Below are positions 1 through 34,402 of a DNA stretch of 34,402 nt, one piece after another (position 1 is the stretch's first letter; each line of letters begins with the position of its first letter). The notes below the pieces were generated by a model that did no database searches, was not told where the DNA came from, and saw only the letters and a list, made by a program, of their open reading frames with translations. Where the stretch lies: the IMG/VR virus record IMGVR_UViG_3300034257_000010, positions 1-34,402 of that record. One strand, given 5' to 3'. The position numbers and the translations under genes were made by a program. The stretch is from a virus.

Positions 1-341
1 AAAATTGTACCTTTTACAGCGGACTTAATTTTAGCAGCCGCACCTTCAAATAAGAAGAAATTAGTCTGGAATGTCAACCTTACTTTTTTAGTAAAGTGCA
101 TCTGGACATAATTCTTAGAAAATCCTTGCATAGGAGCATCAGACATGCCGATGCCTCCATCAGGAATTATTTCGCCCATACCCAGCCCGGTGACACCAAC
201 ATCTGAATAAGTTCTCTCGGAGCTATCAATCTTATACATAAAGTCCAAATATTCAGACTTTACGGTAGGAGATACTCTAGGAGAAAGATGTTTCAAGACA
301 TTGTTCACTATAACTGCGTAATCATTTATTGTTCCGTACAT
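1..341 (-). CDS. Major capsid protein, N-terminal part (cut by window edge)
   Basis: The reading frame starts at ATG 339-341 and stays open to base 1, so only the first 113 residues are visible and the C-terminus lies outside the window. The leader reads AAATATATG, like many minus-strand starts here. The visible part has a run around residues 40-60 with spaced Gly and Asp, then a segment rich in aromatic and charged residues. It is the next gene after portal, scaffold-like and decoration-like genes, which is where phages put the capsid gene. The assignment rests mainly on this order and on a general resemblance to Mu gpT-like head proteins. It could instead be another head protein. Confidence 0.55.
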   Translation of the reverse strand, partial: MYGTINDYAVIVNNVLKHLSPRVSPTVKSEYLDFMYKIDSSERTYSDVGVTGLGMGEIIPDGGIGMSDAPMQGFSKNYVQMHFTKKVRLTFQTNFFLFEGAAAKIKSAVKGTI

Positions 342-363
342 ATATTTATTTCGTTAAAATTAA

Positions 364-780
364 TTAGACAGTTATAAATTTACCGATAATAAGTTTATCA
401 GTAGTAGCTCCGTAAGGCTCGACTTGCATTACGATACCAGACGCACTGGTAGTATGAGTATTGTTGATTGTTGTTGAATTCGCACCAACAACCATTAGCT
501 GACCATTATCGGTAGCTAAAGTATCATTGGTGGTTGATAAGATAAAAGTATCTTCGTCGGTTGGCATAATATATAGAACACGGGTCAAAGCATCAGCAAC
601 GGCAATCGTTTGATTGCAGACACCTAACAAATTAGCAGTGGTCGTACCACTCGTAGCTGCAACAGCTAAACCAGCTGTCAGCTGTAGGATTTCTCCCAGA
701 GTGGTTACGGTACCGGTGGCTTTATTTGCTTCACGCAAATGACGGGTATTCTTTATAGTATACTGTTTTACAGTTGCCAT
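364..780 (-). CDS. Probable capsid decoration or head-fibre protein, 138 aa
   Basis: A 138-residue protein rich in Thr, Ala, Val and Gly with alternating hydrophobic residues, as expected for a beta-rich virion protein. There is no signal peptide, membrane segment or catalytic motif. It sits between the scaffold-like gene and the capsid gene, 22 bases from each, the usual place for small capsid decoration (DUF2190 or gpD type) proteins that stabilise the filled head. The start context is AAATTATG with no Shine-Dalgarno sequence. The function is inferred from position and composition only; a short head fibre is the main alternative. Confidence 0.5.
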   Translation of the reverse strand: MATVKQYTIKNTRHLREANKATGTVTTLGEILQLTAGLAVAATSGTTTANLLGVCNQTIAVADALTRVLYIMPTDEDTFILSTTNDTLATDNGQLMVVGANSTTINNTHTTSASGIVMQVEPYGATTDKLIIGKFITV

Positions 781-801
781 AATTTTCGGTTTAAAAGTGA
801 A

Positions 802-1743
802 TTAATCCGATAGCAATTCGATGGCTTTGGCTTCTGACATTCCGGTCGCAGTCATCTCATCAATAGACTTCTGCATTTCCGGAGAGTACTCGGTCTTGGC
901 AATGGTTCCGCCAGGGAACTGCATTGCGTTGACCTTTTCTTGAACATTCGCAGCTTTTAAAACTCTATCCTGGATAGACTCCGATGGCTTGAACATGTTC
1001 TCCCGAGCGAGTTCTAGGACTGTCATTAATTCTTTACCACCCTTGTTTTGCCAATTGTAGTTAGAATCAACGAAGTCAAAGAAAACTTCACGGGTATCTT
1101 CATCTTTAAGTTCGGAATGTCTATCAATAAATTTGTCTAAAGTGCTTTTAACTTCCCCGGCTAAACGCTGTTTTTGCAGAATATTTTCAATATCCTCTTT
1201 TGTCGCTCCGCCGAGTTGTTTTAAACGTTCTTTGTCAGCAGTTAAAGTTTCATCTTCAGGTTCTATCGGTTGTTTGATTCCTTCATCCGCTTTTTGATTG
1301 AGCGGGTTTATGAATCTATCAGTGCCATTAAGTGTTTTAATCTGCCCCTTGGCAGTCTTAATTTCATCTGATAATTGTTGACGTTGTTCATCCGTCTTGG
1401 CAAGTTTTCTCCTCTTAACTAAGTCTAGAAGCTCGATTCGCTTTTCATAGGACTCATCAGACTCGAATTTGCCTTTATTCGGAACACGAAATTCGTATTC
1501 CGGCGGTTTTACTTCGTCAACAGGAGGGGTGCTGGCTTCCTCCGGTTTAGGAATTTCTGGAGTTTCCTCTTTCTTTTCCTCAACCTTGGCTTCTACCTCG
1601 ACTTTCGCCGCCGGTGTAAGCACATTTCCAGCTTTGACAGATTCTATCGATTCTTCCAGAGCTTTATCAAGCTCTGTTTCATCTGATACGGTTGTTTCTG
1701 GAACAACATCTGTCTTTATTTCGCTATCTTTTAAAGTATCCAT
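802..1743 (-). CDS. Probable capsid scaffold protein, 313 aa
   Basis: A 313-residue, highly charged protein. Residues 1-70 are acidic and Glu/Val/Lys rich; a Pro-rich linker with repeated PE and KP pairs follows at about 62-80. The rest is predicted helical with many Lys, Glu, Gln and Arg, including a stretch of likely coiled coil at about 100-200. Low complexity, high charge and a location between portal and capsid genes fit an internal scaffold that guides procapsid assembly and is later lost. No protease domain is visible. The start at 1743 is preceded, 8 bases upstream, by a conserved leader hairpin shared with the 1819-2307 gene, suggesting both are translated under the same control. Confidence 0.6.
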   Translation of the reverse strand: MDTLKDSEIKTDVVPETTVSDETELDKALEESIESVKAGNVLTPAAKVEVEAKVEEKKEETPEIPKPEEASTPPVDEVKPPEYEFRVPNKGKFESDESYEKRIELLDLVKRRKLAKTDEQRQQLSDEIKTAKGQIKTLNGTDRFINPLNQKADEGIKQPIEPEDETLTADKERLKQLGGATKEDIENILQKQRLAGEVKSTLDKFIDRHSELKDEDTREVFFDFVDSNYNWQNKGGKELMTVLELARENMFKPSESIQDRVLKAANVQEKVNAMQFPGGTIAKTEYSPEMQKSIDEMTATGMSEAKAIELLSD

Positions 1744-1780
1744 ATATTTATCCGCTCGTATCGTGAACGGGGACGATGGT
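1744..1780 (-). promoter_or_regulatory. Leader hairpin before the scaffold-like gene (copy 1)
   Basis: On the RNA (minus) strand, CCGTTC (1770-1765), loop ACGATAC (1764-1758) and GAGCGG (1757-1752) form a 6-bp hairpin that ends 8 bases before the ATG at 1743. An upstream ATCGT (1777-1773) is complementary to ACGAT in the loop, so an alternative pairing or pseudoknot is possible. The element is repeated with compensatory changes before the neighbouring gene at 2308-2343. It sits where a ribosome binding site would be, and no Shine-Dalgarno sequence is present. Confidence 0.65.
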
Positions 1781-1818
1781 TAATTTAATTATATAACTTT
1801 TAGGCGTTAAACGCAAAT

Positions 1819-2307
1819 TTACCTATCAGTGTATTTAATGAACTTTACTATTTTTTCCAATTTTTGCCTCAAAGTGTCAAGGTTCACCGACCCCTCAGTA
1901 AGAAATGAGATAGCATGCTTCTGAAAATCACCATTAAACGAGTTATTATTCTCACTGACTGAAGTCGAATACTTCAGCGGGACAAGAATTAGGTACACTT
2001 CTTTGTCGTCCTGCTTATAAAACAAGATATTATCCTCGGGTTTAAATACTTTGTCAAAAACTGTCAGTAAATCTTCTCTCTCCACCGGGCTACCACAAGT
2101 TACCTTAAAGCCTGGAGGGGTGACACCTTTGTAGAAATAGTCGGTAGTCAGGACTTCTTTGCCCTTGGTGTTTTTTAAAATTAACGTAGGCTTTGCAGTT
2201 TTAGCCGCTTTTTTTGCATCAGCCTCTAATTTCTTAGCCTCAGCTGCCGCTTTCTTAGCGTCAGCTTCTAATTTTAATTCTTCTGGTGTTTTTGTTATTT
2301 TTTCCAT
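1819..2307 (-). CDS. Hypothetical head-region protein with N-terminal coiled coil, 162 aa
   Basis: Not recognised. Residues 1-38 are a Lys/Ala/Glu helix built from repeats of LEADAKKAA type, typical of a coiled coil or flexible arm. Residues 40-162 look like a mixed alpha/beta domain with several short hydrophobic strands, for example around LILVPL. There are no catalytic motifs, signal peptide or membrane segments. It lies between the 2353-2826 gene and the scaffold-like gene and shares the same leader hairpin as the scaffold-like gene, so a structural or assembly role that needs matched expression is plausible. The Ala/Lys repeat may have arisen by internal duplication. Confidence 0.6.
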   Translation of the reverse strand: MEKITKTPEELKLEADAKKAAAEAKKLEADAKKAAKTAKPTLILKNTKGKEVLTTDYFYKGVTPPGFKVTCGSPVEREDLLTVFDKVFKPEDNILFYKQDDKEVYLILVPLKYSTSVSENNNSFNGDFQKHAISFLTEGSVNLDTLRQKLEKIVKFIKYTDR

Positions 2308-2343
2308 ATAATTGTCCGTCCGTATCGTGGACGGTGACGATGG
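2308..2343 (-). promoter_or_regulatory. Leader hairpin before the 162-aa gene (copy 2)
   Basis: On the RNA strand, CCGTCC (2334-2329), loop ACGATAC (2328-2322) and GGACGG (2321-2316) form a perfect 6-bp hairpin ending 8 bases before the ATG at 2307. Compared with the copy at 1752-1770, stem pair 5 changes from C:G here to U:A there, pair 4 from U:A to U:G, and the loop is identical. The upstream ATCGT (2341-2337) that can pair with the loop is also kept. Identical spacing to the start codon makes a translational control site the simplest reading. Confidence 0.65.
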
Positions 2344-2352
2344 ATTAATTAA

Positions 2353-2826
2353 TTATTTTCCTAACTTAATATTTTTAAAACTTTGATAAAACTTTTGTAG
2401 AAAATTTTCCTGCTCCGGTTTTATCATAGCCCTGATTTTGTCAATGTACTCTCTAGTTAAAGTAAACACCGGCACATCCATATTAACCTTAGCAATCCCA
2501 TAAGCTTGCTCAATCAATGCAAATTCCACCGGGTAGGGGTGCATATAGTTCAACCGTATTCTATCGCCCTTCTTCATATCTTTCTCTAACACGCACTCCA
2601 ACTGTCTGCCGACTTCAACCACATTTATCTTATTCGAATAAACAAAAGTCGCTTCGAGCGTCTCAGAATTCACTCCGCCAATCAACATCGATGAAAGTTG
2701 TTCGGCACTGATTTCAAATTCATCACCGGACTTGGAAATAAACTTCAGCAACTTCTTTTCGTTTGCCTCGTCCGAGTAACCAACCTGAACTGTAAAATTT
2801 TCATTTTTGATTTCTTTTGGTGTCAT
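2353..2826 (-). CDS. Hypothetical head-region protein, 157 aa
   Basis: Not recognised. A longer start at 2877 is possible, but the ATG at 2826 is preferred: it follows directly on the stop of the upstream gene at 2828, has an AATAATATG context like its neighbours, and avoids a 50-base overlap. The protein starts MTPKEIKNENF and is a soluble alpha/beta protein with conserved-looking hydrophobic strands and no Cys pairs or membrane segment. It belongs to the head operon between the portal and scaffold-like genes, so it may be an assembly factor or minor head protein. No specific function can be read. Confidence 0.6.
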   Translation of the reverse strand: MTPKEIKNENFTVQVGYSDEANEKKLLKFISKSGDEFEISAEQLSSMLIGGVNSETLEATFVYSNKINVVEVGRQLECVLEKDMKKGDRIRLNYMHPYPVEFALIEQAYGIAKVNMDVPVFTLTREYIDKIRAMIKPEQENFLQKFYQSFKNIKLGK

Positions 2827-2827
2827 A

Positions 2828-3067
2828 TTATTTTGGCTCGTGAAGACTACCCTTCCTGATTTCATCCAGGTAATCAACCATTCTTCTTAAAAGTGTTCCG
2901 TGCACATCTAAAGTAACAGCATTAACAACCGTCTCGAATTCAGTCTTCCCTATTAGAGCTGGCTGAGGCATGCAATCTTTGAGCAACTCAATAATAATCG
3001 GAGCGTGCTCGCTTTGGGCTAAAACAATCTTCTTTTGTTTTAAACTCATTTCTGTTTCTTCTATCAT
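2828..3067 (-). CDS. Hypothetical small protein downstream of portal, 79 aa
   Basis: Not recognised. A 79-residue, mostly helical protein with no Cys motif or membrane segment; residues 15-50 contain an amphipathic stretch with a single CMP. It begins 12 bases after the portal gene ends and finishes one base before the ATG of the next gene, so it is tightly packed in the head operon. Small genes here in other phages often encode head-assembly helpers. That is position only. A second start at residue 7 (MSLKQKK) is possible. Confidence 0.55.
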   Translation of the reverse strand: MIEETEMSLKQKKIVLAQSEHAPIIIELLKDCMPQPALIGKTEFETVVNAVTLDVHGTLLRRMVDYLDEIRKGSLHEPK

Positions 3068-3078
3068 AAATTTATATA

Positions 3079-5217
3079 TTAACCAGGAAAAAATCCACTG
3101 CTAGAAGCCGCCCTACCAACACTGGCATCAACCGCACTGCCCATCGGCGACTGAGGTCTAGGAACTTCATTCGGATTTTGAGGCATCATTGGCGAAGTAC
3201 CATCTCCTGACATTTGCTCGCCCATAGGAACTGTCCCCTCTCCACCGCCTCCGCCACCAGCCATAGTCTGCATTGCTGTTGCTTGAGCATCTCTTTGCAT
3301 CTGTTCTTGCTGCATTTGTTTCTGCACCGCTGATGGCTGTTTCGCCATGATAGCATCGTAATCAACCTTGGAAATATAATCGAAAATATCACCGTTCTGA
3401 ATATCTAGCATCTTTTCCAAAGCCATCAACTGCGAAGCCGCAGCCTCCGGGTCCTGATTCCTCATCGAAAAAATCAAAGTAATCTGATTGGTAATCACCG
3501 GAAACAACGCCATGTAAGTCTGCTTCTGAATTTCTAGAGACGGCAGTAGCATTGAATCCGGGTCGATAATGAAATCAATATAATCGGACATGTGCCCGGA
3601 ATTTTTCATTTCGTCGAATAAACCCTTAGCTGAAATCTGCCTAGTCGGCACATTTTCCATAACCTCTCCCTCCGGAGTAAAGTCAAAATTTAATCTTAAA
3701 TTTCTCGAAGCCACCGCCACCATGCTAACCGGGATACCGTTATCGTCAAGCACTTCCTGCGATTCAATAAAGTAATCAGGGTTCTGTTTAGCAAACTCCG
3801 CCAGTCTGTCTTCGGAGTCAATCATAAATACTTTATCGACCGAATATAATTGTCGAATCCAAGTGTTAGCAATATGAGCATCAGTCTCGAGCCCCATAAC
3901 CATGGAATTCTTCGGGGGAGTTAGTCTATTATACGCCGCTTCCTTCATAATCACCGTCGAACCAAGTGTGTTCTCCGTGCCGACACCGGCAACTATGTTA
4001 TTAATACCGGTGTTCTCTTCAATATTAACTTTCTGCCTCATAGCGAATTCCATACCCTGACCAACATTACCGGAGGTTTTAACCACATCAATATCCGTTC
4101 CCGGGTGCTTGGGATTAACTATATTTGGTCCACGCTTGTAAGTAGCGGAGCCGTTCTGAACTTGGGCTCCGAATAAAAGTGGGAAAATTTCAGCTTCTAC
4201 TTGTTGAGCGTTCAGCGAGTTTATATAAGTATAAATCGCCGTGTTCCCACGCATCATTTCGTATAAACCAACGCCATACGGGTCATTCATGTTCTTTTGA
4301 AAACAGCGAGCTACCACAACGGACCCGTGGGACCCATCATTTGGCAGTTCGCCATCATATATAACCATTTTACCGCAGACCACTATATATCTATTAGTTA
4401 AAACATTCTCGTAGTAGCCAATTGTAACGCTAGTTAATGATTTTTCAAAATTCTCGTCAGTTGCTTCCTTCGTCGCCGCAGTGTATTGCAATTTCTTTTT
4501 ATTTTTCTTAGCGTCCGGATACATAGTAAAGAATAAATCTTTCTGAATATCCTTCTCATAATATACCTCGGTCTGACTCCAAACATCGCCGTTGTTGAAT
4601 CCAATTCCCAGCCAGGTGCGGGTGCACTCCAGCGGTTCTCTATAAACATCATCGAACAAAATTTTATCCACGCCATTCCGCTTGGTTTGAACTCGTCTCG
4701 GATAAACTCTCCACGCCGCCCAACCGTAAGTAAATAAATTCTGATAAGTTATCATTAAGGTGTTCGCCCCGTTGCCACCAGTCATGGACCAATTTCGTTT
4801 CCACAACTCGTACATCGCCTTGGCGTACACCTTGTCATCAGCAACAACGGTAGCATCCGGCAACTTCCCGGCAAGCACCGAAGTTGCAATCATAATTTTC
4901 GAAAAACCGATAGGTTCTTGAGACACTGGTACACCACTTTTATTTTGGTCCCTATCGGCAATTTTCTGTGGATAGACATTATAATCATAACTTCCATCCG
5001 CCTGCTTACTGTAAAAGACAGAGCTACCCCAGCCAGATTGCTCGTATAATTTCTGTCCATAACTCACGGCAGTATTCACCAGGTTGACCGATATCTCTTT
5101 AGCCAATGCATCGAATTTCACTCGGTATTGGCTATTGAGCATTTCCTTCTTTTTTTCCTCAATAAATTCAACGGTAGCCCGGTCTCCCTTTAATTTAGTC
5201 TTTTGTTCAAAATCCAT
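3079..5217 (-). CDS. Portal protein, 712 aa
   Basis: The portal forms the dodecameric ring at one capsid vertex through which DNA is packaged and ejected. This 712-residue protein has the expected size and place, after the large terminase and before scaffold-like and capsid genes. The N-terminal part is helical and charged, and the middle (about 150-450) is mixed alpha/beta with many aromatic residues. The last 80 residues are Gln/Met/Gly/Pro rich with a run of glycines and end in SGFFPG, likely a flexible tail. Its leader is AAATATATG. The gene is separated from the large terminase by an inserted HNH endonuclease gene. Family assignment is from length, composition and synteny rather than a diagnostic motif. 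Confidence 0.8.
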   Translation of the reverse strand: MDFEQKTKLKGDRATVEFIEEKKKEMLNSQYRVKFDALAKEISVNLVNTAVSYGQKLYEQSGWGSSVFYSKQADGSYDYNVYPQKIADRDQNKSGVPVSQEPIGFSKIMIATSVLAGKLPDATVVADDKVYAKAMYELWKRNWSMTGGNGANTLMITYQNLFTYGWAAWRVYPRRVQTKRNGVDKILFDDVYREPLECTRTWLGIGFNNGDVWSQTEVYYEKDIQKDLFFTMYPDAKKNKKKLQYTAATKEATDENFEKSLTSVTIGYYENVLTNRYIVVCGKMVIYDGELPNDGSHGSVVVARCFQKNMNDPYGVGLYEMMRGNTAIYTYINSLNAQQVEAEIFPLLFGAQVQNGSATYKRGPNIVNPKHPGTDIDVVKTSGNVGQGMEFAMRQKVNIEENTGINNIVAGVGTENTLGSTVIMKEAAYNRLTPPKNSMVMGLETDAHIANTWIRQLYSVDKVFMIDSEDRLAEFAKQNPDYFIESQEVLDDNGIPVSMVAVASRNLRLNFDFTPEGEVMENVPTRQISAKGLFDEMKNSGHMSDYIDFIIDPDSMLLPSLEIQKQTYMALFPVITNQITLIFSMRNQDPEAAASQLMALEKMLDIQNGDIFDYISKVDYDAIMAKQPSAVQKQMQQEQMQRDAQATAMQTMAGGGGGGEGTVPMGEQMSGDGTSPMMPQNPNEVPRPQSPMGSAVDASVGRAASSSGFFPG

Positions 5218-5222
5218 ATATT

Positions 5223-5681
5223 TTATTTTAAATTACTAAATTCTCCATGATATTTAATGCAAGCTTCGCAATATGCTTTATAAGCCTCTTCGGCTGTCAA
5301 AAAATCGCCGAGTCTATACACTTTTTTATTTGCATCAATTTGGGCTCTCCACATCTTGTCCCTTTCACACCAAGAAACTCCTTTAAACCCAGAGGTATTA
5401 TTCTTCTGCTTTGTTTTATTAAACGCATTCTGCGACCGAGTACATATTCTTAAGTTTTTCCTTTGATTATTAAGGCTATCTCCGTCTATATGGTCAGTGT
5501 CCATCCCCTTCGGTGTCTTCAATAAAATACTGTGCATTTTTATTGTTTTTTTGTCAATATTTCTACTTGCATAATACTTATTACCAGCTTTATGGGCAAA
5601 CCACTTCCATTTATTTAAAAAATTGTAGTCAAAATCATCTACTTTCGCAAATTTTCCTTGTGTGAGTACGATTTTTTTCAT
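5223..5681 (-). CDS. HNH homing-type endonuclease with AP2 DNA-binding domain, 152 aa
   Basis: Probably a free-standing mobile endonuclease that cuts phage DNA and spreads by repair. Numbered from the ATG at 5681, the HNH core shows MH (49-50), DH in TDHIDGD (63-64) and N72 before NLR (76-78). A C-terminal AP2-like domain (about 96-150, GFKGVSW then W111 and a helix rich in Ala and Tyr) should bind the target. The ATG at 5681 (AGATATATG) is preferred over 5702 because it matches the local start pattern. The gene sits between the large terminase and portal, a common insertion point, and contributes nothing to packaging itself. Confidence 0.85.
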   Translation of the reverse strand: MKKIVLTQGKFAKVDDFDYNFLNKWKWFAHKAGNKYYASRNIDKKTIKMHSILLKTPKGMDTDHIDGDSLNNQRKNLRICTRSQNAFNKTKQKNNTSGFKGVSWCERDKMWRAQIDANKKVYRLGDFLTAEEAYKAYCEACIKYHGEFSNLK

Positions 5682-5725
5682 ATATCTATCTAAATTATAC
5701 AACTTTTTATAAAAGTATGCAAATT

Positions 5726-7465
5726 TTAAGAGTTTATTTTTACAACTCCCGGCTGTGGTTCATTAAACATCAACTTCATGTGGCTGAATCCTTCGCCCCC
5801 AGAGGTATCTGCAACATATTTTCCCTGTTCTTGCAGAATTGCATAACCAATAGCGGAAGCCATTATGCAGTCGTCATGTTTTTTGTCCATAGCTTCAGGC
5901 TTTCCTTTAATATTTCGGACAAAAGTGAACATTTCATTCAAAAGTTGAGCCGGGAACCCGGTATCCTTCCGAATAAATACCGCCTTGAGTGCCGCCAAAC
6001 AGAACGGACGGGTAGCAGAAGTGGTCTTCCACCCAAAAAACTTAGTTATTTTCTGAGTAATATCGTCAAAAACCTTCCGATAGTACAAATTAATATATCC
6101 CATTTTCTCTAAAGCATCATTTACCCAGAGTCCATCTTTATTAACCTCAATCCCCAGAAGTGCCCAATTATAATACTTCCCCAACTTATAAGCCTCGGTA
6201 GCCAACTCGTCCGGAGCGACCTGGCTCCGGTAGAGTGCATCGCACTCCTCCGTTTTGTGATTAATTACGTAAAGTACTTGAGCATCTCCATGAGCCAAGC
6301 CTTCCGAAGTGTCCCCTCCTATAATATATCTGGTTCCCACCTCAGGTTTTTTAAACATCTCGAGCGACCCGGAAGAAATTTCATTAAAAACAATAACCCC
6401 CTTGTCTACAGTCCCCAGTTCTCCCCGGGTACCAGGAATAACGGTAGCCAGAAGCGAAGCGGCTTTAGCTGTGGAAAAGTAAGTCTGTCCAGTAGAAAGA
6501 AACGCCTCTTCCTGAGTTGTCGGGTATTCCTGCATCAGCGACTTAATAGCATCCGGGCTGTTCTTCCCGCCGAACTGCAGCCACTTCATATAATAGTAAG
6601 TAATTTCCTTATCCGTCAGGTTATGTTCAATTTGGTACGACCCCCAATCAATCTCGCACACATCCATATCCTTGGTCGGCACGCACTCGTAAATTTTTTT
6701 CATTTCCATATCATCGTACTGCCAGTTATAAAAGTGTGGCAGAAACTGCACCTGAGAAAGCTGTGGAGTAATTTTATCCCGGGAGAGCCAGTTCTGCTGG
6801 AAGATTTCGTAGAAGCGACCAGCCATACCTTCAGCGGTAGACTCAATAAAAATAAACCCGTCGAATGGCACTGTTGGGAAAGTACCCCGCTCTACCTCCT
6901 CCGCTCTCTTCGGGAATGCCACGCACATCTTGGCGAACTCCGAAATATGAACATAGTGGTAAGTCCCCGACCGCCCGGACACCGATACCGCCAGAGAAGA
7001 AGTCGCTCCCTGGTCAGGTCCATAATCAAGAACCACCTGCACCTTGCGAGCGGAGCGGTGATTTATCTTAAAAAATGCCCCCTTAATATCCTCCGCCATG
7101 TTGCGGATGGCAAATTCAATCTTCTTGTCAAAAATCTCAGTGGCATCTTGTACTTTGTGAGCAATAACAATTCCTTCCTTATTAGGCTGGAAAAGAATTG
7201 AATCGAGAATAAACAAATCAATAAAAGTCGTAAATCCCAGTTGCCGACTCTTAAGAATAACATGCCGATGATATGGATGTGGGATGGCAAGATAGGTATT
7301 ATAAAAATGCAATTGAGCCCGGTTCATTTTAAATACTTCCTTTGACCCATCTTTAGTAATTATCCAATATAAATTATTAAGCCGCCAAGTCTGGTCCTTA
7401 ATCAGACCGGGATTCTCAGTAAGAAGCTCAACCACATACTCGTTGTGTTGTTTTTGATTAACCAT
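5726..7465 (-). CDS. terL: Terminase large subunit, 579 aa
   Basis: The packaging motor: an ATPase that pumps DNA into the prohead and a nuclease that cuts the concatemer. The N-terminal ATPase has a Walker A variant SRQLGFTT (73-80), a Walker B-like YVHISEF (171-177) and the coupling motif ESTAEG (208-213). The C-terminal RNase H-like nuclease has GGDTSEG (D385), E440 in GIEVNKDG, and HDD (530-532), giving the usual acidic triad. Length is normal for the family. It overlaps the upstream 71-aa gene by 8 bases and is followed by an inserted HNH gene and then the portal. Start leader is GTAAAAATG. Confidence 0.95.
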   Translation of the reverse strand: MVNQKQHNEYVVELLTENPGLIKDQTWRLNNLYWIITKDGSKEVFKMNRAQLHFYNTYLAIPHPYHRHVILKSRQLGFTTFIDLFILDSILFQPNKEGIVIAHKVQDATEIFDKKIEFAIRNMAEDIKGAFFKINHRSARKVQVVLDYGPDQGATSSLAVSVSGRSGTYHYVHISEFAKMCVAFPKRAEEVERGTFPTVPFDGFIFIESTAEGMAGRFYEIFQQNWLSRDKITPQLSQVQFLPHFYNWQYDDMEMKKIYECVPTKDMDVCEIDWGSYQIEHNLTDKEITYYYMKWLQFGGKNSPDAIKSLMQEYPTTQEEAFLSTGQTYFSTAKAASLLATVIPGTRGELGTVDKGVIVFNEISSGSLEMFKKPEVGTRYIIGGDTSEGLAHGDAQVLYVINHKTEECDALYRSQVAPDELATEAYKLGKYYNWALLGIEVNKDGLWVNDALEKMGYINLYYRKVFDDITQKITKFFGWKTTSATRPFCLAALKAVFIRKDTGFPAQLLNEMFTFVRNIKGKPEAMDKKHDDCIMASAIGYAILQEQGKYVADTSGGEGFSHMKLMFNEPQPGVVKINS

Positions 7466-7673
7466 TTTTACTTTTTATTTGCTGAAACCCGTACTCCGCT
7501 AACTTGAGAAGATGAGTTTCCCGCTCTTGGAAATAGCGGAGCTGGGCTTGAACATCCGAGAGTTGTTTGAAAATAACAAAAAGCGAAGTAGGTTCGGCGT
7601 GAGTCCTAATTACGTCGAACCTATCTTCCTTTCTGGTATCTTCGTATTGTCTATAGAAGGAATGTGGCGTCAT
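7458..7673 (-). CDS. Hypothetical protein between terminase subunits, 71 aa
   Basis: Not recognised. A 71-residue charged, helical protein with Gln, Glu and aromatic residues in its second half and no Cys or membrane segment. Its stop overlaps the start of the large terminase by 8 bases, and its ATG (AAATATGACG context) lies 2 bases after the small-terminase stop, so it should be translationally coupled to both. A packaging accessory role is plausible from position only. Confidence 0.6.
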   Translation of the reverse strand: MTPHSFYRQYEDTRKEDRFDVIRTHAEPTSLFVIFKQLSDVQAQLRYFQERETHLLKLAEYGFQQIKSKNG

Positions 7674-7675
7674 AT

Positions 7676-8149
7676 TTAAAAATCTAATTCCTCTTTAGTC
7701 GGTTCAATGTCAACAACTACCGGAGGGGCTGACTCGGCGGCGGCGGGATTAATTGTTTGGTTTTCGATTTGATTTAGGATAATTGTTCGAAGTTTGTTCC
7801 CCGATTCGGTGATAGGCTTTTCTTTGAGCCCTGCATTGAACCTGGACCAAGCAGAGCCAATAGCGTTCAAGGCACCGATTAAATCCTTATTCGAAAAATC
7901 TCCGAAGCCCCTAGCTTTGAACTCATGCATAGCAGCGAGAGCAAGATTATTAGAATCAATAGCCAGAGCAGCCATAGCATTATTAAAGCCGGGCTTACTT
8001 TCAATATGGCTGACGATGCTGTTAGCAGAAGTTGGAGAGTAACCAACATCCAAAGCGATACTCTTTTTTGAATCACCTTGAGCACCAAGGATACGCCGAG
8101 CGTAAGCCATCTGTTTCATAGTAGAAGCTTTTCGTTTTATAAATACCAT
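7676..8149 (-). CDS. terS: Probable terminase small subunit, 157 aa
   Basis: The small terminase recognises the packaging site and recruits the large subunit. Residues about 10-60 form a helix-turn-helix-like region (ARRILGAQGDSKKSIALDVG, then a second helix with SPTSAN), and the centre (about 65-115) is an Ala/Leu-rich helical oligomerisation region. The C-terminal 30 residues are Pro/Glu rich and probably flexible. Size and placement, two genes ahead of the large subunit, fit the family. The start is AATATATGG at 8149; residue 11 is a second possible Met. Identification is by fold-like pattern and synteny, not by a unique motif. Confidence 0.75.
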   Translation of the reverse strand: MVFIKRKASTMKQMAYARRILGAQGDSKKSIALDVGYSPTSANSIVSHIESKPGFNNAMAALAIDSNNLALAAMHEFKARGFGDFSNKDLIGALNAIGSAWSRFNAGLKEKPITESGNKLRTIILNQIENQTINPAAAESAPPVVVDIEPTKEELDF

Positions 8150-8152
8150 ATA

Positions 8153-8326
8153 TTATCTTCTTGCTGATTTCGCCATACCAGCATCTTCTAAAGCACCCCA
8201 AGTAGTTACACCACACTTAACTGAATGGCTGCTTTGTAAATAGTGGCTTTTACACAAACCATGAGCACCTCCGTAAGTGTAGCTGTTACAATACTTCAAA
8301 ATACATTTAATTAATTTATGTTTCAT
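8153..8326 (-). CDS. Small zinc-finger-like protein with GLCxxHY motif, first gene of the late operon, 57 aa
   Basis: A 57-residue gene running from ATG 8326 to a stop at 8153-8155, 3 bases before the small-terminase start. Residues 8-28 carry C8, C13 and then GLCKSHY (23-29), a Cys/His arrangement common in small phage proteins and near HNH enzymes (C-x4-C ... GLCxxHY), so one zinc site is likely. The tail ends KSARR. It is the first gene after the late promoter and its ATG falls on the expected transcription start, so it may be made from a leaderless mRNA. Function is unknown; a DNA-binding or packaging helper is possible. Confidence 0.65.
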   Translation of the reverse strand: MKHKLIKCILKYCNSYTYGGAHGLCKSHYLQSSHSVKCGVTTWGALEDAGMAKSARR

Positions 8327-8332
8327 ATAGTT

Positions 8333-8361
8333 ATTTTAACAAACCTTAGGGGCTATGTCAA
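8333..8361 (-). promoter_or_regulatory. Late (leftward) promoter, near-leaderless
   Basis: Reading the minus strand, TTGACA (8361-8356), a 17-base spacer and TAAAAT (8338-8333) form a canonical sigma70 promoter. The expected start of transcription, about 7 bases after the -10 box, is base 8326, which is also the A of the ATG of the 57-aa gene. Two GGGACATAC repeats lie just upstream of the -35 box (8373-8381 and 8385-8393), a natural position for an activator or repressor. This should drive the packaging and head operon. Confidence 0.75.
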
Positions 8362-8372
8362 TTTTTAAAATC

Positions 8373-8715
8373 GGGACATACTTTGGGACATACCCTAAAA
8401 TTCATTTTAACTATATAAATATTGACTAAAGTCCAATAATGGGACATAGCTGGGACAGACCTTCAAAAAAGTATGTCCCCGATTCCACGGCTAACATTAC
8501 AACCAAAAAGGTAGTCGGGACATACTTTTGCAAAAAAAGTGATAAAGTTCTTTCATACGTAAATATATAATAATATATTATCTTTTAATCTAAAATCTAT
8601 TTTATAGCTGAAAGTATAAAGTATGTCCCTAAGGCTTAAATAATGGCTCTGATTAGCCTCTAAAAACGGGGCAGACCTTAAAAAAAGTATGTCCCGAGTA
8701 TGTCCCGAATGTCCC
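8373..8715. repeat. GGGACATAC repeat array in both orientations (iteron or operator cluster)
   Basis: The 9-mer GGGACATAC occurs exactly at 8373-8381, 8385-8393 and 8517-8525, and its complement GTATGTCCC at 8471-8479, 8621-8629, 8687-8695 and 8698-8706. Near matches lie at 8441-8449 (GGGACATAG), 8452-8460 (GGGACAGAC), 8668-8676 and 8708-8715. Two composite blocks, 8452-8481 and 8668-8697, are near copies of each other: a variant half-site, CCTT plus an A-run, then GTATGTCCC. Such arrays are typical of initiator iterons or multi-site operators. No convincing gene overlaps them. They lie between the divergent late and early promoters. Confidence 0.8.
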
Positions 8716-8952
8716 CAAAACGATGTGAATTGTGTTGTAATATAAAAGGGATGGTTAGACCACCCTTTTAATAGAAATAGCCGGGGGTTAAAAGTGAAAA
8801 GTTGTTCCACTAGATTTGGGTGGATGTTTTTTTAAATTCTAAAGGAATAGATATGGAAAGGGGAGACCCCCCCCGCCCCCCTAGGGGGGAATAGATTAAT
8901 GCAGTATGGATTTATATTATTAAAATAAAAAGCGAGCTATTAATAATAAGGT
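8716..8952. other. Non-coding AT-rich stretch with C-rich palindrome
   Basis: No gene is supported here. The stretch is mostly AT rich but contains an abrupt run of eight C (8867-8874), a G, and then the perfect palindrome CCCCCC-TA-GGGGGG at 8876-8889. The palindrome could form a hairpin or cruciform, and the C-runs an i-motif or, on the other strand, a quadruplex. Such tracts are also prone to length errors in sequencing, so the exact C count is uncertain. Confidence 0.7.
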
Positions 8953-8954
8953 AT

Positions 8955-9026
8955 GAGCATGAGCATGAGCATGAGCATGAGCATGAGCATGAGCATGAGC
9001 ATGAGCATGAGCATGAGCATGAGCAT
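8955..9026 (+). repeat. Perfect hexamer array (GAGCAT)12
   Basis: Twelve uninterrupted copies of GAGCAT, 72 bases, with no mismatches. Read as ATGAGC from 8953, the array is open and runs into a short frame ending at 9094-9096 that would encode twelve Met-Ser pairs and 23 more residues. Because the unit is six bases, copy-number change would not shift that frame. The frame also covers the DnaA box and a repeated 11-mer, so the array is more likely a non-coding part of the control region or origin. Its perfection suggests recent expansion or active selection. Confidence 0.95.
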
Positions 9027-9032
9027 GCTAGT

Positions 9033-9090
9033 GTCGCAAAATACTGATGTCTATGTTAGTCAAGGTGTGGATAAGTGGCGTCGCAAAATA
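9033..9090 (+). repeat. Direct 11-mer repeat flanking a DnaA box
   Basis: GTCGCAAAATA occurs at 9033-9043 and again at 9080-9090. Between them, at 9066-9074, lies TGTGGATAA, the exact complement of the consensus DnaA box TTATCCACA. The second 11-mer runs into a very AT-rich segment (9087-9110), as in DNA-unwinding regions of origins. Confidence 0.7.
9066..9074 (-). promoter_or_regulatory. Consensus DnaA box
   Basis: TGTGGATAA on the plus strand equals TTATCCACA on the minus strand, a perfect match to the high-affinity bacterial DnaA box. It is the only perfect copy noticed in the divergent control region. Together with nearby iteron-like repeats and an AT-rich stretch it supports a replication origin that may use host DnaA. 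Confidence 0.6.
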
Positions 9091-9281
9091 TTTTAATTAA
9101 TATATCATTAAGCTTGCCCGCCCGCCTTACCCCGTAGCAATTGAAAAAACCCCCTAGCCCCCAACCCGAACCCCTAAAACAAGCCGTTTAAATGCGATTT
9201 AAGCCCCGCAAATAACCGCCCCGCTACCCTAAGACCTTTGACTACCTGATTTTAAATAAGCCCTTAATTAATAAATACCCC
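9091..9281. other. Non-coding, strongly C-over-G biased stretch before the early promoter
   Basis: No gene is visible. From about 9115 to 9235 the plus strand has C-runs of three to five spaced every 8-15 bases and very few G-runs, giving a marked strand bias and a possible G-quadruplex-forming complement. The segment then becomes AT rich up to the early promoter. It may be part of the origin or a spacer; nothing more specific can be supported. Confidence 0.5.
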
Positions 9282-9310
9282 TTGACAAGTTCCGACATCT
9301 TTGATATAAT
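9282..9310 (+). promoter_or_regulatory. Early (rightward) promoter
   Basis: TTGACA (9282-9287), a 17-base spacer and TATAAT (9305-9310) give a consensus sigma70 promoter. The spacer shares CCGACA and TTTGA with the promoter at 13554-13582; 23 of 29 bases are identical, so these are members of one phage promoter family. It drives the early operon after a leader of about 130 bases. Confidence 0.85.
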
Positions 9311-9316
9311 GGTTAT

Positions 9317-9448
9317 AGATAGTCATTAACCGCTTGTTTAGCGAGTACCCGAATAACAAGCCTTTAAATAGCTTTTACAAGTCAATTAATGGGATATATT
9401 TAACCTTTGCCCAATTGATTGACTTAATAAGATATTTAAAACAAAAAT
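9317..9448 (+). promoter_or_regulatory. Structured early-operon leader
   Basis: The leader between the early promoter and the first small gene contains two inverted repeats: CTTGTT (9333-9338) with AACAAG (9355-9360), and AAGTCAAT (9379-9386) with ATTGACTT (9418-9425), the latter with an inner TGGG/CCCA match. No U-run follows, so these are not typical terminators. They may stabilise the mRNA or bind a regulator. Confidence 0.45.
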
Positions 9449-9547
9449 ATGCATTATCAAACCGAGTTTAGAAAAAACAAAAAAGCCAAACAGCAGAAAT
9501 TTTATTTAATTTGCTTGCTGATTATATTTATAATTTGGATTATTTAA
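9449..9547 (+). CDS. Small one-helix membrane peptide, 32 aa
   Basis: The first gene of the early operon. Its N-terminal half is basic (RKNKKAKQQK at residues 8-17), followed by a single hydrophobic helix (about 18-32), predicting a membrane peptide with the basic end inside. It is preceded by AAAACAAAAAT, an A-rich leader without a Shine-Dalgarno sequence. Small basic membrane peptides are common early phage proteins, for example for superinfection exclusion or host takeover, but nothing identifies this one. It is short enough that expression is uncertain. Confidence 0.45.
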   Translation: MHYQTEFRKNKKAKQQKFYLICLLIIFIIWII

Positions 9548-9565
9548 TTTAATAATAAAAAATGT

Positions 9566-9787
9566 ATGAGTCAATTTTATTTAATTGCCAGTAATGGAGT
9601 CAACCAAGCCAAGACTATGAGAGGGCACAAAACCACGGGAATAACGGCAAGTGTCAACGGCTGGAGCAAGGGCGTAAAGATTGAAGCAAGCCACAACGCC
9701 GAGACGGGAAAAGATATATTTTATATCTACCAAACCAAGGGAAGCAACGGAAGCGGAAGCAATAAACTGATAAAAGTTATTAAATAG
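9566..9787 (+). CDS. Hypothetical early protein, 73 aa
   Basis: Not recognised. A small basic protein rich in Gly, Ser, Asn and Lys, with a predicted beta pattern (FYLIAS, KIEAS, IFYIYQT) and a flexible GSNGSGSN segment near the C-terminus. There is no Cys, membrane segment or known motif. The start has the recurring AAAAAATGT-ATG leader. The stop is followed by the first of the intercistronic hairpins. Its place early in the rightward operon suggests a host-takeover or regulatory role, but that is inference. Confidence 0.6.
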   Translation: MSQFYLIASNGVNQAKTMRGHKTTGITASVNGWSKGVKIEASHNAETGKDIFYIYQTKGSNGSGSNKLIKVIK

Positions 9788-9792
9788 AGCCC

Positions 9793-9840
9793 AGACGGCA
9801 CGGGGTGAACATCACCCCGCCCCGCTTGACCTTTAATAAA
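9793..9840 (+). terminator. Intercistronic hairpin A (family of four)
   Basis: Stem CGGGGTGA (9801-9808) pairs with TCACCCCG (9812-9819) over loop ACA. It is flanked by AGACGGCA before and CCCCGCTTGACCTTTAATAAA after. The flanks are shared with hairpins at 10082, 10692 and 12956, while the stem sequences differ. The 3' tail is A/T mixed rather than a U-run, so RNA processing or 3'-end protection is as likely as termination. Confidence 0.6.
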
Positions 9841-9856
9841 ATAACATAAAAAATGT

Positions 9857-10075
9857 ATGGAGTTAACAAAAGAGGAGTTATTGCAATATTGCAATAAAGC
9901 CAATGCCAAATTATGCGAGGTTATCTATGAGCTTGACGCTGGATATTATACCTCTAGCGACCTAATACTTTATAGTGATGACCTAGCCCGCCTAATTGAT
10001 GGCGAAGTTGAGCCCGAAGATATGGATAATATAGTTAAAAATGTTAAGTTATTTTTTGATGATGTTAAAGTCTAG
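9857..10075 (+). CDS. Hypothetical acidic early protein, 72 aa
   Basis: Not recognised. A 72-residue, strongly acidic, helical protein (many Asp and Glu, few Lys and Arg) with two Cys (C12 and C20) that are too far apart for a ribbon. It starts from the AAAAAATGT-ATG leader and ends just before intercistronic hairpin B. Small acidic early phage proteins often act as inhibitors of host enzymes or DNA mimics. That idea is inference from charge and position only. Confidence 0.6.
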   Translation: MELTKEELLQYCNKANAKLCEVIYELDAGYYTSSDLILYSDDLARLIDGEVEPEDMDNIVKNVKLFFDDVKV

Positions 10076-10124
10076 ACGCCGAGCGGGTAAACTATTACCC
10101 GCTACCGCTTAAACTTTAATTAAA
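10070..10124 (+). terminator. Intercistronic hairpin B
   Basis: A 9-bp perfect stem, AGCGGGTAA (10082-10090) with TTACCCGCT (10095-10103), closes a 4-base loop ACTA. It follows CTAGACGCC and precedes ACCGCTTAAACTTTAATTAAATAA, the flanks typical of this family. It overlaps the stop region of the 72-aa gene and ends just before the next start. Confidence 0.65.
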
Positions 10125-10128
10125 TAAT

Positions 10129-10275
10129 ATGACTAAAAGCCCATTGTGCCCCCGCTGTAAAAAATACAGCCTAAACATACAGCAAGCCCAAGACTCTTAT
10201 TATAAAGAGATTAGATGTATATCATGCGATTATCACCGACCATTAAAACATTTTAACAAAAAACTAATTAAATAA
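10129..10275 (+). CDS. Small zinc-ribbon protein, 48 aa
   Basis: A complete 48-residue gene from ATG 10129 to TAA 10275. It has C7-x2-C10 and C30-x2-C33, a classic four-Cys zinc ribbon, with basic residues on both sides (KK at 11-12, KHFNKK near the end). Such mini-ribbons often bind nucleic acid or RNA polymerase. It lies between intercistronic hairpin B and the 132-aa acidic gene. The spacing and AAATAATATG context resemble neighbouring genes. No closer family can be named. Confidence 0.65.
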   Translation: MTKSPLCPRCKKYSLNIQQAQDSYYKEIRCISCDYHRPLKHFNKKLIK

Positions 10276-10285
10276 TAAAAAATGT

Positions 10286-10684
10286 ATGACCCCAAATTAT
10301 GAGCGAGCCGAAAGGCTGATTAAAGCCAATGACGCCGAGTTTAACGACGGCGAGCAACTAAGCAATTTTATTGACGCTTATCTAAGTGAAAGCCACGCTA
10401 TAACCGACCTAGAAGATTATATTAGTGAGCACGCCGATAGTTTAGTCCCGATTTATTATAACGATATAATGACGCAGTGGCGGGATAATAACGATTGCCA
10501 AGGAATGGCAGACGAGCAGGGAATACTAGAAGCCCAAAAAGATGTTTATAAAATAATGCAAGCGGATTTATTCTGCTGGTATGACCAACGATTGAGGGAA
10601 GATTATAATAAGCTGTTAGAATTACTGGAAGAAGCGGAAGAAGAAGAGCCGAGCGAGCCTACCACGGCTGAAATTAAAGCCTAG
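10286..10684 (+). CDS. Hypothetical highly acidic early protein, 132 aa
   Basis: Not recognised. A helical protein with very many Asp and Glu throughout and an almost purely acidic segment near 112-124. It has no membrane segment; Cys are isolated. Very acidic small early proteins in phages include DNA mimics that block restriction or nucleoid proteins, and this one is a candidate by charge and location only. It starts from the AAAAAATGT-ATG leader and is followed by intercistronic hairpin C. The alternative is an ordinary acidic regulator. Confidence 0.6.
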   Translation: MTPNYERAERLIKANDAEFNDGEQLSNFIDAYLSESHAITDLEDYISEHADSLVPIYYNDIMTQWRDNNDCQGMADEQGILEAQKDVYKIMQADLFCWYDQRLREDYNKLLELLEEAEEEEPSEPTTAEIKA

Positions 10685-10738
10685 ACGGCAACGGGATTAT
10701 AATATTATAGTCCCGCCCCGCTTAAACTTTAATAATAA
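10681..10738 (+). terminator. Intercistronic hairpin C
   Basis: CGGGATTATAA (10692-10702) pairs with TTATAGTCCCG (10705-10715), 11 pairs including one wobble, with a tight TA turn that probably opens the top pairs. It follows CTAGACGGCA and precedes CCCCGCTTAAACTTTAATAA, the same flanks as hairpins A and B, although its stem sequence is quite different. Confidence 0.65.
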
Positions 10739-10742
10739 AAGT

Positions 10743-10943
10743 ATGAAAGAGATGTTAAAAAATTATAAGACCCCAGAAGTCAACGGCAAGACCATTATAA
10801 TAAAAAATAATAATGGCGGGGATAGCGTCCACCCCTTTGACACGGCTGATGACGCTAAGCGAGCCCTGGAATTCGCCCGCCTTTGTCAATTGATGGGAAT
10901 TGCCTTGCGAGTAGATAGAAAAATAATGATTAAGAAAAATTAA
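10743..10943 (+). CDS. Hypothetical early protein, 66 aa
   Basis: Not recognised. A basic 66-residue protein with two predicted beta strands at the start (KTIIIKN), a helix at about 34-52 (DDAKRALEFARLCQLMG) and a final strand RVDRKIMIKK. This looks like a small compact alpha/beta domain. It has no membrane segment and a single Cys. The start is preceded by AATAATAAAAGT, slightly different from the AAAAATGT leader of its neighbours. It lies directly after intercistronic hairpin C. Confidence 0.6.
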   Translation: MKEMLKNYKTPEVNGKTIIIKNNNGGDSVHPFDTADDAKRALEFARLCQLMGIALRVDRKIMIKKN

Positions 10944-10961
10944 TTTAATAAATAAAAATGT

Positions 10962-11162
10962 ATGAGCGTAAAAAAAAGCGATTTAAATGACCAGATTTTA
11001 ACCGATGACGGCAGTTTTTTATATTGCCAAAATTGCAGGGCTGAATATTCCGCCAATAGCGGGGATTATTTTATGCTAGCCGATGACCATGTTTTTAAAT
11101 GCGAATGCGGGGATTATATGGTTTTAGCGACCAAGGCGACCAGATATAATATAATTAAATAA
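10962..11162 (+). CDS. Small zinc-ribbon protein, 66 aa
   Basis: A 66-residue protein with C22-x2-C25 and C47-x-C49 (CECGDY), consistent with one zinc ribbon; spacing in the second knuckle is tighter than usual. The rest is short strands and acidic loops. It starts from the AAAAATGT-ATG leader 18 bases after the previous stop, with no hairpin between. Possibly a nucleic-acid-binding or adaptor protein; no family is recognised. Confidence 0.6.
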   Translation: MSVKKSDLNDQILTDDGSFLYCQNCRAEYSANSGDYFMLADDHVFKCECGDYMVLATKATRYNIIK

Positions 11163-11168
11163 ATTTTT

Positions 11169-11336
11169 ATGCCGAACATAATGTTAAAAACATACACGGG
11201 CTATCAACGCAGTATATTGGCTGAAGTGATGAGCGAGCCGGAGCTGAAGATGATGGATGACCTGTATAATTTCGCTAAAATATTGCGAGTCAAAAAGATT
11301 TATAAAAAGATGATGGCTAAGCGATTAAAATTTTAA
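11169..11336 (+). CDS. Hypothetical basic helical protein, 55 aa
   Basis: Runs from ATG 11169 to TAA 11336. The protein is helical and Met/Lys rich, with a basic C-terminal half (RVKKIYKKMMAKRLK at about 40-54), which suggests binding to nucleic acid or to membranes. There is no Cys and no clear hydrophobic helix. It begins 6 bases after the previous stop (AATTTTTATG) and ends 18 bases before the next gene. Function unknown. Confidence 0.5.
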   Translation: MPNIMLKTYTGYQRSILAEVMSEPELKMMDDLYNFAKILRVKKIYKKMMAKRLKF

Positions 11337-11354
11337 TTAAATAATAAAAAATGT

Positions 11355-11933
11355 ATGACAAAAACAATTATTTATAATGGCAATGATATTTTTAAAGTCA
11401 ATTGCAATCTATACGGCGAAGAGTATATCAAGCCCCAAGAAACCCTGGAAGCGATTAAAGATGGCTTTTATTTTAGCTTTGAGTCTGATTTAAGAGTAGA
11501 ATTGGATAAAATTGGTTTGAAGTTTATTAGCCTAAAAATTTTTAGCCCCCGGGAGTATAACTTTGCCGGGGATAGCATTGATTTAGAGATTGATGTTATA
11601 GACCCCGCCAAGTATATTGAAGCCGTGGCTAAAAATGAAACCGAGATTAATAAACTACTGGAAGCGAATAAGAGTTATGATGGCTATTTTGCCCGAACCG
11701 TGGCGAGCACCGTGGAAGAGATTAAAAACGCTAAAGAAGACCCGGATTTTAGCCCGGATGTTATTTGCTTATCTTATTTACTAACTAAAAAGATTGACTT
11801 TGCCGGCGGGATTGATATTTATGATTATTATGTTTACGATTACGATTGCGAGAATGATGGATGTGATAACCAAAAAGAAGACTATAGCGATAGTTTATGC
11901 CCGGCTTGCCAGGCTAAAGAAGCTAAAAAATAA
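11355..11933 (+). CDS. Hypothetical protein with C-terminal zinc-ribbon-like motif, 192 aa
   Basis: Not recognised. The first 150 residues are acidic alpha/beta with many aromatic residues. The C-terminus holds C165-x4-C170 and C182-x2-C185, a probable zinc-binding knuckle pair, followed by a Lys/Ala-rich tail. It starts with the AAAAAATGT-ATG leader and is 18 bases from the next gene, which has the same leader. It could be an early regulator or anti-host protein. No specific role can be shown. Confidence 0.6.
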   Translation: MTKTIIYNGNDIFKVNCNLYGEEYIKPQETLEAIKDGFYFSFESDLRVELDKIGLKFISLKIFSPREYNFAGDSIDLEIDVIDPAKYIEAVAKNETEINKLLEANKSYDGYFARTVASTVEEIKNAKEDPDFSPDVICLSYLLTKKIDFAGGIDIYDYYVYDYDCENDGCDNQKEDYSDSLCPACQAKEAKK

Positions 11934-11951
11934 TTAAATAATAAAAAATGT

Positions 11952-12536
11952 ATGAAAACTTATGTTAAAACAAGTATAACGACCGAGCCCCGGCTAGTTA
12001 TTCGCTATGACGGCGATAGCGATAGCCCAAGGGAATGGAGCAACCTAGGTTATTTTATAACCCAAGACCGGAATTATAACAGCCCGGATAAGAATGAAGA
12101 ATTGCAAGCAGTGATTAAAGCCGGCGGAGAAGAAGTCGGAGATAATTTAGAGCATGTTAAGTATATCAAAAAAAATTACAAGACCGAGAAGATTTTAGCG
12201 ATTTATTCCATAGTTAAATATGAGCATAGCGGAGTGTCTTATAGCCTAGGGAGCAAGTCCGGCTTTGATTATTCTAATAACGGATTTTATGTTATTACCG
12301 ACAAGACCGCTGAAGAGTTGGGAACGCCTAAAAAGTCTTTTGAGAAAGTTATTAAGCAAGAGTTGGAAGTTTATAACCAATGGTGTAATGGCGAAGTTTA
12401 CGGCTTTACGCTTTATGATGAAGCCGGGGAGACTCTTGACTCTTGTTGGGGATTTTATGACCTTGAGTCAATCAGGGAAAATTTACCGGAAGAGTGGAAG
12501 AGCGAGGATTTAGAGCAGTATTTAGTTAATAACTAA
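11952..12536 (+). CDS. Conserved-type hypothetical phage protein, 194 aa
   Basis: Residues about 140-180 carry the pattern VYNQWCNGEVYGFTL followed by DSCWGFY, a combination seen in hypothetical proteins of many phages and plasmids; its function is unknown. The N-terminal part is alpha/beta with two acidic loops. No membrane segment. The start has the AAAAAATGT-ATG leader. It is followed by two non-family hairpins (12546-12586). Earlier readers might compare it with antirestriction proteins, but nothing in the sequence proves that. Confidence 0.65.
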   Translation: MKTYVKTSITTEPRLVIRYDGDSDSPREWSNLGYFITQDRNYNSPDKNEELQAVIKAGGEEVGDNLEHVKYIKKNYKTEKILAIYSIVKYEHSGVSYSLGSKSGFDYSNNGFYVITDKTAEELGTPKKSFEKVIKQELEVYNQWCNGEVYGFTLYDEAGETLDSCWGFYDLESIRENLPEEWKSEDLEQYLVNN

Positions 12537-12545
12537 TAAAAACGA

Positions 12546-12586
12546 GGCGATTAAACGCCCTAGGATGTTTATCAAGGTATAAACAT
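12546..12586 (+). terminator. Double intercistronic hairpin
   Basis: Two tandem hairpins: GGCG (12546-12549) with CGCC (12556-12559) over ATTAAA, then ATGTTTAT (12565-12572) with ATAAACAT (12579-12586) over CAAGGT. No U-run follows. It differs in sequence from the A-D family but takes the same place, between a stop codon and the next start. Confidence 0.55.
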
Positions 12587-12605
12587 ACCATTAATAAATA
12601 ATTTT

Positions 12606-12752
12606 ATGACTTGCCCATTATGCAATGAGCCAATTGAAGTTAAGATGATAAACGGTACGCCAATTTGGAGTTGCCAGGCTTGCCCGTTTATAGCGATAGA
12701 GTTTTATCAATTGAATGACTTAAAAAATTTAACTAACTATTTAAACCAATAA
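12606..12752 (+). CDS. Small zinc-ribbon protein, 48 aa
   Basis: Complete gene from ATG 12606 to TAA 12752. C3-x2-C6 and C23-x2-C26 form a canonical four-Cys ribbon, with a short strand between (VKMINGTPIW). The C-terminal third is a helix rich in Leu and Asn. The next gene starts four bases after the stop, with the same AATTTTATG context, so the two are probably co-translated. Similar in size and motif to the 10129 gene, though not clearly a duplicate. Confidence 0.65.
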   Translation: MTCPLCNEPIEVKMINGTPIWSCQACPFIAIEFYQLNDLKNLTNYLNQ

Positions 12753-12756
12753 TTTT

Positions 12757-12942
12757 ATGGCAATGCAAGAGCGAACATGTTTTACCGCCGAAGAAGCCCG
12801 GGCTTATGCCATGGATTGGCAGACCTGGATGAGCAATAAGAATTTATCTTATGGCGAGATTGCGGAATGGCAAGCGATTTTTAGAGAGCTAGCCGAGAGG
12901 TTTGATTTAACGGAAGAGTTTGAAGAAAACTGTATTATTTAA
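12757..12942 (+). CDS. Hypothetical acidic early protein, 61 aa
   Basis: Not recognised. A 61-residue helical acidic protein with several Trp (near 21, 24 and 43) and a C-terminal stretch EEFEENCII. It has no membrane segment. It follows the zinc-ribbon gene by four bases and ends just before intercistronic hairpin D. Size and helical pattern resemble many unassigned small phage proteins. Confidence 0.55.
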   Translation: MAMQERTCFTAEEARAYAMDWQTWMSNKNLSYGEIAEWQAIFRELAERFDLTEEFEENCII

Positions 12943-12944
12943 GG

Positions 12945-12983
12945 CTAGACCGCCGAGCCGGCAATGCCGGCTTAACGGCTTAT
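12945..12983 (+). terminator. Intercistronic hairpin D
   Basis: A perfect GC-rich stem, AGCCGGC (12956-12962) with GCCGGCT (12966-12972), closes loop AAT. It is preceded by GCTAGACCGCCG and followed by TAACGGCTTATTCTTAATT, so it keeps the CTAGAC and GCTTA flanks of the family with a diverged tail. Confidence 0.6.
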
Positions 12984-12999
12984 TCTTAATTATAAAATT

Positions 13000-13143
13000 A
13001 TGAAATGTAAGATTTGCAAAAAGACTATTAAAGAAAATACTGATGGCGATGATAAATATTGCCAAGGGCATTTTTTGTTTAGCAATTTATCAATTGAAGA
13101 TAATATTACTTATCACAAGAAGATGGATAATAATTTAATTTAA
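13000..13143 (+). CDS. Small Cys-containing protein, 47 aa
   Basis: From ATG 13000 to TAA 13143. It begins MKCKICKK, giving C3-x2-C6, and has C21 followed by H24 (CQGH), so a three-Cys-one-His zinc site is likely. The C-terminal half is polar and helical. It directly follows hairpin D and precedes the 105-aa gene by 13 bases. Function unknown. Confidence 0.55.
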   Translation: MKCKICKKTIKENTDGDDKYCQGHFLFSNLSIEDNITYHKKMDNNLI

Positions 13144-13156
13144 TAACGATAAAACT

Positions 13157-13474
13157 ATGAGAATTGCAAAAAATGTAGTTGCACAATTGCGGAATAGACA
13201 ATTTAAATGTAAGATTTGCGATGGTGATTTAAGAAATACCGGCACTATGCAGTGTGCTTTAGAGCATGATAAATACCAAACTAAGAAGTACAACGACCAG
13301 TCTAAACAGATTGCCGATTGGACAACTAAGAAGCTAAAAGAAGAGGCTAAGGTTTATTATCATGGTATTTATGTACTTGAATGTTTTGGCACTAGAGATG
13401 CGATAGCTTATGATGTTATTTGCCGAGAGCTAAGCTTTAGAGGTGTAGAGCCTAAGACTAAACTTTATTTTTAA
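13157..13474 (+). CDS. Hypothetical zinc-binding-like protein, 105 aa
   Basis: Not recognised. Near the N-terminus C18-x2-C21 and C33-x3-H37 form a likely zinc site; the rest is helical and basic (KQIADWTTKKLKEEAK at about 50-65) and ends in a strand-rich segment. The context is ATAAAACTATG without Shine-Dalgarno. Its stop is 4 bases before the next tiny gene. Possibly an early nucleic-acid-binding protein. Confidence 0.55.
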   Translation: MRIAKNVVAQLRNRQFKCKICDGDLRNTGTMQCALEHDKYQTKKYNDQSKQIADWTTKKLKEEAKVYYHGIYVLECFGTRDAIAYDVICRELSFRGVEPKTKLYF

Positions 13475-13478
13475 CCTT

Positions 13479-13550
13479 ATGTACAATCTACAATTATTAA
13501 TAGTGGTTGCTATGCTAGCCGTAGCGACCGGGGTATATTTTAAAAAATAA
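13479..13550 (+). CDS. Possible one-helix membrane peptide, 23 aa
   Basis: A 23-codon frame: four polar residues, a hydrophobic helix (LLIVVAMLAVATGVYF) and KK at the end. It would make a membrane peptide with its basic C-terminus inside. It ends 3 bases before the -35 box of the promoter at 13554. It is very short, so expression is uncertain. It is listed because several similar peptides occur in this operon. Confidence 0.35.
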   Translation: MYNLQLLIVVAMLAVATGVYFKK

Positions 13551-13553
13551 CCC

Positions 13554-13582
13554 TTGACAGGCACCGACAGATTTGATATACT
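13554..13582 (+). promoter_or_regulatory. Second early-type promoter
   Basis: TTGACA (13554-13559), 17-base spacer, TATACT (13577-13582). The spacer shares CCGACA and TTTGA with the promoter at 9282, and the bases before the -35 box (AATAACCC versus AAATACCCC) are similar too. The next ATG at 13597 is about 7 bases from the expected transcription start, so the leader is almost absent. Confidence 0.8.
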
Positions 13583-13596
13583 GTATATATAAAGAT

Positions 13597-13764
13597 ATGA
13601 TTTACCCGGATATGACAAAAAAAGAAAGAAGTGAAGCGATATGGCACGATATACGAATGCTTATTTTTACTTTGGTTATTCTCTATTTTACCTTTCAAGG
13701 CTTATGGCACTTTCTTTTTAACATAATGACCGGGCGAACTAGCCTAATTTATATCAATAATTAA
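13597..13764 (+). CDS. One-helix membrane protein, 55 aa
   Basis: The ATG at 13597 is chosen; an in-frame TTG at 13573 would lie inside the promoter. Residues 1-20 are charged and helical; about 21-42 is a hydrophobic, aromatic helix (LIFTLVILYFTF then LWHFLF) expected to span the membrane; the last 10 are polar. It is the first gene after the second promoter and ends 2 bases before the next start. Possible roles include membrane takeover, but there is no direct evidence. Confidence 0.55.
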   Translation: MIYPDMTKKERSEAIWHDIRMLIFTLVILYFTFQGLWHFLFNIMTGRTSLIYINN

Positions 13765-13766
13765 CT

Positions 13767-14048
13767 ATGGATGTTTATAAAAGATTGGCGATTGAATTAG
13801 CTAAGCGAGACCGTAAAGGCTGGAAGTCTTATGGCAAGCCAATGACTAAATTTGACGGTAGGGATACCTTTCTTGATATGTACGAAGAGCTTTTAGACCT
13901 AGTTGTTTATTTTACTAAGCTCAAAATGGAAGAGGAGTTGCTAGGTTGCTCTTCTTGCCGGAAATTAAAACGAATTAATATATGTCTAAAACATACGAAT
14001 ATATCTGCATCCGGTGCCACAAAAAAAAGAAGTCTAAAGACCATTTAA
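13767..14048 (+). CDS. MazG-like small phage protein, 93 aa
   Basis: Residues about 20-56 (GKPMTKFDGRDTFLDMYEELLDL, read in two parts, then VVYFTKL) carry a D-x2-EELLDL helix resembling the metal-binding EExxD helices of all-alpha NTP pyrophosphatases of the MazG/dUTPase group, but only one of the usual helices is clear. The last 30 residues, with a C-x2-C pair, overlap the 13982 gene and look less conserved. Family assignment is tentative: either a very small MazG-like protein or another conserved phage protein. Confidence 0.5.
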   Translation: MDVYKRLAIELAKRDRKGWKSYGKPMTKFDGRDTFLDMYEELLDLVVYFTKLKMEEELLGCSSCRKLKRINICLKHTNISASGATKKRSLKTI

Positions 14049-14131
14049 AGTTGAGCTGTAATAAATGTTTAGCCTGGAGGAAGCCGGGGATTGGGCAGAT
14101 TGATATATTCGGGAATGTAGTTGACCGGTAG
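13982..14131 (+). CDS. Small zinc-ribbon protein, 49 aa
   Basis: From ATG 13982 to TAG 14129-14131, overlapping the end of the previous gene by 67 bases in another frame. C9-x2-C12 and C26-x2-C29 form a zinc ribbon separated by a Lys-rich segment (HKKKKSKDH). The C-terminus has a compact GIGQIDIFGN turn. The regular Cys pairs in this frame argue that it, rather than the tail of the preceding frame, is under selection in the overlap. Confidence 0.55.
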   Translation: MSKTYEYICIRCHKKKKSKDHLKLSCNKCLAWRKPGIGQIDIFGNVVDR

Positions 14132-14163
14132 ATAAACCGGGTTTAGAGAAATGATGAAAATTT

Positions 14164-14325
14164 ATGAGAATCAATACAACTTGGAAAACAATTAGAAAAC
14201 AAGCAACTTTAATTTATCAATTGAAGAAGTACTTTAAAGAAGAGAAATGGCTGGATATAGTTTTTGGTTTTGCTTTGGGGGTTGGATTTATGCTGTTGTT
14301 TTTAAAGGTGCAAATTTATTGGTAA
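14164..14325 (+). CDS. One-helix membrane protein, 53 aa
   Basis: Residues 1-30 are basic and amphipathic (TTWKTIRKQ, KKYFKEEKW), and residues about 31-50 are a hydrophobic Gly-containing helix (IVFGFALGVGFMLLFLKV). The N-terminal pattern NxWKTI is shared with the broken frame at 14451-14600, so the two are probably related copies. It is followed directly by a structured RNA element at 14331. Confidence 0.55.
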   Translation: MRINTTWKTIRKQATLIYQLKKYFKEEKWLDIVFGFALGVGFMLLFLKVQIYW

Positions 14326-14330
14326 TTTCT

Positions 14331-14427
14331 TTTTGAGGGGATACTAGCCGTTATTTTCTTGTCGGCTGTTGCTTAGGCAAGGCTGATATGACAAGCATGG
14401 GGATGTATGGCTAGCTATCCCTCAAAA
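14331..14427 (+). ncRNA. Structured intergenic RNA candidate I (about 97 nt)
   Basis: An 18-pair outer stem joins 14331-14349 (TTTTGAGGGGATACTAGCC) to 14409-14427 (GGCTAGCTATCCCTCAAAA), interrupted only by two single-base bulges. Inside, CTTGTC (14358-14363) pairs with GACAAG (14390-14395) and encloses TTGC-TTAG-GCAA (14369-14380). AGCCG (14346-14350) can alternatively pair with CGGCT (14363-14367). No open frame of note crosses it. It is not a tRNA: arm lengths and loops do not fit. Role unknown: a trans-acting RNA, a processing site or a DNA-level structure. Confidence 0.55.
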
Positions 14428-14450
14428 GTAAATAACTTTATCATAATACT

Positions 14451-14600
14451 ATGGCAATAACATTTTTTAATAATTGGAAAACAATAAAAGAATTTCATTT
14501 AATATAAATATCTTATAAACTCAATCCTATAGACGAAGATATATTGGTAGTAGTAATCTGTTTATTAGGTTTTGGGATGGTTTTAGTCTTTAATATTTAA
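14451..14600 (+). pseudogene. Broken small membrane-protein gene (in-frame stop)
   Basis: One frame from ATG 14451 to TAA 14600 would encode 49 residues, but a TAA at codon 19 interrupts it. Before the stop, NNWKTIKEF resembles the N-terminus of the 53-aa membrane protein at 14164; after it, a hydrophobic helix (ILVVVICLLGFGMVLVF) resembles its membrane segment. It therefore looks like a decayed copy. The second half alone could only be translated from a non-ATG start, or the whole by stop read-through. Confidence 0.45.
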
Positions 14601-14611
14601 CTCTTACTAAT

Positions 14612-14761
14612 ATGTCCCTAGACTCCAAAACCAAAGAACAAACCGATTATCTTTTTAATCAGATAGAACCTTTTTTAGGTGGAAAATGTTATGACATTGA
14701 TAAAGAAGATATTAAAAAAATAATCTATAAAACCTTGAAAGTTTTTAATCAAGGGAGGTAA
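14612..14761 (+). CDS. Hypothetical small protein, 49 aa
   Basis: From ATG 14612 to TAA 14759-14761. A soluble, helical, charged protein with one Cys (C26). Its last codons (KVFNQGR) fall in the first copy of the direct repeat that recurs at 14958, so its C-terminus is tied to the duplicated segment. A strong GGGAGG just inside its end is a Shine-Dalgarno match for what used to be a downstream start. Function unknown. Confidence 0.5.
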   Translation: MSLDSKTKEQTDYLFNQIEPFLGGKCYDIDKEDIKKIIYKTLKVFNQGR

Positions 14762-14792
14762 ATATATTGTTTATTGATGGTGGCAGTAAAAA
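14735..14792 (+). repeat. Direct repeat, copy 1
   Basis: This segment matches 14958-15010: TTGAAAGTTTTTAATCAAGG is identical in both, followed by RAGRTAAATATAT, GTTTA, GATG and CAGTAAAAA versions with small gaps. In copy 2 it forms the ribosome binding site and start of the 196-aa gene; here the start has become ATTG, leaving a short dead frame. The spacing of 223 bases brackets a structured element. Confidence 0.75.
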
Positions 14793-14947
14793 ATCCTTTT
14801 CGGAGCTAGGTTTAAGGAATAATGCGAAATGTCAAGTAATTCTTGGTGAATAGCATTAGACAACCACTCACACGCCGAAAAAAATAACTTGGTGGATATT
14901 TCATTAATATCTATTAGTCAGGGTGAAAATACGACTACTGCCTCCAT
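14777..14947 (+). ncRNA. Structured element II between direct repeats (about 170 nt)
   Basis: An outer stem, ATGGTGGCAGTA (14777-14788) with TACTGCCTCCAT (14936-14947), has 11 of 12 pairs. Inside are TTTTCGG (14797-14803) with CCGAAAA (14875-14881), nested AATGC/GCATT (14821-14825, 14853-14857) and CAAG/CTTG (14833-14836, 14842-14845), and a separate hairpin GATATT-TCATT-AATATC (14895-14911). It holds no gene of note. The closed multi-branch fold and flanking repeats suggest an inserted RNA or small mobile element; a degenerate group I-type intron is only one possibility. Confidence 0.45.
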
Positions 14948-14957
14948 TAGTAAATAA

Positions 14958-15010
14958 TTGAAAGTTTTTAATCAAGGAAGATAAATATATGTTTAAAGAT
15001 GCAAGTAAAA
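14958..15010 (+). repeat. Direct repeat, copy 2
   Basis: The second copy of the 14735-14792 segment. Here it supplies AAGGAAG as a ribosome binding site and the functional ATG at 14989 of the 196-aa gene, so this copy is probably the original or the one under selection. Confidence 0.75.
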
Positions 15011-15579
15011 ATTTAATTAATTACAAAGCTTTGGAACAAGAAGCGATGATGGAAGAAGCTATCGCAAGTGCGGAATTGGCGGGAGCGGATATGACAAAAC
15101 AAACTTGCGAGGCGTGCGAATTTATAAAATTAGGAAAATCTAATTTAAAGCATACTTGCGGTAAAGATATGCCAAAAGAAAAAACTGATTTTATAAAAAA
15201 GGTATTAAAAGAATTTAATGAGGAGTTTTACGAAAGTCATAATTGGCAAGAAGTTAATGACCACATTATTGACCTTTTAGCCGAGCAGAAGCAGGAGCTT
15301 AAAAAAGAATTCTTCGAGGTTATAGAATTTGAATTTAAAAAGGCAAAAAAGCAAGCCATTAAAGAATATCTAAAAACTGATGAAGGTAAATGCTATACCG
15401 ACTACGAAACGCTTAAAAAAATGGCGAGAGAAGATATTAAGCAGGAACTGTTGGATAAACTGCCGAAAGAAATTAGCGAAATTGAACATTATAAACACTT
15501 AGGAACTGAAGTTCAAGCCTATGATGAGGGATTTAATGACTGTCTTGAAGAAATAGCTAACCAAATTAAATCTCTATAA
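14989..15579 (+). CDS. Hypothetical helical protein with Cys cluster, 196 aa
   Basis: Not recognised. Residues 40-57 carry C40-x2-C43 and C57, perhaps with a histidine (H55) as fourth ligand of a zinc site. From about 60 onward the protein is a long, highly charged helix (many Lys and Glu), likely coiled coil. It has a good Shine-Dalgarno-like AAGGAAG. It opens the segment of larger genes leading to the replication cluster. It could bind nucleic acid or act as a scaffold; this is not provable here. Confidence 0.6.
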   Translation: MFKDASKNLINYKALEQEAMMEEAIASAELAGADMTKQTCEACEFIKLGKSNLKHTCGKDMPKEKTDFIKKVLKEFNEEFYESHNWQEVNDHIIDLLAEQKQELKKEFFEVIEFEFKKAKKQAIKEYLKTDEGKCYTDYETLKKMAREDIKQELLDKLPKEISEIEHYKHLGTEVQAYDEGFNDCLEEIANQIKSL

Positions 15580-15589
15580 TAAGAATTTT

Positions 15590-15679
15590 ATGAAAACCTT
15601 TATTAAAGATGTTTTATTAAGTCTAGCTCTTATTGGAGTAGCAATATTTGGTATCTGGTTTTGGAATAATAATATTTAA
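15590..15679 (+). CDS. One-helix membrane peptide, 29 aa
   Basis: From ATG 15590 to TAA 15679. Residues 1-7 are basic, 8-25 a hydrophobic helix (VLLSLALIGVAIFGIWFW), then NNNI. It starts 11 bases after the previous stop (AAGAATTTTATG). Peptides this small are easily spurious, but it is tightly packed and the stop-start spacing is natural. A membrane role only. Confidence 0.4.
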   Translation: MKTFIKDVLLSLALIGVAIFGIWFWNNNI

Positions 15680-15682
15680 AAT

Positions 15683-15769
15683 ATGAAACTTAATGAGGGC
15701 TGTTTAATTACTTTAAGTATGTTTATAAGTTTTATTATCTGTTTAATTTATATAATATGTACGAACTAA
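15683..15769 (+). CDS. One-helix membrane peptide, 28 aa
   Basis: From ATG 15683 to TAA 15769, 3 bases after the previous peptide gene. A short polar start, then a hydrophobic helix (LITLSMFISFIICLIYIIC) spanning most of the chain. It overlaps the start of the next gene by 13 bases, which would couple them. Together with the peptide before it, this resembles a pair of tiny membrane proteins, but no lysis or exclusion function can be shown. Confidence 0.4.
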   Translation: MKLNEGCLITLSMFISFIICLIYIICTN

Positions 15770-16338
15770 AAAAAGTTGATGCTAATGAAATAACTGCAGG
15801 GATGGTTGATGCTACTGTAATGATAAAAAAAACTTGGAAGGTTGAGCTAAGAGACGATTGTAAGGTTTGCGGCGGGCTGTTGCCCAATGCCAGATACCGA
15901 AGTTTTTGCTCGGCTAAATGCCGGAACAAGTTTTATAATAAAAAGAATCAGAAGAATAACACTGCTTGGCAACGAGCTCAACGGGATAAAAAGGCTAGCG
16001 AGCCTAGCCCGGATAAAGTACAATGTCTAATTTGCCATCGCTGGTATGTGCAAGTTTGCTCCCATGTTTGGGCTATCCATAAAATGACCGGTCGTAAGTA
16101 CCGGGAATATTTCGAACTGGAAGTTAAGCGTGGCGTGGTGCCTACTTGGTACCGGAAGTCGAAAGGCGAGCAGGCTATCGATAATGGAACTTTTAAGAAC
16201 TTGGAAGCCGGCGAAAAATTTAGATTTAAAAAAGGCGGTAAGGTGCCGGTCTATAAACGGTCGCAAATAACCATAGAAAGATTGAGAAAAAACATGGAAA
16301 AACTGCACACTTGCATGCCGACAGCGGATGGTGTATAA
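15757..16338 (+). CDS. MucR/Ros-like zinc-finger protein with FCS-type Cys motif, 193 aa
   Basis: Two zinc sites are visible. The first is C35-x2-C38 with SFC51SAKC55, an FCS-like arrangement. The second, C90-x2-C93-x9-H103-x4-H108 (VQCLICHRWYVQV, CSHVWAIHKMTGRKYREYF), is very like the Ros/MucR finger in which a C2H2 unit is followed by a conserved T-x4-YR segment. The C-terminus is basic. Ros/MucR proteins bind AT-rich DNA as regulators, so an early-to-middle transcription regulator is likely; an RNA-binding or replication accessory role is the alternative. It sits before the SSB-like gene. Confidence 0.65.
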   Translation: MYELKKVDANEITAGMVDATVMIKKTWKVELRDDCKVCGGLLPNARYRSFCSAKCRNKFYNKKNQKNNTAWQRAQRDKKASEPSPDKVQCLICHRWYVQVCSHVWAIHKMTGRKYREYFELEVKRGVVPTWYRKSKGEQAIDNGTFKNLEAGEKFRFKKGGKVPVYKRSQITIERLRKNMEKLHTCMPTADGV

Positions 16339-16379
16339 TAAGAATACATAATTTCTCTTGGTCGATAGGAATTAAAAAA

Positions 16380-16425
16380 TGGTAGTAATCTACCACTTAA
16401 TTAAATAATGATAGTATCAACTATC
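16380..16425 (+). promoter_or_regulatory. Tandem tetraloop hairpins in the SSB leader
   Basis: TGGTAG-TAAT-CTACCA (16380-16395) and GATAGT-ATCA-ACTATC (16410-16425) are two perfect 6-bp hairpins with 4-base loops. They end 15 bases before the ATG at 16441 and just before an AAAAGG ribosome-binding sequence. They could be a site for autogenous control of the single-stranded-DNA-binding protein, as known for other phage SSBs. Confidence 0.5.
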
Positions 16426-16440
16426 AAAAGGAAAAAATAT

Positions 16441-17052
16441 ATGGGATTAGATAACAGACAAGCTGGTAATTACATTACCGTACTGGCAGGTAAGCTCTGC
16501 CAACGAGTACCGGAAGGTACTGAAGGTGCAATCCAAAGGACTAATAAACTCGGTAATGTGGTATTTGAAAAGTTTTACGACAGTTTTACCGGTCGCTTAG
16601 TGGACATTAAAGTGCAAGACGGAACTTATGGCAAGACTTGGAACTTCGTTTTTGTGGATAAAGAAGAGCCGTACATTTTACAGCTCTCCTACTCGAACAG
16701 TTTTGCTACGGCGTTATTAAAGATTTTACCTAACATCGATTTGACTAAAGAGTTTAAAGTCTCTCCTAGTGTAAAGATGGTGGATGGTAAAAACAAGAGC
16801 ACGCTATTTATTAACCAGGACGGCAAGGCTTTAAAGCATGCTTACACCCGGGAAAATCCTAATGGTATGCCGGATATGGAACAGGTGACTGTTAAAGGCG
16901 TACTACAATGGGATGATACGAAGAGATTAATATTTTTACAGAACATGGTTGATACGGTTATTATGCCTAAACTATTGGGTGGTACAGGACCAGTGCAACC
17001 GGTCGCTGAAGCCCCGGCTGAAGAAGAATTTAATACTGAAGATGCTTTCTAA
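16441..17052 (+). CDS. ssb: Probable single-stranded DNA-binding protein, 203 aa
   Basis: Coats and protects single-stranded DNA and recruits replication partners. The body is beta rich with spaced aromatic and basic residues as in an OB fold (for example about 38-75), and the C-terminus is a Pro/Glu/Ala linker ending EEEFNTEDAF: an acidic tail with terminal Phe like E. coli SSB and T7 gp2.5. The start at 16441 is preferred over 16408 because an AAAAGG site lies 8 bases upstream and the earlier ATG falls in a hairpin. It precedes the primase-helicase and helicase genes. Assignment is by tail and context. Confidence 0.7.
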   Translation: MGLDNRQAGNYITVLAGKLCQRVPEGTEGAIQRTNKLGNVVFEKFYDSFTGRLVDIKVQDGTYGKTWNFVFVDKEEPYILQLSYSNSFATALLKILPNIDLTKEFKVSPSVKMVDGKNKSTLFINQDGKALKHAYTRENPNGMPDMEQVTVKGVLQWDDTKRLIFLQNMVDTVIMPKLLGGTGPVQPVAEAPAEEEFNTEDAF

Positions 17053-17065
17053 CAACTGAATATCC

Positions 17066-17182
17066 CCCTCTCGGTAATGTAGATTTAGTCGAGAGGGAGC
17101 TAACTGAAACAGCGTTTGTGTGGTAAAGGGTTTCTACATTCCCGGAGTCACTATCTCGCTGTTTTTGGTTAGCTCTTTCTCG
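17066..17182 (+). ncRNA. Two-state structured RNA upstream of primase gene (candidate riboswitch or replication RNA)
   Basis: Two exclusive folds share bases. Fold 1: CCCTCTCG (17066-17073) pairs with CGAGAGGG (17090-17097). Fold 2: 17090-17104 pairs with 17168-17182 over 15 continuous pairs (two G-U), extended after a small internal loop by AAACAGCG (17107-17114) with CGCTGTTT (17157-17164). In fold 1 the hairpin loop contains AATGTAGA (17076-17083), exactly complementary to TCTACATT (17133-17140), itself the loop of GGG/CCC (17128-17130, 17141-17143), giving an 8-bp kissing contact. It ends 16 bases before the primase ATG. No U-run follows. Confidence 0.65.
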
Positions 17183-17198
17183 ATTTAAACAAAAATGT

Positions 17199-19526
17199 AT
17201 GACAGAAAAATTTTTAACCTTCTTCCCTAATTGCAAGTTTAGATACTTGGATTTGTCAGGTGGAAATAAGCCTCCTATCTCTTCTGATACGCAAAAAGAT
17301 GAATTGAACAAGCAAGGTTATGACAGTTTCTTTACTCCCAATGGCTTTGCCGGTAATACTGCTACCAGAGATAACTGCATAAACCTATCAGCTTTTTATA
17401 TTGATATAGACCATAAATTATCTGAAGCTGAGATGGATGAGATTAAAAAAACCCTCGACCCGACTTTTATTATAAAGACGATGCAAGGCTTTCATTTTTA
17501 CTGGTTATTAGATGAACCTATTTTCAGAGCAGAAAATCCTGGTGATTGGGAGGCAATCGTGGCACGCTGGGAGCGGATAGAACAAGCAATCGTTAATGCA
17601 ATCCCTAACGCCGATAAAGCGGTTAAAGATATACCTAGAATATTACGGGTACCGGATACAATATATTTTAAGAAAACCGATGGCACTTTTAAGATAAAAG
17701 GAATTTACAAGAAGCCGGCGAATACTTACTCAATGGCTGAAGTTGAAGCCGTCTTCCCGTCGACCGCCCCGGCTACGGTTAATAGTTTAGCTACGACAAC
17801 TAATGATAGGATAAAGAAAATGGCTGATGCCGAAAGGGTTAATTTCTTTGAACGAGTCAATGAAGAGTTTCCGATTGAAGAGCGGGATAGTTTCCAGCGA
17901 TTAATCAATGCTCACCCGGATGCTTTGCTCCCCGGCACCGGGCGGAACACCACACTCCTGATTACTTCTTGCTTGATGAGGCAGGCTAAGTGGACTAAGA
18001 AACAAGCGATTGAACAGATTGAAAAAGTCGGTTGGTACGGGATGGAGAAGGAGCCGGGCGGTGCTAGAGAAATTTTAACTACAATCGATAGTGCTTTTAA
18101 CGGCAATTATACTTACTCGTATAAAAATGATGTTATATCTTTCAATATGTCCCCGATTGAAAATCAACGGATACAGCAAGCTTATGTTAAGGTAGCTAAG
18201 GACCGTAAAGACCAGGATAAGGTCCGTTTCTCAAACTACGAGCAGGAACTTTTGGTCAAACATCCACACCTCCGAAAAAATGAAATTGGGATAATTTTTC
18301 AGTACCGGGACGGTGTTTATAAAATGATGTCCGACCAGGATATTTCAGATTTGATATTACAGGGGCTTTATGATGATATGCTTTGGAATTATCGGACTAA
18401 TAAAAATGTCTCTGATAAGGTAGCTTGTTTGCTATCAATCATCCCCCTGTTAGTCGTGACTGATGATAAAGGTTATATCGCTAATGTAAAAAATGGACTG
18501 CTTAATATTTATACCAAGGAATTGATGCCTCACTCGCCGACCTTTGTTTCGCTTATCCAGTACCCGGTTGTTTATGACCCGGCGGCGACCGCCCCGGTTT
18601 GGGATAGGTGCGTCCATGAATGGATGAAAGGACCGGAATGGTCTATGAAAATTAAATTGCTAAAACAATTCTGCGGATATTGCTTATCTTCTTCAATGCT
18701 TTATGACCGGGCTTTATTTATGGTGGGAGACGGCGGAAATGGCAAGTCAACTTTCATTGATACCATTGCTATGGTCCTCGGACCGGATGCCACATCGCAC
18801 ATCGACCTGGAGGGACTTTACGATACCTTTGGCATGCACGGGCTGATAGGCAAGCGGTTGAACATCATTGAAGAAGTCCACGGTAATTATTACCAAAGCA
18901 ATAAACTGAAGAAGTTAATCTCTGGCGAACAAGTGACTATTGATATTAAATATAAACCTCAGTTTACTTTTCGACCGCAAGCTAAATTTGTTTTCTCGGT
19001 TAATATGCTCCCCAGGGTAGATGATACTTCCACCGCCACTGAACGCAGAATCCTAGCTGTACAATTTTTGAACAACTATCGGGAAAATCCTAACTATGAA
19101 CTCCGGTCTAGTGTAGGCTTATTAGCTCAAGAACTGTCTGGTATTTTAAATTGGATGGTTGCCGGAGCGATTGACCTGGCTAACGACAAAAAGTTTGTGA
19201 TTACTAATGAACAAACCAGGATACTGGATGAGTACCGGGAAGAAAATTCTTCGGTTGAAGGTTTTCTGTCTGAGTGCGTAATTTTGAATCCAACCACCAG
19301 TATTGAAACTCCGACACTTTACAACGAGTACAAGCGATGGAGTATGACTGACGGCGGGAGAAAAATAAAGTCTAAGATTACTTTTAACAAAGAGGTCCGG
19401 GCTTTCGGAGCTAAGGGAAAGCGGTTTACTTTCGAACCACGAGCTAGCGGTCATCTCGAAGCTAAGTTTGCTGGAATTGCTTTAAGTCCGCAGTGGATAG
19501 CCCAATGTCAGGCTTATTTAGCCTAA
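17199..19526 (+). CDS. AEP primase fused to SF3 (D5-like) helicase, 775 aa
   Basis: A replication enzyme that makes primers and unwinds DNA. The N-terminal archaeo-eukaryotic primase domain shows the catalytic YIDID (67-71), then FHFYW (98-102) and RILRVPDTIYF (148-158). The C-terminal superfamily 3 helicase has Walker A GDGGNGKST (510-518), Walker B LNIIEE (554-559), the motif C-like FSVNMLPRVDD (599-609) and arginines RR (616-617). A linker of about 300 residues joins them. Domain order and length match phage and plasmid primase-helicases. The start has the AAAAATGT-ATG leader and follows the structured RNA at 17066. It probably acts at the local origin with host polymerase. Confidence 0.9.
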   Translation: MTEKFLTFFPNCKFRYLDLSGGNKPPISSDTQKDELNKQGYDSFFTPNGFAGNTATRDNCINLSAFYIDIDHKLSEAEMDEIKKTLDPTFIIKTMQGFHFYWLLDEPIFRAENPGDWEAIVARWERIEQAIVNAIPNADKAVKDIPRILRVPDTIYFKKTDGTFKIKGIYKKPANTYSMAEVEAVFPSTAPATVNSLATTTNDRIKKMADAERVNFFERVNEEFPIEERDSFQRLINAHPDALLPGTGRNTTLLITSCLMRQAKWTKKQAIEQIEKVGWYGMEKEPGGAREILTTIDSAFNGNYTYSYKNDVISFNMSPIENQRIQQAYVKVAKDRKDQDKVRFSNYEQELLVKHPHLRKNEIGIIFQYRDGVYKMMSDQDISDLILQGLYDDMLWNYRTNKNVSDKVACLLSIIPLLVVTDDKGYIANVKNGLLNIYTKELMPHSPTFVSLIQYPVVYDPAATAPVWDRCVHEWMKGPEWSMKIKLLKQFCGYCLSSSMLYDRALFMVGDGGNGKSTFIDTIAMVLGPDATSHIDLEGLYDTFGMHGLIGKRLNIIEEVHGNYYQSNKLKKLISGEQVTIDIKYKPQFTFRPQAKFVFSVNMLPRVDDTSTATERRILAVQFLNNYRENPNYELRSSVGLLAQELSGILNWMVAGAIDLANDKKFVITNEQTRILDEYREENSSVEGFLSECVILNPTTSIETPTLYNEYKRWSMTDGGRKIKSKITFNKEVRAFGAKGKRFTFEPRASGHLEAKFAGIALSPQWIAQCQAYLA

Positions 19527-19531
19527 AAACT

Positions 19532-20803
19532 ATGCAACCATTATACGAACATCAAAATAAAATAATTAGCGAGAATAAACTCAAGTGCGGTTTGTTCCTC
19601 GGCACCGGGGCTTCGAAGACCCGGACGGCTTTGCATTTAGCTGAAGGCAAGACTTTAGTTATCTGCCCAAAGCAACAGCGGGAAGATAAAACTTGGGAGC
19701 GGGAGAATATTAAATGGGAAACTAAAGTTGACCTGAGAGTTGTCAGTAAAGAAGATATGCGGAAGTTTTGGTTCGAACTCCCCCGCTACGAAACCGTTAT
19801 TGTCGATGAATGCCATAATAATCTAGGCGTTATGCCGGCGTATTCGTATATCAAGGGTGTCCAGTATCCAAAAACTTCTCAAATTTTCGAGGCTACGAGG
19901 AATTTCATCGCTAAAACTAACCCGAAGAGGTTGTATCTCCTGTCCGCCACGCCGGTGCCGAAGCCCATGAGTATGTGGGGAATAGGAACTCTTTTTGGGC
20001 AGGAATGGAACTTCTCTGATTTTAGAGAGGTTTATTATTCTCAAATAAGGATGGGAGCTAACCGGGTAATCTGGATACCAAAGAAAACTGAAGAGGCTAA
20101 ACAGCGGTTAGCTGACTTGGTTAAGAAATGGGGATACACTGGAGCTATTTCCGATTTCACGGATGTACCTGACCAAATCGATAAATTGGTCAAAATTGAG
20201 CTCACAGGAGAGCAAAAGTTGGCTTTGCAGCAATTAGCCTTCAATGAAGCCGACGCTTTGGTACGAGCCTCCAGAGCCCGCACCATTGAGAACGGAGTGC
20301 TATATGGGAAGAAGATTGAGTCTTTAGATGGAAAAACCGACCAGATGACCAATCAAACCATTATTTACAAGTCTAATAAAATTGATTACATTTTAGAGAG
20401 GGCTCTAGAATTCCCTCAGCTTTTAGTGTTTGCAAATTATACAGCCCAAATTTTGGAAATAGAAAAGGCTTTGAAAAAAGAAGGATATACTGTTTCTACT
20501 TTGACCGGTCAAACTAAAGATAGAAGCTTTCTCCAGAAAGTTAGCGAATCAAACAAGCCGCATATAGTAATAGCCCAAAGCAGTGTTTCCTCCGGCTGGG
20601 AATTGCCAGATTTTCCATGCGTGGTATTTGCCTCTCTGTCGTGGAGAGTTGTTGACCATGTTCAAGCCAGAGGAAGAGTTTTGAGAATGAATAAGCTAAA
20701 GAAAAATCTTTATATTTATTTAGTAGTTGAAGGTAAGGATAAAGATTGTTATGATTCTATAATGAATGGGAATGACTTTATCGAGAAGATGAATACACAA
20801 TAA
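19532..20803 (+). CDS. SF2 DEAD/DEAH-type helicase, 423 aa
   Basis: An ATP-dependent DNA or RNA helicase of superfamily 2. Numbered from the ATG at 19532: Walker A GTGASKT (24-30), DECH (92-95), SAT (138-140), then a C-terminal RecA-like domain with a motif VI-like QARGRVLR near residue 391. An earlier ATG at 19493 would overlap the primase gene by 34 bases, so 19532, 5 bases after its stop, is preferred. The family includes phage replication or recombination helicases (UvsW-like). It belongs to the replication cluster and is followed by endonuclease VII after one base. Confidence 0.85.
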   Translation: MQPLYEHQNKIISENKLKCGLFLGTGASKTRTALHLAEGKTLVICPKQQREDKTWERENIKWETKVDLRVVSKEDMRKFWFELPRYETVIVDECHNNLGVMPAYSYIKGVQYPKTSQIFEATRNFIAKTNPKRLYLLSATPVPKPMSMWGIGTLFGQEWNFSDFREVYYSQIRMGANRVIWIPKKTEEAKQRLADLVKKWGYTGAISDFTDVPDQIDKLVKIELTGEQKLALQQLAFNEADALVRASRARTIENGVLYGKKIESLDGKTDQMTNQTIIYKSNKIDYILERALEFPQLLVFANYTAQILEIEKALKKEGYTVSTLTGQTKDRSFLQKVSESNKPHIVIAQSSVSSGWELPDFPCVVFASLSWRVVDHVQARGRVLRMNKLKKNLYIYLVVEGKDKDCYDSIMNGNDFIEKMNTQ

Positions 20804-20804
20804 T

Positions 20805-21203
20805 ATGACAACGAAACAATGGAAGCTAAAAAATCCAGAAAGATATAAAGCACAGCAAAAAAGATACCGGGATAAACATCGCCAGGATATTTATGCGTAT
20901 CAAAAAGAATGGATAAAAAATAACCCGGAGAAACGTAAAATAATAGTAGATAGGTCTATTGCTAAGCATCCGGAGACGAGAAGAAATAGAATATATAAAG
21001 TTAATATTTCCGATATAAAGAACAAGCAAGATGGAAAATGTGCAATATGTGGTAAAGAGCGTTTTTTGGTAGCTGACCACTGTCATATAAAAAATAAGTT
21101 TAGAGGGCTGTTATGTAATGATTGTAATTTAGGTCTAGGGAGATTTTTTGACTCTGTTGAACTTTTAGAAAAAGCTAAGAAATATTTAATTAATAATATT
21201 TAG
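20805..21203 (+). CDS. Recombination endonuclease VII-like, 132 aa
   Basis: Resolves branched DNA such as Holliday junctions and replication intermediates before packaging. Residues 1-70 are basic and helical. The core has C79-x2-C82, DHCH (91-94), and RGLLCNDCN (100-108) then LGRFFDS, the standard endonuclease VII signature with a structural zinc and HNH-type catalytic residues. It ends with a helix and is of normal length. It starts one base after the helicase stop (TAATATGAC), so the two are coupled. Confidence 0.9.
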   Translation: MTTKQWKLKNPERYKAQQKRYRDKHRQDIYAYQKEWIKNNPEKRKIIVDRSIAKHPETRRNRIYKVNISDIKNKQDGKCAICGKERFLVADHCHIKNKFRGLLCNDCNLGLGRFFDSVELLEKAKKYLINNI

Positions 21204-21204
21204 C

Positions 21205-21234
21205 TTGACAAGTCGCTGTCGACAGTGCTATACT
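21205..21234 (+). promoter_or_regulatory. Third early-type promoter with palindromic spacer
   Basis: TTGACA (21205-21210), 18-base spacer, TATACT (21229-21234). The spacer holds a perfect palindrome CTGTCGACAG (21216-21225), a potential operator, and shares CGACA with the promoters at 9282 and 13554. The next ATG at 21243 is only 9 bases from the -10 box, so the mRNA should be leaderless or nearly so. Confidence 0.7.
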
Positions 21235-21242
21235 TATAAGAT

Positions 21243-21614
21243 ATGAAAGAAGCCCTTAAAAATACAACTTTAAATCAATATTTCAGGGAGAAGCAATTCT
21301 ACTGTTATTATGAATTAAAAGATGTTGGTGAGAGTGGCTCATTCTCGTTCGCTAAAATAAGAAAGGTCCAATGGGATGGTCTGCAAGCTACAGAAAGAAA
21401 TGGACTGGTTTGGAAGTTGTCAGATGAAATAAGTCGTCCCAAGCCTTGCGATGGTCTCAGTCTTCCACCGTTACCTTCTTACCTTATCATCGCCTTCAGT
21501 CAAGAATTTGTTCTCATTAGATTTAATAAAATAGTAGATTTAAGAAATGAGGGAGCCATCTCCATCTCAAGGTCGAAGGCGGAGAGCATAGCAGATAAAA
21601 TAATTAAAACATAA
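21243..21614 (+). CDS. Possible RecU-like Holliday junction nuclease, 123 aa
   Basis: The block YYELKDVG at residues 19-26 (with an E-x-K), then SFSFAKI, VQWDGL and PSYLIIAF, with LIRF further on, resembles the central part of RecU/PD-(D/E)xK resolvases: an ExK pair, a serine-rich strand, an HQ-type helix and a hydrophobic strand. It is much shorter than RecU (about 200 residues), and the N-terminal catalytic acids are not obvious, so it may be a minimal, partial or divergent relative. It follows its own promoter, near endonuclease VII and a RecB-like gene, consistent with recombination. Confidence 0.4.
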   Translation: MKEALKNTTLNQYFREKQFYCYYELKDVGESGSFSFAKIRKVQWDGLQATERNGLVWKLSDEISRPKPCDGLSLPPLPSYLIIAFSQEFVLIRFNKIVDLRNEGAISISRSKAESIADKIIKT

Positions 21615-21624
21615 CAACAACATT

Positions 21625-21798
21625 ATGACAGAAAAAAAAGTAATCCCCATGACGAGAATTAATACCCGTATTAAGCAAGAACAGCATGCTTATATTAAAG
21701 CCGTGGCTAAAAAACGAGGTTGTACTGAAGGCGAAGTTTTTAGAGCAATTATAAATAACGATATGCAATCTAAAAGACCAGTTAATAACAAAAAATAA
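21625..21798 (+). CDS. Ribbon-helix-helix regulator, 57 aa
   Basis: From ATG 21625 to TAA 21798. The pattern PMTRINTRIKQEQHAYIKAV followed by GCTEGEVFRAIINN is a typical Arc/MetJ/CopG ribbon-helix-helix: a beta strand that reads the DNA groove, then two helices. Such small dimeric proteins regulate phage and plasmid operons. The palindromic promoter just upstream (21216-21225) is a natural candidate operator. The gene is followed one base later by the 98-aa gene. Confidence 0.7.
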   Translation: MTEKKVIPMTRINTRIKQEQHAYIKAVAKKRGCTEGEVFRAIINNDMQSKRPVNNKK

Positions 21799-21799
21799 T

Positions 21800-22096
21800 A
21801 TGACAACAGGAATATATGAATCTTACGCAGTGCTTAACGCTCAGATAAAAACCTTAACTGAAAAAAAGGATGAACTAAGAGACAGAATTTTAGCTGATTT
21901 ATCAAAGCAAGAATTGGATAGCATTAATACTGCTGTTGGTAAATTTACTGTAGCTACCTTGAAGACTTGGAAATACACTAATAAGGTAAAAGAGTTAGAA
22001 GAAAAATATAAGGCTCAAAAAGCCACCGAAGAGAGCACCGGTGATGCTACCTTTGAAATAAAGCAGTCTCTCAGGTTCACTCAAATCAAACTTTAA
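21800..22096 (+). CDS. Hypothetical coiled-coil protein, 98 aa
   Basis: Residues 5-40 are a helical, Lys/Glu/Leu-rich coiled coil; residues 45-62 (GKFTVATLKTWKYTN) form a strand-and-turn segment, and another helix follows to about 80. Similar short coiled-coil proteins occur beside recombination genes in phages (Gp157-like), but the match is too weak to name. It sits between the ribbon-helix-helix gene and the 188-aa gene with normal spacing. Confidence 0.5.
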   Translation: MTTGIYESYAVLNAQIKTLTEKKDELRDRILADLSKQELDSINTAVGKFTVATLKTWKYTNKVKELEEKYKAQKATEESTGDATFEIKQSLRFTQIKL

Positions 22097-22117
22097 TTAA
22101 TTTTAACCGCAAATAAA

Positions 22118-22684
22118 ATGAAAAAAACTAAAAAGGCTCCCAAGCCAAAAATGAGAAAGAGTGCTACTAAAAAAGCACCATCAGTCAAAATGGTTACTTA
22201 TTCTATTAAGATGACTATCCCGACTGCTGCTTACGCTAATATTATTCCGGAGATAGTTGTTAAAGGCGGGTCCATTGAAGAGGCTCATAACTTTGTTATC
22301 CCACACATGAATCGATTGTGGAAAGAGTATTACTTGGTTAATGAGCGAAGAGCTGAAACTAATGTTGGAACTGGTCCAGGAGTTTATTTTGCACCATCTC
22401 CGATTGACAAACATCCTGCTTATAAAGATAATATCTCTTCAACTACTGGCACTCCGATTATGACAATAAGTGATGACGGTAAAATAGTCCCAGCCCCGCC
22501 AGCTAGCTCGGTAGCTTTGATTAAAGCCACTAAAGCGATTGAGTCCTGCTTGAGTCTAGAAGCTTTAGATATAATCGATAAGCAAGTAGCTAATTCGGTT
22601 AAATTAACCGATGAGGATAAAGCGGCGTTGCTGCCGTTAATGGAGCAAAAATATGCAGAATTAGATAAACCAAAAGATGAATAA
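22118..22684 (+). CDS. Conserved-type hypothetical phage protein, 188 aa
   Basis: Residues 1-24 are very basic (Lys/Lys-Ala repeats), likely a nucleic-acid-binding tail. Residues 27-65 (YSIKMTIPTAAYANI then PEIVVKG, EAHNFVIPHM) show a strand-helix pattern seen in unassigned phage proteins near SSB and recombination genes. Residues 130-188 are helical and acidic. A role in DNA binding or recombination is plausible from the tail and position. The gene ends inside the start of the next HNH gene (8-base overlap). Confidence 0.55.
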   Translation: MKKTKKAPKPKMRKSATKKAPSVKMVTYSIKMTIPTAAYANIIPEIVVKGGSIEEAHNFVIPHMNRLWKEYYLVNERRAETNVGTGPGVYFAPSPIDKHPAYKDNISSTTGTPIMTISDDGKIVPAPPASSVALIKATKAIESCLSLEALDIIDKQVANSVKLTDEDKAALLPLMEQKYAELDKPKDE

Positions 22685-23036
22685 AACTAATAAAAGAGGA
22701 GATAGGCGTGGAATGACTCGTACATTAGAAGATTCATGTCAATCTAAAAATGGAAATTGGAAAGGCGGAATTCATTATAGAAGTGATGGATATATTTTGA
22801 TTCGTATTGGAGTTTTTCCGAGAAGCTATAAAGGTAAAAGATATGACCTTCTGCATCGGTTAATAATGGAGAAACACCTTGGCAGAAAACTTCTTGATAG
22901 TGAAATAGTCCACCATAAAAATGGTGATAGAACTGATAACCGTGTGAAAAATCTTAAAATAATGTTGCAATCAGAACATGCAGGTAGTCATTATAAGGCA
23001 GATAATAAAACTGGTAGATTTATTAAAAAAATATGA
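22677..23036 (+). CDS. HNH endonuclease, 119 aa
   Basis: The N-terminal part has a GNWKGG motif, then an HNH core: LLHRLIMEKHLG, IVHHKNGDRTDNRVKNL, with HH (90-91), N (93), D (97) and N (98) as usual catalytic and metal positions. It overlaps the preceding gene by 8 bases and the RecB-like gene by 4 (ATGA), so it is fully integrated in the operon, which is unusual for a freshly inserted homing enzyme. It may be a resident nuclease; mobility is still possible. Confidence 0.85.
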   Translation: MNKTNKRGDRRGMTRTLEDSCQSKNGNWKGGIHYRSDGYILIRIGVFPRSYKGKRYDLLHRLIMEKHLGRKLLDSEIVHHKNGDRTDNRVKNLKIMLQSEHAGSHYKADNKTGRFIKKI

Positions 23037-23650
23037 ATAAATTAATTCTTCCCCGCCCTCATTTGTCATGGAGTCAAATGTCCTGCTGGATTACTAGTCC
23101 AGATAGATTTAGGAGAGAATATTTTGAATGTGGCAAGAAATTAAATTCTAAATATTTACGTTACGGAAAGGATATAGCTGGGCTTATAGAAACCGGGAAA
23201 CACAAGGAGTTGCTACCAGACCTTATAGTTTATGATGTGAGAGAACTTGAAATAAAAACAAATATTTGTGGTGTTCCTATACTTTCCTATCTTGATGACT
23301 ATGACCCGGTTAATAATGTCTTTAGGGAGAAAAAGACCGGAAAATCTCCGTGGACTCAAGCGAAGGTGATTAAACACGGGCAATTGGTTTTTTATGCCAC
23401 AGCATTAAAACACAGTATTGGTAAAATACCAGAATATTGTGACTTAGATTATATCCAAACAAGAGAAATAAGAGAATCAGATATTGATGATTTTTGGAGA
23501 GTTAAAGAGGATACTGTACAAGTTACTGGATATATCAAGTCTTTTCATCGGGTTTTCCATGAAGTAGAAATTGAGAAGATGGAGGAGTTAATAGTTAAGT
23601 CAGCTAATCAAATATCAGAAGCATATCAAAACTTCTTAAAGGAAATATAA
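23033..23650 (+). CDS. PD-(D/E)xK nuclease, RecB/Cas4-like, 205 aa
   Basis: The core is YLDDYDP (87-92), FREKKTGK (97-104) giving D ... E-x-K, and the downstream QLVFYA (117-122), the conserved Gln-Tyr helix of RecB/AddB-type nucleases. There is no obvious four-Cys iron-sulphur cluster, unlike Cas4, so a simple RecB-family exonuclease is likely. It fits a recombination pathway with the SSB-like protein and helicases. It overlaps the HNH gene by 4 bases. Confidence 0.8.
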   Translation: MNKLILPRPHLSWSQMSCWITSPDRFRREYFECGKKLNSKYLRYGKDIAGLIETGKHKELLPDLIVYDVRELEIKTNICGVPILSYLDDYDPVNNVFREKKTGKSPWTQAKVIKHGQLVFYATALKHSIGKIPEYCDLDYIQTREIRESDIDDFWRVKEDTVQVTGYIKSFHRVFHEVEIEKMEELIVKSANQISEAYQNFLKEI

Positions 23651-23654
23651 ATTT

Positions 23655-23876
23655 ATGAAATATAGATTTTTTAACTGGGTGTATGCCACAATTTTTGGTT
23701 ATTTTTGGTTACCTTGCCCTGTATGTGGTAAAAATTTTGGAGGTCATGAATGGAAAGATGATAATAGTGTGTATACGGGGAAAGGTGATGATGGTTATCC
23801 ATATCAGGGAACTGGTGTCTGCCCGGACTGCGGAGAGAAAGCTAAAAGAATTAATTTAGATAATGGCTATAAATAA
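23655..23876 (+). CDS. Small zinc-ribbon protein, 73 aa
   Basis: Has CPVCGKNFGGHEW (C22, C25) and CPDCGEKAKR (about C57, C60), two CxxC knuckles separated by a flexible, Gly/Tyr-rich segment, so a zinc ribbon is clear. The first 20 residues are aromatic. Its function is unknown; ribbons of this kind accompany phage replication or nuclease genes. It starts 4 bases after the RecB-like gene and lies 6 bases before the last gene of the operon. Confidence 0.65.
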   Translation: MKYRFFNWVYATIFGYFWLPCPVCGKNFGGHEWKDDNSVYTGKGDDGYPYQGTGVCPDCGEKAKRINLDNGYK

Positions 23877-23882
23877 TTTTCT

Positions 23883-24125
23883 ATGAAACTAAAATATCGT
23901 CCACCAATCTACGGCAATAAGACTTTACGAATTGTCTTCGAGTTCGCATTAGTAATGTCAGAAGTCGCTAAAGAGAGAGGAATTGAATTGACCGCCGCAA
24001 TGTCCTCTAGAGCCGAGTATATGCTGATAAATGAGTTACGAACGAACGGACTGCAAAAGACTGTTATGAATTTTACACCGCTAATACTTGCAGCTCTTGA
24101 AGTAAAAGAAAACACCCCTCAATAG
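23883..24125 (+). CDS. Hypothetical helical protein ending in the terminator, 80 aa
   Basis: Not recognised. Residues 15-75 are mostly helical and contain a small motif AMSSRAEYMLINELR. It is soluble and has no Cys. Its last codons and stop (TAG 24123-24125) lie inside the two-way terminator at 24109-24134, so the gene fixes the 3' end of the rightward operon. Its end is convergent with the minus-strand operon, which starts its stop 10 bases further on. Confidence 0.6.
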   Translation: MKLKYRPPIYGNKTLRIVFEFALVMSEVAKERGIELTAAMSSRAEYMLINELRTNGLQKTVMNFTPLILAALEVKENTPQ

Positions 24126-24134
24126 GGGTGTTTT
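24109..24134. terminator. Bidirectional rho-independent terminator
   Basis: AAAACACCCC (24109-24118) pairs with GGGGTGTTTT (24125-24134) over a 6-base loop, followed by T-runs on both strands (TTTTTTT on plus; TTTT then CTTTT on minus). It ends the rightward replication operon and the leftward 24136-26370 gene. The stop codon of the plus-strand gene lies in the loop and stem. Confidence 0.9.
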
Positions 24135-24135
24135 T

Positions 24136-26370
24136 TTATAAAGAATTATATCTGCTTGAACCGTTTGGTCTACTTTTCTTCTTTGCTTTTTCATCTTGCT
24201 TCTTGTAATATTCTTTATTCTCTGGAAGATTATATTTTCCAAACAGAGCTCCTCTAACATAGTTGGCTGGACTCTGTTTTATTTTATATTGGAATTTTCC
24301 ACTAGCAGTAGTAGATTTTCCCGCATTGACAGCTGATATACCTTCGTAAGTTCTTTGCATCTGGGCTCCGGCTGGTACGATATTAGTAAACAAAGACTTA
24401 CCGACCATCTTGCCTCTTTGTCCCCAGTCTAATTTATTGCCATATTTATCCGTTCCCATAACTCCGCCTGTCCATAAATCTATACCGAATTGAATCGCTG
24501 GAGGCATACCCCATCTTAATGGGAAGCCGGCATCGCTCCATTTCATACCGAAGGCACTGCCGATGTAGGTAAAGAGAAGGAATGAGCTCAATAGGTATCT
24601 AATAAGTTTTCTCCATTCATGGTCTCCAAGCATGTGTCCGATAAATTCAGTCTGTTTCAAACCGAAGGTTTGGAATTGAGCTGCCATCTTGGCTACATCG
24701 CTGTTCAAACCTACCGGAGTATCTAACGGACCGAATAAGAACTGAGTTTTAGCTGAGACAAATTTACCATACCGGATAGCATCTTGAAGTGTGGGGGTAT
24801 AACCTTCCGGCTTTTCTCTGCCTAAAGCTTCTCTGAATTCTTTATTGGTTAATTTATTTTTAAGAAATTTTGACTTAGCACCGTAATAAGCCGCTCCACG
24901 ATTCATTAGTTCTGAAGCATTCATGTTTAAAAATAACACTTTATCAAACCTCTCAGCCATTTTCTTCACAGCACTATAAGTTCTGTCTTCAATAAATGGG
25001 GCGATAAGAACTCCATTTTCATCTAATTCTTTACTTCCAAATCTTACCAGGTCAATATAACCTTTGGTGGTATACCAAGTACCCAGTTCAGCAAAAGTAT
25101 TAACTCCCTGAGTTAAGTTTTTAGCAAAAGAGGTAACCGACCCGCCGATTTTAGCCCGGGAAATCATCATACGCATAAACCTGGTAATGGAAGCGGTAGG
25201 TCTGGCACCGAACAGGAAGCCGAAGTGCTCTTTTATGTGGTTATCAATCGAAGTATCTAACGCTGTTGGTCTTAAATTTACAGCACTCAGGTAACTATTT
25301 AAGTAATTCAACTGGCTGGTATCGGTTAATTTCGCACTGGCTATCTTTAATTCTTCCAGAGCCGGGTCCATATTCACCTTACGAGTAGCCCGTTTAGTGT
25401 AAGCGTCCAACGCCGCCCAGGTATTTTTAATATATCCTTCAGCTCCTTGCCTTTGTAATAAAAAAGGATTATAAACGCTTCCCGGTATCTTCTTGTTGAT
25501 GATATAGGCTATTTCTTCCGGTATCTCTCCGCCTTTACCGAATGGAAAAATGTGAGTGATGTAGTCTGAAATCCTGGCATCCGGTTGCATCCCCAGTCTA
25601 TCAGCCCATTGACTCAACCAAGTTTTTATTTCACTGGCGACCTGAGATTCTTCCGGATTCAAAGGAATAGTTTCGCCATCGAGAAAGCGAAAAATCTTTT
25701 CGTTACCTTCCTTGGAAACCCTTTTTGACCAGGCGGTAATCTTATCTATATTTTTAGGAAGTTCCGAGATGTAACCCTCATAACCCTTTAATAATTTCTG
25801 GTAAGACGGTCTAATTCCCATTCGCTCAAAGACCTTCCATGGCGTTCGTAAATAATCTATCCACCTGACTCTCTCAGTTATTGGCGTTCGTTTCTCACCA
25901 TCAAGAACTACATCTATTGGCGGAATAGTAGAAGCAATATCTGGCGGTAAACCTTGTTTACCGGCTTGTTCTATTTTCTTAGCCATCCCAGCGGGAGATT
26001 CTTCGGTGGGCGGAACAAGCGTCTCAACCGGGACTTCCTTAGTCGCCGGTTTTTTAAATAAAGTTGGCTGTTCAGCCGGTTGCATTCCTTTGGCTGTCGG
26101 AGCTAGGAACATTTTCTGGAGTGCTTGCTTGAAACTCGGTGATTCTTCATTGTAAAATTTAGTAAGTGGGGTTGAGTTATCTCCGGTTAAAACTTTATCA
26201 AAAATAGAACTCATTCTTTTTACAGCCGGAACTTCTTGTCTAAGTACTAAATTTCTTAGGCGGCTATAAAGTTCTTTAGCTATTCTATTCAAGAGTGGTT
26301 CCATTTGTTGTGCTGGGACTTTATTCTCGAAAACATAATCAGAAAAACTTTGGGCAAAAAATTCTTTCAC
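24136..26370 (-). CDS. Large internal virion-type protein, C-terminal part of a split metallopeptidase polyprotein, 744 aa
   Basis: A large, mostly helical protein. Residues 1-80 (KEFFAQSFSDYV and a following helical region) continue the metallopeptidase domain of the upstream gene, with an E in EFFAQ as a plausible third zinc ligand. Residues about 160-700 form a long helical body with several hydrophobic helices (for example LLSSFLLFTYIG at about 625), as in large polyvalent or internal ejection proteins. The tail is Lys/Ser/Arg rich. The start is GTG in GTGA, overlapping the previous stop, so translation may depend on coupling or frameshift. It ends at the two-way terminator. Confidence 0.7.
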   Translation of the reverse strand: MKEFFAQSFSDYVFENKVPAQQMEPLLNRIAKELYSRLRNLVLRQEVPAVKRMSSIFDKVLTGDNSTPLTKFYNEESPSFKQALQKMFLAPTAKGMQPAEQPTLFKKPATKEVPVETLVPPTEESPAGMAKKIEQAGKQGLPPDIASTIPPIDVVLDGEKRTPITERVRWIDYLRTPWKVFERMGIRPSYQKLLKGYEGYISELPKNIDKITAWSKRVSKEGNEKIFRFLDGETIPLNPEESQVASEIKTWLSQWADRLGMQPDARISDYITHIFPFGKGGEIPEEIAYIINKKIPGSVYNPFLLQRQGAEGYIKNTWAALDAYTKRATRKVNMDPALEELKIASAKLTDTSQLNYLNSYLSAVNLRPTALDTSIDNHIKEHFGFLFGARPTASITRFMRMMISRAKIGGSVTSFAKNLTQGVNTFAELGTWYTTKGYIDLVRFGSKELDENGVLIAPFIEDRTYSAVKKMAERFDKVLFLNMNASELMNRGAAYYGAKSKFLKNKLTNKEFREALGREKPEGYTPTLQDAIRYGKFVSAKTQFLFGPLDTPVGLNSDVAKMAAQFQTFGLKQTEFIGHMLGDHEWRKLIRYLLSSFLLFTYIGSAFGMKWSDAGFPLRWGMPPAIQFGIDLWTGGVMGTDKYGNKLDWGQRGKMVGKSLFTNIVPAGAQMQRTYEGISAVNAGKSTTASGKFQYKIKQSPANYVRGALFGKYNLPENKEYYKKQDEKAKKKSRPNGSSRYNSL

Positions 26371-28298
26371 AGTTTTAGAATAATACTTAGCACCTGAATC
26401 TTTATTGCTACCTTAAATACTTTATTGACTATTGCTCTTTCCTCTACTGTTAAAATTAAATCCCAGCCGGCATGCCCGAATTCATGTACAAAAACTCTGC
26501 TAGCTTGTGCTTGGGTACTTTTTTCAGCCAGACCTTTTTGCATCTTGAATTCTTTAGTTATAGCATTGTACTGCCCAAGGGTTTCTCTATATCTACTATT
26601 TGCACCAAACCGTCCGCTGTCAGAAAATTTTATTGTCTCGAGTACTCTATCATTAACGCCTTCGAATAAAGTCCTGATAATAGTAGCTTCTTCCGAAAAA
26701 ATCGTGCCATTTTTGAGCATTACATCCACATACTCGCTTAATTTTCGATAACCCGGGCGGGTAGCTCGATACTGGGCATCGAGTTCGCCGATAGATTTAG
26801 TAGTATCAACAACTTCATTGTTTATGGTTAAATCACTCTGTTTAATAGCCGTATCCCTAGTTTTAATAATTTTTTCTTCGAATTTAACTATATCGGAATA
26901 CTTATTATCTATAATATTATTACCAAGAGATTTGTCGTTTGCTTTAGTTTGCTCTTCTACCCAAAAACTAATAACATCTCTCGCTTCCTGGATAGATTTT
27001 TCTGCTCTATTTATAATTTGCTTCTGAGCATTGGTTAAAACTATACCTTCTTGCTCATATCTTTTAACAGCAGGTATTTGTATAGGCTCTGCTGGTGTCG
27101 ACACATCCTGTATATTTAATCCCACCGGAGTATTCCTAGTGGCATCGACAATCCCTAAGTTTTTGCTGGAAGATTCTGCTAAAGCTTGACCGACTTGTGG
27201 TGCTTCCTTATTTATAACATGAGCTCCAGCTCCAATTCCAGCTCCAGTTAAACCTCCGACTCCGGCAGTCATAAGAATTTGCCCGCTGGTAAAATATTCT
27301 TTTCCAGCTTGAATAGCCGCTTGCCTTTCAGCATCGGTTTTAGCTTCACGATAATCATTACCCATTTTTAATAAGTCCTGAGAAACTTCAGTACCGCCTT
27401 CAACTGAGAATTCTTTTGTTAAAGTTGACAACAAAGCTTTAGATGGTGTTTTAAATAGTGATTCAATGGTTTTCCCTAATACACTGTCGAGAGCAACATC
27501 AATTCCAATATTAGTGGTGCTAGTAACCGAGCCCTTATTTTCTATCTGCTCACTAGCCGATAAAGCAGTCCAGTAAGCTACCGAAGCAGGTTTGCCGGCG
27601 TATGGTATAAAGTTTAAGCCAACACCAATTAAAGTTTGCGGACCGCTGTTGGACAATTGATATAAAAACTGGTTCATCTTTGAAGGGTCTCCGGCTTGGG
27701 CAGCTTTATTTGCTTTGTAAGCTTCAGTGAATGTTTTCGGTCCGATTGACTGAACAGTAGAAACTATCCCGGTGCCCGAAGTTCTTTTAGCCATTTCTGC
27801 TATTACCGGCGTAACCGCAGGATGATTCAATAACTCTTTGAATTTTTTAGATAATGGAGATTCATAATTAGGGTCTAGCATAGCTGCCGTAGAGGGATTA
27901 CTTTTTAAAGCTTCCAGTTTTATCTGGTCAGACTTTAATTTCTCCCTAGCAAGTTCTGCTTCCATTGGAGTAATCCGCTTTTCAGGAGTTCCATTCAAAC
28001 CAAAATAATCTTCTGCCGCTTTGGGTAGAAGAACTTTAGCCGCCTTGGTCCATAGGCTATCTTCCTTTGGAGCTGCCGGTTTGGCTTGCGATAGAGTAGA
28101 AGTCGGTAAACCAAAAGTATCTTTAGCCGATACAATCCTCGGACCGGGAGCTAATGGAGCTGGAGTAGTTGCAACCGGTGTAGTATATGAAGAAAATTGC
28201 AGTGGAGCAGCTTGAACAGGTTGAATATCAACCGTAGTGGTAGAATCAACCGGAGTGTACCTGTTCGATGTTTTTACTTGGTTATATCTATTAGACAT
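26367..28298 (-). CDS. Internal virion-type protein with metallopeptidase motif, N-terminal part, 643 aa
   Basis: Residues 1-100 are Pro/Thr/Ala rich, likely a flexible arm. Residues about 200-370 contain Gly/Ala-rich helical segments, possibly membrane-active, which fits an ejection protein. Near the end, HEFGH (605-609) is the HExxH zinc-protease motif, followed by GWDLILTVEERAIV. The last 12 residues (IKIQVLSIILKL) look like out-of-frame read-through. The start codon is GGAAAATAAATG at 28298. The usual continuation of such proteases is found in the next gene in the -1 frame, so this looks like one gene split by a frameshift or programmed slip. Confidence 0.7.
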   Translation of the reverse strand: MSNRYNQVKTSNRYTPVDSTTTVDIQPVQAAPLQFSSYTTPVATTPAPLAPGPRIVSAKDTFGLPTSTLSQAKPAAPKEDSLWTKAAKVLLPKAAEDYFGLNGTPEKRITPMEAELAREKLKSDQIKLEALKSNPSTAAMLDPNYESPLSKKFKELLNHPAVTPVIAEMAKRTSGTGIVSTVQSIGPKTFTEAYKANKAAQAGDPSKMNQFLYQLSNSGPQTLIGVGLNFIPYAGKPASVAYWTALSASEQIENKGSVTSTTNIGIDVALDSVLGKTIESLFKTPSKALLSTLTKEFSVEGGTEVSQDLLKMGNDYREAKTDAERQAAIQAGKEYFTSGQILMTAGVGGLTGAGIGAGAHVINKEAPQVGQALAESSSKNLGIVDATRNTPVGLNIQDVSTPAEPIQIPAVKRYEQEGIVLTNAQKQIINRAEKSIQEARDVISFWVEEQTKANDKSLGNNIIDNKYSDIVKFEEKIIKTRDTAIKQSDLTINNEVVDTTKSIGELDAQYRATRPGYRKLSEYVDVMLKNGTIFSEEATIIRTLFEGVNDRVLETIKFSDSGRFGANSRYRETLGQYNAITKEFKMQKGLAEKSTQAQASRVFVHEFGHAGWDLILTVEERAIVNKVFKVAIKIQVLSIILKL

Positions 28299-29408
28299 TT
28301 ATTTTCCAGTTATAGCACCCCAAATCTTTGAGAAATAACCTTCCTTTTTTGCAGGTTCAGCAGGTATCTGTTCTATAAAATAATGTTTAACTGAAGCCGG
28401 GAGTGTACTACCGGTTATATCCGCACTTAATTGGTCGGCGGACAAATCACCGGCAAGCACGCTAGCAAAGTCTTCTGCAAAGTTTTGATATATGGGCACT
28501 TTTATATCTTCATCATTCATAGCCATCGGGGTATTGATGTAGAAATTCTTAATATCATCATCAAGAGAATCGAAGGCGGTAATACTTAGCCCGGCATTGC
28601 TGGCTCCGTCGTTCATTTGTGATTGAGTAAACAATTTTTTGGCTGCACCGTCACCATCACTCTTTGTACCAGTCGTCGCCTTCCATTGTCTAATAGCTTC
28701 ATTGGTAGCGAAAACTCTTTCCTCTTTAGCCGCAGCCATATCAGCCTTAGCTTTATCTTCGTCTTGTTTTGTTTTCAGTCTAGCGAAGACATCATTTAGA
28801 GTCGGGTCATAGACACCGGCATAAGCTTTTTCAATCGCCCTCAATTCTGACGGGCTGTAAGCAATACCGGATTGATTACCAACACCATACGGGTCGGTAG
28901 TACCGGTAGCAATATCATTCCTAGAGTTGTTCAAATTAGTAGCTCTCTTCTGCAACTCAGCCGCTGATTCATTTGGATTGGTCATAGCATCGCCGGCATA
29001 GTTGGTGATTTCTCCGTTGCCCTTAGGAACTTTATTACCCAAGTAGATAGCATATTCTTCCGGAGTCATAACTTTACCGGTCTTTGGGTCTCGGTATTTA
29101 TCATAAAAGCTACTTGTTGAAGTCGCCGCAGTTGCCGGATTAACCGGAGCTACTGGAGCAGCTGGGGCTGGAGTTGAGGCACCGGAAGCACCGGTAAAAA
29201 TAGGAGCCGGTGTTATTTTTGCTCCTCCAGCCGGATTAAAAGTCCCACCACCATTTGGCAGTGTTTCCGTCTGCGGTAGTATCATAGACGGTGTTGAATT
29301 AGCTGTGCCCATACCGCTGTAAATGTTCATCAGTTGATTGGGATTAATGTTGTTTAGTGTAGCCCCAGGAATAGGAGCATACGGATTAGCTAAAAATGGA
29401 TTTGCCAT
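28299..29408 (-). CDS. Probable internal virion or ejection protein, 369 aa
   Basis: Not recognised by a diagnostic motif. The first 110 residues are Pro/Gly/Asn/Thr rich and low complexity, including repeats of AP. Residues 115-260 are helical and charged (KAKADMAAAKEER), then a mixed region ends EGYFSKIWGAITGK. It begins with the AAATATATG leader and touches the next gene end to end. Together with neighbours on both sides it makes a block of proteins with flexible starts and helical bodies, typical of podovirus internal proteins. Confidence 0.55.
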   Translation of the reverse strand: MANPFLANPYAPIPGATLNNINPNQLMNIYSGMGTANSTPSMILPQTETLPNGGGTFNPAGGAKITPAPIFTGASGASTPAPAAPVAPVNPATAATSTSSFYDKYRDPKTGKVMTPEEYAIYLGNKVPKGNGEITNYAGDAMTNPNESAAELQKRATNLNNSRNDIATGTTDPYGVGNQSGIAYSPSELRAIEKAYAGVYDPTLNDVFARLKTKQDEDKAKADMAAAKEERVFATNEAIRQWKATTGTKSDGDGAAKKLFTQSQMNDGASNAGLSITAFDSLDDDIKNFYINTPMAMNDEDIKVPIYQNFAEDFASVLAGDLSADQLSADITGSTLPASVKHYFIEQIPAEPAKKEGYFSKIWGAITGK

Positions 29409-29412
29409 ATAT

Positions 29413-30477
29413 TTAATATTGATTATTAGAACCGGTAGCTACGAGCTTATTACCTTTGTTCCAAAGGTATCCCGCCGCTCTAGTATTGGCGTTAGTTGCT
29501 CTTTCAGTATTAGCTGTACCCTGATAATTATAAGTGCTCGGGTTATAAACACTGGATAACGGGTTAGAACTAACTCCGCCTTGAGCCGTACTAGGATTAT
29601 AAGTGTTACTGCCTAAGTTATAATATTGGTTCAACCCGGAAGCAGCATTATTGCCATATTTATACTGAAAACCCCTGGCAGTATTACCGATATCGTTTGT
29701 AAAGTTCCTCTGGTTAGTAGACTGGTCTCTGTTATAAGCATCTGCCATACTTTTTTCTTTTTGCACCCGGCTGCCGGAAAATAAGACACCGTTATTTGCA
29801 GCTGTCTGGTCAGCGGTTGTTTTGTCAGATTTAAAATTTTCACCAGACTGGATTAAATAGTCCTGGTAGTTAGCTTGCTTCTGGGCTAAAGCAGCTTCAG
29901 CGTCAGCCTTATCCTTAGACTGCATTGCCTCGTAATATAATCGATTATCTTCCATTCCTTGAGCTAAGGCAGCTTGCTGGTCTTCCACGCTAAATGGCTT
30001 ACCTTCCCAATCCATTAAACCACTGATATTCCCTGTGGACAAACCGTTGATAATTTCATCCAGAGAACTGCCACCCTTGGCAAGTGTAGCAATAGCAGGG
30101 TTATTAGCGGCTGCTTCCTTGTATTTGTTATCAACAGATTCTTGCGTTTCTACTGGAGCAATAGTCGTAGCGACTTTAGGAATACCCATTAAAGTTTTAC
30201 CATCCGCAGACCTGCCAGTGACATTATAATCTTTGATAACTGAAGGATTAGGGATGGCAACAGGAGTTTGATTAGCCACCGAATTTTTTTGTTTTTGATA
30301 TTCGTTCCAAACTAATCCTTTTGTAATAGGCGAATTTTTGGCGAGTAAAGACTCAACCTCAGTTGGAACTTTGGTAGTTAAATAGTCAATAGTTGCCATA
30401 TCACTATCTAAAGGTTGTCTGCCATAATAGCGAACAAAATTTGCTATTACATCAGATTTGTTTGTTTTGATTGCCAT
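29413..30477 (-). CDS. Probable internal virion protein, 354 aa
   Basis: Residues 130-240 are a long charged helix (many Ala, Gln, Lys, Asp), likely coiled coil; residues 225-285 contain NGVLFSGSRVQKEKS and a Gly/Asn/Tyr-rich stretch. The N-terminal 70 residues are a compact helical domain. There is no enzyme motif or membrane helix. The leader is AAAAAATATGG. It follows the receptor-binding-type gene and precedes the 369-aa protein, so it is probably a structural or ejected protein. The exact role is unknown. Confidence 0.55.
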   Translation of the reverse strand: MAIKTNKSDVIANFVRYYGRQPLDSDMATIDYLTTKVPTEVESLLAKNSPITKGLVWNEYQKQKNSVANQTPVAIPNPSVIKDYNVTGRSADGKTLMGIPKVATTIAPVETQESVDNKYKEAAANNPAIATLAKGGSSLDEIINGLSTGNISGLMDWEGKPFSVEDQQAALAQGMEDNRLYYEAMQSKDKADAEAALAQKQANYQDYLIQSGENFKSDKTTADQTAANNGVLFSGSRVQKEKSMADAYNRDQSTNQRNFTNDIGNTARGFQYKYGNNAASGLNQYYNLGSNTYNPSTAQGGVSSNPLSSVYNPSTYNYQGTANTERATNANTRAAGYLWNKGNKLVATGSNNQY

Positions 30478-30494
30478 ATTTTTTAAAATAATTA

Positions 30495-31790
30495 TTAATC
30501 ATTAGCTTGCCAAAAATCCCACCAACTTACAAGTAAGGTCCTTGTTTCATCATTTTTATCTCTCACATTTATATAAAGTGCGTTAGTGCCAGGACCTGTT
30601 GGAGTGCCATCACCGTCGCTAGTAAATACTAAAGCATCGTTTATATAAAAAGACACAAGCCCAGTAGCAACATTTAAAGCAGCTTCCAATACAACTACCT
30701 CTCCAGCACTGAAAGTAGTTAATGCTTCTTGATAATTGTTTGTTCCGTTAGCTACGGTCGAATAAATATCATTTCCATGAATGTAAAAACCATAATGGTC
30801 GGTGATATTACTAACACTATTAGCTTTGCCAACAACTATATATATTTCTTGGTCACTATTACTGGGAATTTGAACTTCACATTTGAACTTACTATCTTGG
30901 TCCCAACTCTGAACGTTACCTATATTTTTTTTAATTTCGCTATCTTCATCTGTTACTAAACCGGTAGTAATAAAAAGACCATATACCGAAGCTACAATAG
31001 TTCCCGTTCCATCCATAGTTTTAGAGTAGCCGTCAACAGACTCAAAAACTGTAAACCAATGAAAATCATCACGAGCTAGGCTGGAAACTTTAGCATGACC
31101 AGACATATCTACGCTGAATGGAGCTAAGTCAAAATCCGCATTTCCTAAATATATTCCATTAGCATCTGCTTTAAAAATATTATCCCCAGAGCCGACGGAT
31201 ATATTCACATTAGCTAAAAGTGTACCGGCAACAATTTTCGAAGCATCAATAGTATTTGCGAGGATATTATCGCCCGTAATTTGATTACCTTGGATTGTAT
31301 TAAATGAAGCATTTACTGCCCCGTTTTCAGCTATAGCAATTAAAACCTTCCCTGCTCCAACAGCATCTCCCGAAACTGTTGTATATTGGTATGTAGTTGG
31401 TGACACAAGCAAATCTAAATAAATATATGTCTTCTGGGTCATTGCTCCCGTGTTTCCTGCCGCAATAGTATATGATGTACCATCAGCTGAGTTAAAAGTA
31501 CCTCCTAACCAATTTACTTGATTAGTACCTGTTACCGAAAAGACGGAAGATTGTGTCCAGCCCCAATTAGAAACATCAAGAACTGTTACCGGATAAGTCC
31601 CCGGGGTTAGTTGTCCACCGTTAATGGTAACATTGCTGGTATTAATATCCTGAGCCGCACCGCCGGAAGCTATTGGTGTTGGGTCAGCTTCAGTCGAGTC
31701 AGCGGAAACAAAAGCCGAATCCTTGGTTTCGAGGTTCTGTTCATTGTCACGGTATAAATATCTGTCTAAAAATAGTTCGCTTAGTGTCAT
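30495..31790 (-). CDS. Probable tail fibre or receptor-binding protein, 431 aa
   Basis: The ATG at 31790 (ATTAATATG) is preferred over one at 31805, which would overlap the upstream gene. Residues 1-50 are an acidic linker. Residues about 50-200 are Ser/Thr/Gly rich beta repeats. A segment with NGIYLGNADFDLAPFSVD near residue 210 resembles repeated motifs in tail-fibre chaperone or tip proteins. The C-terminal 170 residues are beta rich (FYINDALVFTSDG) like a concanavalin-type carbohydrate-binding domain. It likely makes contact with the host surface. Confidence 0.65.
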   Translation of the reverse strand: MTLSELFLDRYLYRDNEQNLETKDSAFVSADSTEADPTPIASGGAAQDINTSNVTINGGQLTPGTYPVTVLDVSNWGWTQSSVFSVTGTNQVNWLGGTFNSADGTSYTIAAGNTGAMTQKTYIYLDLLVSPTTYQYTTVSGDAVGAGKVLIAIAENGAVNASFNTIQGNQITGDNILANTIDASKIVAGTLLANVNISVGSGDNIFKADANGIYLGNADFDLAPFSVDMSGHAKVSSLARDDFHWFTVFESVDGYSKTMDGTGTIVASVYGLFITTGLVTDEDSEIKKNIGNVQSWDQDSKFKCEVQIPSNSDQEIYIVVGKANSVSNITDHYGFYIHGNDIYSTVANGTNNYQEALTTFSAGEVVVLEAALNVATGLVSFYINDALVFTSDGDGTPTGPGTNALYINVRDKNDETRTLLVSWWDFWQAND

Positions 31791-31791
31791 A

Positions 31792-33243
31792 TTAATTTTT
31801 ATCAAAACCTTGGTCGCTTAATTTTAGTATTTCAATTCCATTAAAAACTATCGGAGTACCGGTTGAGTTTCCCCTAATTCTAAATTTAATTTGGCTAAAA
31901 TCATTAATTAGAGTATTGGGAAATAAACTTACATAGTTTTCTTCAAGAGTGCCAATATCATCCCACTCATTCGGCTGGCTCTTTTCTATTTGATATTGGA
32001 GCAAAACCCCTCCGCCATTTTCAGCCATTACAGATACCCCATCTATTTTTTTAGAATGAGAATACATATCCATGAACGAACGCCACCGGTCAATCATTTC
32101 AAAATAAATCTTCCCGCCGAAATCAGTATTCCCAGAATCAAGTTTGCCGACTAAACCGGTTGAAGTCCCGGCAACCTGTTCGATGGTTGTCCCGTTATCA
32201 TAACGAATTAAAGCGGTGATGGCGGTAGTCCCAAAATCATAGATAGTCCAAACTTGAGTGGAAATAGAATATCTCATTTGGCAATTAGCGTAAGCAACTC
32301 CTTCAACTGTTACCGCACCAATTGACCACTTAATAGCATCAAAGCCATCGTAAACTCCAACTATATTTCCATAAGAAGTTCTCGGTATCGCTTTAACGAA
32401 ATCTATCACTCTTCTGGATATTTCAGTTGGTTGACTGTCATAAGTAAATTTATAAAAGCCTGAAGAGTGATGAAAATAAATTCCGTCCTTTCCCTGGACA
32501 ATTGATTCTTGGGAAAATGTTCCAACATTGTAGGCGGGATAGGGGTCGACATTAGTCGTACTATAGATACGATAAATATGATTCTGTTTAAAAAGTAGAA
32601 GTGCTTTGGGCACTCTAAACAACCCGGTAATCGATTCTCCATCTTGCGGTGAGAACTTGGTTATAAAATTAGTTGTCAAAGTAAAGGTTAATGGAGAAAC
32701 ATAGGTAGTCCCATCAACCGATTGAACAATATCCGTATAATAAACGATATCTTTAGCCGCATCAGCAATCCAGACCCTGCCACCGTAGCCGGCTTCGATA
32801 AAATCAGCCTTAGGGAATGTCGCCGGAACGTCAGTTGTATCAAAAGTTCCTCCATTAGAAGTTTTCGGAACATCGCCGGCGTTGCCATTAACCATCCAGA
32901 TTCTATTTAAAAACTGTCCAAATCTAGCCTTAGTCGTAACAGTCGCAGTTCTAACTGATGCCCAATTGCCAGTCGATGAATTTAAGGCTCGTATATCCGT
33001 TCCAACTTGAGCAAAAAGATATTTGGTAGAGCTAGCTTGAGAATTTAAAGTTCCAAAAGAAGTTATACTCCCAGCTAAGGTGGTAGCATAAGTGGCAACC
33101 CCGGGGCGAGTGGTGATTGAACCTATTCTATCAAAGTTCATATTGATTGCCAGTTGAACAGAATTCTCCGGGCAAACAGTATCACTCAATTGAGCCGAGC
33201 GAATGACTCCTTCAGTTGGATATGGTATACGAATATCTTCCAT
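31792..33243 (-). CDS. Tail or head-completion protein, P22 gp10-like beta-propeller candidate, 483 aa
   Basis: Residues 1-60 contain CPENSVQLAINMNFDRIGSITTRPG, a start pattern seen in phage stabilisation or tail-hub proteins. The rest is made of repeated beta blades with Trp and Gly (for example WASVRT, RIWMVNG, KWSIGAV, VWTIYD), fitting a propeller. No enzyme motif. It is followed by the receptor-binding gene, whose stop overlaps its own end region by a few bases. It would belong to the P22 gp10/T7 gp12 type of tail parts; the match is by pattern, not by a proven alignment. Confidence 0.55.
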   Translation of the reverse strand: MEDIRIPYPTEGVIRSAQLSDTVCPENSVQLAINMNFDRIGSITTRPGVATYATTLAGSITSFGTLNSQASSTKYLFAQVGTDIRALNSSTGNWASVRTATVTTKARFGQFLNRIWMVNGNAGDVPKTSNGGTFDTTDVPATFPKADFIEAGYGGRVWIADAAKDIVYYTDIVQSVDGTTYVSPLTFTLTTNFITKFSPQDGESITGLFRVPKALLLFKQNHIYRIYSTTNVDPYPAYNVGTFSQESIVQGKDGIYFHHSSGFYKFTYDSQPTEISRRVIDFVKAIPRTSYGNIVGVYDGFDAIKWSIGAVTVEGVAYANCQMRYSISTQVWTIYDFGTTAITALIRYDNGTTIEQVAGTSTGLVGKLDSGNTDFGGKIYFEMIDRWRSFMDMYSHSKKIDGVSVMAENGGGVLLQYQIEKSQPNEWDDIGTLEENYVSLFPNTLINDFSQIKFRIRGNSTGTPIVFNGIEILKLSDQGFDKN

Positions 33244-33267
33244 AATATTTTGTTAATTTTTTTATAC

Positions 33268-33295
33268 CCCCACTCATCCGCAAAAATAAGTGGGG
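33268..33295 (-). promoter_or_regulatory. Intergenic hairpin after the collagen-like gene
   Basis: CCCCACT (33268-33274) pairs with AGTGGGG (33289-33295), 7 bp over a 14-base AT-rich loop, in the 62-base gap between the collagen-like and the propeller-like genes. There is no U-run on either strand downstream, so it is probably an mRNA-processing or stability element, not a strong terminator. Confidence 0.4.
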
Positions 33296-33305
33296 AGTAA
33301 AAAAA

Positions 33306-33926
33306 CTAAACCGTGATGTTTGAGACTAAACCATCTTGGATAGTAATTGTTTGGACAGGACCGGTAGGACCGGCGTTGTAACCATTGCCAGGACCAGTCG
33401 CTCCGGTATACCCCGTTGCACCAATAGCACCAGTATAGCCAGTGTAACCTGTGAACCCAGTATAACCGGTATAACCAGTGGCACCAGCAGGACCGGTGTA
33501 ACCAGTATAACCAGTTGCACCAGTGGCTCCGGCGGGACCGGTAAAGCCGGTTGCACCAGTGGAAGAAGCAGCTCCATTAGGACCAGTATAACCAGTATAG
33601 CCAGTCGGACCGGTAAATCCTGTTGCTCCAGTAGCTGTAGCTGAACCAGCAGGACCAGTATAGCCAGTATAACCAGTAGGACCGGTAACGTCAGAATCAG
33701 CACCAGTATAACCAGTGTAACCGGTTGCACCGGTAAAACCAGTGTAACCAGTCGCTCCGGCAGCTCCGGAACCGATTGACGACCAGGACGGACTAGCGAC
33801 CGTACCTGTCATCTGATAAACAGCTGAACCGTCTAAATCTTGAAGTATACACTCTAAAGCGAAAATATTAGCGTAAGTCGCACCAGTATATGGAGACCCG
33901 CCGGTAATTGTACCGAAGGTAACCAA
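33306..33926 (-). CDS. Collagen-like fibre protein, 206 aa from TTG (possibly 248 aa)
   Basis: Residues about 60-180 consist of Gly-x-Thr and Gly-Tyr-Thr triplets ([17 protein letters not shown]), a collagen-like triple-helix pattern found in phage tail fibres and appendages. The ends are non-collagenous; the C-terminus ([15 protein letters not shown]) may trimerise. The TTG at 33926 is the only conventional in-frame start. The frame stays open upstream without any ATG, and just after the HNH stop an ATT at 34050-34052 begins [14 protein letters not shown], a natural protein start, so the true gene may be 33306-34052. The repeats may be variable in length. Confidence 0.75.
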
Positions 33927-34053
33927 TTGGTATGAACTTTCGTTACTTGGTTGTTCCTGTTGTTGAATATCAACTAAAGGAATCAGTGGATTTGTAAAAG
34001 CGATATGTTTTGGTTGCAGTATTACGTTAATGAATTTAACTTCTACTGCAATA

Positions 34054-34402
34054 TTAATTATTATTGACTTGGTAGCGGAGTCTGGTCGATAAAGTTTTAT
34101 TAATAGACCACCCTAATTTATAATATCTTACAGCTAAAGTTCTTCTATTAATTTTTAACTTTCTTGCCCACTCTGCTAAAGTTTTACTTTTGAATAGCTT
34201 TGTATTACTCTTATTACTCTGATTTTCACTGCGAGTAACCCATCTACAATTTCCCTCATGATATCCCTTATCGTTATTTATCCGGTCTAATTCCGTATCT
34301 TTACCGAACATATTTGTATGGAGTAAATAAGAATCCCACAAATCAATAACAAAATTATCGAAATCCCTCCACCTCTCGCAAACCGTAATGTTTCTATCTA
34401 AA
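34054..34402 (-). CDS. HNH homing-type endonuclease, N-terminus outside window
   Basis: The frame is open to the right edge, where it begins [14 protein letters not shown], so the N-terminus is cut. The visible part has ITVCERW, then [17 protein letters not shown], a classic HNH pattern (D/R/N and G-N-C-R-W), and then a small helix-turn-helix-like segment with [18 protein letters not shown], like a NUMOD1-type DNA-binding module. The stop at 34054-34056 is one base before an ATT that may start the collagen-like gene. The gene is probably mobile and inserted upstream of the fibre gene. Confidence 0.85.

What the first reader, a model, noticed from the sequence alone, without database searches (positions are those of the whole stretch)
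17066..17182. Two-state RNA with kissing loops just upstream of the primase-helicase gene
Two mutually exclusive pairings are written in the same bases. An 8-bp hairpin (17066-17073/17090-17097) competes with a 15-pair stem (17090-17104/17168-17182, two G-U) that continues as 8 more pairs. In the first fold the loop 17076-17083 is perfectly complementary (8 nt) to the loop 17133-17140. Chance formation of all three is unlikely. The element separates the SSB-like and primase genes. It could be a riboswitch, an attenuator, a protein-binding autoregulatory site, a replication primer or RNA, or a single-strand origin at DNA level.
Basis: partly seen in the sequence, partly recalled or inferred. 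Interest (0 to 1): 0.78.

Follow-up and report, generated by a model that had tools for sequence, protein, structure and literature searches.

The report
Conserved pseudoknot RNA before phage primase
Between the single-strand-binding-protein gene and the replication primase gene of this uncultured phage, and of about thirty relatives, lies an RNA that folds into a long hairpin whose loop pairs with an upstream start codon; the pairing is kept while its letters change completely, so it is probably an undescribed RNA switch on a phage replication gene.

Summary
In IMG/VR relatives the same interval almost always holds an RNA pseudoknot: a 7-12 nt segment (A) pairs with A' in the apical loop of a long hairpin (B:B') that follows. 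About 31 of 36 related phages have it, with roughly 17 different A/A' sequences that keep pairing, and 53 G-U against 6 A-C inside the hairpin, so it acts as sense-strand RNA, not DNA. Rfam has no match, and distantly related primases lack it. Outside the window's own clade an AUG in or just before A opens a leader ORF running through the whole structure (combined p about 5e-9, rows not fully independent). Its peptide is not conserved, and its stop usually lies within 17 nt of the primase start. Best reading: a leader-start pseudoknot attenuator. A' masks the leader start, ribosomes compete for it, and readthrough sets primase expression. The window belongs to a sub-clade where the leader ORF has shrunk to AUG-UAG and a competing hairpin was added; compensatory changes support both folds there. 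'Two-state with kissing loops' therefore fits the window's clade; the conserved element is the pseudoknot. The RNA element is near certain; its mechanism is inferred and untested.

The parts
16408..17052 (+). upstream gene: SSB-like protein (OB-fold model, acidic C-terminal tail)
   Evidence: AlphaFold model pLDDT 80; best PDB match PrgE ssDNA-binding protein, prob 0.98, E 4e-3, weak TM-score; relatives' C-terminal tips read DDIPF or similar
17066..17073 (+). P1 5' strand (clade-specific competing hairpin)
   Evidence: compensatory changes in 3 of 8 pairs, 90% of cells paired in 7 sequences
17076..17083 (+). strand A (AAUGUAGA), pairs with the apical loop; holds the AUG-UAG start-stop (AUG 17077-17079, UAG 17080-17082)
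17087..17114 (+). B: 5' arm of the long hairpin P2 (17090-17097 also pairs with P1)
17128..17143 (+). apical hairpin P3 (GGG/CCC) that presents A'
   Evidence: 5-bp equivalents such as GGGGG..CCUCC in relatives
17133..17140 (+). A' (UCUACAUU), apical loop, complementary to A
17157..17185 (+). B': 3' arm of the long hairpin
17162..17166 (+). U5 tract in the 3' arm, 21 nt after A'; a U4-8 run occurs at a similar offset in most relatives (terminator-like)
17191..17201 (+). AAAAATGTATG leader motif of the primase gene; AATGTA 17194-17199 repeats the core of A, so A' could also pair here
17199..19526 (+). downstream gene: D5-type (DUF5906) primase-helicase
   Evidence: PHROG DNA primase E 1e-73; Pfam DUF5906 E 8e-21 and D5_N

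Best explanation
It is a cis-acting RNA attenuator in the leader of the phage primase-helicase operon. SHOWN (by sequence): strand A pairs with A' in the apical loop of a long hairpin that follows, as an RNA pseudoknot on the sense strand, and the pairing is kept through complete sequence turnover; an AUG lies inside A or at most 13 nt upstream of it in 30 of the 31 elements (L017 excepted; the outlier L147 has its AUG just after A); outside the window's clade that AUG opens a leader ORF through the whole structure, with a freely changing peptide, usually ending at or beside the primase start codon. INFERRED: A:A' pairing falls inside the ribosome footprint of the leader AUG and masks it (OFF). 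When a ribosome loads there first, for instance before A' has been transcribed, it keeps A from A', melts the hairpin as it translates, and so lets transcription pass the U-tract hairpin and/or hands ribosomes on to the primase start (ON). In the window's clade the leader ORF has shrunk to AUG-UAG, and an extra hairpin P1, which pairs with the outer part of the long hairpin's 5' arm and carries A in its loop, supplies a second way of setting the balance. The signal (ribosome supply, an antisense RNA, or SSB or primase binding) is unknown.
For: The best pseudoknot in each SSB..primase interval beats 60/60 dinucleotide shuffles in most of the intervals tested. Hairpins chosen without knowledge of A still show a 7-12 nt match upstream, at most 5/300 shuffles as long in most of the phages where the hairpin was found. 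About 17 distinct A/A' pairs, e.g. AAUGUAGA/UCUACAUU, AAUGCUAA/UUAGCAUU, AUGGCACA/UGUGCCAU, AUAACCCGCAAA/UUUGCGGGUUAU, CUUCGACAA/UUGUCGAAG, UCGCGAAA/UUUCGCGA. G-U 53 against A-C 6 inside helices, p 2e-10. Compensatory changes in P1 and P2 in the window's clade. Leader ORF: AUG plus open frame tested jointly with selection built in, combined p 4.5e-9 over 15 representatives, all five window-clade members negative. In about 14 of 20 phages with no insertion and a leader ORF, the leader stop is between 17 nt inside and 14 nt before the primase ATG. In L014 and L019 an inserted HNH gene is in frame with the leader ORF. No third-position excess, so the act of translation rather than the peptide would matter. 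U4-8 tract at a similar place in most elements.
Against: No expression, probing or termination data exist; all members are uncultured. The window itself has no leader ORF beyond AUG-UAG. HNH genes sit between element and primase in L005, L014, L017, L019 and L021, so a direct effect on the primase start codon cannot be universal. U-tract absent in L140 and L058. L001, L011 and L062 have the hairpin but no upstream A; L054 and L055 have neither. Leader-ORF p-values come from related sequences and the representatives were picked by hand. Whether A:A' raises or lowers expression is a guess.
Confidence: 0.45

Rival explanations
1. Plain transcription terminator/attenuator between SSB and primase, with the pseudoknot only tuning hairpin formation; leader translation is irrelevant.
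For: U4-8 run after the inner GC stem in most elements, at offset 19-32 from A' in the majority; outlier L147 has a textbook GC stem plus U8 just before the next start codon; works even with an HNH gene inserted downstream.
Against: The paired stem continues 5-15 bp beyond the U-tract in most phages, which a terminator does not need; L140 and L058 have no U-tract; does not explain the conserved open leader frame; the tool's terminator scan of the window region found no excess over shuffles, though it cannot see loops over 8 nt.
Confidence: 0.22
2. Protein-binding operator: the phage SSB (or primase) binds the pseudoknot and the A-rich linker and represses or releases primase synthesis, as T4 gp32 does on its own leader.
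For: The element lies directly between these two genes in many phages; an OB-fold ssDNA-binding protein with an SSB-like tail is encoded next door; T4 precedent (PMC3014915).
Against: A and A' vary completely with no obvious fixed sequence target; the element follows rather than precedes the SSB gene; binding is not testable here.
Confidence: 0.15
3. Free-standing small RNA, or 3'-end stabiliser of the SSB mRNA, rather than a leader element of the primase.
For: Keeps its structure when an HNH gene separates it from the primase (L005, L017, L019, L021); compact and highly structured.
Against: Always on the sense strand and upstream of a replication gene; the leader ORF commonly ends at the primase start; when another gene lies between SSB and element (L003, L010, L012, L048) the element stays with the primase.
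Confidence: 0.1
4. DNA-level replication origin or single-strand initiation site.
For: Sits in the replication module; DnaA-box-like 9-mers occur near some elements (L007, L040).
Against: G-U far exceeds A-C in the helices (53:6), which only sense RNA explains; DnaA-like boxes are not consistently placed.
Confidence: 0.04

Closest known systems
T4/T2/RB69 gene 32 leader pseudoknot (gp32 autoregulation; PMC3014915, PMC535899)
   Same: Phage RNA pseudoknot in the leader of a replication gene; SSB gene involved.
   Different: There the pseudoknot precedes the SSB gene itself and (from general knowledge) has short stems and no leader ORF; here it follows the SSB gene, precedes the primase, has a 15-28 bp hairpin with an apical-loop/upstream-strand pairing, and in most relatives a leader ORF.
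IncI-alpha ColIb-P9 repY-repZ, IncB/I-complex repB-repA and R1 tap-repA leaders (cited in PMC10724649, PMC10286972, PMC5883639)
   Same: RNA structure (a pseudoknot in the I-complex) plus a leader ORF whose translation is needed for a downstream replication initiator.
   Different: From general knowledge the plasmid pseudoknot forms downstream of the leader ORF and activates; here the partner strand lies at the leader start and would mask it. No antisense RNA known or tested here.
timP toxin mRNA pseudoknot (PMC11228461)
   Same: Mutually exclusive mRNA folds, with a pairing between two stem-loops that decides translation.
   Different: Enterobacterial type I toxin, pseudoknot needed for translation; no sequence or gene relation.
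Ribosome-mediated attenuators (trp/his type; from general knowledge)
   Same: Leader ORF overlapping a U-tract hairpin before the controlled gene.
   Different: No constraint on the peptide; leader start masked by a pseudoknot; ORF often runs to the start of the controlled gene.

Membership tests
Any of 4227 Rfam 15 families | match at gathering score | tested here: not met
   Window and nine loci with relatives: none but an unrelated tRNA in L023; loose scan of the element gave only chance miRNA/snoRNA matches
T4 gene 32-type leader pseudoknot | lies 5' of the SSB gene and its ribosome site | tested here: not met
   Element is 3' of the SSB-like gene and 5' of the primase
T4 gene 32-type leader pseudoknot | bound by the phage SSB | not testable with these tools
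   needs a binding assay
I-complex plasmid rep leader (repYZ type) | leader ORF coupled to the replication gene | tested here: inconclusive
   Leader ORF open beyond chance and ending beside the primase start in most relatives with the ORF, which fits coupling but does not show it; absent in the window's own clade
I-complex plasmid rep leader (repYZ type) | pseudoknot between a 5' hairpin loop and a strand just 5' of the rep start | tested here: inconclusive
   Main partner lies upstream of the hairpin; a copy of A near the primase start exists in about half (L048, L059, L040, L006, L012, L039), and L001, L011, L062 have only that one
I-complex plasmid rep leader (repYZ type) | antisense RNA to the loop | not tested
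   needs transcript data
Intrinsic terminator | GC-rich stem followed directly by a U-run | tested here: inconclusive
   U4-8 run in most elements but absent in L140 and L058, and the stem continues past it
Small-molecule riboswitch | strongly conserved unpaired aptamer core | tested here: not met
   No invariant unpaired core in the two clade alignments; A/A' and most stems change freely
Single-stranded DNA origin | no strand preference for G-U over A-C in helices | tested here: not met
   53 G-U to 6 A-C

The most novel reading that the evidence does not exclude
A previously undescribed family of phage RNA switches in which one hairpin loop is complementary both to an upstream leader start codon and, in several lineages, to the start of the replication gene itself, so that the same loop chooses which of two start sites is masked; the family evolves by replacing the whole matching set of sequences together.
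Probability: 0.3. Interest if true: 0.8.

Novelty: new variant of a known kind. Interest (0 to 1): 0.68.

Why it matters
It appears to be an unrecorded RNA family, found by raw reading, in a group of uncultured phages with a D5-type primase. Its partner strands have been replaced many times while pairing was kept, an unusually clean natural experiment on what an RNA switch must preserve. If the leader-start model holds, it shows plasmid-like leader-coupled control of a replication gene in tailed phages, and it can be tested with simple two-block swaps in a reporter.

Tried and rejected
Trans-regulation of early genes by the loop: AAAAATGTATG heads six other early genes in the window and UACAUU is complementary to it, but in relatives with other A sequences no matching genome-wide gene-start motif was found. 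Conserved leader peptide: rejected, no third-codon-position excess and frames shift between relatives. DnaA boxes as origin signal: not consistently placed. Presence in distant relatives: primases at 23-34% identity and most SSBs at 28-45% identity show no such element; the replication gene beside the outlier L147 has relatives without it. L159, L105 and a few others of about 70 distant loci also beat all 40 shuffles, at no common place, and were not accepted (L159 read). Type III antitoxin, ribozyme and frameshift pseudoknot readings were considered and dropped for lack of any partner gene, Rfam match or slippery overlap (inference). The A/A' swap control used regions chosen with knowledge of A, so I rely on the blind version.

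Full report
WHAT IS THERE. The stated pairings are all present: P1 17066-17073/17090-17097, P2 17090-17104/17168-17182 continuing inward to 17114/17157, and loop A 17076-17083 (AAUGUAGA) complementary to A' 17133-17140 (UCUACAUU). The 151 nt around them fold with z = -5.3 on the + strand and -3.15 on the - strand. In a scan of the whole window for a strand that pairs into the loop of a following long hairpin, this is the best place on either strand. Rfam has nothing.

SURROUNDINGS. Upstream is a 214-aa protein; an alignment-based model gives an OB-like beta fold whose nearest solved structure is the plasmid ssDNA-binding protein PrgE (prob 0.98, E 4e-3, low TM-score), and many relatives end in SSB-like tips such as DDIPF. 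'SSB-like' is therefore reasonable but not proven. Downstream is a D5/DUF5906 primase-helicase, then a helicase and an endonuclease VII. No cultured phage has close homologues of the two genes; the record is a 34.4-kb virus contig.

RELATIVES. SSB and primase searches in IMG/VR gave 34 distinct intervals between the two genes and a few further loci. A search for the best 'A pairs into the loop of B:B'' arrangement in each interval finds it in most, with 0 of 60 dinucleotide shuffles as good and an A-to-A' span of mostly 50-87 nt. With the later additions L058, L059, L060 and L140 about 31 of 36 related phages have it. In L014, L017 and L040 the upstream match is bipartite (e.g. AUGGACA..AUACUAC with GUAGUAU..UGUCCAU), read by eye. 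L001, L011 and L062 keep the hairpin but have only a downstream partner; L054 and L055 have no element. Primases at 23-34% identity and most distant SSBs lack it. L147, with a 42%-identical SSB and a different replication gene, has a 10-nt match and a U8 hairpin, but relatives of that gene do not, so it stays a single outlier.

IS THE PAIRING SELECTED? (1) Hairpins picked without using A still have a 7-12 nt upstream match that is rare in shuffles; where the test fails it mostly picked another hairpin or the hairpin swallowed A. (2) About 17 clearly different A/A' sequences keep full Watson-Crick pairing. (3) In seven window-clade sequences P1 has 3 pairs and P2 has 8 pairs with changes on both sides; shuffled and slid controls fall well below. 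A:A' does not vary inside this clade, so there it says nothing; the evidence for A:A' is between clades. (4) Inside well-formed helices G-U outnumbers A-C 53 to 6. By strand symmetry a DNA-level hairpin should give about 1:1, so the selected molecule is the sense RNA. Sequences are related, so p-values are nominal.

THE LEADER ORF. An AUG lies inside A or up to 13 nt upstream of it in 30 of the 31 elements; in L017 it is 13 nt after the first base of A, and in the outlier L147 just after A. Outside the window's clade it opens a frame of 26-55 codons within the scanned region in nearly all, running through the hairpin. Testing AUG presence and openness together against shuffles, with the same selection rule, gives a combined p of 4.5e-9 for 15 representatives; the five members of the window's clade have only AUG-UAG. 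L005 is negative by this rule, but a second AUG 13 nt further on opens 39 codons. The peptide is unconstrained. In about 14 of 20 leaders without an inserted gene the stop lies from 17 nt inside to 14 nt before the primase ATG, four times as ATGA. In L014 and L019 an inserted HNH ORF is in frame with the leader. I conclude that translation through the structure, not the peptide, is what matters; this is inference.

MECHANISM. The constant facts are: a start codon under or beside A, A' arriving 38-79 nt later in the loop of a stable hairpin, a U-run in the 3' arm of most, and a replication gene downstream. The simplest account is competition between ribosome and A' for the leader start, with leader translation melting the hairpin and so permitting readthrough and/or coupled initiation at the primase. 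Transcription-level control would also survive the HNH insertions between element and primase (L005, L014, L017, L019, L021), which a pure start-codon mask would not. In the window's clade P1 and the shrunken ORF are a variant; P2 is about 5 kcal/mol more stable than P1, so P1 would matter only before the 3' arm is made. In several lineages the segment at the primase start copies the core of A, and changes with it (AAATGCTA in L048 and L059, ATACTAC in L040), so the loop might mask either start; about half of the phages lack this copy, and in the AAUGUA lineages it may only reflect the common gene-start motif.

COMPARISON. Nearest in logic are the T4 gene 32 pseudoknot, the leader-ORF-coupled rep genes of R1 and I-complex plasmids, and the two-state timP mRNA. 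It fails a defining feature of the first (position). It shares with the second a leader ORF placed before a replication gene, but differs in where the pseudoknot partner lies, and coupling itself is untested. The literature searches made here found no report of this element in the titles and abstracts listed; most subscription papers are not held.

VERDICT. The structured RNA is real and widely conserved (about 0.97), sense RNA (about 0.9), a cis regulator of downstream replication genes (about 0.7), with the leader-start attenuator as the best single mechanism (0.45). It looks like a new family of a known kind of device.

Noticed in passing
window 9558, 9849, 10278, 10954, 11347, 11944, 17191: The 11-mer AAAAATGTATG heads six small early genes and the primase; it holds two ATGs 4 nt apart in different frames, the first opening a 6-14 codon ORF. 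Also abundant in L001, L008 and L010.
   Followed up: partly
L005, L014, L017, L019, L021: HNH-type genes inserted between the RNA element and the primase in five relatives; in L014 and L019 the HNH ORF is in frame with the leader ORF.
   Followed up: partly
L023 5685-5760; L042 about 2680-2790; L140 from about 5375: A tRNA gene with an unassigned 4-base anticodon (gtag) lies inside an intergenic hairpin in L023; tRNA-like sequence, not called by ARAGORN, lies beside the element in L042 and L140.
   Followed up: partly
window 8953-9027: Perfect tandem array of ATGAGC, 12.5 copies, in the intergenic region where transcription diverges.
   Followed up: no
window 33420-33760: Degenerate tandem repeats (ACCAGTATA-type units, periods 9 to 72) in a minus-strand gene.
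   Followed up: no
L007 4838, L040 2811, window 16653: DnaA-box-like 9-mers (TTATCCACA type) recur in these phages at no fixed place; the window one lies inside the SSB-like gene.
   Followed up: partly
L147 712-830: Different replication gene with a 10-nt loop/upstream match and a textbook U8 terminator hairpin just before its start codon.
   Followed up: partly
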